Below, one piece after another: positions 1-64,000 of a stretch of DNA of 64,000 nt. The position numbers were made by a program, and so were the translations under genes. Position 1 is the stretch's first letter; every line of letters begins with the position of its first letter. The notes beneath the pieces are model-generated. The model ran no database searches. It was not told the origin of the DNA and saw nothing but the letters and a program-made list of their open reading frames with translations. The stretch covers positions 186,001-250,000 of the forward strand of contig NZ_JALKAP010000005.1 of the NCBI RefSeq assembly GCF_023016045.1. The letters are read 5' to 3'. The DNA comes from Marinobacter sp. S6332 (lineage in GTDB: Bacteria; Pseudomonadota; Gammaproteobacteria; Pseudomonadales; Oleiphilaceae).

Positions 1-383
1 TCGTGATGTCACAGACCACACCAAAACTGAGAACGCTTACTACCAGTGATGTCTAGTAGCCTATTCAGGGCTATTGCTACTAGGCTGGTCTTAATGCTTA
101 ATGCCCGAGGTAACCGCTTTAACTTTGGCGGATATCTCGGGTTCATTCGGTTCATTATTGCTCACATACACCTAAAACCCCTCCCTAATCCTATCTGTGA
201 TGCCGCACGAGATAACGGTCTGCAGCACTTGCTAATGCTCAATGGCTATTCGGCCAATGCCACGCACCCTTGAACGCCGCATGATTTGTCATTCAGCCAA
301 AGGCGGTAGTTGCTCCCCGCCGATTTACCGTTAACAATAACCTGCAGGTTAATTGCCTGTATTTGTAAAGGCCGGGGTTTCAC
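1..383. other. Gene-poor left edge with a hairpin
   Basis: I see no convincing complete gene here. A short open frame on the + strand (codons 2-49, ending ...AYYQ stop) could be the 3' end of a gene that starts outside the window, but 15 codons cannot settle this. The other small frames have no ribosome binding site or recognisable protein. A long imperfect hairpin lies at 104-141. The stretch ends in an in-frame TAA (366-368), which fixes the upstream limit of the DUF445 gene. Confidence 0.4.
104..141 (+). terminator. Long imperfect hairpin, possible terminator
   Basis: The arms 104-117 and 128-141 pair at 13 of 14 positions (one G-U, one A-A mismatch) around a 10-nt loop. The downstream side is only moderately T-rich (ttcattcggttcatt), so it is not a textbook intrinsic terminator. 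It may end a gene lying left of the window. Confidence 0.35.
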
Positions 384-1583
384 TTGTTCGACGTTGCACT
401 TTTTTCCGTGCCCATTATGGCAGCTGTTGTGGGTTGGTTTACCAACTGGCTGGCTATACAGATGTCTTTCTACCCGGTTCAGTTCATCGGCATTGGTGCT
501 GTTGGTTGGCAAGGGGTGATCCCCCGTAAATCGGAAAAAATGGCCCATATCTGCATCGACCGAACGCTCCGTCACTTCGGTGACCTAAATGCCGTTTACC
601 AAAAGCTTGAGCCCCAGCGCATCGTTGAGCAGGTCATTTCTCAGGTGACGCCTCGATTGGACGAATACATTGATGAGGTGATGTACGAAATCCAGCCGGT
701 ACTTTGGGATAATCTGCCCTTATTTTTACGCAGGCGAATCTATCAGTGGGCGAGGGAGCAACTGCCTGCTCGGGTTGAGGGTCTGGTTGATGATTTTGGT
801 GATGACCTTGACGAACTGGTTGATCTGAAAGCACTACTAAGCCGAGAGTTGCAACAACACCCCGATCTTATGAATCGTATATTCAAGCAAGCGGGCTCTG
901 TTGAACTTAGGTCCGTTATTAATCGCGGAGCAATCATCGGCGGAATTCTCGGATGTGCCCTTGCGCCAGCCTGGACGGTTTATCCTATGCCTTGGGTCTT
1001 GCCGATTGGCGGCTTCGTCATCGGTTTTGTTACCAATTGGCTTGCGATAAATCTGATTTTTGCACCGCTGAAGCCCCGCCGAGTCTTATTCTGGAAAGTT
1101 CAGGGGTTGTTTTTGCGCCGCCAGCCGGAAATCAGCGAAATCTGGGCAAAATTGGTGGCAGAAGAGTTGATCACCGTGGAGAAAGTGGCGGATGCTATGA
1201 TAAACGGCGGCCGAGGGGATCGAACTCGAGCGATCATACAAAAACACCTGAGACCCTTGCTAGATAACTCTTTGTTGGTGAAGCTCAGCGCTCAGGTAAC
1301 CGTAGGGATGAGTGGCTACACCGAACTGAAGAAAGCCATGAATCAACAGGCACTTCTGGCAACTCAAGATGTATTCAGCGACCCTTCCTTTAACAAGGAG
1401 CGAGCGCCAGTTGTTGCTAATGTGTTGGCTGGGCAAATGAAAGCGCTACAGCCCGAAGAGTTTCAGGACATACTCCGCCCCGCATTTCGGGAGGAGGAAA
1501 TACAGCTCATGTTTGTAGGTGGCTTATTCGGGGCGATGGCGGGAGCTATTCAGGTTTTTGCTCTAACGTATCTTTCGTTTTAG
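384..1583 (+). CDS. DUF445 family membrane protein
   Basis: Uncharacterised inner-membrane protein of the DUF445 family, 399 residues. Two similar hydrophobic elements stand out: residues about 3-25, containing GWFTNWLAIQM, and about 185-235, containing GFVTNWLAINLIFAPLKPRR. This repeated 'TNWLAI' signature is typical of the family. The region between and after them is charged and helical, and a last hydrophobic segment (GGLFGAMAGAIQVFAL) sits at the C terminus. The start is TTG at 384, because an in-frame TAA lies 16 bases upstream; the next candidate is the ATG at residue 12. The ribosome binding site is weak. The following small membrane protein starts 33 bp downstream on the same strand and may be cotranscribed. 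Family membership is clear; the function is unknown. Confidence 0.85.
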   Translation: MFDVALFSVPIMAAVVGWFTNWLAIQMSFYPVQFIGIGAVGWQGVIPRKSEKMAHICIDRTLRHFGDLNAVYQKLEPQRIVEQVISQVTPRLDEYIDEVMYEIQPVLWDNLPLFLRRRIYQWAREQLPARVEGLVDDFGDDLDELVDLKALLSRELQQHPDLMNRIFKQAGSVELRSVINRGAIIGGILGCALAPAWTVYPMPWVLPIGGFVIGFVTNWLAINLIFAPLKPRRVLFWKVQGLFLRRQPEISEIWAKLVAEELITVEKVADAMINGGRGDRTRAIIQKHLRPLLDNSLLVKLSAQVTVGMSGYTELKKAMNQQALLATQDVFSDPSFNKERAPVVANVLAGQMKALQPEEFQDILRPAFREEEIQLMFVGGLFGAMAGAIQVFALTYLSF

Positions 1584-1616
1584 CTGCTCCATATTTACAA
1601 GAAGGAGGGTGCGTCT

Positions 1617-1994
1617 ATGCCAGCTTGGGCACTGCTTGTTTTGCAGTTTATTGTTACGGCTGCTGCTGTATTGGCGGTTTTGACGGGTTTCTGGGCGCTC
1701 GTTATTCGGCCATATCTAGATCGGAAAGTAGCGGAGCTGGTCGCTGTCTCCGAAGAGATCGAGCCTCGGGTGGCGCGCGGCGTAAAAGCAGGCGTTGCAG
1801 ATACCTTGCGAGAGTTACCAGAAAACGCCTGGGACGGCACAGTGAAAGAATCTACCCGGCAATTCCTCAAATTTGGATCGGGTATCTTCGAGAATGGGCT
1901 TAGTAGCTTGCTTGGCAGTGCTGCCGATCTGGAACGGCGCAGACAGCAAGAGCGTGGGTCAACCGCGAACGGTGAAGAGGTAATGCCGAAGTAA
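1617..1994 (+). CDS. Small membrane-anchored protein of unknown function
   Basis: A 125-residue protein with one N-terminal transmembrane segment (about residues 5-30: LVLQFIVTAAAVLAVLTGFW), then a charged, probably helical soluble domain facing the cytoplasm. A strong GGAGG lies 9 bases before the ATG. It follows the DUF445 gene by 33 bp and probably shares its transcript. I do not recognise a family with confidence. The arrangement, a single anchor followed by an amphipathic region with KESTRQFLKFGSGIFENG, gives no catalytic motif. Confidence 0.7.
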   Translation: MPAWALLVLQFIVTAAAVLAVLTGFWALVIRPYLDRKVAELVAVSEEIEPRVARGVKAGVADTLRELPENAWDGTVKESTRQFLKFGSGIFENGLSSLLGSAADLERRRQQERGSTANGEEVMPK

Positions 1995-2039
1995 CTGTGT
2001 GGGTGCTGATTAGCAGCCCATTCTAAAAAGATGAAATCT

Positions 2040-2366
2040 TTACAAGCAGTTTGTCGGCCGGGGTAGGCCAGCTATTCGGCATGCAGTTTTTGCGGGGGTG
2101 CCCGGAAACAGCTGCATAAGATAAATGCTGTTGCCCCTTTCGTCGCCTAAAGCCTCTTTTACCGACTTTACAAACAGTCTGTTTGAGGGCGGCGACATTT
2201 CATGTTCTTTATAAAATAACCGCAAAAACTCGATGATTTCCCAGTGTTTTTCGTCTAGCTCTATGCTGTCATCAGAGGCAATGAGTGTGGCAATCTCGGG
2301 TGTCCAGTCATTGGCGTTTTCGAGAAATCCTTCGTTATTTCTGGCAGGTATTGCAAGCTTTTTCAT
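2040..2366 (-). CDS. tusE: TusE/DsrC family sulfur carrier
   Basis: Last protein of the TusDCB-TusE sulfur relay, which passes persulfide sulfur from TusBCD to MnmA for 2-thiolation of tRNA wobble uridine. It has 108 residues, the usual length. The C-terminal arm reads TACRIAGLPRPTNCL, with the penultimate Cys107 that carries sulfur and a second cysteine, Cys96, eleven residues earlier. Classical TusE keeps only the penultimate cysteine, while DsrC of sulfur-oxidising and sulfite-reducing bacteria has both, so this copy is DsrC-like. No dsrAB is in the window. The gene starts 3 bp after the tusB stop, so the four genes form one transcript. Confidence 0.92.
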   Translation of the reverse strand: MKKLAIPARNNEGFLENANDWTPEIATLIASDDSIELDEKHWEIIEFLRLFYKEHEMSPPSNRLFVKSVKEALGDERGNSIYLMQLFPGTPAKTACRIAGLPRPTNCL

Positions 2367-2369
2367 GGG

Positions 2370-2672
2370 TTACCAGCTTATTACGTTTTGAGCCCGGGTC
2401 GTAAGATCAACCATGGCTGGAAAGTCGACGAGAGAAGCCTCTCGAGCGCATTGCCCAAGCCCGCGAGCAACGATATCCGATGCTAGAGCGTAAACGGGTA
2501 CATCTGATTCTGGACCACTCTGGGCCGCAAGGGCGAGCACGGCGCTTTCGATGAGAAGCAAAGCGTCTCCGGGCCGTAACGCATCCCGGCATGCCTTCGA
2601 ACGTGGGTGTTCGGGTGTTTTGTTGAGAATGTGAAGAGTGTGAATGTCAGTCATAACGCTCGGCTCTGCCAT
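2370..2672 (-). CDS. tusB: TusB/DsrH family sulfur relay subunit
   Basis: 100-residue DsrH-like protein. The N-terminal 'HTLHILNKTP' strand is characteristic of TusB. With TusC and TusD it forms the hexameric complex that relays sulfur from TusA to TusE. Two in-frame ATGs (2672 and 2654) are possible. The second gives the more usual TusB N terminus; neither has a strong ribosome binding site. The gene lies between tusC (13 bp away) and tusE (3 bp away). TusB is the most divergent subunit, so part of the identification rests on gene order. Confidence 0.85.
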   Translation of the reverse strand: MAEPSVMTDIHTLHILNKTPEHPRSKACRDALRPGDALLLIESAVLALAAQSGPESDVPVYALASDIVARGLGQCAREASLVDFPAMVDLTTRAQNVISW

Positions 2673-2685
2673 GTTCGGGTATTAA

Positions 2686-3036
2686 TTAGCCTGCAAAGGC
2701 CGTGTGGGAGTGTTGGCGTATTAACTCAGAGCTGTTTTCAGCTAGCACGACACCATCCACCATGTTTTCAGGCCCGAGTCCGTATTGGGTGCAGGCGCGC
2801 GCGCATGCGTACATTGCTTCGACACCGAAAATCGGCGCCGCTGAAAGATTTTTTTCTACGGATTTTTGATTGATTTCTCTTGTGTCTTGATAGGTTCGCA
2901 GCCAATTAACGCCAGCACCGGTAAACAGTATGGATACCGGTTGGTCAAACGCCGCAAGAGAAAACGCCATATCCAGCGCTTCACGGCCGGCCCAGATTCC
3001 ATAGGGCGGTTGATCAATAACCATCAATGTGCCCAT
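2686..3036 (-). CDS. tusC: TusC/DsrF family sulfur relay subunit
   Basis: 116-residue DsrE/DsrF-fold protein beginning MGTLMVIDQPPYG, with the family pattern 'REALDMAFSLAAFDQPVSILFTGAGV' in the first half. It is the TusC subunit of the TusBCD complex, acting in the cytoplasm. A clear GGAGG precedes the start, and the gene begins 2 bp after the tusD stop, which implies translational coupling. Confidence 0.9.
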   Translation of the reverse strand: MGTLMVIDQPPYGIWAGREALDMAFSLAAFDQPVSILFTGAGVNWLRTYQDTREINQKSVEKNLSAAPIFGVEAMYACARACTQYGLGPENMVDGVVLAENSSELIRQHSHTAFAG

Positions 3037-3038
3037 AT

Positions 3039-3455
3039 TCAGCCTCCTGCGTGGAAGTAGAGCGTTCGAGACGAGGCCATGTTGCCCTCAACCCACTCGC
3101 CAAGCCCGGCAATTATGAATGGCTTCAGAAGGTTGCTAGCGGATAACTCATAACGCTTGCGTTCTGATTCGTTTACCAGCCCGCGCCTCAATGCAGATGC
3201 AATGCAAGCGACTCCGGGTATGCCATTGTCTGTGAGAAATATCGACCATTCGGTAGGCCAATGGGTTTCATCCGACGGAGGTGCGCAGAGGGACGACGCA
3301 AGGTGAACGCCGTCACCATAGAGGAAGACCCGGTCCACCGTGTGGCCTGCTGCAATGGCGGCGCGAGCGAACGATAAGGCCGTTTGCGGAGCCTGCGTAG
3401 AGTAGGGCGCGCCAGTGATGACCAAGGTATAACTGTGTATGGGGTTAGCAGCCAT
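3039..3455 (-). CDS. tusD: TusD/DsrE family sulfurtransferase
   Basis: 138-residue DsrE-fold subunit that accepts persulfide sulfur in the Tus relay. The candidate active cysteine is Cys57 in 'HLASSLCAPP', matching the single functional cysteine of TusD. The frame is open for 26 more codons upstream, but those codons run into the yccA terminator hairpin (3496-3523), so the ATG at 3455 (MAANPIHSYTLVITGAPY) is the sensible start; it also gives the family's usual length. First gene of the tusDCBE operon; its promoter must lie in the short gap after yccA. Confidence 0.9.
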   Translation of the reverse strand: MAANPIHSYTLVITGAPYSTQAPQTALSFARAAIAAGHTVDRVFLYGDGVHLASSLCAPPSDETHWPTEWSIFLTDNGIPGVACIASALRRGLVNESERKRYELSASNLLKPFIIAGLGEWVEGNMASSRTLYFHAGG

Positions 3456-3495
3456 GGATGCGATTCTCGCCGGAAATGTAACCAGTGTACCAATA

Positions 3496-3523
3496 GCAAA
3501 AACCCCGGCAAAGGCCGGGGTTT
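3496..3523 (-). terminator. Intrinsic terminator after the Bax-inhibitor gene
   Basis: Read on the minus strand, a perfect 10-bp GC-rich stem (3514-3523 with 3500-3509, loop of 4) is followed by a run of T. It lies 35 bp downstream of the BI-1 gene and separates it from tusDCBE. Confidence 0.85.
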
Positions 3524-3558
3524 GCGTAAACACTTATCTGCGCTGTGCGCTCCAAACG

Positions 3559-4275
3559 TTAGTCGCTGGAGAAGGCGCCAATAAGATGCAGCAGGCTTAC
3601 AAACAGGTTGTAGATATTCAGGTACAAGCCAGTAGTCGCCATGATGTAGTTGGTTTCACCGCCGTTAACGATACGGCTGGTGTCATACAGGATGAAGCCT
3701 GACATTAGGAATACAATGGCTGCGCTCAGAGCCAGACTGAAGGCTGTAACTTCAACACCGAACATCGACGCAACCATGGCGCCCACTGCTGCGACCAGCA
3801 CCACAACTAGACCAGCAACGAGCATGCCCCGCATGAAGCTGAAGTCTTTCTTGGTGGTCAGCACATAGCCAGACAGTGCAAAAAACACTAGGCCGGTTCC
3901 GCCCAGAGCTTGCATGATGATTTGGCTGCCATTAGGGAATTGCAGGTAGTGAAACAGAATTGGGCCAAGGGAAAGACCCAATAGACCGGTAAACGCAAAG
4001 ACTACTGCAATGCCAGCTGAGCTGTTGGCGGTTCGTGGCAATACAAACCAGATCAGAGCAAGGGCACCCAAACTGCACATAAGGCTTGCGCCTTGGCTCA
4101 GACCAATAGACATAGAAACGCTTGCCATAATTGCACTGAAAACCAGTGTCATCGCAAGCAGGGTGTAAGTATTGCGCAAAACCTTGGTCGCCGAAGCACT
4201 GATTGGCGCGGTAGCGGACCCACGGGCAATCATGCCGTTGCGGTTCTGCTGAGCATTAAACTGTCTGTTTTGCAT
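3559..4275 (-). CDS. Bax inhibitor-1/YccA family membrane protein
   Basis: 238-residue inner-membrane protein with about seven transmembrane helices from residue 36 on and the family hallmark 'LYLNIYNLFVSLLHLIG' near the C terminus. E. coli YccA of this family binds the FtsH-HflKC protease complex; other members are proton-sensitive calcium leak channels. Which role applies here cannot be read from sequence. GGAGA lies 8 bases before the ATG. The gene has its own intrinsic terminator and is monocistronic. The adjacency to the tus genes (yccA next to tusE) is also known from other gammaproteobacteria. Confidence 0.9.
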   Translation of the reverse strand: MQNRQFNAQQNRNGMIARGSATAPISASATKVLRNTYTLLAMTLVFSAIMASVSMSIGLSQGASLMCSLGALALIWFVLPRTANSSAGIAVVFAFTGLLGLSLGPILFHYLQFPNGSQIIMQALGGTGLVFFALSGYVLTTKKDFSFMRGMLVAGLVVVLVAAVGAMVASMFGVEVTAFSLALSAAIVFLMSGFILYDTSRIVNGGETNYIMATTGLYLNIYNLFVSLLHLIGAFSSD

Positions 4276-4470
4276 TCTGTTCTCCGATTTAAAGCAGCTT
4301 GACTGGTTACGGGCAGCAGGCCCAAAGCCTGCTAAACGCCAATCACTTAGTATTGCACACTATAGTAATGTCGAATTCTCAACTTTCAATCATTTACGAC
4401 ACGAAAGTGGTCGCCAGATTCCATTAAAGACAGTTAATGTTCAAATTTACACGGAGTTTAGCCCAGGGCG

Positions 4471-4498
4471 TTGACAGCACAGGCAATTCCGGTATCAT
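4471..4498 (+). promoter_or_regulatory. Sigma-70 promoter of tRNA-Ser
   Basis: A perfect -35 TTGACA (4471-4476) is followed after 16 bases by TATCAT (4493-4498, five of six matches to TATAAT). This places the transcript start near 4505, about 28 bases before the mature tRNA. Confidence 0.75.
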
Positions 4499-4532
4499 GC
4501 ACACCGCTGTCGTTTGGCAGCAATGGAAAACC

Positions 4533-4623
4533 GGTGGGCTGGCAGAGTGGCTTAATGCAGCGGTCTTGAAAACCGCCGTACGTTAGTAGCGTACCCGGGG
4601 TTCGAATCCCTGGCCCACCGCCA
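4533..4623 (+). tRNA. tRNA-Ser (anticodon UGA)
   Basis: A complete class II tRNA. The acceptor stem is 4533-4539 with 4613-4619, discriminator G4620, and CCA is encoded at 4621-4623. The anticodon loop cttgaaa gives TGA at 4567-4569, decoding UCA. The long variable arm and the T loop ttcgaat are present. A strong promoter lies just upstream. Confidence 0.97.
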
Positions 4624-4806
4624 TTTTTTCCAAAGAAGTTATTAGTTTTATCCTTCCTGAATATCTCTGTAGTCAAAAAAATTCTTTTAAGTCACGTATC
4701 GCTCTAGCCTTGTGTATTCTGTGGCCTTTAAATCTGTCTTAGTCGCCCCCACTTCGGACTTATAACCCGCCATAGTTCCTAATATCGAGGTAGCTGGAGG
4801 ATGAGT

Positions 4807-5025
4807 ATGTCCGAGAAACAGGCAGGCAACGACATTAAAACCGACTTAGATGATCGCCGTGATCGAAAATTTGCGGTGTCCACTAACCGTGGCAAAGCGA
4901 ACCACCGGGTCCGTTACGTGGAGGCAGGCGGTGCCAATGTGAGTGTTGATGAGTGCGCTTTCTGTGAAGCCATGCCGGATCCTTCTGATGAGGGGCGGGA
5001 GCAAACAGAGAAGAAGGGCGAGTAA
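4807..5025 (+). CDS. Small hypothetical protein with a CxxC motif
   Basis: A 72-residue hydrophilic protein. Two ATGs occur six bases apart (4801 and 4807). GGAGG ends directly at 4800, which gives no spacing to the first but an ideal 6 bases to the second, so 4807 is chosen. The sequence is charged throughout, with 'DECAFCEAMPDPSDEG' near residues 50-65. The CxxC could be a metal or redox site, but one pair is not enough to claim that. A 6-bp stem (5016-5021 with 5038-5043) followed by a T-run just after the stop may be its terminator. Function unknown. Confidence 0.65.
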   Translation: MSEKQAGNDIKTDLDDRRDRKFAVSTNRGKANHRVRYVEAGGANVSVDECAFCEAMPDPSDEGREQTEKKGE

Positions 5026-5033
5026 TTTCGCCA

Positions 5034-6941
5034 CTAATCGCCCATTTTTTCTACAACTCTCTTTGCGACGACTGTCGCGCCAGCGATAGACATGTGGTCG
5101 TCGTCGAAATAGTAGGCAACGCCGTTCTTCGCTGCAAAGCACTGGGTTTCATCACAAAACAGTTGAGTCGGATCAACGATCGCTATTGATTTAGATATTT
5201 CTGAGATCCGTGAACGAACAAATTGGTTTCTGTTAAGCCACCACTCCTTTGAGATGCCAGAAATATCACCATTTGAAACCTGATCTCTTTTGATCAGCCT
5301 CTCTATGGGCTCTTTCAATTCCGGAGCCTGCATAACAAGAATGACGTTCTTACCGTTTTCGTCAAGCGCGTTCAGAATTTCAACATATGCCCGCCAAATC
5401 TTATCCATATCTTGTTTTGAGCGATTGCTCGGCAGTGTAGGAAAGGTTGCTTCGTGCCCGCCAAAAAGAGCTTCATTTATTCGATAGGATACGACAACGG
5501 TTTCTATTGAACCTTCGTTGATCACGCGGCTTATCACGTCGTTGGTCCAGTTAGAGCAGTCGTCGTATCCTTCAATCAGGATCCCGTAGCTCGGAATGCA
5601 ATTAGAGAAGGATAAGTGCTTTAAACGTCGTTGGGTCGGCGCCAATTCTTTGGCCAGCGCATAAGCGAGCTCGACAGTGTGGCTATCGCCAAAAACAGCG
5701 ACCTTGAGTTCACCCTCAAAATACTCACAGGCGTCGTCATAGCCAAAATAGTCTCGTTTACTGGCATGGCAATCATCGCGCTTTGGACTATTAATCGCCG
5801 TGTCCAGCAAACCCCGTTGATTGGCATTTAGCAAGCTGCCTTCGAATCCGTTGTTGGCGTGGCCGACCAGACCCAAGGAGAGCGGAAAGAATAGAAAAAC
5901 GGGTGTTATGTAAAGAACCATTTTTTTCGAGACTAAAGCCCGGTCTCGAAAAGGTGTTTCAATGAACTTCCAGCTTAGCACCGCCAAACCCATAGATACG
6001 GCCGAAAGTATCAGCATATAGGTTGGGCTTGGGGACTCCTGAGCGTGTATCCTTGCGAACGCGAATAGCGGCTGGTGCCACAAATAGGCGCTGTAACTGA
6101 TCAATCCAATCCCGACGATCACGCGAGTGCTTAAGAGCTTTGCGACCGCCGTGTGTTTGTCTGCGAACAAAATGATGAGTACAACGCCTACAACCGTTGG
6201 TAGGGCATATAGGCTAGGGAAGGGCGTGTTTTTATCGTATAAAAAGATAGTCAGCAAAATAGCGAACAAACCAATAAGAGACAGTGTGTTATTTTTATTT
6301 ATGCCAGCTTTCTGAACGATAAACGCAGACATAGAGCCTGCTAGAAGTTCCCATACACGGGTTGGTGCTAAATAAAAATTTGCTACAGGGCTGTTCCGCC
6401 AACTCCATTCACTAAGGGCGAGACTGGCTAAAGAGAGGAGCGCAATCAGCCAAAATACGCGGTTTTTTCCATAACGCCAGGTAAGCAGTAAGAAGATCGG
6501 GAAGAGGAAGTAATACTGCTCTTCAACTGCCAGGCTCCAAGTGTGTAGCAGAGGTTTCTCTTCTGCCGCCGGTGCAAAATAATCGCTTTCGCTCCAAAAA
6601 AGAAAATTCGACGCAAACAAGCTCACTGCGATAAGGCTTTGAGAGAAGTCCTCCATCTGGCTTGGGACCATCAAAAACCAAGCGAATGGCACGCAAGCTA
6701 ACATAACGAAGAATAGGGCGGGCAAGATACGCCTTGCCCGCCTCTCGTAAAAGTTAATCAAACTGAACTTATTTTTTTCAATATCAGAAATAAGTATTGT
6801 GGTGATCAAGTAGCCACTGATGACAAAAAATACGTCTACACCAACAAACCCACCACTGAACAGATCGAACCCTGCATGGAATAGAATTACTGGCACAACG
6901 GCAAGAGCTCTTAAACCGTCTATTTCGGCGCGATACTTCAA
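5034..6941 (-). CDS. OafA/YrhL-type acyltransferase with C-terminal SGNH domain
   Basis: A 635-residue membrane enzyme. The acyltransferase-3 domain (about residues 1-360) has the N-terminal 'YRAEIDGLRALAV' motif, the 'FFVISGYL' segment and about ten transmembrane helices. The C-terminal part (from about 410) is an SGNH hydrolase fold with 'VAVFGDSHTVEL' (GDSH block) and the terminal 'DDDHMS' D-x-x-H pair. Proteins of this layout O-acetylate lipopolysaccharide O-antigen or exopolysaccharide sugars at the periplasmic face. The start is TTG at 6941, with AGGG about 9 bases upstream. No other polysaccharide gene is nearby, so the acceptor is unknown. Its 3' end nearly meets the convergent small CxxC gene. 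Confidence 0.9.
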   Translation of the reverse strand: MKYRAEIDGLRALAVVPVILFHAGFDLFSGGFVGVDVFFVISGYLITTILISDIEKNKFSLINFYERRARRILPALFFVMLACVPFAWFLMVPSQMEDFSQSLIAVSLFASNFLFWSESDYFAPAAEEKPLLHTWSLAVEEQYYFLFPIFLLLTWRYGKNRVFWLIALLSLASLALSEWSWRNSPVANFYLAPTRVWELLAGSMSAFIVQKAGINKNNTLSLIGLFAILLTIFLYDKNTPFPSLYALPTVVGVVLIILFADKHTAVAKLLSTRVIVGIGLISYSAYLWHQPLFAFARIHAQESPSPTYMLILSAVSMGLAVLSWKFIETPFRDRALVSKKMVLYITPVFLFFPLSLGLVGHANNGFEGSLLNANQRGLLDTAINSPKRDDCHASKRDYFGYDDACEYFEGELKVAVFGDSHTVELAYALAKELAPTQRRLKHLSFSNCIPSYGILIEGYDDCSNWTNDVISRVINEGSIETVVVSYRINEALFGGHEATFPTLPSNRSKQDMDKIWRAYVEILNALDENGKNVILVMQAPELKEPIERLIKRDQVSNGDISGISKEWWLNRNQFVRSRISEISKSIAIVDPTQLFCDETQCFAAKNGVAYYFDDDHMSIAGATVVAKRVVEKMGD

Positions 6942-7012
6942 TATAAAAACCCTGAATCAAGATGCTTATTAAGCCTGAGATCCTTTTTCACTCTTTGGTG
7001 AGCCTAATTGCA

Positions 7013-8122
7013 CTAGAGGTCGCGGCCGGGGTAGATGGCTTGTTTTTGCTCGTCTGCACATGTTTGGCGAGCGGCCAAAGTTTCAGGTTGGTTGTTTGGA
7101 GGCTGCCAGCCTTGTAGGTTGTCCTCGATTAACTGTACCAACGCATCAATGTGGCCCGGGGTCGCATTCAAGGCAGTTATGTAATTGAAACCTTCGCCAC
7201 CAGACGCCATGAAGTATTCGCGGTTCTCTTCATCAATCTCTTCAATGGTTTCCAGACAGTCAGATGAAAACCCTGGGCAAAACACATCAATGGATTTAAC
7301 TCCCTGCCCGGGCAGCGACTTTAGCGTTTCGTCAGTATATGGTTTGAGCCACTCTTCTTTGCCAAAACGAGACTGGAAGGTCGTTATGTAGTCATCTTTT
7401 GCCAGCCCCAGACGCTCTGCCAGTAGTCTTGAAGTCTTGTGACACTCACAATGGTAGGGGTCCCCCTTGGTGAGGTACTTCAGTGGAACGCCGTGATAGG
7501 AAAGCACCAACTTTTGATTGCGCCCATTATCAGCCCAGTGATTTTCAATGTGACGGGCCATTGCCTCTATGTAGGGCGGATAATCCGGATAGTGGGAGAT
7601 AAAACGCAGATCCGGCAGCCAGCGGCGCTTCGAAAAGTCTTTCGCGATCGCGTCAAAAGTAGACGCGGATGTTGAGGCGGAATACTGTGGGTAGAGCGGC
7701 AGCACTACCAGTTTTCGCACACCTTGTTGTTGCATTTCATCAAGCACCCTCGGAATAGAGGGGTTGCCGTAGCGCATGGCAAAACCTACAACCACGTCAG
7801 TGCCGTACTTCTTCTTTAGAGCTTTCTGTATGCCTTCAGCCTGCTTGGCTGTGTGGATTAGCAGCGGCGAGCCTTCAGGCTGCCAAACGCTGGCATAGGC
7901 TGCAGCGCTGCGTTTGGGGCGGATTCGCAAGATGATTCCGTGCAATATCAGCCACCACAAAGGGCGAGGCAGCTCAACAACTCTGGGATCGGAGAGAAAC
8001 TCCCCCAAATAACGCCGTAAAGCTGAAGGGGTGGGTGCATCTGGAGTGCCTAGGTTGGTTACCAGTACACCAAGCCGTTCCGGCTGATTATGCCGGAAGT
8101 TCTCTGAACCTTTGTATTGCAT
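7013..8122 (-). CDS. hemH: Ferrochelatase (protoheme ferro-lyase)
   Basis: 369 residues; inserts ferrous iron into protoporphyrin IX in the last step of protoheme synthesis. Visible family features are 'GVLVTNLGTPDAPT' at the N terminus, the metal-binding histidine block 'LSYHGVP' and the late 'DVFCPGFSSDCLETIEEI' segment with the conserved glutamates. The last 30 or so residues form a divergent tail beyond the core. AGGA lies 11 bases before the ATG. It stands alone between the acyltransferase and a rhodanese-loop protein. Confidence 0.95.
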   Translation of the reverse strand: MQYKGSENFRHNQPERLGVLVTNLGTPDAPTPSALRRYLGEFLSDPRVVELPRPLWWLILHGIILRIRPKRSAAAYASVWQPEGSPLLIHTAKQAEGIQKALKKKYGTDVVVGFAMRYGNPSIPRVLDEMQQQGVRKLVVLPLYPQYSASTSASTFDAIAKDFSKRRWLPDLRFISHYPDYPPYIEAMARHIENHWADNGRNQKLVLSYHGVPLKYLTKGDPYHCECHKTSRLLAERLGLAKDDYITTFQSRFGKEEWLKPYTDETLKSLPGQGVKSIDVFCPGFSSDCLETIEEIDEENREYFMASGGEGFNYITALNATPGHIDALVQLIEDNLQGWQPPNNQPETLAARQTCADEQKQAIYPGRDL

Positions 8123-8160
8123 GTGAAGGTGGATCCTGAGCGTTGATCGTAAGAAACAAA

Positions 8161-8589
8161 TTACTGATTATTTGCTTGCTGGGCCATGCGCGGAGCAAGG
8201 CCGCTGATGTCGTAGCCAGCACTGCGGGCCTTGGTGAAAATTTCCTCCGCCGGAGTGGTGCGGGCTGCGTTTAGCGCCCAAAGGACTGTACAACGAGTTC
8301 CGCTTCTGCAAAAGGCCAATACGGGCTTTTCTGACTCGCGGATCATTGCTCCGAAGCGCTCAACGTCTGCGTCTGCTATGTTTCCCGATTCAACGGGCAT
8401 ATAAACCCACGCCATGCCGTTCTCAATAGCGGCCGCTTCAATATCCGCCATAGGGGGCTGGCCAAACTCTTCTTGGTCCGGGCGGTTGGCTACCAGTGTT
8501 TTGAAGCCGAGTTTAGCGGCCTCAGCTACATCTGTGTAGGTGATCTGGGGAGCGACGGAAATTGAGTCATCTATTTTTCGGATATCCAT
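8161..8589 (-). CDS. TIGR01244-type phosphatase/sulfurtransferase domain protein (DUF442)
   Basis: 142-residue cytoplasmic protein of the family found alone or fused to beta-lactamase-like persulfide dioxygenases (Blh). The active loop is 'FCRSGTRCT', with Cys94 as probable nucleophile and a rhodanese-length six-residue loop. The fold is phosphatase-like. GGAGA lies 7 bases before the ATG. It sits beside a split YeeE/YedE transporter, which fits a role in sulfane-sulfur handling. An intrinsic terminator separates the two, so they are separate transcripts. The reaction is inferred from the family, not shown. Confidence 0.8.
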   Translation of the reverse strand: MDIRKIDDSISVAPQITYTDVAEAAKLGFKTLVANRPDQEEFGQPPMADIEAAAIENGMAWVYMPVESGNIADADVERFGAMIRESEKPVLAFCRSGTRCTVLWALNAARTTPAEEIFTKARSAGYDISGLAPRMAQQANNQ

Positions 8590-8611
8590 GGGGTTCGTCT
8601 CCGGATTCAGT

Positions 8612-8648
8612 AAAAAAACGACGCCATCATCTCATAGCTGATGGCGTC
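8612..8648 (-). terminator. Intrinsic terminator of the YeeE/YedE pair
   Basis: On the minus strand a perfect 10-bp stem (8639-8648 with 8620-8629, 9-nt loop) is followed by seven T. It lies 28 bp past the stop of the second YeeE/YedE gene. Confidence 0.85.
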
Positions 8649-8675
8649 TGTCAGAAGGATACACAGCTAATCCGC

Positions 8676-9146
8676 TCACTCCTGAGTGGTCGCACTCCAG
8701 CCGCTTCCGGACCGGGTTGGGTTTGCGCCAGCCCGGCTACGCTCTATCAGTTCGAACACGCCCATGCCGACGATCATGGAGGCCACGAAAACAGCGGATT
8801 TGAGTTCGCCTGCGCCCAAACCTACCAGCCCGGGTCCGGGGCAAATGCCGGCAATACCCCAGCCCACACCAAATAATAAACCACCAATGATCAAGCGTTT
8901 ATCTACGTGGGACTGGCCGGGCACTTTCATGCTGAAGCCGAGGAAGGAGAGGGTTCTTTTACGGGCGATGGCGAATGCCACAAGGCCAACAAGGATGGCG
9001 CCACCCATCACGAAAGCAAGGGACGGGTCCCAGAGCCCGGCAATATCGAGAAAGCCCAAGACCTTTTCCGGATTCGCCATGCCGGAAACCAGTAGGCCGA
9101 AGCCAAACAGCAAGCCAGAAAATAGTGCGGCGATAGCAGATTTCAT
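8676..9146 (-). CDS. YeeE/YedE family protein, C-terminal-type half
   Basis: 156-residue membrane protein with four to five helices, of the DUF395 sulfur-transport family (E. coli YeeE/TsuA imports thiosulfate). It carries 'GVGWGIAGICPGPGLVGLG', corresponding to one of the conserved cysteine sites of YeeE. The frame is open 18 codons further upstream, but those overlap the preceding gene, and the ATG at 9146 (MKSAIAALFSGLLFGFG) gives the usual N terminus. It begins 4 bp after the stop of its partner. Together the two give the two halves that are one chain in YeeE. Confidence 0.85.
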   Translation of the reverse strand: MKSAIAALFSGLLFGFGLLVSGMANPEKVLGFLDIAGLWDPSLAFVMGGAILVGLVAFAIARKRTLSFLGFSMKVPGQSHVDKRLIIGGLLFGVGWGIAGICPGPGLVGLGAGELKSAVFVASMIVGMGVFELIERSRAGANPTRSGSGWSATTQE

Positions 9147-9150
9147 AGAG

Positions 9151-9588
9151 TTACACTCCCAGCAGATGGCGGATAACAAACACGGTGGCAAACCCGGCAA
9201 ACATAAAACTAAGGGTTGCTACTAAAGACCGGGGAGAGAGTCGTGACAGCCCGCAAACGCCATGCCCGCTGGTACAGCCTGAGCCGTAGCGAGTGCCAAC
9301 GCCTACAATAAGGCCAGCCAAAATGAGAACGGGGTATCCCGCATTGATTTCAATGGGCGGCAATTGAGCCACCAAGGCCCAAAGAGCTGGCGCGCCGATG
9401 AGCCCGGCCAAAAAAGCAATGCGCCAGCTGATGTCGCCGACAGTCGGCGTTAGCAGGCCGCCTAAAATGCCGCTTATTCCGGCTATCCTGCCATTCAGCA
9501 AAAGAAAGCTCGCAGCCGCGAGACCTACAAGCACGCCACCGATGAGTGCTGACCAGGGAGTAAAACTACTCCAGGCAATATCAATCAT
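9151..9588 (-). CDS. YeeE/YedE family protein, N-terminal-type half
   Basis: 145-residue membrane protein, first gene of the split transporter pair. The motif '[19 protein letters not shown]' (about residues 97-115) is the family's most conserved block; its cysteine is thought to pass the sulfur substrate through the membrane in YeeE. GGAGG precedes the ATG by about 9 bases. No TusA-like carrier (TsuB) is adjacent, so whether the cargo is thiosulfate or another sulfane compound is open. Confidence 0.87.
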
Positions 9589-9715
9589 TCAATCATTCCT
9601 CCAGTTAGCCGGTAAGGTAAGGTATTCGAATTGCTTTTTGCGATACAAAAGCGTCTAGTTCTGCGAACTCCAAAGTTGTTTTTGGAATAAGCATATAAGT
9701 GCAGGCAATAATAAC

Positions 9716-9743
9716 AAAAAAAAGCCCGGCGTGAATGCCGGGC
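9716..9743 (-). terminator. Orphan minus-strand intrinsic terminator
   Basis: Read on the minus strand, a perfect 7-bp GC stem (9737-9743 with 9724-9730, loop of 6) runs into eight consecutive T (9716-9723). On the + strand there is no T-run. The nearest minus-strand gene upstream is the TetR gene that ends at 10455, with a + strand phasin gene between. Confidence 0.8.
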
Positions 9744-9842
9744 AGAGGCGTGCGAGTTTTATCCATGAAAGGCTTCCAGACAAACCGGTGTCAACAGGGA
9801 CTCCGGTATGAATAAGTATTGTCTAAAATTCGTACACTTCAA
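9716..9842 (-). ncRNA. Candidate small RNA ending at the orphan terminator
   Basis: On the minus strand TTGAAG (9837-9842) and AATACT (9815-9820) are 16 bases apart and could form a sigma-70 promoter. A transcript from about 9808 to the terminator would be about 90 nt and has a second potential pairing (accgg with ccggt). This is a prediction from promoter and terminator only; I do not recognise an RNA family. Confidence 0.3.
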
Positions 9843-9993
9843 GCTTGCAGCTATTCGCTTTGGGAACATTTTCGCATATAAATTTCGCCTTTATACTGAG
9901 GCCTGTTGTTATGCGGCTTTCAAGCCGACTGAAATTGCGCTTTAGCTGTAATACAATAGGCTTTAAGCGCACTTTTCTTCCCGAGGTTGTTGC

Positions 9994-10410
9994 ATGTCTA
10001 ATGAGAACGACAAGAAACCCGAAAACGATCCGCAGTTGGCAGCAAAGATAAAAGGCTCTGCCCGACAGATTTGGCTTGCTGGCCTTGGCGCTTACACGAA
10101 AGCGGAAGAGGATACAGGTCGGTTTTTTGATCGCTTGGTTCAGGAAGGTGAACAACTGGAGAATAAAACTCGGGGAGTGGTAGAGAAGCAGATACGCTCC
10201 GTGGAAGATCGGGTCGAGGGTGTTCGTGAGCGGGCAACCGGCACCTGGGACAGGCTTGAGCACCTATTTGATGAGCGGGTGTCCGGCGCGTTACGTCGCC
10301 TAGGCATTCATCGCCGGGAAGACATCGAAGCGCTTGAGCAAAGAATAAATGCATTGGAAGCAGAACTTTCGGCGCTCAGGGATAACAGCAGTAGAGATGA
10401 AGAAGAGTAA
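9994..10410 (+). CDS. Phasin family (PhaF/PhaI-like) granule-associated protein
   Basis: 138-residue helical protein of the polyhydroxyalkanoate granule-associated family. 'ARQIWLAGLGAYTKAEEDTGRFFDRLVQEG' (about residues 24-54) is the phasin signature. The remainder is a charged amphipathic helix and a C-terminal leucine-zipper-like coiled coil (RREDIEALEQRINALEAELSALR). It lacks the Lys/Ala-rich histone-like tail of PhaF and so resembles PhaI. GAGG lies before the start. The convergent neighbour is a PhaD-like regulator, which supports a PHA role; no synthase is in the window. Confidence 0.85.
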   Translation: MSNENDKKPENDPQLAAKIKGSARQIWLAGLGAYTKAEEDTGRFFDRLVQEGEQLENKTRGVVEKQIRSVEDRVEGVRERATGTWDRLEHLFDERVSGALRRLGIHRREDIEALEQRINALEAELSALRDNSSRDEEE

Positions 10411-10454
10411 GCGCTTGGGGGCCTAAGGGACTGAGAGAGGGGCTAAGAGGTGTA

Positions 10455-11087
10455 CTACAGCAAATAGTCCCGGCTAATCAGTTTTGCGTGCTCTTGAACG
10501 TCCGGCGCGAAATAGGGCAGCATAAGATTCATCATCTGATAAACACCACGTCCAGGATCGACAGACTCCCTGTCGTCAAGGTGGGAAAGCGTATCGTACG
10601 CGCTCCAGTAACACGCAGTCAGGGTTAATTGTTCACACAAGGAGTCTACTTCTTCCTGATCAGCGCTCATCATGTTTTGGTTCCGCAGGCTTTCGCAGAT
10701 ACCCCGGAAAGCCTCCGTTTTCTTCTTCAAAATCCGTTTGAAACGCAGTTGCAAGCGCTCGTATCTGGATAAGACGTTCACCAGGTCCTGATACAAAAAC
10801 CGGTATCGTGCCACTGCCTCGAACAGCAAATGCAGAAAAAAGCTCTGTTGGTCTAGACTGATGTCAACGTCATCCGGCACCGCGAGCAAGTCCAACATTT
10901 CCGTTTCAAAAGCCGAAAACAGCTCCTCGACAATGTCACCCTTGCTCTTAAAGTGGTAATACAGGTTTCCCGGGCTTATATCCAGCTCATCCGAGATCAG
11001 CAACGTTGTTACATTTGGCTCGCCCAGACTGTTGAACAGCGAAAGGCTGGTGTTAAGTATTCGGTCCCGGGTTTTTACTTTTGTCAT
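10455..11087 (-). CDS. phaD: TetR family regulator, PhaD-like
   Basis: 210-residue TetR protein. The N-terminal helix-turn-helix is 'TRDRILNTSLSLFNSLGEPNVTTLLISDELDISPGNLYYHFKSKGDIVEEL' in outline (residues about 6-58), and the 'LFN..GEPNV.T..I..EL.ISPGNLYYHF' pattern closely follows PhaD of Pseudomonas, the regulator of pha genes. The C-terminal ligand domain is helical. It is convergent with the phasin gene, whose expression it may control. The symbol rests on similarity plus context. The ribosome binding site is weak. Confidence 0.75.
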   Translation of the reverse strand: MTKVKTRDRILNTSLSLFNSLGEPNVTTLLISDELDISPGNLYYHFKSKGDIVEELFSAFETEMLDLLAVPDDVDISLDQQSFFLHLLFEAVARYRFLYQDLVNVLSRYERLQLRFKRILKKKTEAFRGICESLRNQNMMSADQEEVDSLCEQLTLTACYWSAYDTLSHLDDRESVDPGRGVYQMMNLMLPYFAPDVQEHAKLISRDYLL

Positions 11088-11105
11088 GGGGCGCCCGATC
11101 AGATC

Positions 11106-11918
11106 TCAGAGTTCAAAGGTCGCCCAAACCGGGCAATGATCGGATGGACGCTCCATCGCGCGGAAATCATAAGACACGCCCGCTTCCTTTGCTTTAGGCA
11201 GCAGCCCATCGCTCGCCATGATGAGGTCAATACGTAGGCCTCGCTTGGGCTCACGTTCAAAGCCTTTGCTGCGGTAATCAAACCAACTGAATGTTTGTGC
11301 CTCATCCGGATGCAGGTGGCGGAACACATCGGTATAGCCGCGAGCCTCAACTTGGCCTAACCATTCCCTTTCTTCCGGAAGAAATGAACATTTACCGGTG
11401 CGTAACCAACGCTTGGCGTTGTCCGGGCCTATGCCAATGTCTTTATCCGTGGGGGAAATGTTCATGTCGCCCATAATCACCACGTGGCCATCCCGCTCAT
11501 TAAGTTCATCCAAATAAGCCATGAGGTCTGCGTAGAATTTCTCTTTGGCTGGAAACTTGATGGGGTGGTCGCGGCTCTCGCCCTGAGGAAAATAACCGTT
11601 AAGAACCGTAAGCTTTTTGCCATTGACGGTGAACTGCCCGGTAATCATTCGCCGCTGGGCGTCGTCTTCGTCTCCGGGGTAGCCCTTTAAAACCCGATTC
11701 GGCTCCATTCGGGAGAGCAGTGCAACACCATAGTGGGTTTTCTGACCGTGAAAATGTACGTGATAGCCCAGTTCACGAATGGCCTCAACCGGAAACTCTT
11801 CGTCTCGTACTTTGGTCTCCTGAAGGCCGATGAAATCCGGGTTATGGCTTTCGATCAGCGCCTCAAGCTGGTGCAGGCGAGTACGTATACTGTTGACGTT
11901 AAAAGACACAAACATCAT
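11106..11918 (-). CDS. xthA: Exodeoxyribonuclease III
   Basis: 270-residue AP endonuclease and 3'-5' exonuclease of base-excision repair, the length of E. coli XthA. It shows the family blocks '[11 protein letters not shown]', '[13 protein letters not shown]' (catalytic Glu), '[15 protein letters not shown]' (Asp/Asn pair) and the C-terminal '[12 protein letters not shown]' (catalytic His). Two adjacent ATGs (11918 and 11915) are equally possible starts. It ends 18 bp upstream of the PhaD-like gene on the same strand. Confidence 0.95.
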
Positions 11919-11999
11919 GGCTAAACATTCTCCGGCGTTGGTTGCCGCAGAAGTTTAACACATTGGGACCTGTGCACTGCCTACCTGAAGGGTGCAAGA

Positions 12000-12743
12000 T
12001 TAGGGGGTAAGTTCACATTCCGGGTAGGTGGTTACATTATAGCGGATGGTTGCAGTGAAATTTTGATCGGCATTCTCGCGCACATTGGTGAGGCCAGAAT
12101 AGACTGTGAGCACACCCTTTTTGCTATAGCCGAGGACAATAGGGTCCACCAATAATTTGAGCATAAAGCTGTCTGGGCGAATTTGTACTAAGTGATCTGC
12201 TTTCACGGTCTGGCTTTGCGCAGGCTCCAATACAAACGCGTAATCGGTTCCTCGAGTTGGCGCCAGAAAACGAAATTTTACAGACTCATCGTTAATAACC
12301 TTGTGCCAATTCCGGCGCACAAAATTATCAAAGCCTGCGTCAACCACCAATTCGTTGGAAATCTCAAGGGTCGACCGACTGGTATCACCTCCGGGCTGTT
12401 GCCACACCAGATTCACGATACCTTTAGCAGGATAGGTGATTTCAAGAAACTCGTTAAAATCCGGCTGACGGAAATTCACCGCTGGGCGAACAACCGAAGA
12501 GCTGTAATCCAGCCACTTTTCTGCGAATGGTTGATCGCTGCCGCTAGAGGGCAGGTAGGTTACGAGGTGCTTTGCTGGTTGGAATACGCCTTCCTCACAC
12601 TGGCCCTCGATTCTATGCTCCTCTTCGTATAGCACTGTCCCATCGTTTTTGGCGGCTGATCCGGTAAATTCGAACAAATCTGCACCTACCGGTGCAGCCA
12701 TAGACGCTGCCACTAATAGAACTCCACCGCGTATGGCCGTCAT
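12000..12743 (-). CDS. Exported protein of unknown function, end of lipid operon
   Basis: 247 residues with an N-terminal signal peptide (MTAIRGGVLLVAASMAAPVGA, probable cleavage near residue 21) and a beta-rich mature part. The start at 12743 is chosen because it overlaps the TGA of the DUF2878 gene in an ATGA; the frame is open 20 codons further, but those codons lie inside that gene. Several aromatic residues and one cysteine near each end are seen, with no catalytic motif. Its position as last gene of an eight-gene membrane-lipid operon suggests an envelope role. Confidence 0.75.
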   Translation of the reverse strand: MTAIRGGVLLVAASMAAPVGADLFEFTGSAAKNDGTVLYEEEHRIEGQCEEGVFQPAKHLVTYLPSSGSDQPFAEKWLDYSSSVVRPAVNFRQPDFNEFLEITYPAKGIVNLVWQQPGGDTSRSTLEISNELVVDAGFDNFVRRNWHKVINDESVKFRFLAPTRGTDYAFVLEPAQSQTVKADHLVQIRPDSFMLKLLVDPIVLGYSKKGVLTVYSGLTNVRENADQNFTATIRYNVTTYPECELTP

Positions 12744-13258
12744 GACAGCTCCGGGTACAGGGATTTTCGGGTAAACAGCAGCAACGGAAACACCAGCAGC
12801 CAACCAATAGCCAGAGCCGTAAGTGAGAGAGCAAGATCCGGCAGGGCAACCGCTCCTAATCTACTTGCCGACCAGTAGGCAAACGGGCCCGCAATGGGGG
12901 CAAACACGAACGCAAGCCAGACCTTACGGCTGATCCAGTTTAGGGAGTGACTGAGGGTGGTCATGAATGTCGCCCAGATAGCAACCAGCCATAGCGGGGT
13001 AATCACCAAAGCGTCGCTTCCATTATCAAGAACGCCAGTGTTGAGCCAGAGACCATCTAGCAATGAGCCTAAAACCGTTCCCAGCGCGATAAACTGCAGC
13101 TCGGTTAAGCGGTTCTGGCTCACCAGTACAAAATGGATCACCAGAAACGACAGCGCGACGGCTGGACCAATCAGGTCGGGGTAGACTACGCAAGAAAGCC
13201 ACCCAGCCTGAAAGAGTATAAAGTTCAGTATATTACGAGCTGTTTCTGATGTGATCAT
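12740..13258 (-). CDS. DUF2878 family membrane protein
   Basis: 172-residue protein with about five hydrophobic helices and the DUF2878 pattern 'FQAGWLSCVV....GPAVALSFLVIHF'. It overlaps the stop codons of both neighbours by four bases (ATGA), which indicates tight translational coupling. Members occur next to Cfa-like methyltransferase and DUF1365 genes in many proteobacteria; the molecular role is unknown. Confidence 0.8.
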   Translation of the reverse strand: MITSETARNILNFILFQAGWLSCVVYPDLIGPAVALSFLVIHFVLVSQNRLTELQFIALGTVLGSLLDGLWLNTGVLDNGSDALVITPLWLVAIWATFMTTLSHSLNWISRKVWLAFVFAPIAGPFAYWSASRLGAVALPDLALSLTALAIGWLLVFPLLLFTRKSLYPELS

Positions 13259-14529
13259 ACACTCAGTATGTTCCGCCGTTTGTTACCGGGTTTGGCGAAA
13301 ACCAACTGTGATACACCGATAGCTCTCTCGCTAAAGCCTGCTTCGCAGTAGGCAAAGTAGAAGTGCCAGAGCTTGCGAAAAGCCTGATCGTAGCCCATAG
13401 ACTCTAGGGTTTCGCGGTTGGCCATAAACCGATCGCACCAGTGCCGGAGCGTGCGCGCATAGTGAAAACCGGTGTCTTCCGAGTGAGTCAAAACCATATT
13501 GGATTCATTGCGCACCGATTCCAGAATGGCGCCGAATGACGGTATAAAACTACCGGGAAAGATAAACCGTTGGATAAAATCGACGTTTTTCAGGGCGCGC
13601 TGGTAACGCTGCTCCGGCATGTTAATGGCCTGAACCAAAGCTATTCCGTCTGGCTTCAGTAGCGCGTTAATTTGACTGAAATAGCTGTCCAGAAACTGAG
13701 GGCCTACGGCTTCAATCATTTCAATGGAAACCAGTTTGTCGAACTGGCCCGCAAGGTCACGATAATCGTCGAACAGTAGGGTGATTTTATCTTCGAGGCC
13801 TTCACTGCGAACCCGCTCTTGGGCAAGTTCCAGTTGTTCTTTGGAAATTGTGGTTGTGGTTACATGGCAGCCATAGTGTTTAGCCGCATGGATAGCGAAG
13901 CCTCCCCAACCGGTTCCTATCTCTATAACTCTGTCACTTGGCTGCAAATCCAGTTTTTTGCAAATGGTGTCGAGTTTGTGAACGGCAGCTTCCTCGAGCG
14001 TGGAATCGTCGCTCGGATAAATTGCGGAGGAGTACATCATGGTCGGGTCGAGGAACGTCTCGAACAAGTCGTTTCCTAAATCGTAATGGGCGCTGATGTT
14101 CTTTCTCGAGCCGTCTTTTGTATTGCGGTTAAGCCAGTGCAGCCCTTTGAGCGCTGGTTTGGTCACCCAACTGAATTTGTCTTCAAACTCATTCATGCGG
14201 TCAATATTACGCGTAAAGAACCGGAGCAGCGCAACAAGATCCGGTGATGACCAGTCCCCGGCAACATAGGCTTCGGCAGCGCCTACGCTACCGCCTGTCA
14301 GCAAATCGCGCCAAGTGCTTGGATCATGAATAATCAGCTCTGCAGGTTGATGCGCATCGCTACCATCCCCAAACACCAGATCCACCATTCCGGATTCACG
14401 AATGGTGAGCCTGCCGGCTCCCAGTTGCCGCAGTTGTTGGATCACCAAATTGCGCGCTACCCGGCTAACCATTGAGATATTGGCCTGGGGGGCGGCGACA
14501 GTATTTGCAGGTGTATTCAGGTTCTCCAT
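13255..14529 (-). CDS. Cyclopropane-fatty-acyl-phospholipid synthase family methyltransferase
   Basis: 424 residues. The SAM-binding motif is 'VIEIGTGWGG' (201-210); the lipid-site block 'HYDLGNDLF' (148-156) and 'SIEMIEAVG' follow the Cfa family, which transfers a methyl group from SAM to the double bond of membrane phospholipid acyl chains. The set Cfa-like, DUF1365 and FAD oxidoreductase also occurs in singlet-oxygen-induced clusters of other proteobacteria, where related enzymes make methylated and furan fatty acids. The product could therefore be cyclopropane, methyl-branched or furan lipid. The start overlaps the DUF1365 gene by 13 bp. Confidence 0.9.
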   Translation of the reverse strand: MENLNTPANTVAAPQANISMVSRVARNLVIQQLRQLGAGRLTIRESGMVDLVFGDGSDAHQPAELIIHDPSTWRDLLTGGSVGAAEAYVAGDWSSPDLVALLRFFTRNIDRMNEFEDKFSWVTKPALKGLHWLNRNTKDGSRKNISAHYDLGNDLFETFLDPTMMYSSAIYPSDDSTLEEAAVHKLDTICKKLDLQPSDRVIEIGTGWGGFAIHAAKHYGCHVTTTTISKEQLELAQERVRSEGLEDKITLLFDDYRDLAGQFDKLVSIEMIEAVGPQFLDSYFSQINALLKPDGIALVQAINMPEQRYQRALKNVDFIQRFIFPGSFIPSFGAILESVRNESNMVLTHSEDTGFHYARTLRHWCDRFMANRETLESMGYDQAFRKLWHFYFAYCEAGFSERAIGVSQLVFAKPGNKRRNILSV

Positions 14530-15401
14530 GAGCTTACCTTTCCTAGAGTCTTGTTTGAGTCGTCTGTGCTGGTTACATCTGCTCCCTGATCGGTGCTTCC
14601 TAGCCTGTGGGCAGGATCACTATCGGCGAGCTTGTCCGGGTGCGTGTAAAAAGGCGCACCTTTGAGTTTCAGCTTCAGGGCGTGCCAGTAGATACCGGCT
14701 GCCACCTTGAGTGCCTCCACCGGAAACTGGCGCAGACTTTTATGGAGAGTTTTACGTGTGAGAGGGGCTCTATGGACTACAAGTGTTGCATCAAAATGTT
14801 TCTTTCCTTCTTCGAGCACGTTCATGTGGATTCTCAAATCCGGTCCACGGAAGCTGAACGTCCATTCGTACTGCTGTGCCATGGCGTTGAATGGGGATAC
14901 ATGAAAACGCTTGGTAAACTCGAATTTTTCGGTACGCCAGCCAGCGGCATTGGGCTTGCTGTTTGTGCTTTCCAAACAATAAACATGACGCTCATGCCAG
15001 GGGGTATTGGTAATCTGGGCCACGATAACAGCGGGAACATCGCCGCTGGCACCGTTCTCGCCAGCGCGATAGCAAAAGTAAAAGCTCACAGGATTGAAAA
15101 CATATCCTGCGTAACGAGGATGGGTTATGAGTTCCACAGCGCCATCAGGTCGCCAGCCGGTGGCGGTTTCAACATGCGCGCGAAGCGCTTCTGATAAGTC
15201 ACCGGCCTCGGGCTGAAAATAGTCTTTGCGCTTCAAAGACACCCAGTTGAAGCCTTCCAGAGAAAAGAAGGGGCTTACGTTGGCTATTTGGTTCCACTCA
15301 TCGGTATTCAAGGCGAGCATGCCAGTATGGTATTCAAACTCGTGCCGAACCGGATACAAGCGCCGGTGCCGGATGGAGCCTTGTAACCATTGGCTATCCA
15401 T
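14517..15401 (-). CDS. DUF1365 family protein
   Basis: 294 residues, full-length DUF1365: 'GSIRHRRLYPVRHEFEYHTGML' in outline at the N terminus and 'RYAGYVFNPVSFYFCY' in the middle. The family has no settled function but almost always accompanies Cfa-like methyltransferases and the FAD oxidoreductase family encoded next. The start is 2 bp after the upstream stop. The last 30 residues are polar and poorly conserved-looking. Confidence 0.88.
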   Translation of the reverse strand: MDSQWLQGSIRHRRLYPVRHEFEYHTGMLALNTDEWNQIANVSPFFSLEGFNWVSLKRKDYFQPEAGDLSEALRAHVETATGWRPDGAVELITHPRYAGYVFNPVSFYFCYRAGENGASGDVPAVIVAQITNTPWHERHVYCLESTNSKPNAAGWRTEKFEFTKRFHVSPFNAMAQQYEWTFSFRGPDLRIHMNVLEEGKKHFDATLVVHRAPLTRKTLHKSLRQFPVEALKVAAGIYWHALKLKLKGAPFYTHPDKLADSDPAHRLGSTDQGADVTSTDDSNKTLGKVSSWRT

Positions 15402-15403
15402 AA

Positions 15404-16669
15404 TCAGAGCTCCACACCAAAGTCACTGGTTACCCGCAGCGCGCTACGCACGCCATCTTCATGGAAACCATTGAACCAATAGGCGCCGCAGTAATGCGTG
15501 CGATTTTTGTTACCAATCTCGCTGTAACGCTCCTGAGCTTCTACCGCATCCAAGGTGAACACTGGGTGAGAATAATTGAAGCGCTTGATGACCTTGTCTT
15601 GGGCAATATCTTGGCTTCGGTTTAGGGTGACGCAAAAAACCTCTGGAGCCTGATGGAAGTTCTGCAGCACGTTCATGTTGTATGTTACCGAAACCGGCTC
15701 TGTGCTGTGCTTTGGAATATAGTAATTCCACGCGGCCCAAGCCCTGCGATTATCTGGCAGAACGCTGCTGTCTGTGTGCAGCACCACATCGTTCTTCTGG
15801 TACGGAATGGCTCCTAGAATATCACGCTCTGTATCACTCGGGTCGGCTAGCATGGCTAGCGCTTGATCACTATGGCAAGCAAAAATAACCTGATCGAACT
15901 CACGAGTCTGGTCTTCTAGGGTAACCGTAACGCCATTTTCATCCCGGCTAACCGCCTGTACTGGCGTATTCAAGTGCGTGTGTTTTCCGAGTCTTTCCAT
16001 CATGGCCTTCACATACTGCGCAGAACCACCCGAAATAACCCGCCACGTTGGGCGATCGTCCACTGACAACATGCCGTGGTTATTAAAGAACTGGAGAAAA
16101 AAGCGTATTGGGAACTGTTTGAGAACGATTTCCGGGGCCGACCAGATGGCTGCTCCCATAGGTACAATGTAGTAGTTGCGGAAGTACCGGGAATAGCCAT
16201 TACGGTTTAAGTATTCTCCGAGTGTTTCTGTACTGAGGATCTTACCGGCAGCCATGTCAGCACGGGTTTCTTTATTGAACCTCAGGATTTCCCGCACCAT
16301 ATTTAAAAAGCGGACATTAAACAGATTTTTACGCTGGGCGAAGAGGGTGTTTAAACTCGTGCCGTTGTATTGCAGGCCCGTTGTGCTGCTATCTACACTG
16401 AAGCTCATGTCGCTGACTTCCGAGGGCACTCCCAATCTCTCCATAAGGCGCATAAAATTCGGGTATGTCCAATCGTTGAACACAATAAACCCCGTATTTA
16501 CCGGCCAGATGCGCCCCCCGGCTTCTACAAACTCGGTATTGGTGTGGCCACCGGCGTAGTCAGCGGCCTCAAATATTTCGACATCGTGCTTTTCAGCGAG
16601 AAGCCACGCTGCTGTAAGGCCGGAGACTCCGGCGCCAATAACCGCAATACGCTGACGTTCGTTATTCAT
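15404..16669 (-). CDS. FAD-dependent amine oxidase-like oxidoreductase
   Basis: 421 residues, cytosolic flavoprotein. The dinucleotide-binding motif 'IAVIGAGVSGLTAAWLLAEKH' starts at residue 8 and is followed by the ADP-binding Glu ('EIFEAADYAGGHTNT'). The C terminus has 'HYCGAYWFNGFHEDGVRSA', a typical FAD-contact end. The family (COG2907) is consistently coupled to Cfa/DUF1365 genes. A desaturation or oxidation of membrane acyl chains is a reasonable inference. Its first codon overlaps the SDR stop. Confidence 0.88.
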   Translation of the reverse strand: MNNERQRIAVIGAGVSGLTAAWLLAEKHDVEIFEAADYAGGHTNTEFVEAGGRIWPVNTGFIVFNDWTYPNFMRLMERLGVPSEVSDMSFSVDSSTTGLQYNGTSLNTLFAQRKNLFNVRFLNMVREILRFNKETRADMAAGKILSTETLGEYLNRNGYSRYFRNYYIVPMGAAIWSAPEIVLKQFPIRFFLQFFNNHGMLSVDDRPTWRVISGGSAQYVKAMMERLGKHTHLNTPVQAVSRDENGVTVTLEDQTREFDQVIFACHSDQALAMLADPSDTERDILGAIPYQKNDVVLHTDSSVLPDNRRAWAAWNYYIPKHSTEPVSVTYNMNVLQNFHQAPEVFCVTLNRSQDIAQDKVIKRFNYSHPVFTLDAVEAQERYSEIGNKNRTHYCGAYWFNGFHEDGVRSALRVTSDFGVEL

Positions 16670-17463
16670 TATGTATCCTGTTCGCTTGAACTTTTACGGG
16701 CCATGGAAGCGGCCATGCGGTCAATTAATGACTGGGGCAGGGCGCCCAGACACTTCAAAATCCATGTAAAGCGTTTCGGGAAGGCAATTTCGTTGTGGCC
16801 TTTAGTAAGACCGCTGACGATTCGCTCTGCAGCATCTTCGGCTGTGACTAGAAAAGGCATAGGGAAATCATTCCGGTCGGTCAGTGGCGTTTTCACAAAG
16901 CCGGGCGACACCAACACAACATCAATACCTTCTACAGCCAAATCGGCTCTTAGGCTTTGGGCAAAATAGGCTAGGGCTGCTTTGGATGCGCCGTAACCCT
17001 CCGCACGGGCAAACGGAAACCACCAAGCGGACGAGCCTACAATAACCAAAGTGGCAGGCAACCCTTTGGCTCTGGTGCGCCGCAACGCAGGCAAGGCAAT
17101 TTCAACACAACGGGCTGTGCCAATCACGTTGGTATATATGTTCTTCTCGATCACATCACTGCTGTAGTGAGCGGCATCCAGATACTCACAAGTGCCAGCA
17201 TTCAGAATAGCCATATTTAACTCGCCGAAGGATTCCAATGTTGCGGAAATCGATTGCAAATCCTCCTTGCTGGTTGTATCTGCCGCTGCCGTTGCGACGC
17301 GCTCTGGCCCGAGTGTTTTCAACTGATCCAGAGGCTCTACGCGGCGCCCGGTAACTATCAGCCGGTGTTTGCCGCGTATCAATGCACGGGTTACTGATTC
17401 ACCGATGCCAGAGCTGGCGCCGGTAATCCATATGTTAGATACAGAGTCGAGACGTTTACTCAT
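16669..17463 (-). CDS. Short-chain dehydrogenase/reductase
   Basis: 264-residue classical SDR: 'WITGASSGIGESV' cofactor loop at about residues 12-24, 'ILNAG' strand, and catalytic Ser-Tyr-Lys in 'IVGSSAWW' and 'EGYGASKAAL'. The cofactor (NADH or NADPH) and substrate cannot be told. It overlaps both neighbours by 1-4 bases, so it is a co-translated member of the lipid operon. Confidence 0.9.
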   Translation of the reverse strand: MSKRLDSVSNIWITGASSGIGESVTRALIRGKHRLIVTGRRVEPLDQLKTLGPERVATAAADTTSKEDLQSISATLESFGELNMAILNAGTCEYLDAAHYSSDVIEKNIYTNVIGTARCVEIALPALRRTRAKGLPATLVIVGSSAWWFPFARAEGYGASKAALAYFAQSLRADLAVEGIDVVLVSPGFVKTPLTDRNDFPMPFLVTAEDAAERIVSGLTKGHNEIAFPKRFTWILKCLGALPQSLIDRMAASMARKSSSEQDT

Positions 17464-17927
17464 CCTGCGTAACCCTTCACCCAGCGGATGACACCACCGA
17501 TCACAGGGAGGTTTTCATACAGCAGTTGCCCAGCGTCGAAATAGTCTCGGTGGTAGCATATTTTGCCGTTTTTCACGACCACATGACTAATGCCTGCAAC
17601 CTGTATCTCATGGCCACCACGAATGCGCTTGTGGCGAAGGTGCATCACCCAAGGAATGGAGGCGGAGCTGCCTTGGACCACCGAGTCCTCAAAAACAAAG
17701 TGACATGAAATAACATTTGTGTAGGCGCTAGCGAAGTACTGAGTTAGTGCATCAAGACCTTCGACCTGACCCAATGGGTCCTGAAACCTTATGTTTTCGC
17801 TATACACCGCTGGTAGGGTATGCAGGTTTCCCTTATCCAACTGGTTAAACAGAGCCTTAAAGTCCTCCAGAGTTGCGGGCACAGCACAGTTAGGGTGTCC
17901 TACTTCTATTACTGGGGCGGTTGTCAT
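17460..17927 (-). CDS. SnoaL-like/NTF2-fold protein
   Basis: 155-residue member of the nuclear transport factor 2-like superfamily, with the SnoaL-like pattern 'RFQDPLGQVEGLDALTQYF' and a C-terminal 'ICYHRDYFDAGQLLYE'. Such domains serve as small isomerases or hydrolases or as ligand-binding partners. In clusters of this type it is regularly present, but its reaction is unknown. It overlaps the desaturase stop by 4 bases. Confidence 0.82.
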   Translation of the reverse strand: MTTAPVIEVGHPNCAVPATLEDFKALFNQLDKGNLHTLPAVYSENIRFQDPLGQVEGLDALTQYFASAYTNVISCHFVFEDSVVQGSSASIPWVMHLRHKRIRGGHEIQVAGISHVVVKNGKICYHRDYFDAGQLLYENLPVIGGVIRWVKGYAG

Positions 17928-18880
17928 TTTTGCGCCCTCCTCATTTGATCGCGTTGGCGGGTTTCTTCTTGAATGTGTTTAGGTATCGGGTTTAGATCCC
18001 AGATAATGCCCAGTTTCGACAGAGCCCAAAGCCCATACCAGGTTACGTCGATTTCGTACCAGCGGAAGCCCTGTCGAACGGATTGGGGCCAACGGTGATG
18101 ATTGTTGTGCCAGCCTTCCCCTAACGTCAGGAGGGCGAGCCAGAAGTTATTGCGACTGTCGTCAGAGGTATCGAATCGTCGCTTGCCCCAAACGTGCGAC
18201 AGTGAGTTGATGGACACGGTGGCGTGAAACAGGACAACCGTAGAGATAAAGAAGCCCCACACCAGCATCTGCAGGCCGTTGGTGCCAAGCCCCGGCGCCC
18301 ATACTGCAAGGGCTTCGCCTGTGCCATAAATTAAAATCGCGGCAGCAGCAGGTACCAGCGCGTCAAATCGGTTGATGACTCTCAGTTCAGGAAACTTTAA
18401 CCAGTCGCGAATGCGACGTTCGTCTGTAACAAAGCCTGCGTCACAGGTAAACCACCCCATATGGGACCACCAGAAGCCGCCTTGATGCGGGGAGTGCAAA
18501 TCCTGCTCGCGGTCCGAGTGCTGGTGGTGGTGCCTATGGTGGGCAGCCCACCAAAGCGGTCCACGTTGGGCAGCGCTTGCACCTAACACAGCAAATATAA
18601 ACTGCGCCTGGCGACTGGTTTTGAATGTCTTATGGGCAAAGTAGCGATGGTAGAATCCGGTAATGGCAAACATTCTGACAACAAAGAAGATGAGTGCGAA
18701 ACCGACGGCGAATGCACTTACACCTGTATAAAATGCCAACAGGCAGGCCAAATGTAACGCAATAAACGGAATTACGCGCACGAAGCTGAAAGAACGGGAG
18801 GTTCTGTCTATGTGATCCAAACCTGCTTCGGAATCGAACCACCTTAGAATGTTTACAAATAAGTTTTGAACGCGGGTCAT
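17924..18880 (-). CDS. Membrane acyl-CoA/acyl-lipid desaturase (delta-9 type)
   Basis: 318-residue integral-membrane di-iron desaturase. The three histidine boxes are 'HRYFAHKTF', 'WWAAHHRHHHQHSD' and 'WHNNHHRWP'. Four transmembrane helices flank them. The frame is open 109 codons upstream, but that part reads antisense across the divergent gene and has no protein-like composition; the ATG at 18880 (MTRVQNLFVNILRWFD) is taken as start. First gene of the lipid operon, so its promoter lies in the 115 bp between 18880 and 18996. It likely supplies the double bond used by the Cfa-like enzyme. Confidence 0.88.
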   Translation of the reverse strand: MTRVQNLFVNILRWFDSEAGLDHIDRTSRSFSFVRVIPFIALHLACLLAFYTGVSAFAVGFALIFFVVRMFAITGFYHRYFAHKTFKTSRQAQFIFAVLGASAAQRGPLWWAAHHRHHHQHSDREQDLHSPHQGGFWWSHMGWFTCDAGFVTDERRIRDWLKFPELRVINRFDALVPAAAAILIYGTGEALAVWAPGLGTNGLQMLVWGFFISTVVLFHATVSINSLSHVWGKRRFDTSDDSRNNFWLALLTLGEGWHNNHHRWPQSVRQGFRWYEIDVTWYGLWALSKLGIIWDLNPIPKHIQEETRQRDQMRRAQK

Positions 18881-18995
18881 ACCCTGACTGCCTTTTTCTG
18901 AATGGAACCTGTTCAGCGATGTTTTCCGAAGTACCGGGCTTTGTCGCTTGCTGGTTTGTACGCTCTGACCACAGTACTTGGATGCACCATAAACC

Positions 18996-20039
18996 ATGTT
19001 TAATGAGACGCTCACTAAAAATGTTATACGCCGTACCGCGATCGTTGGTTCAGGCCTAGCGGGTTTGACTGCTGCTATAAAGCTAAAACAGCTGGGACAC
19101 GACGTGACTGTGTTCGAAAAAAGCCGTGGTCCCGGTGGCAGGCTTGCCGCGAAACGGGTTGCAGAGGGATCGGCGGATATTGGAGCGCAGTATTTCACGT
19201 CTCGCACTCCGGACTTTCTTCCGTTCCTTGAAGAATTTGCTGGCAGCCGAAGTTTTAATACTTGGGATGGCTCATTTGGTTTTCAGGATAAAGAAGGCCA
19301 GTGGCAGGCGTTCCCTGATGAACACCGGTACGTGGGCGTGCCGAGAATGACAGCGATTTCCCGGGCTCTTTCCAGCCATGTAAATCTGATTGCGGAAACG
19401 CGCATAGAGAGCTTAAAACGAAACAGCAAAGGCTGGCGGCTCACTGATACCAGCGGTGATGAAGTAGGCGAATTCGATCAGGTAATTATCACCGCGCCGC
19501 CAGCTCAGGCCAGAGATTTGCTTGCACAAAGCAATTTACCGGAACTGGCTGCGGAGCTTAACGATGCCGTAAGCCGGGTTTTGCCTTGCTGGGCGGTGGC
19601 TGCGCAATTTACAGAAAACCCATGGCCGCGCCACGTTGGCATGCGGTGTAATCACCGGGCGCTGTTCTGGGTTGCCAACAATTCCAGTAAGCCCGGCCGT
19701 AAAACCTCGGACCAGAACAGCGAAGGCGTATGGTGGGTGTTACACGCGAACCCTGAATGGACTGAGCAACATGTTGATGCGGCGCCTGAAAAGGTCACGG
19801 AAGAGCTCATTGCGGCATTTCGGGAGCTGACAGGTACAACGGCAATGGTGACGGATTCCGTTGCTCACCGCTGGCTCTATGCTCGCTCAGAAGGTGGTGC
19901 CAATCCCGGCCATCTCTGGTTTGAAGATCACGGCATCGGCCTTGCGGGCGATTGGCTCAGCGGTGGCAGGGTTGAAGGCGCCTTCGACAGCGCCTCCAGT
20001 TTGGTGGCTGCCTGCAAAGATCAACCTGTTAGCCGTTAA
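18996..20039 (+). CDS. Renalase-like FAD-dependent oxidoreductase
   Basis: 347 residues. N-terminal 'RTAIVGSGLAGLTAAIKLKQ' FAD motif (about residues 13-32), then 'VFEKSRGPGGRLAAKR', and C-terminal 'GIGLAGDWLSGGRVEGAFDSA', the usual flavin-contact end of COG3380 proteins. It diverges from the desaturase operon with a 115-bp gap and may share its control region. Its 3' end overlaps the convergent HD-hydrolase gene by 11 bp. The substrate is unknown. Confidence 0.85.
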   Translation: MFNETLTKNVIRRTAIVGSGLAGLTAAIKLKQLGHDVTVFEKSRGPGGRLAAKRVAEGSADIGAQYFTSRTPDFLPFLEEFAGSRSFNTWDGSFGFQDKEGQWQAFPDEHRYVGVPRMTAISRALSSHVNLIAETRIESLKRNSKGWRLTDTSGDEVGEFDQVIITAPPAQARDLLAQSNLPELAAELNDAVSRVLPCWAVAAQFTENPWPRHVGMRCNHRALFWVANNSSKPGRKTSDQNSEGVWWVLHANPEWTEQHVDAAPEKVTEELIAAFRELTGTTAMVTDSVAHRWLYARSEGGANPGHLWFEDHGIGLAGDWLSGGRVEGAFDSASSLVAACKDQPVSR

Positions 20040-21513
20040 CTCCGAGGCTGGGCTTTACGGTGGTGTCTGGCCTTGTGTAGAAATGGGTGATGGTTCCGTC
20101 GCTGAACTTGCTGAAAAAGGCACTTACATTGGTGATCTTTTTCAGCGAGCGGGTACGGTTAACAGGGTCTCGAACCAATACCTTAATGCCATTGAAGTTG
20201 TCCTGAATATTGGAAAAGCGAGCCCGCATGGAGCAGGTAACCACATGGGCCGGGTTAAGCTCCATTGCTTCGGCCAGCCAAGCGCTGTGACTGGCAATGC
20301 CGCTGGTGGAAAGATCTTCCCGTGTATCTAGGTGGTTCAATTTTACCCGGTTCACAATACAGAACGAGAAGCTCTCAGGTCGCTGGCGGGCGACTTTCCG
20401 GAAGGCTTCCCAAAAAAAGTTGTCTGTGAGTTCGGCAAAGTACCGCATATTGCTGAGGCAGGTGTCGATCCATTCAAAGCTTTCCGGGTCTTCCAAAACC
20501 TCGTTAATGGCTTCTCTCAGTAGCCAGTCAAACCCCAGAGCTGTTTTGTGGGCATAGACTTTGCGGTACATCTGATAGCGGCTGTAAACAAAGTCCTCCA
20601 GCGCGCCAAGACCTTTCTGGGTAATGGCTAGGCCCAACCAGGGTTCTGACTCATCCCAGCCAAAACGTAAGTTGCTTAAAAGATGGTCAAGATTGAACCC
20701 GCCAATCGTAACGGACGAATGAAACCCATCACGCAGCATGTAATCGGCGCGGTCGGCGTCAATCTCACCAGATACGATGGATGAGAGCAGATCCAGAACC
20801 AAGCGTGGAATGTTGTCGCTGATCAACGATCCGGCTTCAGCGTCTTCACCCGCAATGAAGCCCCAAAAAGTTCGAGCATGGCGACAGAAGGTATCGCTGG
20901 GCGTAACCTCTGTGGTCTCCATTATTCCGATAACATCTTGAGCGTGGAGGCCTGCTGCGTCCAAATCCACTACGGATAGCACATCGTGCGCTACCCGAAC
21001 GGAATAGTGCTCATGCTCAAGTTCTTCCGGCTCTGCGCTATGGTAGGCGGAGTAATCAACACCTTCCCAAAGGTCGGCAAACCGCCCTGGGCGACTCATG
21101 AGTTCGCGAATCCGTTGAGCCTGAGTGAACTGGTGGGAGAAGCTAGAGTGTCCACTGTCGTGAAGCAGACAGCCAAGGCGGATGGTTTTGGCCAAGTAAT
21201 CAATAGCATCCAGTTGATTCAAGCTCAGGTCGGTTTGCTCACTGAGTTGACGCTCCCGCAGGTAGGCGTCAATCATTGAGCGGAACATGCGAGTGCCCAC
21301 ATGCATTACGCCAATACTGTGCAAAAAGCGGGAGTGCGTGGCACCGGGGAATACCAAGCTGAGGATGTCGTTCTGGCAAATATTGCGCAGACGTTGGAAA
21401 AGCGGATGGTCAATCACCTGAACTTCGTGCCGGTATAACGGAATCGCGCCGTGAACCGGGTCCATAATCAGCTTGTCATAAGCCCCTAACAGGTCATTTA
21501 CCGCTCTTCTCAT
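20029..21513 (-). CDS. HD-domain phosphohydrolase (dNTPase/SAMHD1-like)
   Basis: 494 residues. HD-domain metal ligands are seen in 'HSRFLHSIGVMH', 'LLHDSGHSSFSH' and 'IDADRADYMLRD', in the order and spacing of the SAMHD1/YwfO class of nucleotide triphosphohydrolases. The start region 'DPVHGAIPLYRHEVQVIDHPLFQRLRNI' in outline is also typical. The C-terminal third is helical and unassigned. GGAGA lies 8 bases before the ATG. Nucleotide hydrolysis is inferred from the family. Confidence 0.87.
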   Translation of the reverse strand: MRRAVNDLLGAYDKLIMDPVHGAIPLYRHEVQVIDHPLFQRLRNICQNDILSLVFPGATHSRFLHSIGVMHVGTRMFRSMIDAYLRERQLSEQTDLSLNQLDAIDYLAKTIRLGCLLHDSGHSSFSHQFTQAQRIRELMSRPGRFADLWEGVDYSAYHSAEPEELEHEHYSVRVAHDVLSVVDLDAAGLHAQDVIGIMETTEVTPSDTFCRHARTFWGFIAGEDAEAGSLISDNIPRLVLDLLSSIVSGEIDADRADYMLRDGFHSSVTIGGFNLDHLLSNLRFGWDESEPWLGLAITQKGLGALEDFVYSRYQMYRKVYAHKTALGFDWLLREAINEVLEDPESFEWIDTCLSNMRYFAELTDNFFWEAFRKVARQRPESFSFCIVNRVKLNHLDTREDLSTSGIASHSAWLAEAMELNPAHVVTCSMRARFSNIQDNFNGIKVLVRDPVNRTRSLKKITNVSAFFSKFSDGTITHFYTRPDTTVKPSLGVNG

Positions 21514-21626
21514 TCGCAGGAATCTCCGGATTTGGCCAAACTGGCCTTGTTATATCACAGGGGCATGCCAAAATAGGTTTTGACACGCCATTTTTCGTTT
21601 ATCGCTGGTAGTTTAGGGCAGCAGCC

Positions 21627-22847
21627 ATGACCTCGCGCACCGGGCGCCTACTTATTCGAATACTGATCATTGATTCAGACGAGAAGGCTCGTGCAGATCT
21701 TGCGCGCCACCTTGAAACCAGAGGCTTTTACGTCTCAGGCTATCGCGATCTCTCAACTGCCAGTGCGGTAATTGACGATAACATGCCCGATGTTATCTTT
21801 GCAGATCTGGATCCCGTGCAGATAGAAAGCCTGGCGGACCATCTGGAGGAAGCCGAATCCCTCACGCCCATTGTTGCCTTCTCATGCAGTGAATCCAGCA
21901 AGCAGGTCGTCGATGCGCTTCGAGCAGGCGCTTCCGATTTCGTGCTTAAGCCTTTTGGTAAAGACAAGAAAGCTCTGGGCGACGTGATTCGCAAGCTGCT
22001 TGATCGTGTACGTTTGAGCCGTCTGAACCAGTTATATCGGCAAGAGCTGGAAGAAGCCAATCGAGACCTACGAGACGGTATTGCTGAATTGCGCGCAGAT
22101 CAGAGAGCTGGGCGCAAAGTTCAACTTCGCATGCTGCCGGAGAAAGAGCAGTTCACCGGTGGTTTGTTTGTGGATCACTTAATTAAGCCGTCGCTCTATC
22201 TGAGCGGCGACTTTCTGGATTATTTTCCGCTCACCGAAGATAAAACACTGGTCTATATCGCCGACGTTTCTGGTCACGGCGCCAGTTCTGCCTTTGTAAC
22301 GGTGCTACTGAAAAACCTCAGTAATCGTTTACAACGCAACCTACGCCGGGGGTCTACTGACGACATTCTCTACCCCGACCGTTTTCTTCAACGCATCAAC
22401 TCGGAGTTGCTGGATACGGGCCTGGGAAAACACGTAACAATGTTTGTTGGTATTATTTCCCTGAGTGAGCGTAAATTAAAGTATTCGGTGGGGGCTCACT
22501 TCCCAATGCCGGTGCTTTCCTTCGAAGGCGGAGAGACAGCGTTTCTGGAAGGTAGCGGGCTTCCTATCGGGCTCTTTGAATCGCCGCAGTGGGAGGTTTA
22601 TGAAGTCTCACTGGATAAGCCTTTTCACCTGATTCTATTTTCAGACGGAATTCTGGAGGTGATAAAACAGAAGAGTCTTGATGAAAAGGAGCAGAGACTA
22701 CTTGAACTCGTATCTGCAGGTCGTCACACTGTCGCATCTCTTAGCGAGGCTCTTAACCTCGACGAGATCACAGAGTTACCGGACGATATCGGTATTGTGA
22801 CGGTTACTGATACGGTGACAGTGTCAGACAACACGTCGATGAAATAG
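21627..22847 (+). CDS. Response regulator with PP2C-type (RsbU-like) phosphatase output
   Basis: 406 residues. The receiver domain (about 9-130) has the acidic pair in 'IIDSDE', phospho-acceptor Asp60 in 'PDVIFADLDP', and Lys in 'FVLKPF'. A coiled linker (130-175) leads to a SpoIIE/RsbU PP2C domain with 'YIADVSGHGASSAF', 'FSDGILE' and 'PDDIGIVTV' metal sites. It should dephosphorylate the STAS protein encoded next, in a partner-switching pathway gated by phosphorylation of the receiver. No sensor kinase is adjacent. Confidence 0.9.
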   Translation: MTSRTGRLLIRILIIDSDEKARADLARHLETRGFYVSGYRDLSTASAVIDDNMPDVIFADLDPVQIESLADHLEEAESLTPIVAFSCSESSKQVVDALRAGASDFVLKPFGKDKKALGDVIRKLLDRVRLSRLNQLYRQELEEANRDLRDGIAELRADQRAGRKVQLRMLPEKEQFTGGLFVDHLIKPSLYLSGDFLDYFPLTEDKTLVYIADVSGHGASSAFVTVLLKNLSNRLQRNLRRGSTDDILYPDRFLQRINSELLDTGLGKHVTMFVGIISLSERKLKYSVGAHFPMPVLSFEGGETAFLEGSGLPIGLFESPQWEVYEVSLDKPFHLILFSDGILEVIKQKSLDEKEQRLLELVSAGRHTVASLSEALNLDEITELPDDIGIVTVTDTVTVSDNTSMK

Positions 22848-22863
22848 TGGCAGTGTGAGAGAC

Positions 22864-23355
22864 ATGGCTGGTTATAAAATTCTGCAGGCTGAAAAACAGG
22901 GCATTTATGTTCTGAAGTTCATTGGAGAAATCCGGCTGAACCTATGCTGTACATTAGACAATCTGGTTGATTCCATTACCTTGGATCCGCAGTTCAAAAC
23001 TGTGGTGATCGATCTCACTGAAACCGAGATCATAGACAGTACTACCCTCGGCCTGCTCGCCAAGATCGCCATGGCAGCCCAAAAGCAAAGCCACTTTTTA
23101 CCCACGCTGATCTCCACCAACCCGGACATTACCCGTATTATCACCTCCATGGGGTTCGATAAGATCTTTATTATTGTTCGTGAGCCCGCCTCGCGCATTG
23201 AAGAACTTGAAGAAATACCTGTGCTAAAGGCAAGTGAACAAGACGTTCGGGATAAGGTACTGGACGCCCACAAAGTGCTTATGGGGCTGAATAAACAAAA
23301 TCGGGAAGAGTTCAAGAATCTGGTGCGTGCTTTGGAATGTGAAGAGCCCGGCTAA
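22864..23355 (+). CDS. STAS-domain anti-sigma factor antagonist
   Basis: 163 residues if started at ATG 22864, which has GAGAG two bases before it; a GTG nine bases earlier is the alternative. The STAS domain fills residues 1-105, with the phosphorylatable serine in 'IDSTTLGLLAKI' (Ser59). The last 55 residues are a helical extension. It lies 16 bp after the PP2C gene, its presumed phosphatase. In the analogous HsbR-HsbA and RssB-type pairs the STAS protein toggles between an anti-sigma or cyclase partner; the partner here is not in the window. Confidence 0.88.
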   Translation: MAGYKILQAEKQGIYVLKFIGEIRLNLCCTLDNLVDSITLDPQFKTVVIDLTETEIIDSTTLGLLAKIAMAAQKQSHFLPTLISTNPDITRIITSMGFDKIFIIVREPASRIEELEEIPVLKASEQDVRDKVLDAHKVLMGLNKQNREEFKNLVRALECEEPG

Positions 23356-23418
23356 AGGTCACACTTCTCATTTCGGCTTCGCTGATTCGTATCTGAATTA
23401 AATAAAGACGGAACAACT

Positions 23419-24486
23419 ATGCCTGAAAAAAATAAGCCTCTTGCAAATGAGGCCGAAGAGCCGGTGCATGATGTGGCGGTTCTCGGAGGCGGCAGCTTCG
23501 GTTCTGCCATGGCAAAAGTGCTCGGTGAGAATGGCCATCGGGTGCACTTCTGGATGCGCGATGAGGCTCAGGCCGAAGAAATCCGCACTACTGGTATAAA
23601 CAGTCGTTACATGCCCGATGTGGAAATTAAAGGCGACATACAGCCGACCACAGATCTTGCGGGCGCTGTCCGCCAAGCAGAGATCGTATTTGTAGCTATC
23701 CCCAGTAAGGCCTTCCGCGCAGTCATACGTGAAAACAGCGACAAATTCCGTGAAGGGCAGATTGTTGTAAGCCTTACAAAAGGCATCGAAGCGCACGGCT
23801 TTAAGCTCATGAGTGAGGTTCTTCAGGAGGAAATTCCCCGCTGCCGCATTGGCGTATTGAGCGGCCCGAATTTGGCGAGTGAAATTGTAAATCGAGACCT
23901 TACAGCAACGGTTATCGCCGCTAAGGACCCGGAAGTAAGGCGAGCTGTTCAGGATCTGCTGGGGTGCGAGTATTTCCGCGTATATGCCAACGTTGATATT
24001 TACGGCGTTGAGCTTGCGGGCGCACTCAAGAATATCTACGCGATTGTTGCTGGCTTGGCCTCTGCGCTAAACATGGGTGAGAATGCCAATGCTATGTTGA
24101 TTACACGCGGGCTGGCAGAAATGAGCCGTTTTGCTGTCAGCCTCGGTGCCAACCCAATGACGTTTATGGGGCTGGCCGGTGTAGGTGATTTAATTGTTAC
24201 CTGTACGTCCTCAAAAAGCCGTAACTTCCGGGTTGGCCATGCTGTTGGCCAAGGGAAGAAACTGGATGACGCAGTGGCTGAACTGGGTCAGGTAGCAGAA
24301 GGCATTTACACGCTGGAATTGGTAAAAGAAAAGGCTGAAGCCATAGGGATATACATGCCTCTGGTACGCGGCCTCTATGAAATTCTCTACGGGGATGCGT
24401 CCATCAGCGCAGTAATAAATAGCCTGATGATGTCTGTACAGAACTCCGACGTTGAGTTTATTCTGCCTAGAACCATCGCTGAGTAA
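23419..24486 (+). CDS. gpsA: Glycerol-3-phosphate dehydrogenase [NAD(P)+]
   Basis: 355 residues. Reduces dihydroxyacetone phosphate to sn-glycerol 3-phosphate for phospholipid synthesis. 'VAVLGGGSFGSAMAKVL' is the cofactor site (about 19-35), 'SLTKGIE' and 'SGPNLASEI' follow, and 'GVELAGALKNIYAI' holds the catalytic Lys. An N-terminal tail of about 17 polar residues is longer than in E. coli. It precedes sixA by 15 bp, as an operon. Confidence 0.96.
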   Translation: MPEKNKPLANEAEEPVHDVAVLGGGSFGSAMAKVLGENGHRVHFWMRDEAQAEEIRTTGINSRYMPDVEIKGDIQPTTDLAGAVRQAEIVFVAIPSKAFRAVIRENSDKFREGQIVVSLTKGIEAHGFKLMSEVLQEEIPRCRIGVLSGPNLASEIVNRDLTATVIAAKDPEVRRAVQDLLGCEYFRVYANVDIYGVELAGALKNIYAIVAGLASALNMGENANAMLITRGLAEMSRFAVSLGANPMTFMGLAGVGDLIVTCTSSKSRNFRVGHAVGQGKKLDDAVAELGQVAEGIYTLELVKEKAEAIGIYMPLVRGLYEILYGDASISAVINSLMMSVQNSDVEFILPRTIAE

Positions 24487-24501
24487 TACCGGAGGTTGCT
24501 T

Positions 24502-24951
24502 ATGCACCTGCTTATCATGCGCCATGGTGAGGCTGGCTGGCACTCGCTGGACCAAGAGCGAACGCTCACCGAAACCGGCCGGCAACAAGTTGCAAACTGC
24601 GCTGCCCAGATAGCCGCGTCGCCTTGGCGGCCTGTTCAAATTTGGAGTAGCCCCTATGTGCGGGCAAGACAGACGGCAGCTATTGTTTCTGAAATTCTGA
24701 ATTGCCCGGTGGAGGAAAAGACCTACATTACCCCGGAAGACGATCCCGGGACCTGCTTAAACGCCTTACTTGAGAACCAGCATACACCGCTGATGCTGGT
24801 GTCGCACATGCCGTTAGTGGGCAGCTTGTCTACGCTTTTGGTTGACGGGCATCGCCGCGGCATTCCTTTTATGACCGCGCAGGCTGCGGTGCTTGATATG
24901 CCAGTGGTCGGCCCCGGCTGCGCAGACTTGAAAACCCAGTTTTTGCCCTGA
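24502..24951 (+). CDS. sixA: Phosphohistidine phosphatase SixA
   Basis: 149-residue histidine-phosphatase: 'LLIMRHGEAGW' with the catalytic His, 'SPYVRARQTA' with the phosphate-binding Arg, and 'MLVSHMPLVG' with the second His. E. coli SixA removes phosphate from histidine in PtsN-type or ArcB phosphotransfer proteins. The start is ATG 24502, because GGAGG (24491-24495) is 6 bases away; a TTG two codons earlier would be too close. Downstream of gpsA in the same transcript, an arrangement also seen in pseudomonads. Confidence 0.92.
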   Translation: MHLLIMRHGEAGWHSLDQERTLTETGRQQVANCAAQIAASPWRPVQIWSSPYVRARQTAAIVSEILNCPVEEKTYITPEDDPGTCLNALLENQHTPLMLVSHMPLVGSLSTLLVDGHRRGIPFMTAQAAVLDMPVVGPGCADLKTQFLP

Positions 24952-24994
24952 CTACTTCAGCATCAGAGTCACTTCTAATTATTGAGTACAGAGC

Positions 24995-25891
24995 ATGTAC
25001 AGTTTTCCTATTGAGTATGTAGAGCCAGTTTTTCGGCCTCCCAGTGAAGCAAAATCGTTGATTCTGCCGGTGACTAACGGCTGCTCCTGGAATAAATGCA
25101 CCTTCTGCGAGATGTATACCCAGCCTCAGAAAAAATTCCGGGCGCGCAAGCCAGAAGATGTTCGTAAGGATATTGAGAAAGCAGCAAAAAGCTTGGGTGG
25201 TGTAAGGCGGGTTTTCTTGGCAGACGGAGACGCCATGGTGCTGCCAACCCGCAGATTGCTAGAAATTCTGGGCGATCTGAATGCGGCCTTCCCGGAGTTG
25301 CAACGAGTCTCCAGTTATTGCCTGCCGAGGAATCTTGCGAAAAAGACTGTAGAAGAACTCAAACAGTTAAAAGAAGCGGGACTGAAGATTCTATACGTTG
25401 GTATGGAGTCAGGAGACGACGAAGTCCTTCGGCGCATAAACAAAGGGGAAACTTGGGAATCAACTCGATCTGCCTTGCTGAAAATTCGGGAAGCCGGGTT
25501 GACCAGCTCAGTTATGGTGCTCAATGGTTTGGGCGGTGAAACGCTTTCGCGCCAACACGCGATAAATACCGCCACTCTGTGCAACGAAACCCAGCCGGAC
25601 TACTTGTCTACTCTGGTGGTAAGTTTCCCTCAAGGCGAAGAGCGTTTTCGCGAAGGTTTTGGTGAGGATTTTATTCCGCTTTCCCAACAAGGTTTGTTTG
25701 AAGAAATTCGCACTTTTCTGGAGCACCTTGAGCTGGAGAAGACCGTATTTAGAAGTGACCATGCATCAAACTATTTAATCCTCAAAGGAAACCTTGGGCG
25801 GGACAAACAGAAGCTTTTGGATCAAGTTAACCTTGCTATCACAAGCCCCGGTGCAGTTCCGCTAAGACCTGAATGGCAGCGTGGTTTATAA
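24995..25891 (+). CDS. Radical SAM protein with CX4CX2C cluster motif
   Basis: 298 residues. The N-terminal 'NGCSWNKCTFCEMYTQ' (residues about 28-43) provides three cysteines for the [4Fe-4S] cluster, but with four residues between the first two instead of the canonical three. Later blocks are 'VFLADGDAMVLP', 'ILYVGMESGDDEVLRRINKG' and 'SSVMVLNGLGGE', normal for COG1032-like enzymes. No methylthiotransferase TRAM or cobalamin domain is present. Substrate unknown. It lies 43 bp after sixA. Confidence 0.85.
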   Translation: MYSFPIEYVEPVFRPPSEAKSLILPVTNGCSWNKCTFCEMYTQPQKKFRARKPEDVRKDIEKAAKSLGGVRRVFLADGDAMVLPTRRLLEILGDLNAAFPELQRVSSYCLPRNLAKKTVEELKQLKEAGLKILYVGMESGDDEVLRRINKGETWESTRSALLKIREAGLTSSVMVLNGLGGETLSRQHAINTATLCNETQPDYLSTLVVSFPQGEERFREGFGEDFIPLSQQGLFEEIRTFLEHLELEKTVFRSDHASNYLILKGNLGRDKQKLLDQVNLAITSPGAVPLRPEWQRGL

Positions 25892-25915
25892 ATTACCGGT
25901 TTGCGGAGCAGAACT

Positions 25916-26482
25916 ATGAGTCAGAGCCCGGAGAACCTTGCCGAGCAAGTGCAGAAAACCGCTAAGAATGTCAGCCGGCCGCCAATCGATAAGTGGCACC
26001 CAGAGCTGTCTGGCGATATGGATCTGAAAATCAGCAGAGACGGACAGTGGATTCATAAAGGTGAACCACTGGGCCGGGAGGCCATCGTGAAATTGTTTTC
26101 CACGATTCTACGCCGAGAAGACGATGGTCACTACTATCTGGTTACTCCTGTAGAGAAATGGCGGATTCAGGTTGAAGACACCCCCTTGCTGGCCCACTCT
26201 TTTACCGTTGAAGGCAGCGGCGAACAGCAGATTATAAGGCTGACAACCAATGTGGGAGAAACCATTGAGGTTGGTGACGAGCATGCACTCGAAGTGACTA
26301 GTTACGATGGCTCCGGGCAACCTCGTCCTATAGTGCAGGTACGACACGGGCTCGTTGCCCGCCTTGTAACTGCTGCCTACTACGACCTAGCAGAGCATGT
26401 TGTGGAGAAAACCATTAACGGAAAGTCGGTGCTAGGCGTTTTCAGCCACGGAAATTTCTACAAAATCGGGCAGGGCGGTTGA
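25916..26482 (+). CDS. DUF1285 family protein
   Basis: 188 residues from ATG 25916 (GGAG 7 bases upstream); a TTG five codons earlier is the alternative. The DUF1285 pattern is clear: 'DLKISRDGQWIHKGEPLGREAIVKLFSTILRRE' in outline and 'YYLVTPVEKWRIQVED'. Structures of the family show a two-domain beta fold without known activity. It starts 24 bp after the radical SAM stop and is probably cotranscribed. Confidence 0.88.
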   Translation: MSQSPENLAEQVQKTAKNVSRPPIDKWHPELSGDMDLKISRDGQWIHKGEPLGREAIVKLFSTILRREDDGHYYLVTPVEKWRIQVEDTPLLAHSFTVEGSGEQQIIRLTTNVGETIEVGDEHALEVTSYDGSGQPRPIVQVRHGLVARLVTAAYYDLAEHVVEKTINGKSVLGVFSHGNFYKIGQGG

Positions 26483-26682
26483 AAAGCCTGAAGGCGCCCC
26501 CAGAAATGACGGTGGAAAACGCACAGTATCAGTTGTTAAACTGTACTTTCGTGCTTGTTACGAGCCCGGCTCTCAAACGAGGCCTGGTGGTCGTTAGTCC
26601 CTCTGTTCAGTCTGGCTGTTCATGATTACTTTCGATTGCCCTTAATCAATCAAACAGTCATTGCGACACTCAAGGAGATCAC

Positions 26683-27144
26683 ATGGCCCAACCTCGCGTT
26701 GTTACCATCCACTACACGCTTACCAACAATCAGGGAGAAGAGCTGGACTCCTCCCGTGGAGAAGGTCGCGAGCCATTGGCTTATCTGGAAGGTGCACAAA
26801 ACATCATTGGTGGGCTGGAAAGCGCACTCACCGAAAAGAACCCAGGCGATCAGGTAAAAGTTTCTGTAGAGCCAGCTGAAGGCTACGGCGAAATCAACGA
26901 AGAGCTGGTTCAGCCAGTCCCGCGTACTGCTTTTGAGGGCGTAGACACTATCGAGCCGGGTATGCAGTTCCAAGCCCAGACTCCAGGCGGCCCTCAGGTT
27001 GTTCGTGTTGTGGAAGTGAGTGAAGAAACCGTCACCATTGATGCGAACCACCCGCTAGCTGGCGAAACTCTGCACTTTGATGTTGAAGTCATCGAAGCGC
27101 GTGATGCCACTGACGAAGAAAAGGAACACGGCCACGCTCACTAA
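26683..27144 (+). CDS. SlyD-type FKBP peptidyl-prolyl cis-trans isomerase
   Basis: 153 residues. 'VTIHYTLTNNQGEELDSS' at the N terminus and 'GLESALTEKNPGDQVKVSVEPAEGYGE' in outline are the FKBP core; the inserted IF domain (about residues 70-130) provides chaperone activity. The tail is short, with only 'EHGHAH', unlike the long metal-binding tail of E. coli SlyD. A perfect AAGGAG lies 6 bases before the ATG and an intrinsic terminator follows. Confidence 0.92.
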   Translation: MAQPRVVTIHYTLTNNQGEELDSSRGEGREPLAYLEGAQNIIGGLESALTEKNPGDQVKVSVEPAEGYGEINEELVQPVPRTAFEGVDTIEPGMQFQAQTPGGPQVVRVVEVSEETVTIDANHPLAGETLHFDVEVIEARDATDEEKEHGHAH

Positions 27145-27164
27145 GAGTGTTGGTTCCGTTTTCT

Positions 27165-27189
27165 AAAAGGCTCCTACGGGAGCCTTTTT
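27165..27189 (+). terminator. Intrinsic terminator of the FKBP gene
   Basis: A 10-bp perfect stem (27165-27174 with 27179-27188, tetraloop) ends in a run of T, 20 bp past the stop. Confidence 0.9.
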
Positions 27190-27212
27190 AGTGTCTGGGA
27201 TAAGCCAGGCAT

Positions 27213-27250
27213 AAAAAAACGGAGGTGCAGCCTAAGCTGTACCTCCGTTT
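27213..27250 (-). terminator. Intrinsic terminator of the ETF-QO gene
   Basis: On the minus strand a 15-bp stem (27236-27250 with 27217-27231, loop of 4, one wobble) is followed by seven T. It lies about 50 bp past the ETF-QO stop, back-to-back with the FKBP terminator. Confidence 0.9.
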
Positions 27251-27302
27251 CAAAAGCAACCATTAAAAACTAGCTGGTGATGCTTTGGGTTAGTAAGCCA
27301 AA

Positions 27303-28973
27303 TTACATATTGGGATAATTTGGTCCACCACCGCCTTCCGGCGTTACCCAGGTAATGTTCTGCGAGGGATCTTTGATGTCACACGTCTTGCAGTGAACAC
27401 AGTTCTGGGCATTGATCTGGAACCGTTTACCGCTGCCATCATCCTTCTCAACCACCTCGTAAACCCCTGCAGGGCAGTAGCGCTGAGCAGGCTCATCGTA
27501 CTTGGGTAGGTTATGGTTGATGGGAATATCCGGGTCAGTCAGCTTCAGGTGAACCGGTTGGTTCTCAGCGTGGTTGGTGTTGGAAATAAACACCGAGGTA
27601 AGCCGGTCAAAGGTCAGCTTATTATCCGGCTTGGGGTAGTTTGGCTTTTTGCAATCAGCGGCGGGCTTCATCGCAGCGTAGTCTGGTGTTAGATCACGCA
27701 GCGTGAAAGGCAGACTTCTGCGCAGAATGTTCTGCTCAAAGAATGCGATTGCACCGCCAATGAAGTTACCAAACTTGTGCATTGCCGGGCCAAAGTTGCG
27801 CTCGTCATAAAGCTCTTTGTACAGCCAGCTCTTCTCAAAGCGACCAGCAAAGCTGGTGATTTCTTCACCACTCTTGCCGCTCTTGAGGGCTTCAAAAACG
27901 GCTTCCGCGCCCAGCAGGCCAGATTTCATAGCAGTGTGGGAGCCTTTAATCTTGGAGCTGTTTAGCGTACCTGCATCACAGCCAAGTAGCAGGCCGCCGG
28001 GAAAGCTCATCTTGGGTAGAGCGTTGTATCCACCTTTGGTCAGAGCGCGGGCACCATAAGAAACACGTTTGCCGCCTTCCAGATATTGCTTGAATTCCGG
28101 GTGGGTCTTCAAACGCTGGAACTCTTCAAATGGGCTCAGGTGCGGGTTGCTGTATGCAAGGTCAGCAATCAAGCCTACGTAAACCTGACCGTTTTCAAGG
28201 TGGTAAAGGAAGGAGCCGCCGGTTGAACCGGTTTCCGTCAAAGGCCAGCCAGTGGTGTGTACAACCAGTCCTGGTTCGTGTTTGGCCGGGTCTATGTCCC
28301 ACAGTTCTTTGATGCCGATACCGTAATGCTGTGGGTCTTTGCCTTCGTCCAGTTTGAAATCTTTAATCAGCCGCTTGCCTAGATGGCCACGACAGCCTTC
28401 TGAGAATAAAGTGTACTTAGCGCGCAGTTCCATACCTGGCATGTAGCCGTCTTTTTCAGAACCGTCGGCTGCAACACCCATATCGCCGGTAAGAATACCT
28501 TTAACTTGGCCGTCTTCAATAATAGTCTCGGCTGCAGCAAAGCCCGGGTAAACCTCAACGCCCAGAGCTTCGGCCTGCTCACCAAGCCAACGGCACAGGT
28601 TACCAAGGCTAATAATATAGTTGCCATGGTTGTGCATGTTCTTGGGGACAAAGGCGTTCGGGATTTTGGTTCCCTTTTCCTGATCTTTTAGCAGGAAAAT
28701 ATCGTCACGGGTAACCGGGGTGTTCAGGGGTGCGCCTTTCTCTTTCCAGTCCGGGAAGAGTTCATTGAGAGCGGTTGGCTCAAAAACAGTGCCAGCCAAA
28801 ATATGTGCACCAATCTCAGAACCTTTCTCAACTACGCATACCGTCAGTTCTTCGCCAGCTTCCTGTGCCAACTGCATAACTCGGCAAGCTGCCGACAAGC
28901 CAGCAGGCCCGCCGCCGACGATAAGAACATCAAATTCCATCGATTCGCGTTCCACGTTGGTCTCCTCAAACAT
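27303..28973 (-). CDS. Electron transfer flavoprotein-ubiquinone oxidoreductase (ETF-QO)
   Basis: 556 residues, the length of the family. Passes electrons from reduced ETF (fatty-acid and amino-acid oxidation) into the quinone pool at the inner membrane. Visible are the FAD motif 'VLIVGGGPAGLSAACRV' (about 16-32), the 'GCDAGTLNSSKIKGSHTAMKSG' block, and C-terminal [4Fe-4S] ligands in 'RYCPAGVYE' and 'NCVHCKTCDIKDP'. Divergent from etfBA with a 505-bp control region holding a PsrA-type palindrome; own terminator downstream. An internal ATG at residue 12 is an alternative start. Confidence 0.97.
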   Translation of the reverse strand: MFEETNVERESMEFDVLIVGGGPAGLSAACRVMQLAQEAGEELTVCVVEKGSEIGAHILAGTVFEPTALNELFPDWKEKGAPLNTPVTRDDIFLLKDQEKGTKIPNAFVPKNMHNHGNYIISLGNLCRWLGEQAEALGVEVYPGFAAAETIIEDGQVKGILTGDMGVAADGSEKDGYMPGMELRAKYTLFSEGCRGHLGKRLIKDFKLDEGKDPQHYGIGIKELWDIDPAKHEPGLVVHTTGWPLTETGSTGGSFLYHLENGQVYVGLIADLAYSNPHLSPFEEFQRLKTHPEFKQYLEGGKRVSYGARALTKGGYNALPKMSFPGGLLLGCDAGTLNSSKIKGSHTAMKSGLLGAEAVFEALKSGKSGEEITSFAGRFEKSWLYKELYDERNFGPAMHKFGNFIGGAIAFFEQNILRRSLPFTLRDLTPDYAAMKPAADCKKPNYPKPDNKLTFDRLTSVFISNTNHAENQPVHLKLTDPDIPINHNLPKYDEPAQRYCPAGVYEVVEKDDGSGKRFQINAQNCVHCKTCDIKDPSQNITWVTPEGGGGPNYPNM

Positions 28974-29106
28974 CTTTAATGGATATTATATGCCCGCAGG
29001 CTTTTTAATTTCTGGAGCGCCATCATACCGTTAAAAGTATTCTCAGACGACTACCCATAGCCCAATGCTCCGGCTTTATTGCACATCAAGAATAACGTAT
29101 TTAGAG

Positions 29107-29130
29107 TTTCAAACAAACGTTTGTTTGAAA
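29107..29130. promoter_or_regulatory. 24-bp perfect palindrome, probable PsrA-type operator
   Basis: The half-site TTTCAAACAAAC is followed by its exact reverse complement. It contains CAAAC and GTTTG half-sites in the inverted arrangement bound by PsrA, the TetR-family fatty-acid-responsive repressor that controls beta-oxidation and etf genes in pseudomonads and other gammaproteobacteria. The regulator itself is not in the window. Confidence 0.65.
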
Positions 29131-29134
29131 TTTG

Positions 29135-29148
29135 GCCAAAGCTTTGGC
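29135..29148. promoter_or_regulatory. 14-bp perfect palindrome of unknown use
   Basis: GCCAAAGCTTTGGC is its own reverse complement and lies 4 bp from the PsrA-type palindrome. It could be a second operator; I do not recognise its regulator. Confidence 0.35.
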
Positions 29149-29478
29149 ATTGTAGATTTGTGCTGCGATACAGCCCGCTGAATCGGTTGTAATGCTATCA
29201 ACTGCGGACGCAGTGTCGATTGATTGGCTCAGGAAACAGGTGTGGGGCGTCTCATTGGACTATTGACCCACTTTATCTTTGCCTTCAGTATTAGTGCGCC
29301 GTGACGGATGGCCCCAGTGTGAGGCCGCTGTTTGTAACGTTCGGTTCCTATACCCATAATTCCGGTATATCACCGAGACGAAGCAATCGAAAATGTTCTG
29401 TAACTCGCCCGCACAGGGCCTGCAATAGAGTGTTTTTGGTTGAGAGTCATTAACCCATCGTAGAAGAACGAGGAATCT

Positions 29479-30228
29479 ATGAAGGTTCTGGTCGCTGTAA
29501 AACGAGTAATCGACTACAACGTAAAGGTACGTGTCAAGCCGGATAACACTGGTGTTGATCTCGCCAACGTCAAAATGGCAATGAACCCATTCTGCGAAAT
29601 CGCTGTTGAAGAAGCGGTTCGTCTGAAAGAAAAGGGTATTGCAAACGAAATCGTCGTGGTTTCCATCGGCCCCAAGGCTTGTCAGGAGCAGATTCGTACT
29701 GCGCTGGCGCTGGGTGCTGACCGTGGTATCCACATTGAAGCCGACGGAGACGTTCAGTCTCTTGACGCGGCCAAGCTACTTAAAGCCGTTGTTGAGAAAG
29801 AAGAGCCAAAGCTCGTCATTCTTGGCAAGCAGTCCATCGATTCTGATAACAACCAAACTGGCCAGATGCTGGCTGCGCTGACCGGAATGGGTCAGGGCAC
29901 TTTCGCTTCCGAAGTGGTTGTTGATGGCGAAAAAGTGAATGTTACCCGTGAGGTAGACGGTGGCCTTATGACCCTTTCCCTGAATCTCCCCGCGATTGTA
30001 ACCACAGACCTGCGTTTGAATGAGCCTCGCTATGCGTCTCTGCCAAACATTATGAAGGCAAAGAAGAAGCCGCTCGATACAATGAGCCCGGCTGATCTAG
30101 GTGTTGAAATTGCATCGCGCCTGACCACTTTGAAAGTTGAAGCACCGGCTGGCCGTTCAGCAGGTGTTAAAGTGGCCGACGTTGCCGAGCTGGTCGATAA
30201 ACTGAAGAACGAAGCGAAGGTGATCTAA
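29479..30228 (+). CDS. etfB: Electron transfer flavoprotein beta subunit
   Basis: 249 residues, AMP-binding subunit of the heterodimeric ETF. '[20 protein letters not shown]' at the start, '[21 protein letters not shown]' and '[18 protein letters not shown]' are diagnostic. Collects electrons from acyl-CoA dehydrogenases and passes them to ETF-QO, encoded divergently. GAGGA precedes the ATG. The stop codon touches the etfA start. Confidence 0.97.
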
Positions 30229-31170
30229 ATGAGCATCCTTGTAATTGCTGAACACGACAACAGCAGCCTGAAGCAGGCTACTCTGAGCGTTGTAGCGGCT
30301 GCCAAGGCCATCGGTGGCGATATCGACGTACTGGTTGCTGGTGAAAACTGTGGTGCTGTTGCTGAAGCCGCAGCCAAAGCCGAAGGCGTTGCAAAGGTAT
30401 TGGTTGCCGACAACGCAGCTTACGGCCACTTCTTGGGTGAAAACCTAGGTGAGTTGGTAGCGGAAGTGGGTAAGGGTTACAGCCACATTCTGAGCTCTGC
30501 CGGCACCACGGGTAAGGACTTCATGCCGCGCGTTGCTGCGCTGCTGGACGTTGCTCAGGTATCTGACATCATCCGCGTTGAGTCTGAAGACACCTTTGTT
30601 CGCCCGATTTACGCGGGTAATGCCATCGCAACGGTTAAAACCAGCGATAGCATCAAGGTTGTAACCGTTCGCCCGACAGGGTTTGATCCGGTTGCTGCGG
30701 AAGGCGGTTCTGCTTCCGTTGAGCAGGTAGACGTTGTTAAAGATGCTGGCCTATCCTCGTTTGTTGGCGAGCAGAAAGCTGAATCCGATCGTCCTGATCT
30801 TGCCAGTGCCGGTATTGTTATCTCCGGTGGTCGCGGCATGCAAAATGGCGACAACTTCAAGATGCTGGAGCAGGTTGCTGACGTGCTGGGCGCAGGTATC
30901 GGTGCCTCACGTGCAGCGGTCGATGCAGGCTTCGTGCCGAACGACATGCAGGTAGGCCAGACTGGTAAAATTGTTGCTCCCCAGTTGTACATCGCTGTGG
31001 GTATCTCCGGTGCGATTCAGCACTTGGCAGGTATGTCTGATTCCAAGGTGATCGTTGCGATCAACAAGGATGAAGAAGCTCCGATCTTCCAGGTTGCCGA
31101 TTACGGCCTAGTAGCGGATCTGTTTGAAGCAGTACCGCAACTTGAGGAAGAACTGAAGAAAGTTCTGTAA
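30229..31170 (+). CDS. etfA: Electron transfer flavoprotein alpha subunit
   Basis: 313 residues, FAD-binding subunit. The C-terminal FAD domain shows 'VISGGRGMQNGDNF', 'ASRAAVDAGF', 'QVGQTGKIVAPQLYIAVGIS' and 'INKDEEAPIFQVADYG'. The ATG follows the etfB TAA with no gap, so translation is coupled and the subunits are made in equal amounts. An intrinsic terminator ends the operon. Confidence 0.97.
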   Translation: MSILVIAEHDNSSLKQATLSVVAAAKAIGGDIDVLVAGENCGAVAEAAAKAEGVAKVLVADNAAYGHFLGENLGELVAEVGKGYSHILSSAGTTGKDFMPRVAALLDVAQVSDIIRVESEDTFVRPIYAGNAIATVKTSDSIKVVTVRPTGFDPVAAEGGSASVEQVDVVKDAGLSSFVGEQKAESDRPDLASAGIVISGGRGMQNGDNFKMLEQVADVLGAGIGASRAAVDAGFVPNDMQVGQTGKIVAPQLYIAVGISGAIQHLAGMSDSKVIVAINKDEEAPIFQVADYGLVADLFEAVPQLEEELKKVL

Positions 31171-31183
31171 CTTTCTATCAGGC

Positions 31184-31217
31184 AACGAAAAAGGCACCTT
31201 CGGGTGTCTTTTTTGTT
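31184..31217 (+). terminator. Intrinsic terminator of etfBA
   Basis: A 15-bp stem with G-U pairs (31184-31198 with 31203-31217) around a TTCG tetraloop; the 3' arm contains six consecutive T. It lies 13 bp past the etfA stop. Confidence 0.88.
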
Positions 31218-31277
31218 GTTACGTAATAAACTATCAGCATGTGTTTGTAATCGCCTTCCCAACCCGGATACCTCTCA

Positions 31278-32120
31278 ATGACTATCAGTGCATTCGAAGC
31301 TTTTGCTTGCCCACTCGACGGTTCTGCGTTGCAGCTAAAGGGCAGAAGCTGGCAGTGCGAGGCTGGTCATAGTTTCGATATTGCCCGACAGGGTTATGTC
31401 CATTTACTACCCGTGCAGAATAAACGCTCTAAAGATCCCGGCGACAATAAAGAGATGGTTGCGGCTCGCCAGCGATTTTTGAACGCTGGTTTTTATCAAC
31501 CTATTGCAGGTGCTCTCAGCTGTGCCGTTTTTCATAAGAACGACCACAAGACTAAGATGACGTGCTTGGATGCAGGATGTGGTGAAGGGTATTACATGCA
31601 CTATTTGGCCGAAAAGGCGCCCGACACCATCGAGCTATCTCTTGTGGGGCTGGATATTTCCAAGTGGGCCGTGCTGGCAGCTGCCAAGCAATACAAAGGC
31701 CCCGCATGGGTTGTGGGAAGCAATGCAAACTTGCCTGTACTTCCGGAAACATTGGACTGCGTGCTGTGCCTATTCGGCTTTCCCGTGTATCCGGAATTTG
31801 CTCGGGTGCTACGTTCAGGTGGAGAGGCTGTTTTGGTGGAGGCGGGGCCGGACCACCTTAGAGAACTGCGTGAAATCATTTACCCGGAACTGAAAGCGCC
31901 CAAACAGCCTTCAAATGCAGCTCCGGATGGGTTTACCACGGTAGAGACGAACGTTATTCGTTACAGCCTGACGTTGCCAAACAAAAACGCCATTGCCGAT
32001 TTGTTGGCGATGACACCGCACCTTTACCGCGCAAGGGCGGAAGGTTTAGCCCGCGCTGAAGAGCTTGAATCACTCACAGTAACGGTTGAAGCCAACCTTA
32101 AACGCCTTAAAAAGAATTGA
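31278..32120 (+). CDS. rlmA: 23S rRNA (guanine-N1)-methyltransferase, RlmA family
   Basis: 280 residues. An N-terminal zinc-ribbon-like part, 'FACPLDGSAL...WQCEAGHSFDIARQGYVHLL', precedes a Rossmann methyltransferase with SAM motif 'CLDAGCGEGYYMHYLAE'. The intermediate 'RSKDPGDNKEMVAARQRFLNAGFYQP' region closely matches E. coli RlmA, which methylates G745 of 23S rRNA. The second zinc cysteine of RlmA (CPLC) is replaced by Asp here (CPLD), leaving Cys, Cys and His. The family is clear; site specificity (RlmA or TlrB type) is inferred. Confidence 0.87.
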   Translation: MTISAFEAFACPLDGSALQLKGRSWQCEAGHSFDIARQGYVHLLPVQNKRSKDPGDNKEMVAARQRFLNAGFYQPIAGALSCAVFHKNDHKTKMTCLDAGCGEGYYMHYLAEKAPDTIELSLVGLDISKWAVLAAAKQYKGPAWVVGSNANLPVLPETLDCVLCLFGFPVYPEFARVLRSGGEAVLVEAGPDHLRELREIIYPELKAPKQPSNAAPDGFTTVETNVIRYSLTLPNKNAIADLLAMTPHLYRARAEGLARAEELESLTVTVEANLKRLKKN

Positions 32121-32133
32121 TCAACATAACAGG

Positions 32134-32613
32134 CTATTGGTCTTTATCAGTCGAGTCTGAGCGGTCGCCCCTTCCCAATATGACCCGCTTTTCTGCCTTG
32201 GTGATAAACAGAGAATCCGCGAGAATGTGAATGGCTTTGTTGGTGGTGCGCACCGCATGGTAAACTTGCTTACTCGCTTGATCGTGGGTTTGCCGGGCTT
32301 TGATTGCACTTTGCCGAAACTCGTCGTCCTTGGAAAAGCGAGCGACCAGACTAAAGGTGGTATTAGAAATGGCTCTGTGCATCTTTTCCACCGCACTGGC
32401 GCCGCCGGATACCGTATCTTCCAGCAGCTTCGCCCTGTTACGAACTTCGTAAAGATCTAAACGGCGCTTTTGTATATCGCTGTTGACCGCTATGCGGTAG
32501 GCGTTGAGCATGCGCATAAGCGTTCTGGAGCGCTGGAGCTGTAAAAACCCATAAAAAAGACTTCCGGTTGCAGTCACCAGTAAGAGCAATACGAAAGCGA
32601 GAGAGGTAGTCAC
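32134..32613 (-). CDS. Hypothetical single-pass membrane protein
   Basis: 159 residues. One N-terminal transmembrane helix (about 3-26), then a long charged helical region. The start is GTG 32613 with AGGAG about 10 bases upstream, overlapping the stop of the preceding gene. I do not recognise a family. It forms a two-gene unit with a second membrane protein of the same general design. Confidence 0.65.
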   Translation of the reverse strand: MTTSLAFVLLLLVTATGSLFYGFLQLQRSRTLMRMLNAYRIAVNSDIQKRRLDLYEVRNRAKLLEDTVSGGASAVEKMHRAISNTTFSLVARFSKDDEFRQSAIKARQTHDQASKQVYHAVRTTNKAIHILADSLFITKAEKRVILGRGDRSDSTDKDQ

Positions 32614-32625
32614 AGCGGGATTCTC

Positions 32626-32988
32626 CTAGCGGTACTCAATATTCAACTCAACGTCGATGCCACGCTCAACCATCTCCACTTCCAGTTCTTTTATTACTTC
32701 TTGATAGACCATTTTACGCACCATTACGGGGAGCTTGTCGGCTAAAACCCGAGCAGAGCGGGATTCACGTTTTGCCACCGCAATCGGATTGAGCACTTTT
32801 AACGTAAGGATCAAATCCGGTTCTTTATCTAAATCGGACAAGGGGTCCTTCTGTTTGGTCTCGGTGATCATTCGAGCAACGATTTTGCGTTGCTCGATCA
32901 CTTGCCAGCAAAGAACTCCGCTGAACACGGCGAGAAATAAGCTGAGTATCAGGAGTAAAGTAGCCAATTCATATCTCCGCGGATTCAT
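32626..32988 (-). CDS. Hypothetical single-pass membrane protein
   Basis: 120 residues with an N-terminal transmembrane segment (about 9-30: LLLILSLFLAVFSGVLCWQV) and a charged C-terminal domain rich in Lys, Glu and Val. No family recognised. It lies 12 bp upstream of the other small membrane protein and probably forms a transcript with it. The ribosome binding site is not obvious. Confidence 0.65.
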   Translation of the reverse strand: MNPRRYELATLLLILSLFLAVFSGVLCWQVIEQRKIVARMITETKQKDPLSDLDKEPDLILTLKVLNPIAVAKRESRSARVLADKLPVMVRKMVYQEVIKELEVEMVERGIDVELNIEYR

Positions 32989-33167
32989 TTATTCGATAAT
33001 CAGCAGTGTGCCTTATAGGTGGGGCTGTGCGATTGGCCGTGACGACGACGCTAAAGCGCTCCGTATGAAGTTAGAACATCAGCTTAAAGCTGTTAAGATC
33101 CGTTCATTGCGACTCTTAGTAAAAATCGCTCAATAATCATAGAAAAACCTCTTAAAAAGGATAGGTA

Positions 33168-34409
33168 ATGACCAAGCCAGCACAAACCACTTACGACCTG
33201 ATTGTCTTCGGGGCCACTAGCTTCGTCGGCCAGATACTCACGCAATATTTGTTTGATTCATACGGCATTGCAGGTGAGGTCAAGTGGGCCATTGCCGGTC
33301 GTTCAGAATCCAAACTGAACACCCTCAAGTCCGGCTTGGGGCAGGGCGCTGAAGACCTACCGGTTATACTCGCAGACTCAACCGACGACGCGGCCCTGAC
33401 GGCCATGTGCAACCAAACCCGCGTGATTATCTCCACGGTAGGGCCTTACGCTTTGTACGGTGAGCCTTTGGTGAAAGCGTGTGTTGAGACAGGCACGGAC
33501 TACTGCGATTTGACTGGCGAAGTTCAGTGGATCCGCCGCATGGTTGAGCGCTATGAGGATCAAGCAAAGGCATCTGGCGCACGTATTGTGCATTGTTGCG
33601 GATTTGATTCTATCCCATCGGATATGGGCGTGTGGTTCCTGCAGCAACAGTCTGAAAAGACATTTGGTGAAGCCTGTCAGGATGTACGCATGCGCGTAAA
33701 GGTTGCTAAAGGTGGTATATCCGGGGGTACCGTTGCCTCTATGATCAACGTCGCCAAAGAAGCTGCAAGCGACCCTAAACTGCGCAAAGAACTTGCCAAC
33801 CCATTTTCTATCTGCCCGCCTGAGCACCGCTCAAAGGTACGCCAGCCCAGCCTTAAAGGTGCGGAGTTCGACAAAACCTTCAACGTATGGCTGGCACCCT
33901 TTGTAATGGGGGCAATCAATACCCGCATTGTGCATCGATCCAACGCGATGCAAAACGCACGTTATGGCAAAGAGTTCACCTACGATGAAGCCATGATGAC
34001 GGGGACAGGCACTAAAGGCCGCCTTACGGCCTACGGTATTACCGCTGCCTTGATGGGCTTCCTGACTGCATCCGCGATCAAGCCAAGTCGCTGGCTGCTT
34101 GAAAAATTTGTACCCCAGCCGGGTGAGGGCCCGACTCCGGAAGCCCAAAAAGCAGGATTTTACGATTTGCGTTTTGTGGGTCGCACTCAGGATGGCAAAA
34201 CCATAATCACAAAAGTGACGGGCGATGCTGACCCAGGTTACGGATCTACCGGAAAAATGCTGGGCGAAGCCGGTATGTGCCTGGCATTCGACATTCCCGC
34301 CGACCAGCCGGGCGGATTCTGGACCCCGGCATCGCTACTGGACGGTCATTTGCTTGATCGCCTAACCAGCAAAGCTGGGCTCACGTTTGACGTTGTTGAA
34401 ACTCGCTAA
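33168..34409 (+). CDS. Saccharopine dehydrogenase-like / trans-acting enoyl reductase family protein
   Basis: 413 residues. Rossmann domain with 'DLIVFGATSFVGQILTQYL' (about 10-28), then 'VIISTVGPYALYGEPLVKACVETGTDYCDLTGE' in outline, the hallmark of the saccharopine-dehydrogenase-like NADP-binding family that includes mycobacterial trans-acting enoyl reductases and many lipid-related oxidoreductases. 'HCCGFDSIPSD' follows. A later 'GYGSTGKMLGEAG' is also conserved. AAAGGA precedes the ATG. Substrate unknown; lysine metabolism is unlikely. Confidence 0.85.
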   Translation: MTKPAQTTYDLIVFGATSFVGQILTQYLFDSYGIAGEVKWAIAGRSESKLNTLKSGLGQGAEDLPVILADSTDDAALTAMCNQTRVIISTVGPYALYGEPLVKACVETGTDYCDLTGEVQWIRRMVERYEDQAKASGARIVHCCGFDSIPSDMGVWFLQQQSEKTFGEACQDVRMRVKVAKGGISGGTVASMINVAKEAASDPKLRKELANPFSICPPEHRSKVRQPSLKGAEFDKTFNVWLAPFVMGAINTRIVHRSNAMQNARYGKEFTYDEAMMTGTGTKGRLTAYGITAALMGFLTASAIKPSRWLLEKFVPQPGEGPTPEAQKAGFYDLRFVGRTQDGKTIITKVTGDADPGYGSTGKMLGEAGMCLAFDIPADQPGGFWTPASLLDGHLLDRLTSKAGLTFDVVETR

Positions 34410-34418
34410 GATGCTGCT

Positions 34419-36035
34419 TTAAATCGTAAGCTGAACCACGCGGTCGGTGCCCGGTAGGGCGTCCGGCCCGTGGGCCAAGCTAATAACCGCTTTGCCTTCC
34501 AACCACGCATCCATTTGCTTAATAATTTTCTCTCGCGTGGCTGCATCAACGCCCGTAAAAGGCTCGTCCAATATAAGCAAAGAAGCGGGGCTCAAAAGTA
34601 CCCGGGCAAGGGCAACGCGACGTGCCTCGCCGCCCGACAAGCGACTTCCTGAATTGCCTAACCAAGTATCAAGCTGATCTTTTTCAGTAAGGAACCGTTG
34701 CGCCAAATCTACCAACTCCAGGATTCTCCACAACTGCGCATCACTTGCAGTCGGAGCGCCCAACAATAGATTTGCCCGCAAGCTATCTTCGAACAACACG
34801 GTTTTCTGAGTGAGGTAAGAGCAGGGCAGACTCGTACAGCCGCCACTCGATGGAGTTAGTAGGCCTGAAAATATATCGGCAAGTGATGACTTTCCGCTTC
34901 CTGAATGCCCAAGAACACCCACCCGCTCTCCCTTTTTCACCTGCAGATTAAAATGCGCTAAAAGCGGCGCATGTTCGGGATGTTTCACAGTCAGGTCTTT
35001 AGCCAGCAGGGCCGTGTCTGCAGGCAGTTTAATGGGTTCCAATTCAGCTTGATGTCTTGTCGCTGCGCAGTCGCGATTTAGGCGCGCAGCAGAAGCCTGA
35101 GTGGCCCCTAGCTTGCTGAAGGCTTCAGGTAGCATGTTGTACACTTCTGCGAGGCCGAGCAGGGCGATAGGCAGCAGAACTAAAACCGGCCCCGAAATAA
35201 TTCCCGAGCGGAATAGTTCAAAACCCGCCCAAAGCGCAAACACTGCAGCTAGATTTACTAATAAAAGGGAGCCAGCCTGATGCCATCCGGTACGGGAGTC
35301 GGCTTTTACCTGCTCTGACGACACCTGATGCGCCTGCCGTAAAAGCCACGCGCCGTGTTTGCCCGTGCGGCCCGCTGCGGTAAGTTCCGCAAAGCCTTCC
35401 AAGTGCTCTACAACCGCCATCAGTAGCGCTTCTTGTTGATCACTTTGGCGAGAGGAGGTTTTTACGGTTCGCACATAAACAACCAGCGTTGCCAGCAGAA
35501 ATGCTGCGCTGAGTATGAGTGCAATGCCTACAGCAATCTGAATATTAAACAGTAACCAAGCCAGCCCGAAGACCAACAGCGTTACAAACGCTGCTAAGCC
35601 CGCGGGAGCAATCAGGCGCAAGTACACAGTATCCAACGCATCAACATCGCTGGTCAGTCTGGATAGCCATTGGGCTCCGGTTAGCTCCCGTCTCTGGCCG
35701 CGACCGGTAGCCGCAAGCTTACGGAATAGTGCTACGCGAATGTCCGTTAACAGCCTGAGCACGGTATCGTGGTTATAAAGTCGCTCCACATAGCGGGAAA
35801 CTGTTCGGGATACGGCGAAAAAACGAATACCCCCGCCGGGTACATACAGATTTATTGTGGCGGGTAGGCTGGCTGCCAGAAGAATGCCCACTAGGGCGGT
35901 TTCAGTGATAAACCACCCGGAAAGCGCAAGCAAACCAAGCCCGGAGAGCAGGGCGGCTAACATCAGCAAAGCGCCGACAAAAAGCCGTCCCGGGCGGCGG
36001 TAGATCAACTTTAGCCAGGGTTTTAATTCAAACAT
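34419..36035 (-). CDS. cydC: Cysteine/glutathione ABC exporter subunit CydC
   Basis: 538 residues. Half-transporter with six N-terminal helices and an ATPase domain: Walker A 'GHSGSGKSS', signature 'LSGGEARR', Walker B 'LLILDEPF'. CydDC exports thiols to the periplasm and is needed to assemble cytochrome bd. GGAGG lies 6 bases before the ATG; the gene overlaps cydD by 8 bp. Last gene of the cydABDC operon. Confidence 0.93.
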   Translation of the reverse strand: MFELKPWLKLIYRRPGRLFVGALLMLAALLSGLGLLALSGWFITETALVGILLAASLPATINLYVPGGGIRFFAVSRTVSRYVERLYNHDTVLRLLTDIRVALFRKLAATGRGQRRELTGAQWLSRLTSDVDALDTVYLRLIAPAGLAAFVTLLVFGLAWLLFNIQIAVGIALILSAAFLLATLVVYVRTVKTSSRQSDQQEALLMAVVEHLEGFAELTAAGRTGKHGAWLLRQAHQVSSEQVKADSRTGWHQAGSLLLVNLAAVFALWAGFELFRSGIISGPVLVLLPIALLGLAEVYNMLPEAFSKLGATQASAARLNRDCAATRHQAELEPIKLPADTALLAKDLTVKHPEHAPLLAHFNLQVKKGERVGVLGHSGSGKSSLADIFSGLLTPSSGGCTSLPCSYLTQKTVLFEDSLRANLLLGAPTASDAQLWRILELVDLAQRFLTEKDQLDTWLGNSGSRLSGGEARRVALARVLLSPASLLILDEPFTGVDAATREKIIKQMDAWLEGKAVISLAHGPDALPGTDRVVQLTI

Positions 36036-37743
36036 CGTTAACCTCCCCGGCGGACACCAGCAGTACCCGGTTAGCGAGTGCCAAGAGCGCCTGATGATGG
36101 GTAGAAAAAATCAATGTTTTTCCGGCTAGAGCAAGCTTGTGGAGCGCCTCCAGTACAAAAATTTCACTGTCGCTGTCGAGGCCGGCAGTGGGCTCATCCA
36201 GTAGAATTACATCGTAATTGGCCACAAAAATCCGCGCCAAACTCAAGCGCCGGGCTTGGCCCCCGGATAAGCCTTGGCCATCTTCTGCAACCTTGCTGTA
36301 AATCCCGTCTTCCCGACTGTCTAGCAAGGAGCCAAGGCCAACATTTCTCAATGCGGTTTCGATCGCCACATCGGACGAGCTCGGGCTGGTTAACCGAAGG
36401 TTGTCGGCCCAAGTACCCTGCACAAGAAAGCCGCTCTGGCCGAGCCAGCCGAAGGCAAAGCTTCCGGATGGCTTGCCAAACAAGTGAACTTCGCCGCTGT
36501 TTGGCGTAAGAAACCCTGCCAGAAGATTCAAAAGCGTGGATTTCCCACCGCCGGATGGGCCTGTTAGCGCAATAACATCGCCTTTGTCGATGACCAAAGA
36601 TACATCGTTCAGAACTTTGTGGTCTGAACGAAAAGCCAGAGATACAGCTCTAAACTCAATCGTTTCGGCGTGGGCAATGGAGGCGGGAGGCATAGGTGCA
36701 TTATCATGATCTTCGATCTCTGCGCTTGCTGCAGGCTCAGGCGGTTCCACTTCACCCAATCTGGCCAAAATCTCCGCGCCAGCGCCAAGGGCAGCTGCCC
36801 GGTCATGATAATGCTGCGAAAGCGTGCGCAAGGGCTGAAAGAACTCGGGCGCAAGCAGCAAAATCAAAAGCCCGGAGAAGAGGGTTAAATCAGAAGACGG
36901 GCCGTAGGTGATATAGCCCAGAAGACCAAAACCAATGTAAATGGCGATAACGGCAATGGCCACAGAGGCGAAAAACTCCAGAACCGCCGAGGATAAAAAC
37001 GCAACGCGCAGTGTTTTCAGGGTAATTTTACGGTAGTGGTCTGACCGCTGCTCAATCACCTGTGCTGCACTTTCGGTTTGCCCAAACAGTTGCAGAGTGG
37101 TTAAGCCGCGCACTTTATCCAAAAACTGCCCAGACAACCTGCTGATGGTTTCGAAATGCTGCTGATTAAGCTTTTCCGCACCCATACCCACAAGCGCCAT
37201 AAAAAAGGGAATCAAAGGCGCGGAAAGAAGCAAAAAGATCCCGGCAAGCCAGTCGAGATAGAACACCAGCGCTAGAATTAGAAGCGGAACAACAAGTGAT
37301 AGCGCCACCTGAGGCAGAAAGCGGGCGAAGTACCCATGCAAAGCGTCAACGTGGTCTATCCATTCCCGGGCTAAGCTGCCCGCAGAGATTTGCCCCAGCT
37401 CTAGAGGGCCGCTGTTGCGCCAATGTTGATGAATCTGCCTTCGGGCAGTGCGGCGCACCTGTTGGCTGCATTGAGCCGCTAGGTGGGCCTGAGCACCTTG
37501 AGCAATCGCCCTAACCACAATGGCCAGTACAAGCCCAACGAAAAAAGGCGCCAGCACCGAAGCTGACGCTTTTTCAATAACCCCAAGATGAACAATGTGC
37601 GCCAAAAAGACCATCTGTACGATAGTCGCTACGCCCGCGAGAGTTCCCGCAGCAACCGTACCCTGAATCCAGCGCCGGTTGCCGCTTGTAAGCCCTGAAA
37701 GCCAGCGCCGGACTGCGCGCTGGTCAAGAGCTGGACTGGACAC
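36028..37743 (-). CDS. cydD: Cysteine/glutathione ABC exporter subunit CydD
   Basis: 571 residues. Six-helix membrane domain and ATPase with 'LTGPSGGGKSTLL', 'LSGGQARR' and 'VILLDEPTAGLD'. It partners CydC. The start is GTG 37743, directly after the cydB stop, so it is probably translated by coupling. Residues about 335-355 form an acidic and proline-rich linker before the ATPase. Confidence 0.93.
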   Translation of the reverse strand: MSSPALDQRAVRRWLSGLTSGNRRWIQGTVAAGTLAGVATIVQMVFLAHIVHLGVIEKASASVLAPFFVGLVLAIVVRAIAQGAQAHLAAQCSQQVRRTARRQIHQHWRNSGPLELGQISAGSLAREWIDHVDALHGYFARFLPQVALSLVVPLLILALVFYLDWLAGIFLLLSAPLIPFFMALVGMGAEKLNQQHFETISRLSGQFLDKVRGLTTLQLFGQTESAAQVIEQRSDHYRKITLKTLRVAFLSSAVLEFFASVAIAVIAIYIGFGLLGYITYGPSSDLTLFSGLLILLLAPEFFQPLRTLSQHYHDRAAALGAGAEILARLGEVEPPEPAASAEIEDHDNAPMPPASIAHAETIEFRAVSLAFRSDHKVLNDVSLVIDKGDVIALTGPSGGGKSTLLNLLAGFLTPNSGEVHLFGKPSGSFAFGWLGQSGFLVQGTWADNLRLTSPSSSDVAIETALRNVGLGSLLDSREDGIYSKVAEDGQGLSGGQARRLSLARIFVANYDVILLDEPTAGLDSDSEIFVLEALHKLALAGKTLIFSTHHQALLALANRVLLVSAGEVNDV

Positions 37744-38745
37744 TTAGTGATATCCCTCCCCGGCGCGTACCTTACCCCGGAACACCCAATAGGTCCAGGC
37801 GGTATACGCCAGCACAAAAGGAATCACGATCAACAGGCCGATTAGTAGGAACAGCTGCGAATCGTATGCCGATGCGGCGTCCCATAGCGTGTAGTCGGGT
37901 GGTACAAGATATGGCCAACGGCTGACGATCAACCCAAGATAGGTCGTAATAAATAATCCCATCGTGGCCACAAACGGCATACCCTCAAAACGGTTGCGTA
38001 CCGACCGGAAGATCTGGAAAGCGCAAAGCAGAGTCAGCGCAGGAAATACCCAGATTATGCTCAGGTTAGAGAACCAGCGTTCCCGAACCATATCGTCAAT
38101 AAACGGTGTCCAAACACTGATAATACCGAATACAACAAGCACGGCCGCCAACAGGGGCAGGGTGATTTTATAGGCCCACTCCTGTAACCGGCCTTCGGTT
38201 TTCATAATCAACCAGGTAGACCCCAGCAGCGCGTAACCTGCAAGCAGGCCAAGCCCAGTCAGCACAGTAAAGGGAGTAAGCCAATCCAAGGCGCCACCTG
38301 TGAACACGCCGTTAGCTGTTTCATAGCCCTCTATGTATGTGCCAACAACAACGCCCTGAGCGAACGCTGCCACGGTAGAGCCACCTGCAAATGCCCAGTT
38401 CCAAAGATAACGAGAACTGCGGGCCTTGAAGCGGAACTCAAAGGCAATACCGCGGAAGATCAGGCCAGCGAGCATTAAGAACACACCAATGTACAAGGCC
38501 GGTAGCAGAATGCTGTATACCAGCGGGAAGGCCCCCAAAAGCCCGGCGCCGCCTAGTACCAGCCAGGTTTCGTTGCCGTCCCATACGGGCGCAACAGAGT
38601 TCATCATAACGTCGCGATCTTGCTCTGACGGTGCAAAAGGAAACAGAATTCCCACGCCCAGATCAAAGCCATCCATCAGCACATACATGATGACGCCAAA
38701 ACCGATAATAAATGCCCAAGCCAATGCTAGATCAAGCAGTTCCAT
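37744..38745 (-). CDS. cydB: Cytochrome bd-type quinol oxidase subunit II
   Basis: 333 residues with about nine transmembrane helices; 'ADGFDLGVG'-type start is seen as 'MDGFDLGVGILFPF', and 'VWDGNETWLVLGG' is the family signature. Shorter than E. coli CydB and close to CioB of cyanide-insensitive oxidases. It starts 2 bp after the cydA stop, with GGAGG upstream. No small cydX gene follows; the cydD start comes at once. Confidence 0.93.
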   Translation of the reverse strand: MELLDLALAWAFIIGFGVIMYVLMDGFDLGVGILFPFAPSEQDRDVMMNSVAPVWDGNETWLVLGGAGLLGAFPLVYSILLPALYIGVFLMLAGLIFRGIAFEFRFKARSSRYLWNWAFAGGSTVAAFAQGVVVGTYIEGYETANGVFTGGALDWLTPFTVLTGLGLLAGYALLGSTWLIMKTEGRLQEWAYKITLPLLAAVLVVFGIISVWTPFIDDMVRERWFSNLSIIWVFPALTLLCAFQIFRSVRNRFEGMPFVATMGLFITTYLGLIVSRWPYLVPPDYTLWDAASAYDSQLFLLIGLLIVIPFVLAYTAWTYWVFRGKVRAGEGYH

Positions 38746-38747
38746 AA

Positions 38748-40175
38748 TCAGTGCCCTCCCTGTTTGGTCGGCTGTTCATTCGAGTCGTGAAGCTCAAACT
38801 TGGTGTGCGCCGCAGACATAGGCCGCTTAGGGCGTTCCGACTGTATATCCGGCTCATGTTGAGAGCTTTCCATTCCTTCGTACAACACACGCATCAGGTA
38901 ATAAACACCCGCGGTGAAAACCAACGAATACACAACCACGTAGCCAATCAGCGTAAACAGCGCCATGCCGCCAGTCAGCGATGGTGTAACAGCTTCTGCC
39001 TGAGTCATCATGCCGTAAACAAGCCAGGGGGCTCGCCCAACCTCCGTTACAAACCAACCGGTCAGCACCGCTATGAATGGAGCAACACTCATAAAACGCA
39101 TGCTCTGCAGGAACCAGCGGGAGCGCCAATAGCGGTCACCAAAGCGCAAAGCAAGGCCGGTAAGAGCGCACAAAATCATCAGCATTCCTAGCCCAACCAT
39201 GATTCGGAAAGACCAGAACACGATGGCAACCGGCGGTTGCTCTTCTACAGCAACCTCCTTGAGGCCGGGGATTTCTCCATCCCACTCATGGGTCAGGATA
39301 AGGCTGGCTAGCCCGGGAATGCCAATTTCATAAAGGTTTCTCTGGTTTTCCTGATCCGGAATGGCGAAGAGTAGCAACGGAACATTCCGGGACGTTTCCC
39401 AGTTTCCTTCCATTGCAGCGACTTTTGTTGGCTGGTGTTCAAGGGTATTAAGCCCGTGGAAATCACCAACCACCAACTGCGTGGGTGCCAGAATAAGCAG
39501 CAGCCAAAGGCACATAGAAAGCGCCTTGCGGTTTGCTTCCACCTCACGACCTTTCAGCAGGTACCAAGCGCTAACGCCTGCTACAACAAAACCACCGGTA
39601 AGGAATGAAGCAATCACCTTGTGAGCAAAGCGGAACTGGAATGACGGGTTGAAGATTGCCTCGCTCCAAGAGGTGACATGGAAAATGCCATCCCTTAATT
39701 CGGTGCCCGCCGGAGTTTGCATCCAACTGTTTGCGGAGAGGATCCAGAACGATGATATGAAGGTGCCAGTAGCCACCATAATAGCGGCAAACAGGTGAAC
39801 GCCGGGTGGAACCCTGTCTCGGCCGAATAGAAGTACACCAAGGAAAGCCGCTTCAAGGAAGAAGGCTGTAATAACTTCATAGCTCAGCATTGGGCCAAGA
39901 AAGTTAGCAGAGGCTTGAGAAAAGTTACTCCAGTTGGTGCCGAACTGGAACGACATTACGATGCCCGAAACCACCCCCATCCCGAACACAACCGCAAACA
40001 CAGTGGTCCAGAACGAGGACAGCTTCACCCAAACCGGATTTTTGGTTTTGAAGGCAAGCCCTTCGAGTACGGCAATATAGGAAGCAAGACCGATGGTGAA
40101 CACCGGAAAAATGGCGTGAAATGACACGACAAAAGCGAACTGGATTCGCGATAGGATGAGAGGATCTAGTTCCAT
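38748..40175 (-). CDS. cydA: Cytochrome bd-type quinol oxidase subunit I (short Q-loop, CioA-like)
   Basis: 475 residues from ATG 40175, where 'MELDPLILSRIQFAFVVSFHAIFP' aligns with the family start; a start 15 codons earlier lacks support. His20 is the expected heme ligand. 'GVVSGIVMSFQFGTNW' and 'GRDRVPPGVH' are typical. At 475 residues the Q-loop is the short type found in CioA. Catalyses quinol oxidation with oxygen reduction to water. The C-terminal 30 residues are polar. First gene of cydABDC. Confidence 0.93.
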   Translation of the reverse strand: MELDPLILSRIQFAFVVSFHAIFPVFTIGLASYIAVLEGLAFKTKNPVWVKLSSFWTTVFAVVFGMGVVSGIVMSFQFGTNWSNFSQASANFLGPMLSYEVITAFFLEAAFLGVLLFGRDRVPPGVHLFAAIMVATGTFISSFWILSANSWMQTPAGTELRDGIFHVTSWSEAIFNPSFQFRFAHKVIASFLTGGFVVAGVSAWYLLKGREVEANRKALSMCLWLLLILAPTQLVVGDFHGLNTLEHQPTKVAAMEGNWETSRNVPLLLFAIPDQENQRNLYEIGIPGLASLILTHEWDGEIPGLKEVAVEEQPPVAIVFWSFRIMVGLGMLMILCALTGLALRFGDRYWRSRWFLQSMRFMSVAPFIAVLTGWFVTEVGRAPWLVYGMMTQAEAVTPSLTGGMALFTLIGYVVVYSLVFTAGVYYLMRVLYEGMESSQHEPDIQSERPKRPMSAAHTKFELHDSNEQPTKQGGH

Positions 40176-40346
40176 AGGAACCCCCGGTAAGGTTAACGTT
40201 ACAACAAGCGAGCACTGCATACCCGCCCAACCGCTGCTTAAGCGTGAATTGTTATATTGTTATTACCAGCAGGTATAGAGCATGCTACCGGATATCATAG
40301 CAAATCCGATAGGGCAGATTGTCGCACCCATTGATTAAAAACAAGT

Positions 40347-40997
40347 ATGGTGAAACGCATGAGCTTTTACGAAGAACGCATCCTGCCGCACGTTATAAAC
40401 AAAGCCTGCTCGTTGGGGCAAGTTATGAAGCTGCGCAGCCAGATAGTGCCAAGGGCAAAAGGGCGTGTTTTGGAAGTGGGGATGGGCTCTGGAATCAATC
40501 TCGAATTCTACAATCCGGACCAGATAGACATGGTCTACGGACTGGAGCCCTCCGAGGGCATGCGCCGCAAAGCCCTGCCGAACATAAACCGTTCACCTGT
40601 CCACGTGGAGTGGTTGGGACTGCCGGGGGAACAAATTCCTTTGCAAGACAACAGCGTGGATACGGTTCTACTTACCTTCACTCTATGCACCATTCCCGAT
40701 TGGCACGCAGCACTGTTGCAAATGAAGCGCGTGCTGAAGCCCGGAGGAGAGCTCTTGTTTCTTGAGCACGGCGAATCACCCCATGAAAACACCCGCAAAT
40801 GGCAGAACCGCATAAACCCCGGCTGGAAAAAGCTGGCAGGCGGCTGCAATCTGAATCGCCATATCGCCGATCTGATACGCCACGCAGGGTTTGAGCTGAA
40901 AGAGTTGGAAAACCTCTATATGCCGAACGCACCAAAAATAGCTGGTTATGTATACAAAGGCGTCGCTCGCAAGCCGAAAACAGAAGGGAGTCACTGA
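40347..40997 (+). CDS. Class I SAM-dependent methyltransferase
   Basis: 216 residues. SAM motif 'RVLEVGMGSGINLEFYNP' (about 40-57), 'VYGLEPSEGMRRKA', 'VDTVLLTFTLCTIPD' and 'RVLKPGGELLFLEHG' place it with the UbiE-like small methyltransferases. Substrate unknown. Two starts (40347, 40359) are possible; the second has GGTGA upstream. It is divergent from cydABDC and followed by tRNA-Leu. Confidence 0.85.
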   Translation: MVKRMSFYEERILPHVINKACSLGQVMKLRSQIVPRAKGRVLEVGMGSGINLEFYNPDQIDMVYGLEPSEGMRRKALPNINRSPVHVEWLGLPGEQIPLQDNSVDTVLLTFTLCTIPDWHAALLQMKRVLKPGGELLFLEHGESPHENTRKWQNRINPGWKKLAGGCNLNRHIADLIRHAGFELKELENLYMPNAPKIAGYVYKGVARKPKTEGSH

Positions 40998-41013
40998 CTA
41001 AGGGTATTTTGAA

Positions 41014-41042
41014 TTGCGTTATCGTCCATGGCCTTATACAAT
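41014..41042 (+). promoter_or_regulatory. Probable sigma-70 promoter of tRNA-Leu
   Basis: TTGCGT (41014-41019), 17-base spacer, TACAAT (41037-41042, five of six to consensus), then a GC-rich stretch as in stringently controlled stable-RNA promoters. Confidence 0.55.
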
Positions 41043-41070
41043 TCCGGCCCTCAAAACTTCCCCCCCGAAT

Positions 41071-41157
41071 GCTCCGGTGGTGGAATTGGTAGACACAAGA
41101 GACTTAAAATCTCTCGACCTCACGGTCGTGCCGGTTCGATTCCGGCCCGGAGCACCA
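41071..41157 (+). tRNA. tRNA-Leu (anticodon UAA)
   Basis: A complete class II tRNA. Acceptor stem 41071-41077 with 41147-41153, discriminator A41154, encoded CCA 41155-41157. The anticodon stem agaga/tctct encloses cttaaaa, with anticodon TAA at 41105-41107, decoding UUA. The long variable arm and the ttcgatt T loop are present. Confidence 0.97.
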
Positions 41158-41293
41158 ATTATCTTAATTGCTTGCTACACCTGTTATTTATCAAATAACC
41201 TGCTTGCCGCTGTTCGAGAGTGTCGATAACCTGTGAACTTCACAATAAAAACGACGGATTGATGTGCGGACTAACGGGCTATAGTGTCAAACC

Positions 41294-42265
41294 ATGGCAA
41301 CAGACAGGCAACCGATCTCTCTTCTGTTAAACGACGCTTCAGAACAGGCTGCCGCCCAACCGTGGCTTGATCTGGAAATACACCAGCTGAGTCCGGGCGC
41401 CTATGAGGGACACTGCACCATCCAGACACTGGATGGGATGCACTTGGTGCACGAGCGCCAGAACCAATCCGTCCATAAGAGCGGCGTCACTCGGGGCAAC
41501 CTATGCGCCATTTCCATAGCCAGTAAGGCCACCCCGGGAATGCGCTTTTCCCAGTTTGCGAGCCCGGTGGACTCTTGGATCTATTTTCTGCCCGGGCAAG
41601 CGGAGCTCGACGTCAACACAGTCGACAACAGTGAAACCTTTTACCTATGCCTAGATCAGGATGCACTGATCAGAGACATGCACCGGCTCAACCCGGCTAA
41701 CGGACAAGACCTTGCCGGTGGCCCGCAGGCGTTCAACAGTGCTCAAACCGCGAGACTGGCAATCAATTTCAGCAGAGTGCTTCAGCACAGTCGTAAAGAG
41801 GGGGGTGTCCTATCACCCAACTGTGCCAGTTTGCTGAGAGATAGCGTACTAAATGCGCTTAATGACGCAACGGATGTAGCCAAGGTTAACAGGCGCGTCC
41901 AGTCCGGGTGGCGAACCCATCGGCTCGTATCGGCCGCGCGTGAATACATTGATGCCTGCCTTAAAACCGGCAGGGTGCCGTCTATTGCAGAGATCTGCGT
42001 TGCAACCAGCGCATCGGAGCGGTCCCTCCAGTATGCCTTTCGCAATTTCTTGCAGCTTACCCCCGTTGCGTATCTGCGCACGCTTCGCCTCAACAGGGTA
42101 CGTGCCGACCTGCTCGCAGCAACGCCCTCGCACACTACCGTCACATTGATTGCCATGCGCTGGGGTTTTGTGCATCTGGGTGATTTTTCCAGAGACTACC
42201 GGTGCCTGTTCGGTGAGCCCCCCTCTGAAACCCTGGCCCAAGCCCCTCTTTATTCAGCGCTTTAG
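41294..42265 (+). CDS. AraC family transcriptional regulator (EutR-like)
   Basis: 323 residues. The C-terminal AraC/XylS DNA-binding region (about 215-315) has both helix-turn-helices: 'SIAEICVATSASERSLQYAFRNFLQLTPVAYL' in outline and 'VTLIAMRWGFVHLGDFSRDYRCLFGEPPSE'. The N-terminal sensor part (1-200) is unassigned and resembles EutR-type regulators in layout. It lies 112 bp upstream of the autotransporter gene on the same strand and is the obvious candidate for its regulator. No eut genes are nearby. Confidence 0.85.
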   Translation: MATDRQPISLLLNDASEQAAAQPWLDLEIHQLSPGAYEGHCTIQTLDGMHLVHERQNQSVHKSGVTRGNLCAISIASKATPGMRFSQFASPVDSWIYFLPGQAELDVNTVDNSETFYLCLDQDALIRDMHRLNPANGQDLAGGPQAFNSAQTARLAINFSRVLQHSRKEGGVLSPNCASLLRDSVLNALNDATDVAKVNRRVQSGWRTHRLVSAAREYIDACLKTGRVPSIAEICVATSASERSLQYAFRNFLQLTPVAYLRTLRLNRVRADLLAATPSHTTVTLIAMRWGFVHLGDFSRDYRCLFGEPPSETLAQAPLYSAL

Positions 42266-42377
42266 AAGGTTTTTTGCGGAAATCCGATAGTCCGTGCAAC
42301 ACGGCTCTATTCATAATTGGTGCAAATAAAAGAGAGCCGGTTGCTCGACTATCAAACCCGTACATGGAGCAGTAACC

Positions 42378-47825
<5,448 letters not shown>

Positions 47826-47845
47826 GGCATGTTTTATCCCGCAGG

Positions 47846-47880
47846 CAGGGGCAAATTCCTTTAATGGGTTGCCCCTGTTT
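47846..47880 (+). terminator. Probable terminator of the autotransporter gene
   Basis: A perfect 9-bp stem (47846-47854 with 47869-47877) with a 14-nt loop is followed by a short T-run, about 20 bp past the stop. Confidence 0.6.
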
Positions 47881-47999
47881 CTGTAAGCCTGAGAGGGCTA
47901 TCTTTCGCGATGTAAAACAGACCGGTAATCAGGCTGAAAATAGCAGAAAATTAAAATCTATGAATGGAGCCCAAATTAATAAGGAACGCCACTAAAAAT

Positions 48000-48647
48000 A
48001 TGACCACCTCTCTTCACCGCCTCTACTCTTTCCGCCGCTGCCCCTACGCTATGCGCGCCCGTCTTGGGCTTTTGTTTGCTGAGCTGCAAGTAGAACTGCG
48101 CGAGATTGTCCTGAAATATAAACCAGCTCAAATGCTCGCCATCAGCCCGAAGGGCACTGTGCCTGTTTTACAGCTTACGGATGGCGTTGTGATAGATGAG
48201 AGCCGAGATATTATGATTTGGGCTCTGGAGCAGCAAGATCCGCAAGGGCTGTTGGATGCGGCGGTTTTGGACCAAGCCAAGGCGTTGATTGAGCAGAACG
48301 ATAACGAGTTTAAGCACTGGCTGGATCGCTACAAATACGCGGATCGCCATCCAGAAATGACTCAGGTGGAATATCGGCAACGGGGGGAGGATTTTTTGCA
48401 GGTTTTGGAGAATTTGCTGGCCGAAAGCCCATTCCTTATGGGGAATAAGGCCACTGTCGCAGATATCGGCGTTATGCCGTTTGTCCGCCAGTTCGCCCAT
48501 GTGGATCGCGACGTTTTTTACAGTTTGCCTTATCCGAACCTACAACGCTGGCTGCAACTCTGGTTGGAGCATCCGCTTTTCCTGAAGGCGATGGTTAAGT
48601 ATCAGCCATGGCAAGAGGGGGATGAATTGGTTGTTTTCCCCTCTTAA
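48000..48647 (+). CDS. Glutathione S-transferase family protein
   Basis: 215 residues from ATG 48000; an ATG 12 codons earlier (47964) is possible but has no ribosome binding site, while AAGGA lies 14 bases before 48000. The N-terminal thioredoxin fold has 'YSFRRCPYAMRARLGL' with a Cys in glutaredoxin-like position, 'PKGTVPVLQL' (cis-Pro) and 'IDESRDIM' (glutathione gamma-Glu site). The C-terminal helical domain has 'VADIGVMPFVRQF'. Substrate unknown. Confidence 0.85.
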   Translation: MTTSLHRLYSFRRCPYAMRARLGLLFAELQVELREIVLKYKPAQMLAISPKGTVPVLQLTDGVVIDESRDIMIWALEQQDPQGLLDAAVLDQAKALIEQNDNEFKHWLDRYKYADRHPEMTQVEYRQRGEDFLQVLENLLAESPFLMGNKATVADIGVMPFVRQFAHVDRDVFYSLPYPNLQRWLQLWLEHPLFLKAMVKYQPWQEGDELVVFPS

Positions 48648-48659
48648 TGCCACCCTAAA

Positions 48660-48803
48660 TCAAGGCTCATCCTGTTTTGGTAGGGGCTGAATGCTATTAA
48701 TGTCACCTGTCGGTGTCGCAGGCTCATCAAGAATAATGACGTAGATTCCGCCTGCAATGATAGCTATGGCCACAATCGCTTTAAGGATATTGGAGTTGAG
48801 CAT
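48660..48803 (-). CDS. 47-residue single-pass membrane protein
   Basis: A small gene starting at ATG 48803 with AGGAG 6 bases upstream. The product begins MLNSNILKAIVAIAIIAGGI, continues to a transmembrane helix of about 20 residues (6-25), and ends in a polar, Pro-rich tail of about 22 residues (…LPKQDEP). It lies convergent with the GST gene and has clean start and stop signals. No family recognised. The strong ribosome binding site and the membrane-helix-plus-tail design favour a real gene. Confidence 0.6.
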   Translation of the reverse strand: MLNSNILKAIVAIAIIAGGIYVIILDEPATPTGDINSIQPLPKQDEP

Positions 48804-48976
48804 TCCCTTCTCCTGTGTAGTGGATTGGTGTCTTACAGACAGACCCTATGGGCAACGCGCTGCTAAAACAACCGCTAAGGTAGATGTTCTACAAAAGTCG
48901 CTTCGACAGTCTAAGCGTCCTGCCTGATACTGACTGCTTCTATGCACTCCCAGTTTCCGGGATTACGAGGTAGTTA

Positions 48977-49762
48977 ATGATGACCGATCTAATTACTCGA
49001 AGTACCGATAGCAACGGCATTACCACGCTTACCCTTAGCCAACCGAGCCAACGCAACAGCCTTTCGATGGAAATGCTTAATGCTTTGGCTGAGGCGCTAT
49101 CAGACATTGCTGGTGACGCAAACACACGGGTTGTGGTTATTGCAGCGGCGGGTAAGGTGTTTTGTGCCGGGCATGATCTCAAGGAGATTCGCGACCAGCT
49201 AGATAGCAACGAGTTTCAGCTGGCGTTATTTAAACGATGCAGTGAAGTGATGCAGTTGCTAGTTAACCTTCCAAAGCCGGTGATTGCGCGTGTGGCGGGT
49301 GTTGCAACGGCTGCAGGCTGTCAGTTGGTGGCTAGCTGTGATCTTGCTGTGGCGGCAGATTCTGCGCGCTTCGCAACGCCGGGTGTGAATATCGGGCTGT
49401 TCTGTTCAACGCCTATGGTGGCCTTGTCTCGCAACGTTTCCCGTAAGCATGCCATGGAGATGTTGCTTACCGGCGAGATGATCAGTGCTGCTCGTGCAGA
49501 ACAGATTGGTTTGGTAAACCGCGTTGTTGATGAATCGCTGTTGGATGACACTGTGTATGGCATGGCTCACACCATTGCAGAGAAGTCCGGTCACACCTTA
49601 AAAATAGGTAAGGGCGCTTTCTATAAACAACTCGAAATGCCGTTGGCAGGTGCTTACGACTATACGGCCGAAGTTATGGCTGAAAATCTACGGGCGCACG
49701 ATGCGCAGGAAGGCATCTGTGCGTTTTTGGATAAGCGCAAGCCGGAATGGAAGGACAGCTAG
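48977..49762 (+). CDS. Enoyl-CoA hydratase/isomerase family protein
   Basis: 261-residue crotonase-fold protein: 'LTLSQPSQRNSLSMEM', oxyanion block 'KVFCAGHDLKEI', and 'GVATAAGCQLVASCDLAVAAD'. The position of the first catalytic Glu of enoyl-CoA hydratase is not conserved ('GVATAAGCQL'), as in ECHDC3-type members, so hydratase activity is uncertain. GAGG lies 7 bases before the ATG. It overlaps the convergent DUF192 gene by 4 bp. Confidence 0.88.
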   Translation: MMTDLITRSTDSNGITTLTLSQPSQRNSLSMEMLNALAEALSDIAGDANTRVVVIAAAGKVFCAGHDLKEIRDQLDSNEFQLALFKRCSEVMQLLVNLPKPVIARVAGVATAAGCQLVASCDLAVAADSARFATPGVNIGLFCSTPMVALSRNVSRKHAMEMLLTGEMISAARAEQIGLVNRVVDESLLDDTVYGMAHTIAEKSGHTLKIGKGAFYKQLEMPLAGAYDYTAEVMAENLRAHDAQEGICAFLDKRKPEWKDS

Positions 49763-50253
49763 TCGCTAGAACAGTTGATTTCTCCTAGCTTTAGGCGGTC
49801 TCCAACGCCAATGCCGCTGGCCTCGAAAAAGCCCATGTTCATTTCTACGGCCGATACAAATTCAATTTCGGCAGGGTAGCTGGGGCATCGGGCGCCATTG
49901 GTTGATTCGCAAGGCTCCATCTGACGAATGTTGCCAATGATGCCTTGCTCATCAAGGTAAGCGATATCCAGCGGGATGAGTGTTTGGTACATCCAAAAGC
50001 TGTAATCCGGCCCCCGCACCTTTTTGTATTGAAATAACATTCCAGCGTCTGCGGCCAAAGACTCCCTGCCCATTAGGCCCTTTCTGCGCTCTTGAGCCGT
50101 GTCGGCTACCTCTAATTGAACCCTGACGGTGTTTGAGTCGGTCACAAAGCACGCGGCGTGAACCGGCAGGCTGACTGACGGTTCAACCGCTCCAGAGCCG
50201 GAGCAGCCTGCCAGCATGGCCGCAAGGCTTAGTGCTGTGCCGTAGTTTCGCAT
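49759..50253 (-). CDS. DUF192 family lipoprotein
   Basis: 164 residues. A lipobox 'LAAMLAGC' places the lipidated Cys at residue 16. The DUF192 domain shows 'RVQLEVADTAQERRKGLMGRESL', 'MLFQYKKVRGPDYSFWMYQTLIPLDIAYLDEQG' in outline. Function unknown. Its ATG overlaps the permease TGA by one base (TGATG), so it is the third gene of the ABC-2 operon. Confidence 0.87.
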   Translation of the reverse strand: MRNYGTALSLAAMLAGCSGSGAVEPSVSLPVHAACFVTDSNTVRVQLEVADTAQERRKGLMGRESLAADAGMLFQYKKVRGPDYSFWMYQTLIPLDIAYLDEQGIIGNIRQMEPCESTNGARCPSYPAEIEFVSAVEMNMGFFEASGIGVGDRLKLGEINCSSD

Positions 50254-51014
50254 CAGCTACGCAGCCGGTAACCGGTTTTGAAAATCCACCAAATGCCTGC
50301 CATACAAGCGCCTAGGAAGAGTAGGGTCATGCCTACGCTTATTCCTATGTGCACATCAGAGACGCCATAGAATGCCCACCTAAATCCGCTGATCAGGTAA
50401 ACCACCGGGTTAAAAAGACTGATGGTTTGCCAGATTTTCGGGAGCATATCGATGGAATAGAAGGTGCCGCCTAGAAAGGTTAGCGGGGTCACGATCATCA
50501 TGGGAACAATTTGCAGTTTTTCGAAACCATCGGCCCAGATGCCGATGATAAAGCCGAACAAACTGAAGGTGACGGCCGTAAGTACTAGAAATGAAAACAT
50601 CCAGAAGGGATGCAATATGCTGTAGTCCACAAACAGGCGTGCAGTGGCGAGAATGATTAAACCTAATATGACGGATTTGGTAGCCGCGGCACCCACATAG
50701 CCCAGCACCACTTCAACGTAAGATACGGGCGCAGAAAGCACTTCGTAGATGGTGCCGGAGAACTTCGGCATGTAGATGCCAAACGAGGCGTTGGAGATGC
50801 TTTGCATCAGCAGCGACAGCATAACCAAACCAGGAATGATATAGGCGCCGTATGCGATGTTATCGATATCGCCCATGCGCGAACCGATGGCCGAGCCGAA
50901 TACCACAAAATATAGGCATGTGGAGATGACTGGCGAGAGCACACTTTGCATCAGAGTGCGCCGCATGCGAGACATTTCAAAGTTGTAGATGGCTTTAACA
51001 CCGTAAAAATTCAT
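50253..51014 (-). CDS. ABC-2 type transporter permease (YadH-like)
   Basis: 253 residues with six transmembrane helices and the ABC-2 pattern '[21 protein letters not shown]' followed by '[17 protein letters not shown]'. Close in layout to E. coli YadH. GGGAGAAAGG precedes the ATG. It pairs with the ATPase encoded upstream; the exported substrate is unknown. Confidence 0.9.
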
Positions 51015-51026
51015 GCCTTTCTCCCG

Positions 51027-51959
51027 TTAGCCTTCGGCTGGTTCATGCACAAGGCCGACAAAAATATCTTCCAAAGAACTCTCCCGGGTGCGTAGGTCTC
51101 GGTAGTCGATTCCAATATCCCCAAGTGTTCGCAGTAGTCGAGCCACACCGGCTTGTTCTTGTTGGGAGTCGAAGGTATAGATCAGTTCGTAGCCATCGTC
51201 TGAAAGTTCTACCGGTTCCAGCAACAGCTCACCGGGCACCTTATCGAGCTTGGTCTGCAGTTGTAGGCGCAGTTCCTTTTTGCCCAGTTTGCTCATTAGC
51301 TGGGTTTTGTCTTCCACTAGAATTATTTCGCCTTGGCGAATGACCCCGATGCGATCCGCCATTTCCTCGGCTTCTTCGATGTAGTGGGTTGTGAGGATGA
51401 TGGTCACTTCGTCCTCCCGAAGCTTTCGTACCATCTCCCACATATCACGGCGCAGTTCTACATCTACGCCCGCAGTAGGCTCATCAAGAAACAGTATTCG
51501 CGGTTCGTGGGAGAGCGCTTTGGCAATCATAAGCCGACGTTTCATGCCGCCAGAGAGGGTCATGATGCGATTGTTGCGCTTATCCCAAAGCGATAAATCC
51601 TTTAGCACTTTTTCAATATGGGCCGGGTTGGGCGCTTTGCCGAACAGGCCACGGCTGAATGACACGGCATTCCAGACGGTTTCAAAGGAATCGGTATTGA
51701 GCTCTTGCGGCACTAGGCCAATGGTTTCGCGGGCTCTGCGGTAGTCTTTTACGATGTCATAGCCTGCGGCCCGGACTTCTCCGGAAGACATATTGGTAAT
51801 GCCGCAGATAATGCTGATCATCGTGGTTTTGCCAGCCCCGTTAGGGCCGAGCAAGGCAAAAATTTCGCCTCGATTGATTTCCAGATTGATGTTCTTTAGG
51901 GCCTGAAAGCCGCCCTCATAAACCTTGTTCAGGTTCCTAACGGAAATATCCGGCTGCAC
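51027..51959 (-). CDS. ABC transporter ATP-binding protein (YadG-like)
   Basis: 310 residues. Walker A '[14 protein letters not shown]', signature '[12 protein letters not shown]', Walker B '[13 protein letters not shown]', H-loop '[12 protein letters not shown]'. The C-terminal 80 residues are the usual extension of this exporter class. The start is GTG 51959 with AGGA 6-8 bases upstream. Operon: ATPase, permease, DUF192 lipoprotein. Confidence 0.92.
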
Positions 51960-52129
51960 GGGCGTGTCCTGTTCCTGAAAGTGGGTCAGAGATGAAAGCG
52001 CGGTATTTTCTCATGTATGGCGCTGGTTTAGAAATCTTTGCCTTGAGGCAGATAGTGTCCATAATGGTTCGCTGTTTTCAATACGGTTTTCGCGACTGTT
52101 TTCACTAGGGGTCTCAACTGAGTACCGGT

Positions 52130-52603
52130 ATGTTACGAGCGATTGTGGTTCTGGGTTTTATTTTGGCCTTTATTTCAGCGGTGGTGTTTGGCGGCCGTTG
52201 GCTAGAGCCTGCAGATAAAACCCTCCCGAGTGCGGATCAACCGGTCTGTGATCTGCTGGAGGGGCCCTGTGAGTGGCAAACAAATGCGGGGGTATGGAAG
52301 GTTGACCTGCAACATTTGGGCGATGGTGGGCAGGGCGAAGAGTACCAGTTATCTGTTATCGCACCGACTGTGCAGAAGCGGTTTTTGGCTGTGCTGCGTG
52401 GCGAATCTATGTATATGGGGGAATACCCGGTACCCATGCGCCACGAAGGCGGCGATAGTTACTCAGTACGTTTTTCGGCACCTTTGTGTACGACGGGCGG
52501 CGAAATGGTTTGGCGAATCGATTTACAGGAGGGGCAGAAGCCTCTTTCAGAAGTGGCACCGATCAAGCTGGTATTTCAGGCCAGAGATCACTCAGCCAGT
52601 TAA
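52130..52603 (+). CDS. Hypothetical membrane-anchored or exported protein
   Basis: 157 residues with an N-terminal hydrophobic segment (about 2-21), then a periplasmic beta-rich domain with three cysteines ('PVCDLLEGPCEW' and 'PLCTTGGEMVW') that could form disulfides. I do not recognise a family. The cysteine pattern suggests a periplasmic location. Confidence 0.7.
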   Translation: MLRAIVVLGFILAFISAVVFGGRWLEPADKTLPSADQPVCDLLEGPCEWQTNAGVWKVDLQHLGDGGQGEEYQLSVIAPTVQKRFLAVLRGESMYMGEYPVPMRHEGGDSYSVRFSAPLCTTGGEMVWRIDLQEGQKPLSEVAPIKLVFQARDHSAS

Positions 52604-52693
52604 ACAGCGGGATTCAATAGATATCCCGGCTGACAAACAGTCAGGAAAGTGTAAAATCGTGCAAAAACTCAGGCTAACTTTAGAGAAATCGTG

Positions 52694-52996
52694 ATGGAAT
52701 ACGGGGACAGCGTACAAAAAGTATTGCTTCGGAAGATTCGCAAGGCAGAACAGGATCTGATGCAGTTGAAGCTGGACTACTGCCGCTTTGTATTTGGCCT
52801 CACGCATCGGGCCAGAGTAATATCAGATGGAGCCACTTATCTGGTTCTCTCTGTGGATGTCGAGTCTATGGCAACCACCGATGATGGTGCATTTACCCGC
52901 CCATCCGTGGCAGGTGTACCCTCAGATAAGCCGAATCAGACAGAGCCTGTTCCGCTGGGAACAAACTGGGTGCTGGAACAGCAAAATAAAGGTTGA
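52694..52996 (+). CDS. Hypothetical small protein
   Basis: 100 residues from ATG 52694 (a GTG immediately before is an alternative). N-terminal helical part 'LRKIRKAEQDLMQLKLDYCRFVFG', then a mixed region and a disordered Pro/Thr-rich tail. No family recognised. It lies 90 bp after the exported protein. Confidence 0.6.
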   Translation: MEYGDSVQKVLLRKIRKAEQDLMQLKLDYCRFVFGLTHRARVISDGATYLVLSVDVESMATTDDGAFTRPSVAGVPSDKPNQTEPVPLGTNWVLEQQNKG

Positions 52997-53000
52997 GCAA

Positions 53001-53573
53001 TCAGATCAGTGCGTTCGCTGTAATAGCAGAGTAAAGGCTATTTTCAGGTTGAACGTACTGATGGCTCTGCCAGTATTCCGCGCCTTCCAGTCCCGCTCGA
53101 AAACACGCAAGTAACACTCCGCAAGATGTCAGTGTTGCAATGGCTTGAACGGCTTCCGTCTGTCGGATACCGGTTTTTCGGTGGGCAATTTGTGCTACCA
53201 AGCCTGCAAGCGCATCACTGTGCCGCTCGGATTGGCTGCATAGGGCGCATCCTGCCCCGTATAACCAAGCAACTGCGTATGCACGAACCGTTTCTGGAGC
53301 CTCGCTCAGATGCAGCCCACTTATTCGGCAATCCCGCTCCTGTAACCCTGCAAGAATGTGCAGGTGGGTAAACAACTCTGTACGATCCGTAGAAGCTGGG
53401 CGCTTAGGCTTTCGCAACGCGGGTTTTTCTTTGCGCGCGAGTTGTGTCGGCGGGTGTCGGGCACTGGCTACCATAAGTGGCTCGGCGCTGGCCAGCATCA
53501 GCATTCGCCACGCTAAAGTCACAAGCAAAACCAGTAAGCCAGCCTGAGTAAGTGCAACAAGTGCGTTGATCAT
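53001..53573 (-). CDS. Hypothetical membrane-anchored protein
   Basis: 190 residues. One N-terminal helix (about 5-28), a basic Pro/Lys-rich linker (about 40-65), then a helical domain with three cysteines in 'GAGCALCSQSE' and 'SCGVLLACF'. No family recognised. It is convergent with the preceding small gene (4 bp apart). Confidence 0.6.
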   Translation of the reverse strand: MINALVALTQAGLLVLLVTLAWRMLMLASAEPLMVASARHPPTQLARKEKPALRKPKRPASTDRTELFTHLHILAGLQERDCRISGLHLSEAPETVRAYAVAWLYGAGCALCSQSERHSDALAGLVAQIAHRKTGIRQTEAVQAIATLTSCGVLLACFRAGLEGAEYWQSHQYVQPENSLYSAITANALI

Positions 53574-53751
53574 GAGTGGTGCTACCTTGAGTATTGCAGA
53601 ACGTTTCAGGAGTGTAACGGATTGTATCTACTGGCCGCCGCTAACTCTTGGGCAGAAATGCCCTTAAGTGGGGCCTTGATGCGGGAATTGTGACAAAGTT
53701 GGCAATGGTTTATTAAAGAACGATGGATTCCACATCCTCAAAGGCAGCCTG

Positions 53752-55182
53752 ATGACCGTTATTCTGGCACTTCATACACTGTTGGTTCTTACCTTCACCA
53801 CCCGGATTCTGCTTCGCGATGACCTGTCGCCTCCGGGGCGGCTTGCTTGGTTTGTGGTGCTCAATCTTTTACCTTACTTCGGCAGTGTTATTTATTTCTT
53901 GTTTGGCGAAACAGATATTGGTAACCGGGCGAGTAAGCGGCATAAAGAGGTGTTCGAAGAAATACGGGCCAAAGCATCTTGGTTTATGGGGGACGCGGCC
54001 AATACAGAAAAGCTGATTGAGCCGGTTTATCAACCTGCCTTCCGCTATGCTGGTTCCATCAATGGTTTTCACCCGTCGACGGGCAACAGGGCAGAGTTAA
54101 TGAGCGACGGTGCCGAAACACTTGCCCGGATGGTCGCAGATATTGATGCGGCAACCGATCACGTACATGTTTTGTATTACATCTGGTTGAACGACAACAC
54201 AGGCCACGCTATTGCTGAAGCGCTGATCCGTGCTGCCCGAAGAGGCGTTACTTGCCGGGCTATGGCCGATGGACTCGGGTCTCGTGCACTGATTAAGTCT
54301 GCGCTTTGGCAGAGTATGAAAGAGGCGGGGGTTCGCTTGGCTGTTGCACTCTCGCTTAAACATCCTATTCGCACTATTTTGACAAGCCGGCTTGACCTCA
54401 GAAATCACCGCAAGATTACAGTGATTGATGCACGCATAACCTATTGCGGCAGCCGAAACTCTGCAGATCCGGAATTTTTGGTTAAAGCCAAGTACGCTCC
54501 CTGGGTGGATATTATGCTCCGGTTTACGGGGCCGGTGGTGGTCCAGAATCAATTGCTGTTTGCCAGTGACTGGATGCAGGCTACCAACGAATCATTAGAT
54601 GGCATTCCCTTATCATCGGGCAGGGGAGAAGGCGGTTTTCCTGCGCAAGCCATGGGCGTCGGACCAACAGAACGCCATGGCGCTACGCCACATCTTTTTG
54701 CCAACCTGTTTGCCTGCGCTCAAAGTGAACTGACACTGTCCACCCCTTACTTTGTTCCCGATGCTACTGTTCTTGACGCTTTGTGCGCAGCGGCCTACCG
54801 GGGTGTAAAGGTGGCACTGATATTCCCGAAGGTAAACGATAGCTGGATTGTAGCGGCTGCCAGCCGCAGTTATTATCACCGACTGCTTGATGCAGGCTGC
54901 ATCATTCATGAGTTCACAGGAGGGCTTTTGCATGCGAAAACCCTCACTATTGACGGCAAAATCAGTTTGATCGGATCTTCCAACCTCGATTTGCGCAGTT
55001 TTGATCTGAATTATGAGAATAATATTCTCCTGCAGGATGAGTCCACGACTCAGGCCATTGCGGAGCGCCAACAGAGCTATATTGATCGATCTGAAATAGT
55101 TACCTCGCCCAGCGTACTTGCATGGCATTACCACGAACGAATATGGCACAACGTTATCGCAACCATTGGCCCGGTTTTGTAG
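53752..55182 (+). CDS. cls: Cardiolipin synthase
   Basis: 476 residues, phospholipase D superfamily, two N-terminal transmembrane helices (about 2-18 and 30-52). Two HKD motifs: 'RNHRKITVIDARITYCGSRN' and 'LLHAKTLTIDGKISLIGSSN'. Joins two phosphatidylglycerol molecules to cardiolipin and glycerol. AAAGG lies 8 bases before the ATG. The outer-membrane protein gene follows at 34 bp. Confidence 0.93.
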   Translation: MTVILALHTLLVLTFTTRILLRDDLSPPGRLAWFVVLNLLPYFGSVIYFLFGETDIGNRASKRHKEVFEEIRAKASWFMGDAANTEKLIEPVYQPAFRYAGSINGFHPSTGNRAELMSDGAETLARMVADIDAATDHVHVLYYIWLNDNTGHAIAEALIRAARRGVTCRAMADGLGSRALIKSALWQSMKEAGVRLAVALSLKHPIRTILTSRLDLRNHRKITVIDARITYCGSRNSADPEFLVKAKYAPWVDIMLRFTGPVVVQNQLLFASDWMQATNESLDGIPLSSGRGEGGFPAQAMGVGPTERHGATPHLFANLFACAQSELTLSTPYFVPDATVLDALCAAAYRGVKVALIFPKVNDSWIVAAASRSYYHRLLDAGCIIHEFTGGLLHAKTLTIDGKISLIGSSNLDLRSFDLNYENNILLQDESTTQAIAERQQSYIDRSEIVTSPSVLAWHYHERIWHNVIATIGPVL

Positions 55183-55216
55183 GCCGATGGTGTTAGCGGC
55201 ACGGTGGAAAAACACG

Positions 55217-56629
55217 ATGCGAATGGGATTGATAGGGCAAGGCGTGCTTCTGGGTTTGTACTGCCTAGCGGCAAGTAATAGTTACGCCAGCCTTCCGGAT
55301 ACCAGAACCCCCATAAATGATGTGCCAGAAGGCACGGTAGGTCTTGGGGCAGCGCTACGCAGAGGAACAAGCCCTTACGTTGGCGTCGACAATATTTCTG
55401 GTTTGTTGAACGACAATAAAACAGATCTAATACCGCTCTATCTCTATGAAGGCAAATGGCTATTTGCCCATGGAACATCGGCTGGCGCGCACCTTTTGAA
55501 GCGAGAGTGGCTATCCGTTGATCTATTAGCAAAATACCGCTTCAACCGTCTGGAATCAGACGCTGCCCCTTATTTTAACGGTGTGCGTGATCGAGATCAG
55601 ACGGTTGATGTGGGCCTCTCAGCGACGGTTTTTACCGACTGGGGTTCGCTTTCTACAACTTTGGTTAATGACGTTTTAGGCGTTCACAATGGCCATGAGT
55701 GGGACTTCACCTACTCCTATGAGTGGGCGCTAGGGCGTTGGTCTGTGTCGCCCTTTATCAGTTACGTATACCAACATAGCGATCTTACAGACTACTACTA
55801 TGGCGTTGACGCAAGCGAGGCGTTGCCTGAGAGGCCTTTTTACCAGCCGGATTCTGCTGTTTTCTGGCGTGCTGGTGTTAATACCTCCTATCGGGCAACG
55901 CCGCACCTGTTGCTGTTTTCAAACATTGCGTCGCAACATGTAGATAGTGAGATCTTCAACAGTCCGTTAGTGGATGAGGCACAGCTTACCTCCGCTACAT
56001 TCGGTTTTGCCTACTTGTTTGGAAATGCTCTAGATGACTCAACAAAGCGGCCTGACTCGGGTCGTTTCGGAGAGTGGTCGTGGCGGTTGAATGCGGGCTA
56101 TCAGGCCGAGGGGCCATTCACTCGCACACTCACGGGTACCCTAAAGCGCAGCGAGGATGTTCACGCCTACATGACCGGCTTAACACTGGGAAAACTGATT
56201 TCTGATGGCAAGTATTTAGACTACTGGGGACGGGTGTCGCTCAACCGGCGCTTAGAGAATGGTCACCAGAGTGATTTTGGTGAATACAACGCCTACGTTA
56301 TGGCAATGACGACTGGACACTCGCCATGGACATCCGAAGAGTGGCTGCGTTTTGGTATTGGCTTTGGGTTTTCTTACGCCTCGGAAGTGCCTTACGTTGA
56401 GCAGGTGAAACAAGCTAAGCGGGAGCAAAACACCTCGCACTTTCTCAATTACTTGGAGGGGCAGTTTGATGTGCCGCTGCGGCTGATGTTCGACCACAAA
56501 GCCGTACGAAACTGCTATGTGGGTATTTCGTTGTTGCACCGATCCGGTATTTTTGCAAAGTCGGATATTCTCAGTAATGTTTCCGGTGGCTCCGATATGG
56601 TGTCTGGCCACATAGAGTGCAAACGTTAA
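55217..56629 (+). CDS. MipA/OmpV family outer-membrane protein with extra C-terminal barrel part
   Basis: 470 residues from ATG 55217 (GGTGGA 8 bases upstream); the open frame extends into cls, but only the ATG 55217 gives a signal peptide (MRMGLIGQGVLLGLYCLAASNSYA). Residues about 30-270 look like MipA/OmpV: 'EGTVGLGAALRRGTSPYVG', 'YRFNRLESD' and a C-terminal 'AYLFGN'-type strand. Residues about 290-470 add a second beta-rich block with 'YNAYVMAMTTG', 'LRFGIGFGFSYASEVPYVE' and 'VGISLLHRSGIFAKSDILSNVSGGSD'. The latter resembles an uncharacterised gammaproteobacterial outer-membrane family. Function unknown. Confidence 0.8.
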   Translation: MRMGLIGQGVLLGLYCLAASNSYASLPDTRTPINDVPEGTVGLGAALRRGTSPYVGVDNISGLLNDNKTDLIPLYLYEGKWLFAHGTSAGAHLLKREWLSVDLLAKYRFNRLESDAAPYFNGVRDRDQTVDVGLSATVFTDWGSLSTTLVNDVLGVHNGHEWDFTYSYEWALGRWSVSPFISYVYQHSDLTDYYYGVDASEALPERPFYQPDSAVFWRAGVNTSYRATPHLLLFSNIASQHVDSEIFNSPLVDEAQLTSATFGFAYLFGNALDDSTKRPDSGRFGEWSWRLNAGYQAEGPFTRTLTGTLKRSEDVHAYMTGLTLGKLISDGKYLDYWGRVSLNRRLENGHQSDFGEYNAYVMAMTTGHSPWTSEEWLRFGIGFGFSYASEVPYVEQVKQAKREQNTSHFLNYLEGQFDVPLRLMFDHKAVRNCYVGISLLHRSGIFAKSDILSNVSGGSDMVSGHIECKR

Positions 56630-56650
56630 GTGGCTTAGCCAGACGGGACA

Positions 56651-58132
56651 CTAGCAGGTTGGCATGGTTTGCAGCGCGAGCTTGCGGCGAATGTATCGTC
56701 CGAGTGCATCAACACCAATGTTGAGCAGGGCGGTTACCAAGATCAACACCATGGCGCGGTCGAACCGGATGTTCTGTATGGCGCTGTCCACATAAAACCC
56801 CAGAGTGTAGATGCCTAGAATCCCCAAAATCGCGGTTTCACGCATGATGATTTCCCAGCGATAGAATAAAAACGCGAGAAACGCGCGGTACACTCTGGGC
56901 ACAAGTTCCCAACTGTAGCGATTAAACCCTGTTATGGCGTCGGCACGGAGCTTGATGGAATTGGTTTGCCGACCAATCAGGTGCCCGATAATGCCGCCAT
57001 TATGCAATGCCAGAGCTACAACAGCCGGTAGCATGGATGGACCCCAGAGCTGTAACAGGATATACGCCAGAATGTATTCCGGCGTAGAGCGCGCAATCAC
57101 AAGTGCCACATGCCCTGCATTACGCCTTATTGGTCCACCGAAATGGTTGGAAATCAGGGGGAAGGCCAAGAGCGATAAAATGCCGGTGGCCACTAGCGCT
57201 ATTTGGGTAAGCACGATGGTGTTCCAGATACCCGGCATGGCTTCATTAACCATCAAATCACTCAGCCACGGGGTTACGCCAGCAAGACCCTCTCCATTGC
57301 GCAATGGGGCTGGAACTATGTCTTCGGTAAAAAATCGCTGCACATTACCCCAAACGATGGGTAAGCCCTCGCCGAGAAAGAAAGGCGCTCCAAGAATGTA
57401 AACCGGCAGAAGTTTGGGTCGCACCCATAAAGGCATGGTAGCGATCAACACGTAAAACAGAATCAGCATGGCACCCGCATCGGAATATAGCCCCTGAGAG
57501 AAGGACGCCTCCAGATAGAAACCCAGTGTCGGCAGACCAACGAACCCGAGAATTGCGCTAGAGCGTAAGCCGCATTCAAGCCGATACGCGGTGTAAGTGC
57601 GCATCTTCACCCAACAGTCAGGGATGCGGGTATAGAGAAATGCGGTAATATTCCCGGTGCCGGGGGGCAGTACACGGCCGGGTTCCGGGTCAGCTTCTTC
57701 CAGAATTTCCGAGTACACCTTGGCAAAGATTCCCGCGTAGGGAATTGCGATGGCCAGCACCCCGGTTAGCGGATGAAACCCAAAAAACTGCAGAAAAATC
57801 AGAGCCCAAAATAGCTCGTGAATCGCGCGGACAAATGCGCAAAACATCCGCACGGGCAAAGAGCGGTAAATCAAGGCCAATAGGAACCCGACAACACCCC
57901 CAAGCGCAACGCCAACGAATGCAAACGCAACTGTTCTCAACAGGGCGGTCATTAGACCTTCACTACTAAAAAAGTTGGGGGTTACTATTCCCAGAAAAAA
58001 ATTGCCCAAATCCCGCCAGGGATTGGAGGCGGTGATCGCTATATCGGCAAACAGCAGCCCGACCAAGGCAATGGCAAGGAAAATAAAGCTTGTACGAACC
58101 GTTGGAGAAGAAAACATGGAACGGCTGTGCAC
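56651..58132 (-). CDS. PhnE-type ABC permease, two permease units in one chain
   Basis: 493 residues, about twice the length of a single PhnE. The first unit (about 60-250) holds 'GVALGGVVGFLLALIYRSLP' and 'IPYAGIFAKVYSEILEEADP'; the second (about 300-490) holds 'STPEYILAYILLQLWGPSML', 'GGIIGHLIGRQTNSI' and 'ETAILGILGIYTLGFYVDSA'. Both carry the binding-protein-dependent permease loop. The start is GTG 58132, touching the ATPase stop; ATG 58117 is an alternative. The context (SenB, SelD) makes a selenium oxyanion the best-supported substrate, with phosphonate or phosphite less likely because no phn catabolic genes are present. Confidence 0.87.
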   Translation of the reverse strand: MHSRSMFSSPTVRTSFIFLAIALVGLLFADIAITASNPWRDLGNFFLGIVTPNFFSSEGLMTALLRTVAFAFVGVALGGVVGFLLALIYRSLPVRMFCAFVRAIHELFWALIFLQFFGFHPLTGVLAIAIPYAGIFAKVYSEILEEADPEPGRVLPPGTGNITAFLYTRIPDCWVKMRTYTAYRLECGLRSSAILGFVGLPTLGFYLEASFSQGLYSDAGAMLILFYVLIATMPLWVRPKLLPVYILGAPFFLGEGLPIVWGNVQRFFTEDIVPAPLRNGEGLAGVTPWLSDLMVNEAMPGIWNTIVLTQIALVATGILSLLAFPLISNHFGGPIRRNAGHVALVIARSTPEYILAYILLQLWGPSMLPAVVALALHNGGIIGHLIGRQTNSIKLRADAITGFNRYSWELVPRVYRAFLAFLFYRWEIIMRETAILGILGIYTLGFYVDSAIQNIRFDRAMVLILVTALLNIGVDALGRYIRRKLALQTMPTC

Positions 58133-58783
58133 CTAGTAGAGAGACATGATGTCTGACGACGTAAGGTCTTCGCTGGGCTGATCCAGAGCGACCTGACCAT
58201 CCTGTATGCCAACAATTCTGGTGCAATAATTTAACGCTAGATCAACATCGTGCAGCGCAATGATACTGGTAGAAAAGCGATCCCGAAGAAGCGCCATCAC
58301 CGAGTTAGCCATGGGACCGTCGAGTGCCGATACCGGCTCATCGGCCAGCAGCACAGCTGCGTTCCGGTAAAGTGCCCGAGCAATGGCAACACGTTGGCGC
58401 TGCCCACCGGAAAGTGAGGCTGTGGGTGTCCAGAGTTTTTCGTTCATTTCCAGAGATTGCAGCAGTGCAGTCACCTCGGCCCGGTCTTTGGCGAATGGCC
58501 GAGCAAGCGTTACGGTGTTGTACCAAGTGGCGTGTTTATCCAGTTGACCCATAAACACGTTGTGGAAGACGGAAAGGGCATTCACCAAGCCCAAATCTTG
58601 CGGCACTAAGGATGAGTCCCGGTTAACCCGTTCGTGAATCAAGCGAATGAGGGTGGATTTACCGGCGCCACTTTTCCCCACTAAGGCGATTTTATCGCCT
58701 GGGTTAACCTGCAGCGACAGCGGGCCAATAACCCGCTTGCCGCTGAATGAAGCCGTAAGGCCAGAGAGGTCGAAGCCTGACAT
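58133..58783 (-). CDS. PhnC-like ABC transporter ATP-binding protein
   Basis: 216 residues. Walker A 'LVGKSGAGKSTLIRLIH', Q-loop 'SLVPQDLGLVNALSVFHNVFMG', signature 'LSGGQRQRVAIARAL', Walker B 'VLLADEPVSALD'. The Q-loop region follows PhnC-type importers. Its ATG overlaps the binding-protein TGA by one base (TGATG), so the three transporter genes are coupled. Confidence 0.9.
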   Translation of the reverse strand: MSGFDLSGLTASFSGKRVIGPLSLQVNPGDKIALVGKSGAGKSTLIRLIHERVNRDSSLVPQDLGLVNALSVFHNVFMGQLDKHATWYNTVTLARPFAKDRAEVTALLQSLEMNEKLWTPTASLSGGQRQRVAIARALYRNAAVLLADEPVSALDGPMANSVMALLRDRFSTSIIALHDVDLALNYCTRIVGIQDGQVALDQPSEDLTSSDIMSLY

Positions 58784-59655
58784 CAATCGAGGATTCCAAT
58801 CTCTTCTGCTGTTTTACGAATAGGCTCATAATCATCGTTGGAAGCAGGAATGAAACCTGAGCGCGGAAAGCTTTCCAGAAGCTCCGGATTATCAAGATTA
58901 AGCAGTGCTTCCGTAACCCGCTGTTTGAAACCGTCACCAAACCGGTCGTTTACATCACCACGGATGGTCCACTGATAATCCGGATAGGCAGGTGTTTTCC
59001 AAATAACCTGAACGGCATCGGTGTCAATGTTCCCATCCCCCAGCTCCTTTTCCCAAACTTGGAAATTGAGGGCGCCTATGTCATAGGTGCCAGCTTCAAC
59101 CAAGCGAAGGGTTCGTGTGTGATTACCACTGAAGCCCACCCGGGAGAAAAAGTCTTCCGGCTTTGAGTCAAAGGTGTCGCGCACATAAAACTCGGGCATC
59201 AGGCGACCAGAGGTGGAGCCTTTGGAGCCGAACGTAAAGGTTTTGCCCTTGAGCTGACTTTCTAGCTCAGTAAGCTTATCCGCTGGCTTTATGCCGGTAT
59301 TGGTATTAGCAATAAAATAGGTTTCGAAGGCCTCGTCTTCAACACCTTGAGCGATTGCTTCCGAGCCTGAAACTAGCCTGCGAGCCTGTACGCCGGAAAG
59401 CCCGCCGAACCAGGCTAACTGAACCTGATTATTGCGAAAAGCAGAAACCGCAGCTGCGTAGGACTTCACAGGGATGTAGCGAACATCTACATCGAGTTGC
59501 TCGGAGAGGTAATCGGCGACACCACGAAAACGTTCAACAAGTTTGGTCTCGTCTTCATCGGGGATTGCTGTGAATACAAACGTTTCTGCCGATGCAGCAG
59601 CGGTGGCGAACAAAAAACTAGAAAGCACAAACTTCCGTATGAAATTCAAAGCCAT
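58783..59655 (-). CDS. Putative selenate/phosphonate ABC transporter substrate-binding protein
   Basis: 290 residues. A signal peptide (cleavage near AAASA, about residue 23) precedes a PhnD-like periplasmic domain: 'TAIPDEDETKLVERFRGVADYLSEQL' in outline, 'YAAAVSAFRNNQVQLAWFGGL' and 'GSKGSTSGRLMPEFY' (ligand loop). This is the type annotated in databases as putative selenate transporter binding protein, which recurs next to selD. AAGGA lies 7 bases before the ATG. First gene of the importer operon, divergent from senB with 196 bp between. Confidence 0.87.
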   Translation of the reverse strand: MALNFIRKFVLSSFLFATAAASAETFVFTAIPDEDETKLVERFRGVADYLSEQLDVDVRYIPVKSYAAAVSAFRNNQVQLAWFGGLSGVQARRLVSGSEAIAQGVEDEAFETYFIANTNTGIKPADKLTELESQLKGKTFTFGSKGSTSGRLMPEFYVRDTFDSKPEDFFSRVGFSGNHTRTLRLVEAGTYDIGALNFQVWEKELGDGNIDTDAVQVIWKTPAYPDYQWTIRGDVNDRFGDGFKQRVTEALLNLDNPELLESFPRSGFIPASNDDYEPIRKTAEEIGILD

Positions 59656-59851
59656 TTGAAGTCCTTGATTGTTTTATGTGATTGATAGAGCGCAGATGCA
59701 GGATACTCTGATTCATCGAAACCCTGAACAGCTATACGAATTACGGGTTTAAATAGGTCATGTGTCCGTGCACTATTCTTGGTGAACGGCCTATAAGTCT
59801 AACAAAATTCCATTCCGGCCCTGAACGGGGCAATTTATACCGAAGAGGTCT

Positions 59852-60838
59852 ATGGATATCATCATTCTTACGCCTGCTAACCCGGGTTCGAAAGCTGGCA
59901 ATAGGGCAACCGCAGAGCGCTGGCAGATGTTGTTGGAGCAGTTGGGGCACAGGGTATCTGTTGTTACGGAGTATAGTGGCGAACCCTGTGATCTGTTCCT
60001 TGCTTTGCATGCTTGGCGCAGTCATACCGCAGTGCGCCTGTTTCGGGAGACCTGGCCGGAAAAACCACTGGTGGTGGCGTTAACAGGAACGGATATTTAC
60101 CGGCACCAGCACGAATTCCCAAAGCAAACCCTATACTCGATGCAGGTGGCCGATGTATTGATTGGACTGCATGACCAAGTGGGTGGTGATATTCCGGAGG
60201 CATTTCAAAGCAAGCTGACAACCCTTTATCAGTCTGCTGAGAAGCCTGCTGAAGCATCCTTGAGAGAGCCTAAGGGATCGGCGTATTTTGATGTGTGTGT
60301 AATCGGCCATCTAAGGGATGAAAAAGACTCCCTCCGGGCAGCGATGGCGGCTAGGCTGCTACCCGCCAATTCGCGCATTCGGGTCTCCTGTGCAGGTAAA
60401 CCCCACACTGAGCAATGGGGCGTGCGCGCCAAACAGGAGTTGCAGCAGAACCCACGGTTTAGATGGCTGGGTGAATTGGAGAAAAGCGATATCGAAAAAC
60501 TAATGGCTGATAGCGATCTACTGGTGATGAGTTCCGTGATGGAAGGTGGAGCGAATGTCGTGTCAGAAGCTTGCCGGGCTGGCTTGCCGATAATCGCCTC
60601 GAATATTTCCGGGAATGTCGGGCTTCTCGGCAAGGATTACGCGGGTTACTACCCGGTTGGAGACACTCAAGCCTTAGCCAACGTGCTGGAGCGTGCAGAG
60701 AATGATCCAACGTTCGTGGAGCTATTGAGAGATCAGGTAGGCCAGCTTGCTGGTAGGTTCACACCGGAAAAAGAGAGGAAATCTCTGGAGCAGGCGCTTT
60801 CACTCGCACTGCGACGAAGCCCCAGAAATATCCTTTAA
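59852..60838 (+). CDS. senB: Selenosugar synthase SenB-like glycosyltransferase (TIGR04348 family)
   Basis: 328 residues, GT-B fold. N-terminal 'ILTPANPGSKAGNRATAERW' (residues 5-24) and 'HAWRSHTAVRLF' are characteristic of TIGR04348. The C-terminal nucleotide-sugar block is 'MEGGANVVSEACRAGLPIIAS' (E231 and E239). SenB of the selenoneine pathway joins selenophosphate to a UDP-sugar. Here it lies tail to tail with SelD (2 bp between stops), which makes the selenophosphate, and head to head with the putative selenate importer. GAAGAGG precedes the ATG. The assignment rests on motif pattern and context; a generic GT4 enzyme is the alternative. Confidence 0.82.
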   Translation: MDIIILTPANPGSKAGNRATAERWQMLLEQLGHRVSVVTEYSGEPCDLFLALHAWRSHTAVRLFRETWPEKPLVVALTGTDIYRHQHEFPKQTLYSMQVADVLIGLHDQVGGDIPEAFQSKLTTLYQSAEKPAEASLREPKGSAYFDVCVIGHLRDEKDSLRAAMAARLLPANSRIRVSCAGKPHTEQWGVRAKQELQQNPRFRWLGELEKSDIEKLMADSDLLVMSSVMEGGANVVSEACRAGLPIIASNISGNVGLLGKDYAGYYPVGDTQALANVLERAENDPTFVELLRDQVGQLAGRFTPEKERKSLEQALSLALRRSPRNIL

Positions 60839-60840
60839 GC

Positions 60841-63117
60841 TCAATCCCGTAACGTAATAGGCTCGATTGGCCCACTTTCATCCTGAGGTGTTACCCGGCC
60901 AATAATGGCAGTGTGCGGGTAACCGAGTGCCTTGAGGGCCTGCACACAGTCTTCGGCCTTCTCTGCCGCAACACTGGCTAGCAAGCCGCCAGCGGTTTGT
61001 GGATCAAAAATAAGCGGATAACGCGGGTTTTTTACCCACTTCTCTTGATCCCGAATACCGCGGCGCAGGCGGATGTTGGCGGGTTGCAGAGAGCTTAGAA
61101 TGCCCGCCGCTGCGGTTTCTTCGGCACCTGGCAAGATAGGAATCGCAGAAAGATCCAGCTCTGCATCAACACCGGATGGACGAGTCATTTCAACCAGATG
61201 GCCTAAGAGGCCAAAACCCGTTACGTCTGTGCAAGCTTTAGACCCGAAACCGCGAAGGCAATCGGCAGCGGCCTTGTTAGACTGCACCATAGAGGCGAGG
61301 GCGGAGTCGATCCAACGGCCTTTGGCGGCCAGTCGGGCGTGAGCTGCGAACAGAGTGCCAGTTCCAATCGGTTTGGTGAGAATGAGGGCATCACCGGCTC
61401 GTAAGCCACCTTTACTCATCACCTCGTCAGGGTTGATGAGGCCATTCACCGCAAAACCTAACGCAAGCTCGCGGCCTTCACCGGTATGGCCGCCAACGAG
61501 TGCGCAACCGGCTTCATTTAATACATCCACGGCACCAGACATCATCTGGAACACCACGTCCTCCACTTTGGACTCAATACCATAGGGCACGGTAGCGACT
61601 GCAGTCGCACTCTGAGCTTCAGCGCCCATAGCAAACACATCGCCTAAGGCGTGGTTAGCGGCAACGCGACCAAACGTGTAAGGGTCATCAATAAATGCCC
61701 GGAAAAAATCAACGGTGTGTACTACCGCCATACCGGGCGGAACCCGCAGAACAGCGGCATCGTCTGGCGCATGCAGTCCGATCAGAATGTCGTCTCGTTC
61801 TATGGGCCTGAGTTCGCCGAGCGCCCGTGACAGGACTGTGCTGCCAACCTTGGCGCCGCAGCCTCCGCACCGCATAGCGACCGCAGATATAGCCTGAGAG
61901 GCCTCCTCCGGGTTCTGCGCCGCAGCGGTATCAGGCAGGCTGGAGGCTTCTTCCATGGGGGGCAGGTCGGTGAACTTGCTCATAAACCGACGATCGATCC
62001 AGTCTTTCCAGCGCCACACCAGCGCACCTTCAAATTGGGTATCACCGCGAGAAGCGACGGCATACTTATCGCCAGTGCTAATCAGCGCCAGCCACTTTTC
62101 TTGAGGTCGAAAATCTTTTGGGGCCTTGCCCAGTGCCAGACGTTTGAGGTTGTCTGCCAAAGGCGGGCCCTGACGGACAGCAAACACACCGGCTTTCTCC
62201 CGGGGATGATTGATAACATTAGCAATGTCGCCAGCCGCAAAAATGCTGTCGTCGTTTTCCACCTGTAGAGTGTCTCGGACTCGCAAAAAGAGGCCGTCAT
62301 CAAGCGCCAGACCCGTTTCTTGCAGCCAAGACGGCCCGCCAGCGCGGGTTACCCAAAGCACTTCGTCGGCTTGAAGAGTTTCGCCCGAGGATGTGCGCAA
62401 TAACCCTTCACTAACTTTTTCGACAGGCGAGCCAAGATGAAGCTTTACTCCTCGCTCATTAAGCGTTTTTCGAAAAACTTCACGCACTTTCTCATTGTGA
62501 GTAGGTAGAATTTCGTCGGCGGCATCAAACAAATGGAAGTGCAGTTGATCAGAGTCTCGACCTCGCTGCGCCATCTCGTTTTTAAGCCGGTACTGCATCG
62601 CCAAAGTCAGCTCCACACCACCTGCACCTGCACCGACAACACCAATGGTAAGAGGCCCTTCGTGGGACTCAATGCGAGATAGCAGAGCAAGCCATCGGTT
62701 GTTGAAACCGGTAATCGGCTTCACAGGTACTGCATATTTCGCAGCACCTTCCACTTCGTTTACTCTGGGAGATGAGCCGATGTTGATCGATAGTATATCG
62801 TAAGGCACATCTGGTCGGCCTTTACAGATAACCCGCTTGTTAGCGCGATCAATGCCGATGGCTTCGGCACGGTAAAACCGCGCTCCTGCAAATTCAGCTA
62901 GGCGGCTCAGATCAATGTGCACATCGTCGTAACTGTAATGACCTGCCACATAACCTGGCAGCATTCCGGAGTAGGGCGTGTGGGTATCACGGCAGATAAG
63001 GGTCAGGCGCACGCCGGGTACTGGTTTCATTGCAAACCGTTTTAGTACACCGACGTGGCTGTGCCCACCGCCAATCAGGACTATGTCCCGTAGAACAGGC
63101 TGGTCAGGCGTTCGCAT
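60841..63117 (-). CDS. selD: Flavin oxidoreductase-SelD fusion (selenide, water dikinase)
   Basis: 758 residues in two parts. Residues 1-380 are an NDH-2/SQR-like FAD oxidoreductase with 'DIVLIGGGHSHVGVLKRF' (11-28), 'THTPYSGMLPGYVAGHY', 'GVVGAGAGGVELTLAM' (159-174) and 'SIFAAGDIAN'. Residues from about 410 are SelD, which makes selenophosphate from selenide and ATP: 'RCGGCGAKVG' with catalytic Cys420 and Lys423, 'APDDAAVL', 'HTVDFF', 'VGGHTGEGRELALG' and 'LTKPIGTG'. The second Cys of E. coli SelD (GCGCK) is Ala here. The fused flavoprotein may deliver or reduce the selenium substrate. Starts 1 base from the HhH gene's stop. Confidence 0.94.
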   Translation of the reverse strand: MRTPDQPVLRDIVLIGGGHSHVGVLKRFAMKPVPGVRLTLICRDTHTPYSGMLPGYVAGHYSYDDVHIDLSRLAEFAGARFYRAEAIGIDRANKRVICKGRPDVPYDILSINIGSSPRVNEVEGAAKYAVPVKPITGFNNRWLALLSRIESHEGPLTIGVVGAGAGGVELTLAMQYRLKNEMAQRGRDSDQLHFHLFDAADEILPTHNEKVREVFRKTLNERGVKLHLGSPVEKVSEGLLRTSSGETLQADEVLWVTRAGGPSWLQETGLALDDGLFLRVRDTLQVENDDSIFAAGDIANVINHPREKAGVFAVRQGPPLADNLKRLALGKAPKDFRPQEKWLALISTGDKYAVASRGDTQFEGALVWRWKDWIDRRFMSKFTDLPPMEEASSLPDTAAAQNPEEASQAISAVAMRCGGCGAKVGSTVLSRALGELRPIERDDILIGLHAPDDAAVLRVPPGMAVVHTVDFFRAFIDDPYTFGRVAANHALGDVFAMGAEAQSATAVATVPYGIESKVEDVVFQMMSGAVDVLNEAGCALVGGHTGEGRELALGFAVNGLINPDEVMSKGGLRAGDALILTKPIGTGTLFAAHARLAAKGRWIDSALASMVQSNKAAADCLRGFGSKACTDVTGFGLLGHLVEMTRPSGVDAELDLSAIPILPGAEETAAAGILSSLQPANIRLRRGIRDQEKWVKNPRYPLIFDPQTAGGLLASVAAEKAEDCVQALKALGYPHTAIIGRVTPQDESGPIEPITLRD

Positions 63118-63746
63118 CAGTTGATTTTCTTGGCTTCAGCTGTGAGTTGATCAAAACCTTTGATGCTGGAGAAAGCGTTCAGTTTTTCTTGATCCGCTTC
63201 GGATGGGTCAGCAATTTGATCGATGGAAGTAATCCCGGCGTCTTTCATCTTCTTAGCCGTTGCGGGCCCAATACCTTTTACCAAAGTAAGGTCGCTTCTA
63301 TCGGTCGGTTTCTTCTCTTTGGGGGTGGCCGGTTTTTTTGTGGCAGGCTTTGCAGCGGCAGATTTTTTGGGTGCTGCCTTTTTAGCCGCGGGCTGCTTCT
63401 TGCTAGCCGCAGGCTTCTTCTTAAGTTCTTTTTTGCTCTCTTTTTCGGCTTTCTTGATGTCCTCTTTAGAGGCAACGCCCAGCCGCTCAAGTATGTTGGA
63501 TTGCAGCTCGTGGAACTCATCCAAGCGACGCTCAAATTCGTCGTTAAACCGCCTTAATTCGCGCTCACGAAGCTCGTCAACTTCTTTTAGCAGTTTACGC
63601 ACAGGATCCTGAACTTGCTGTTGCAGGCTATCGAAGTGCTTCATCGCATCGCTGATCAAAGCTTCAATCTGAGCGGACGTTTTCTCAAATTCCTTGTTGA
63701 CCTTCTTAACGATTTTATCAACGCTCGCTTTGGCATTTTTCGCCAT
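63117..63746 (-). CDS. Coiled-coil protein with Lys/Ala-rich linker and HhH domain
   Basis: 209 residues. Residues 1-95 are a charged, phasin-like amphipathic coiled coil. Residues about 95-150 are a Lys/Ala/Pro-rich histone-like linker with repeated 'AAKK' units. Residues about 153-180 hold a helix-hairpin-helix, 'LTLVKGIGPATAKKMKDAGI'. This resembles PhaF-type nucleoid- and granule-binding proteins in overall design, joined to an HhH element that usually binds DNA. Function unknown. It immediately precedes selD on the same strand (stop and ATG share one base). Confidence 0.8.
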   Translation of the reverse strand: MAKNAKASVDKIVKKVNKEFEKTSAQIEALISDAMKHFDSLQQQVQDPVRKLLKEVDELRERELRRFNDEFERRLDEFHELQSNILERLGVASKEDIKKAEKESKKELKKKPAASKKQPAAKKAAPKKSAAAKPATKKPATPKEKKPTDRSDLTLVKGIGPATAKKMKDAGITSIDQIADPSEADQEKLNAFSSIKGFDQLTAEAKKIN

Positions 63747-63784
63747 GGGTATGTCTCCTTGCGGACAGGTAGAACGGATAATAA

Positions 63785-64000
63785 TCAGGCCATATGCCGC
63801 ATATTGGGCATGGAACCTGAGGAACGTCGTGATTTCAACGACTGCTTTTTAGAAAGCACCTCTCTAATACGGCGCAATTTTTCTTCAAGAGCGGTGTCGC
63901 CGTCAGCCTTTAAATCGGCAAAATCAATCGAGTAAAAGAAATTACTGCAGTGCTTTCTACGTTCGGTAACCAATCCTGAGACGTTCTCTGCGCGGATTTT
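63785..64000 (-). CDS. Partial hypothetical ORF, runs off the right edge
   Basis: At least 71 codons open from the window edge to a stop at 63785; the 5' end lies outside. The visible part is charged, 'ERRKHCSNFFYSIDFADLKADGDTALEEKLRRIREVL' in outline, with a basic C-terminal tail. A TTG at 63973 could also be a start. No family recognised. Confidence 0.4.
   Translation of the reverse strand, partial: KIRAENVSGLVTERRKHCSNFFYSIDFADLKADGDTALEEKLRRIREVLSKKQSLKSRRSSGSMPNMRHMA

Follow-up and report, generated by a model that had tools for sequence, protein, structure and literature searches.

What would an ABC importer of the phosphonate type do beside enzymes of selenium metabolism? We addressed this question for a locus of Marinobacter sp. 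S6332 that lies within a stretch of 64,000 nucleotides (hereafter the window). The initial annotation had recognized an importer (PhnD/PhnC/double PhnE), SenB and an oxidoreductase-SelD fusion lying together at 56651-63117, and both the open reading frames and the family assignments were confirmed (Table 1). The gene order is kept in all four genomes of the genus compared, the window's included, and the HHH-domain ORF occupies the same position in each of them.

Table 1. Features of the locus, in positions of the window
Feature	Position	Strand	Basis
PhnE-PhnE fused permease, 493 aa, two PhnE-type domains per chain	56651-58132	-	TIGR01097 x2
PhnC-like ABC ATPase, 217 aa	58133-58786	-	PF00005
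Periplasmic substrate-binding protein (SBP), TIGR04553	58783-59655	-	profile score
Divergent intergenic region, importer/senB, 196 bp	59656-59851		ORF positions
SenB selenosugar synthase	59852-60838	+	TIGR04348
Oxidoreductase-SelD fusion, 758 aa	60841-63117	-	TIGR03169 + TIGR00476
Fusion N-terminal FAD/NAD(P)H oxidoreductase domain, NDH-2/FSP1-like	61972-63117	-	PF07992, TIGR03169, PDB relatives
Fusion C-terminal SelD domain	60958-61875	-	TIGR00476, C420/K423
HHH-domain/phasin-like ORF	63117-63746	-	PF14520 over cut-off

The coupled starts claimed for the locus are real when read in the sequence: the ATPase gene start (TTG, or ATG at the next codon) shares nucleotides with the SBP stop, the permease GTG directly follows the ATPase stop TAG, and the TGA of the HHH gene overlaps the fusion's ATG as TGATG. 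The 2-bp gap at the SenB/fusion junction is present as described but is not conserved, as three congeners show overlaps of 40, 17 and 11 bp between the two 3' ends, which rules out a conserved design. Because SenB is read away from the importer and towards the fusion, the layout indicates three transcription units and not one operon. A promoter scan returned two promoter-like sites versus 5.4 expected from shuffles, that is, fewer than in shuffled sequence; one weak sigma-70-like match lies at the senB end of the intergenic region, and when this region was aligned across the four genus genomes, conservation was limited to short blocks, with no evident regulator site.

The assignment of SenB was supported by a profile search (TIGR04348, 404.4 bits, cut-off 300) and by a PDB search, in which the best four of the five matches at E <= 0.001 belonged to the SenB family. 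Clustering with generic GT4 enzymes had been named in the initial annotation as the outcome that would speak against SenB. In the tree, drawn from 60 loci (46 with a match, of which 35 generic GT4 and 10 SenB loci were used), 12 SenB rows, including that of Variovorax (VpSenB), fell on one side of a branch with 100/100 support and the 35 generic GT4 enzymes on the other, ruling out a generic GT4 identity; long-branch warnings were issued both for this tree and for the SBP tree. Alignment to VpSenB showed identity at 12 of 14 inspected sites (the exceptions being V157 to E and H235 to N, which may alter the choice of UDP-sugar donor), and N20, T23, H58, R61, T83, T85, K158 and E231 are all kept; PMC10891094 describes the roles of these catalytic and donor residues, N20, T23, K158 and E231 among them. 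The gene is SenB on these sequence grounds, a putative selenosugar former from selenophosphate and a UDP-sugar.

Both parts of the fusion exceeded their profile cut-offs (TIGR03169, 510.1 bits over residues 11-382, cut-off 310; TIGR00476, 303.8 bits over residues 415-720, cut-off 125), with PF07992 at 101.2 bits in the oxidoreductase domain. In the SelD domain, C420 corresponds to Cys17 and K423 to Lys20 of the E. coli enzyme, and an extra C417 creates a CxxC motif. The assignment as an oxidoreductase-SelD fusion was thereby upheld, and its C-terminal part is, by profile and by the catalytic Cys and Lys, a SelD predicted to synthesize selenophosphate. An NADH dehydrogenase-SelD fusion of cyanobacteria, reportedly described by Romero in 2005 and Zhang in 2008, has the same architecture and the CxxC at the SelD active site. 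The window's fusion differs in adjoining SenB and in scoring 471.8 with TIGR04369 ('fusion_not_SelD'), below the cut-off of 700 that the two picocyanobacterial fusions scanned did reach.

The fused SelD might mainly feed SelU, for tRNA selenouridine, while SenB draws on a stand-alone SelD. SelU is encoded in the genome, as is a second, stand-alone SelD on contig C12, so the fused SelD need not be the one that serves SenB, and the fusion adjoins SelU in 4 of 11 cyanobacterial genomes. Against this division of labour, which we consider unlikely, the fusion lies beside SenB in all four genus genomes, and in G070 and G138 among them it is the only SelD over the cut-off.

Selenoneine biosynthesis has been assigned to the sen cluster (senA-senB-senC) of Variovorax paradoxus, as stated in PMC9814287, PMC10702425 and PMC10891094. 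The window genome resembles that system in the SenB catalytic residues, in SelD as the source of selenophosphate and in possessing SenA, but departs from it in that SenA lies away from the locus, SelD forms part of an oxidoreductase fusion, an importer adjoins and EgtD was not found. SenA exceeded its cut-off in all four genus genomes and is encoded here on a different contig (C23). As no SenA lies at the locus, the joint presence of SenA, SenB and SenC that characterizes a sen cluster is not seen, and neither a SenA nor an EgtD match was found in the 20 kb around it (L139). EgtD makes hercynine, the usual substrate of SenA, and no TIGR03438 match for it was obtained in the window genome (99.99% complete) or in G138. 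These absences, together with a genome (G219) that has SenB-SelD but nothing better than a 31-bit match for SenA and none for EgtD, would suit a selenosugar that is itself the final product, used for storage, detoxification or as a selenium sugar in a polymer, with no step to selenoneine. We regard this as rather unlikely given the consistent presence of SenA in the genus: because the genome encodes SenA over the cut-off, the selenosugar is probably an intermediate, even though EgtD was not found. The single pathway proposed initially, from import through selenophosphate to selenosugar, thus holds in its enzyme assignments, but it is incomplete at the locus and would not end there.

We consider it probable that the locus is a module for selenium supply and selenosugar formation, running from selenite import through selenophosphate and selenosugar to SenA. 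The TIGR04553 ABC importer would take up a pyramidal selenium oxyanion, most likely hydrogen selenite, which would be reduced intracellularly to selenide; the oxidoreductase domain may carry out the final step and pass selenide directly to the fused SelD. SelD would then form selenophosphate from selenide and ATP, and SenB would build a 1-seleno-sugar from selenophosphate and a UDP-sugar; both reactions are established for these families, and the catalytic residues are present here. SenA, encoded elsewhere, would finally transfer selenium from the selenosugar to a histidine-derived acceptor, yielding selenoneine or a relative.

None of the phosphonate importer equivalogs TIGR03431, TIGR02315 and TIGR01097 reaches its cut-off in the importer: the permease matches TIGR01097 in two stretches that total 199.6 bits (cut-off 216.7), the best TIGR model of the ATPase is TIGR02315 (166.8, cut-off 266.1), and the SBP scores 150.3 with the PhnD model TIGR03431 (cut-off 261.1). 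The ATPase exceeds the cut-off of PF00005 (88.6 bits) and shows Walker A and LSGGQ motifs by eye in its translation; in related loci the permease is encoded as a single long PhnE-PhnE frame or as a pair of individual PhnE genes. With TIGR04553, which NCBIfam names "putative selenate ABC transporter substrate-binding protein", the SBP scores 425.8 bits (cut-off 250). Its closest solved relatives are the PhnD1 proteins of marine picocyanobacteria (5LQ5, 5LQ8 and 7S6G; 42-45% identical), and PhnD1 fragments themselves pass the TIGR04553 cut-off (7s6g, 333.6; 5lq5, 294.5). The predicted SBP structure (pLDDT 91.7) best matched 7s6g (Z 31.3, rmsd 4.4 over 268 residues), and its pocket (D33, Y66, F110, S147-T148-S149, H179, N197, D226 and Y227) is common to the PhnD1 structures.

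The distribution of TIGR04553 follows that of SelD. In raw genome counts that ignore kinship, SelD was present in 22 of 24 TIGR04553 genomes of the window's phylum versus 39 of 138 with only other PhnD-like proteins, and in Cyanobacteriota in 23/23 versus 12/63; the carriers without SelD over the cut-off in the window's phylum were G263 (78% complete) and G143 (complete). This phylum was taken to be Pseudomonadota from gene content such as UbiU/UbiV and from a cardiolipin synthase whose nearest counterparts in plasmid records are proteobacterial. All ten SenB carriers had SelD, and six of them had TIGR04553, compared with 24/299 overall (again raw counts). The fusion alone is no predictor of the importer, because 17 SelDs of the window's phylum have open frames of at least 700 aa and 13 of them sit in genomes without TIGR04553. 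Physical linkage of the SBP to sen or sel genes occurs in several clades of the SBP tree: the orders SenA-SelD-SBP-PhnC-PhnE-PhnE-EgtD, with SenB convergent (G202), and SenA-like-SenB-SBP-PhnC-PhnE (L073) were found, and the SBP adjoins SelD together with SelU in G054 and G207, SelD in two Chloroflexota, and the fusion in three Moorena. A selenium gene was present in the examined flank of 15 of 104 SBP loci and absent from that of the other 89, every picocyanobacterial one included. Nothing in these 104 flanks matched SelA or SelB with more than 60 bits, which leaves a link of the importer to selenocysteine unsupported. Clustering of the neighbours was dominated by importer genes; unlabelled clusters recur, for example cluster 4 (8 loci) and cluster 15 (6 loci), partly among near relatives, and the family scan of neighbours covered ten genes from six loci, one being the stand-alone SelD region.

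What the importer carries has to be weighed against the published properties of PhnD1. For Pm_PhnD1, PMC5700983 gives affinities of 51 nM for phosphite and 182 uM for phosphate, with phosphite bound approximately 3500-fold tighter than phosphate by Pm_PhnD; the pocket accommodates the three phosphite oxygens, and the fourth position is capped by a tyrosine. According to PMC10284923, PhnD1 relatives bind phosphite, phosphate and methylphosphonate, a ligand screen found stabilization by phosphorus cocktails only, and Shah et al. propose phosphate import for the system. The phosphite-binding PtxB proteins, moreover, share with the window SBP the fold, the STS-H oxyanion site, the tyrosine cap and most pocket residues. 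Such data would make the importer a phosphite/phosphonate or medium-affinity phosphate transporter with accidental selenium neighbours, a reading that we find highly doubtful in view of the excess of SelD among TIGR04553 genomes, the recurrent sen/sel linkage and the low PhnD score of the SBP. PMC10284923 also reports that most picocyanobacterial strains are without phosphite genes, that the tested strains without them cannot grow on phosphite, and that PhnDCE is not induced by phosphate starvation. TIGR04553 proteins further differ from PtxB in having F, N and D where PtxB-like rows mostly have Y, S and Q; PtxB 5lv1 scores 152.3, under the TIGR04553 cut-off, and PtxB falls on the opposite side of the SBP tree, a split with support of only 94/63 (109 candidate loci, from which 29 picocyanobacterial near-copies were left out; L113 gave no usable match).

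Transport of selenate, as the family name proposes, appears distinctly improbable. By analogy with PhnD1, selenite would fit better, because the tyrosine cap occupies the place of a fourth oxygen, and alignment indicates that the cap Y227 and D226 are kept in the window SBP. This argument is weakened by the Synechococcus PhnD1 proteins, which bind phosphate at 7-88 uM and were solved with phosphate (PMC10284923). In our reading, the substrate would be selenite rather than selenate, and phosphite would be its mimic.

The picocyanobacterial PhnDCE, present in all 97 strains of the Cyanorak database (PMC10284923), has been ascribed to phosphite or phosphate and has no sen or sel gene in the flanks examined, but it matches the window importer in TIGR04553, in its pocket and in its PhnC and PhnE partners. 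A SelD fusion and SelU were found in all 11 cyanobacterial TIGR04553 carriers tested, four of them picocyanobacterial. As it belongs to the same protein family as the window importer, this puzzling transporter is suggested to import selenium as well. We lean, somewhat tentatively, towards the view that TIGR04553 PhnDCE systems provide bacteria with the dedicated, high-affinity selenite import that has so far been missing, that the picocyanobacterial one feeds the fusion and SelU, and that phosphite binds only as a mimic of hydrogen selenite.

According to two reviews (PMC9312934, 2022; PMC13188914, 2026), a transport system specific for selenium and of high affinity has yet to be identified in prokaryotes. 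A literature search, with subscription journals mostly outside its reach, returned no paper that connects proteins of the PhnD type with the uptake of selenium, and of the matches listed for ovoselenol/OvsA none dealt with the compound. The window locus and its relatives name a candidate prokaryotic selenium transporter, homologues of which have already been purified and solved in print, and they may also offer an answer to what PhnDCE does in picocyanobacteria.

All of the open reading frames named in the initial annotation were present. The importer, initially described as PhnD/PhnC/double-PhnE, comprises a substrate-binding protein (SBP), a PhnC-like ATPase and a fused double PhnE-like permease; however, all three proteins fall below the phosphonate equivalog cut-offs (150.3 versus 261.1 for the SBP against PhnD). 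Both domains of the proposed oxidoreductase-SelD fusion exceeded their cut-offs. Gene junctions were read base by base in the window and in three congeners (G070, G174 and G138), which share its gene order. The coupled starts were borne out, both among the importer genes and at the fusion start, whereas the 2-bp convergent gap between senB and the fusion gene holds for the window only, the 3′ ends overlapping by 40, 17 and 11 bp in G070, G174 and G138, respectively. The HHH/phasin-like ORF, which has no known selenium role, precedes the fusion in 4/4 genus genomes.

Features of the locus, with profile scores in bits (cut-off in brackets)
Feature	Position	Strand	Remarks
PhnE-PhnE permease	56651-58132	-	
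PhnC-like ATPase	58133-58786	-	
SBP	58783-59655	-	TIGR04553 425.8 (250)
SenB	59852-60838	+	TIGR04348 404.4 (300)
Oxidoreductase-SelD fusion	60841-63117	-	758 aa; TIGR03169 510.1 (310) + TIGR00476 303.8 (125); active-site residues 417-423
HHH/phasin-like ORF	63117-63746	-	Precedes fusion gene, overlaps its start with its stop

A generic GT4 identity for the putative SenB, the alternative raised initially, was ruled out by a 47-row tree, in which 12 SenB rows, including the window protein and Variovorax SenB, were split from 35 generic GT4 rows (100/100, 100% of bootstrap trees). Of five PDB matches, the four highest-ranking were SenB-family structures. Among residues with reported roles (PMC10891094), N20, T23, H58, R61, T83, T85, R155, K158, E231 and E239 are retained, while V157 is E and H235 is N in the window, as in 8/11 and 6/11 other SenB rows, respectively.

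In the SelD domain, C420 and K423 align with E. coli Cys17 and Lys20. All 15 aligned fusions (window, three congeners and 11 cyanobacteria) carry a CxxC, with an extra Cys three residues ahead of the Cys17 equivalent; E. coli SelD lacks this motif, and its Cys19 is kept in 0/15. The CxxC might act as a redox or selenide relay. Fusions in cyanobacteria, as well as ybbB/selU, were described in 2005 (PMC1273633), and Zhang et al. proposed that SelD receives a selenium compound reduced by the oxidoreductase (PMC2432076), in which case substrate could be channelled within the fusion. Two picocyanobacterial fusions (loci L147 and L150) match the NCBIfam family 'fusion_not_SelD' (1025.6 and 938.4 bits); nevertheless, they exceed the SelD cut-off, retain the Cys and Lys and occur in genomes with SelU, so that this name may mislead. 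In genome G019, a separate oxidoreductase-like match (L212 9446-10600; 34%, 202 bits) close to a SelD-SenB-SenA cluster is possibly the unfused partner.

The closest solved relatives of the window SBP are the picocyanobacterial PhnD1 proteins of Synechococcus MITS9220 (7s6g, E 1.2e-69) and Prochlorococcus MIT9301 (5lq5, E 2.5e-59), followed by the phosphite-binding PtxB (E 5.6e-30). Its predicted model (pLDDT 91.7) likewise ranked PhnD1 structures first (7s6g, Z 31.3, rmsd 4.4 over 268 residues; 5lq8, 30.5; 5lq5, 30.4), the best PtxB structure reaching Z 26.7. The 7s6g and 5lq5 fragments pass TIGR04553 (333.6 and 294.5), whereas PtxB 5lv1 fails (152.3). In an 83-row tree, 76 TIGR04553 rows were split from seven outgroup rows (94/63, 91% of bootstrap trees). 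The PhnD1 clade (22 rows, 100/98) is sister to 30 rows from Chloroflexota, other cyanobacteria and locus L073 (99/95), some linked to SelD, the fusion or SenA-SenB; together they form a 52-row clade (99/97) joined with the window's 10-row clade (100/98), the program warning that placement of some long branches, including PhnD1_5lq5, is unsure. PhnD1 is therefore bracketed by selenium-linked relatives. One SBP inside the marine Synechococcus clade (L016, NHGV01000011.1) has the record title Pelagibacteraceae TMED146 and is probably from a misbinned contig.

Family membership was clear-cut in both genome draws (weakest over cut-off 298 bits, best under 172). Among 299 genomes drawn from the window's phylum (Pseudomonadota), TIGR04553, SelD and SenB exceeded their cut-offs in 24, 84 and 10, respectively; SelD was present in 22/24 TIGR04553 carriers, in 39/138 genomes having only other PhnD-like proteins and in 23/137 having none. 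The two carriers lacking SelD over cut-off were G263 (78% complete) and G143 (complete); around the G143 protein (L137, G143:C1:32001-32792), no PhnC or PhnE match lay within the 20 kb examined. Among 194 genomes from the phylum of Synechococcus WH7803, 23 carried TIGR04553, 37 SelD and none SenB over cut-off. All 23 carriers had SelD, encoded in every case by an open frame as long as the fusion (723-900 aa), compared with 12/63 genomes with only other PhnD-like proteins and 2/108 with none. Fisher tests against the PhnD-like controls gave p values of 4e-9 (Pseudomonadota) and 2e-12 (WH7803 phylum), which overstate the case because the genomes are related.

Physical linkage was assessed at 104 TIGR04553 loci (80 named, 24 from the Pseudomonadota draw) with varying flank lengths, counting sen, sel, egtD or fusion genes matching at >60 bits. 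Such neighbours occurred at 15 loci (9/24 draw, 6/80 named) and at no picocyanobacterial locus in the flanks examined. Fusion plus SenB was found at four loci, all in the window's genus. G202 has SenA-SelD-SBP-PhnC-PhnE-PhnE-EgtD with SenB convergent (SenA 379.4, under the 420 cut-off), L073 has SenA-like-SenB-SBP-PhnC-PhnE, and in G019 the SBP adjoins EgtD, with SenA, SenB and SelD at 6-9 kb. Other SBP loci have SelD-SelU (G054, G207), SelD (G271, two Chloroflexota) or the fusion (three Moorena). Because these arrangements differ, they argue for repeated association. The G271 locus (L136, G271:C6:97533-99344) holds a tandem pair of TIGR04553 proteins (343.5 and 327.1 bits) adjoining SelD.

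The phosphate- or phosphite-holding residues described for PhnD1 (PMC10284923; PMC5700983) are retained in the window SBP as Y66, S147, T148, S149, H179, D226 and the cap Y227. Bisson et al. tied a Tyr-to-Phe change to recruitment of the Asp at the D226 site, and interpreted contact with this Asp as indicating that the oxyanion is monoprotonated (PMC5700983). Within the family (76 rows), the F110 site is always F, the D226 site holds D in 71 rows and N in five, and the N197 and Y227 sites hold N in 73 rows and Y in 75, respectively; the seven outgroup rows have Y at the F110 site in 6, Q at the D226 site in 5 and S at the N197 site in 5. Hydrogen selenite is monoprotonated and pyramidal, with three oxygens and a second pKa near 8. 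On geometry, this pocket should therefore accommodate it no less well than phosphite, and we infer that selenite is the SBP substrate. Selenate, like phosphate, would by the same reasoning turn a fourth oxygen towards the Tyr cap; against this argument, Synechococcus PhnD1 accepts phosphate at 7-88 uM (PMC10284923).

With the pathway order SenC, SenB, SenA (PMC9814287), flow in the window's genome would run from selenophosphate through a selenosugar to SenA, which is encoded on another contig (429, cut-off 420) and is over cut-off in all three congeners too. Profile searches found no EgtD in the window's genome or G138; EgtD is present in G174, adjoining EgtB over cut-off, and in G070, adjoining an EgtB/SenA-type gene. 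The end product may be selenoneine made via imported hercynine, or a relative from another acceptor. Genome G219 has SenB-SelD with a SenA match of only 31 bits and no EgtD match, indicating that SenB can serve something else too.

PhnD1 is present in 97/97 Cyanorak strains and binds phosphite more strongly than phosphate; it was reported as not induced under phosphate starvation, and tested strains lacking phosphite genes did not grow on phosphite (PMC10284923). Its in vivo function was termed unknown (PMC5700983), and 'selen' is absent from the main texts of both papers. Eleven cyanobacterial carrier genomes (four Synechococcus/Prochlorococcus) were tested; in every one, SelD exceeded the cut-off with the oxidoreductase domain in front, and SelU was over cut-off, adjoining the fusion in 4/11. 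According to statements in two reviews (PMC9312934, PMC13188914), a specific high-affinity prokaryotic selenium transporter is not known. Our literature search found no paper linking TIGR04553 to PhnD1 or to selenite. The NCBI name of the family, 'putative selenate', indicates that curators already suspected selenium; what is new here are the tie of TIGR04553 to PhnD1 and the proposed one to selenite.
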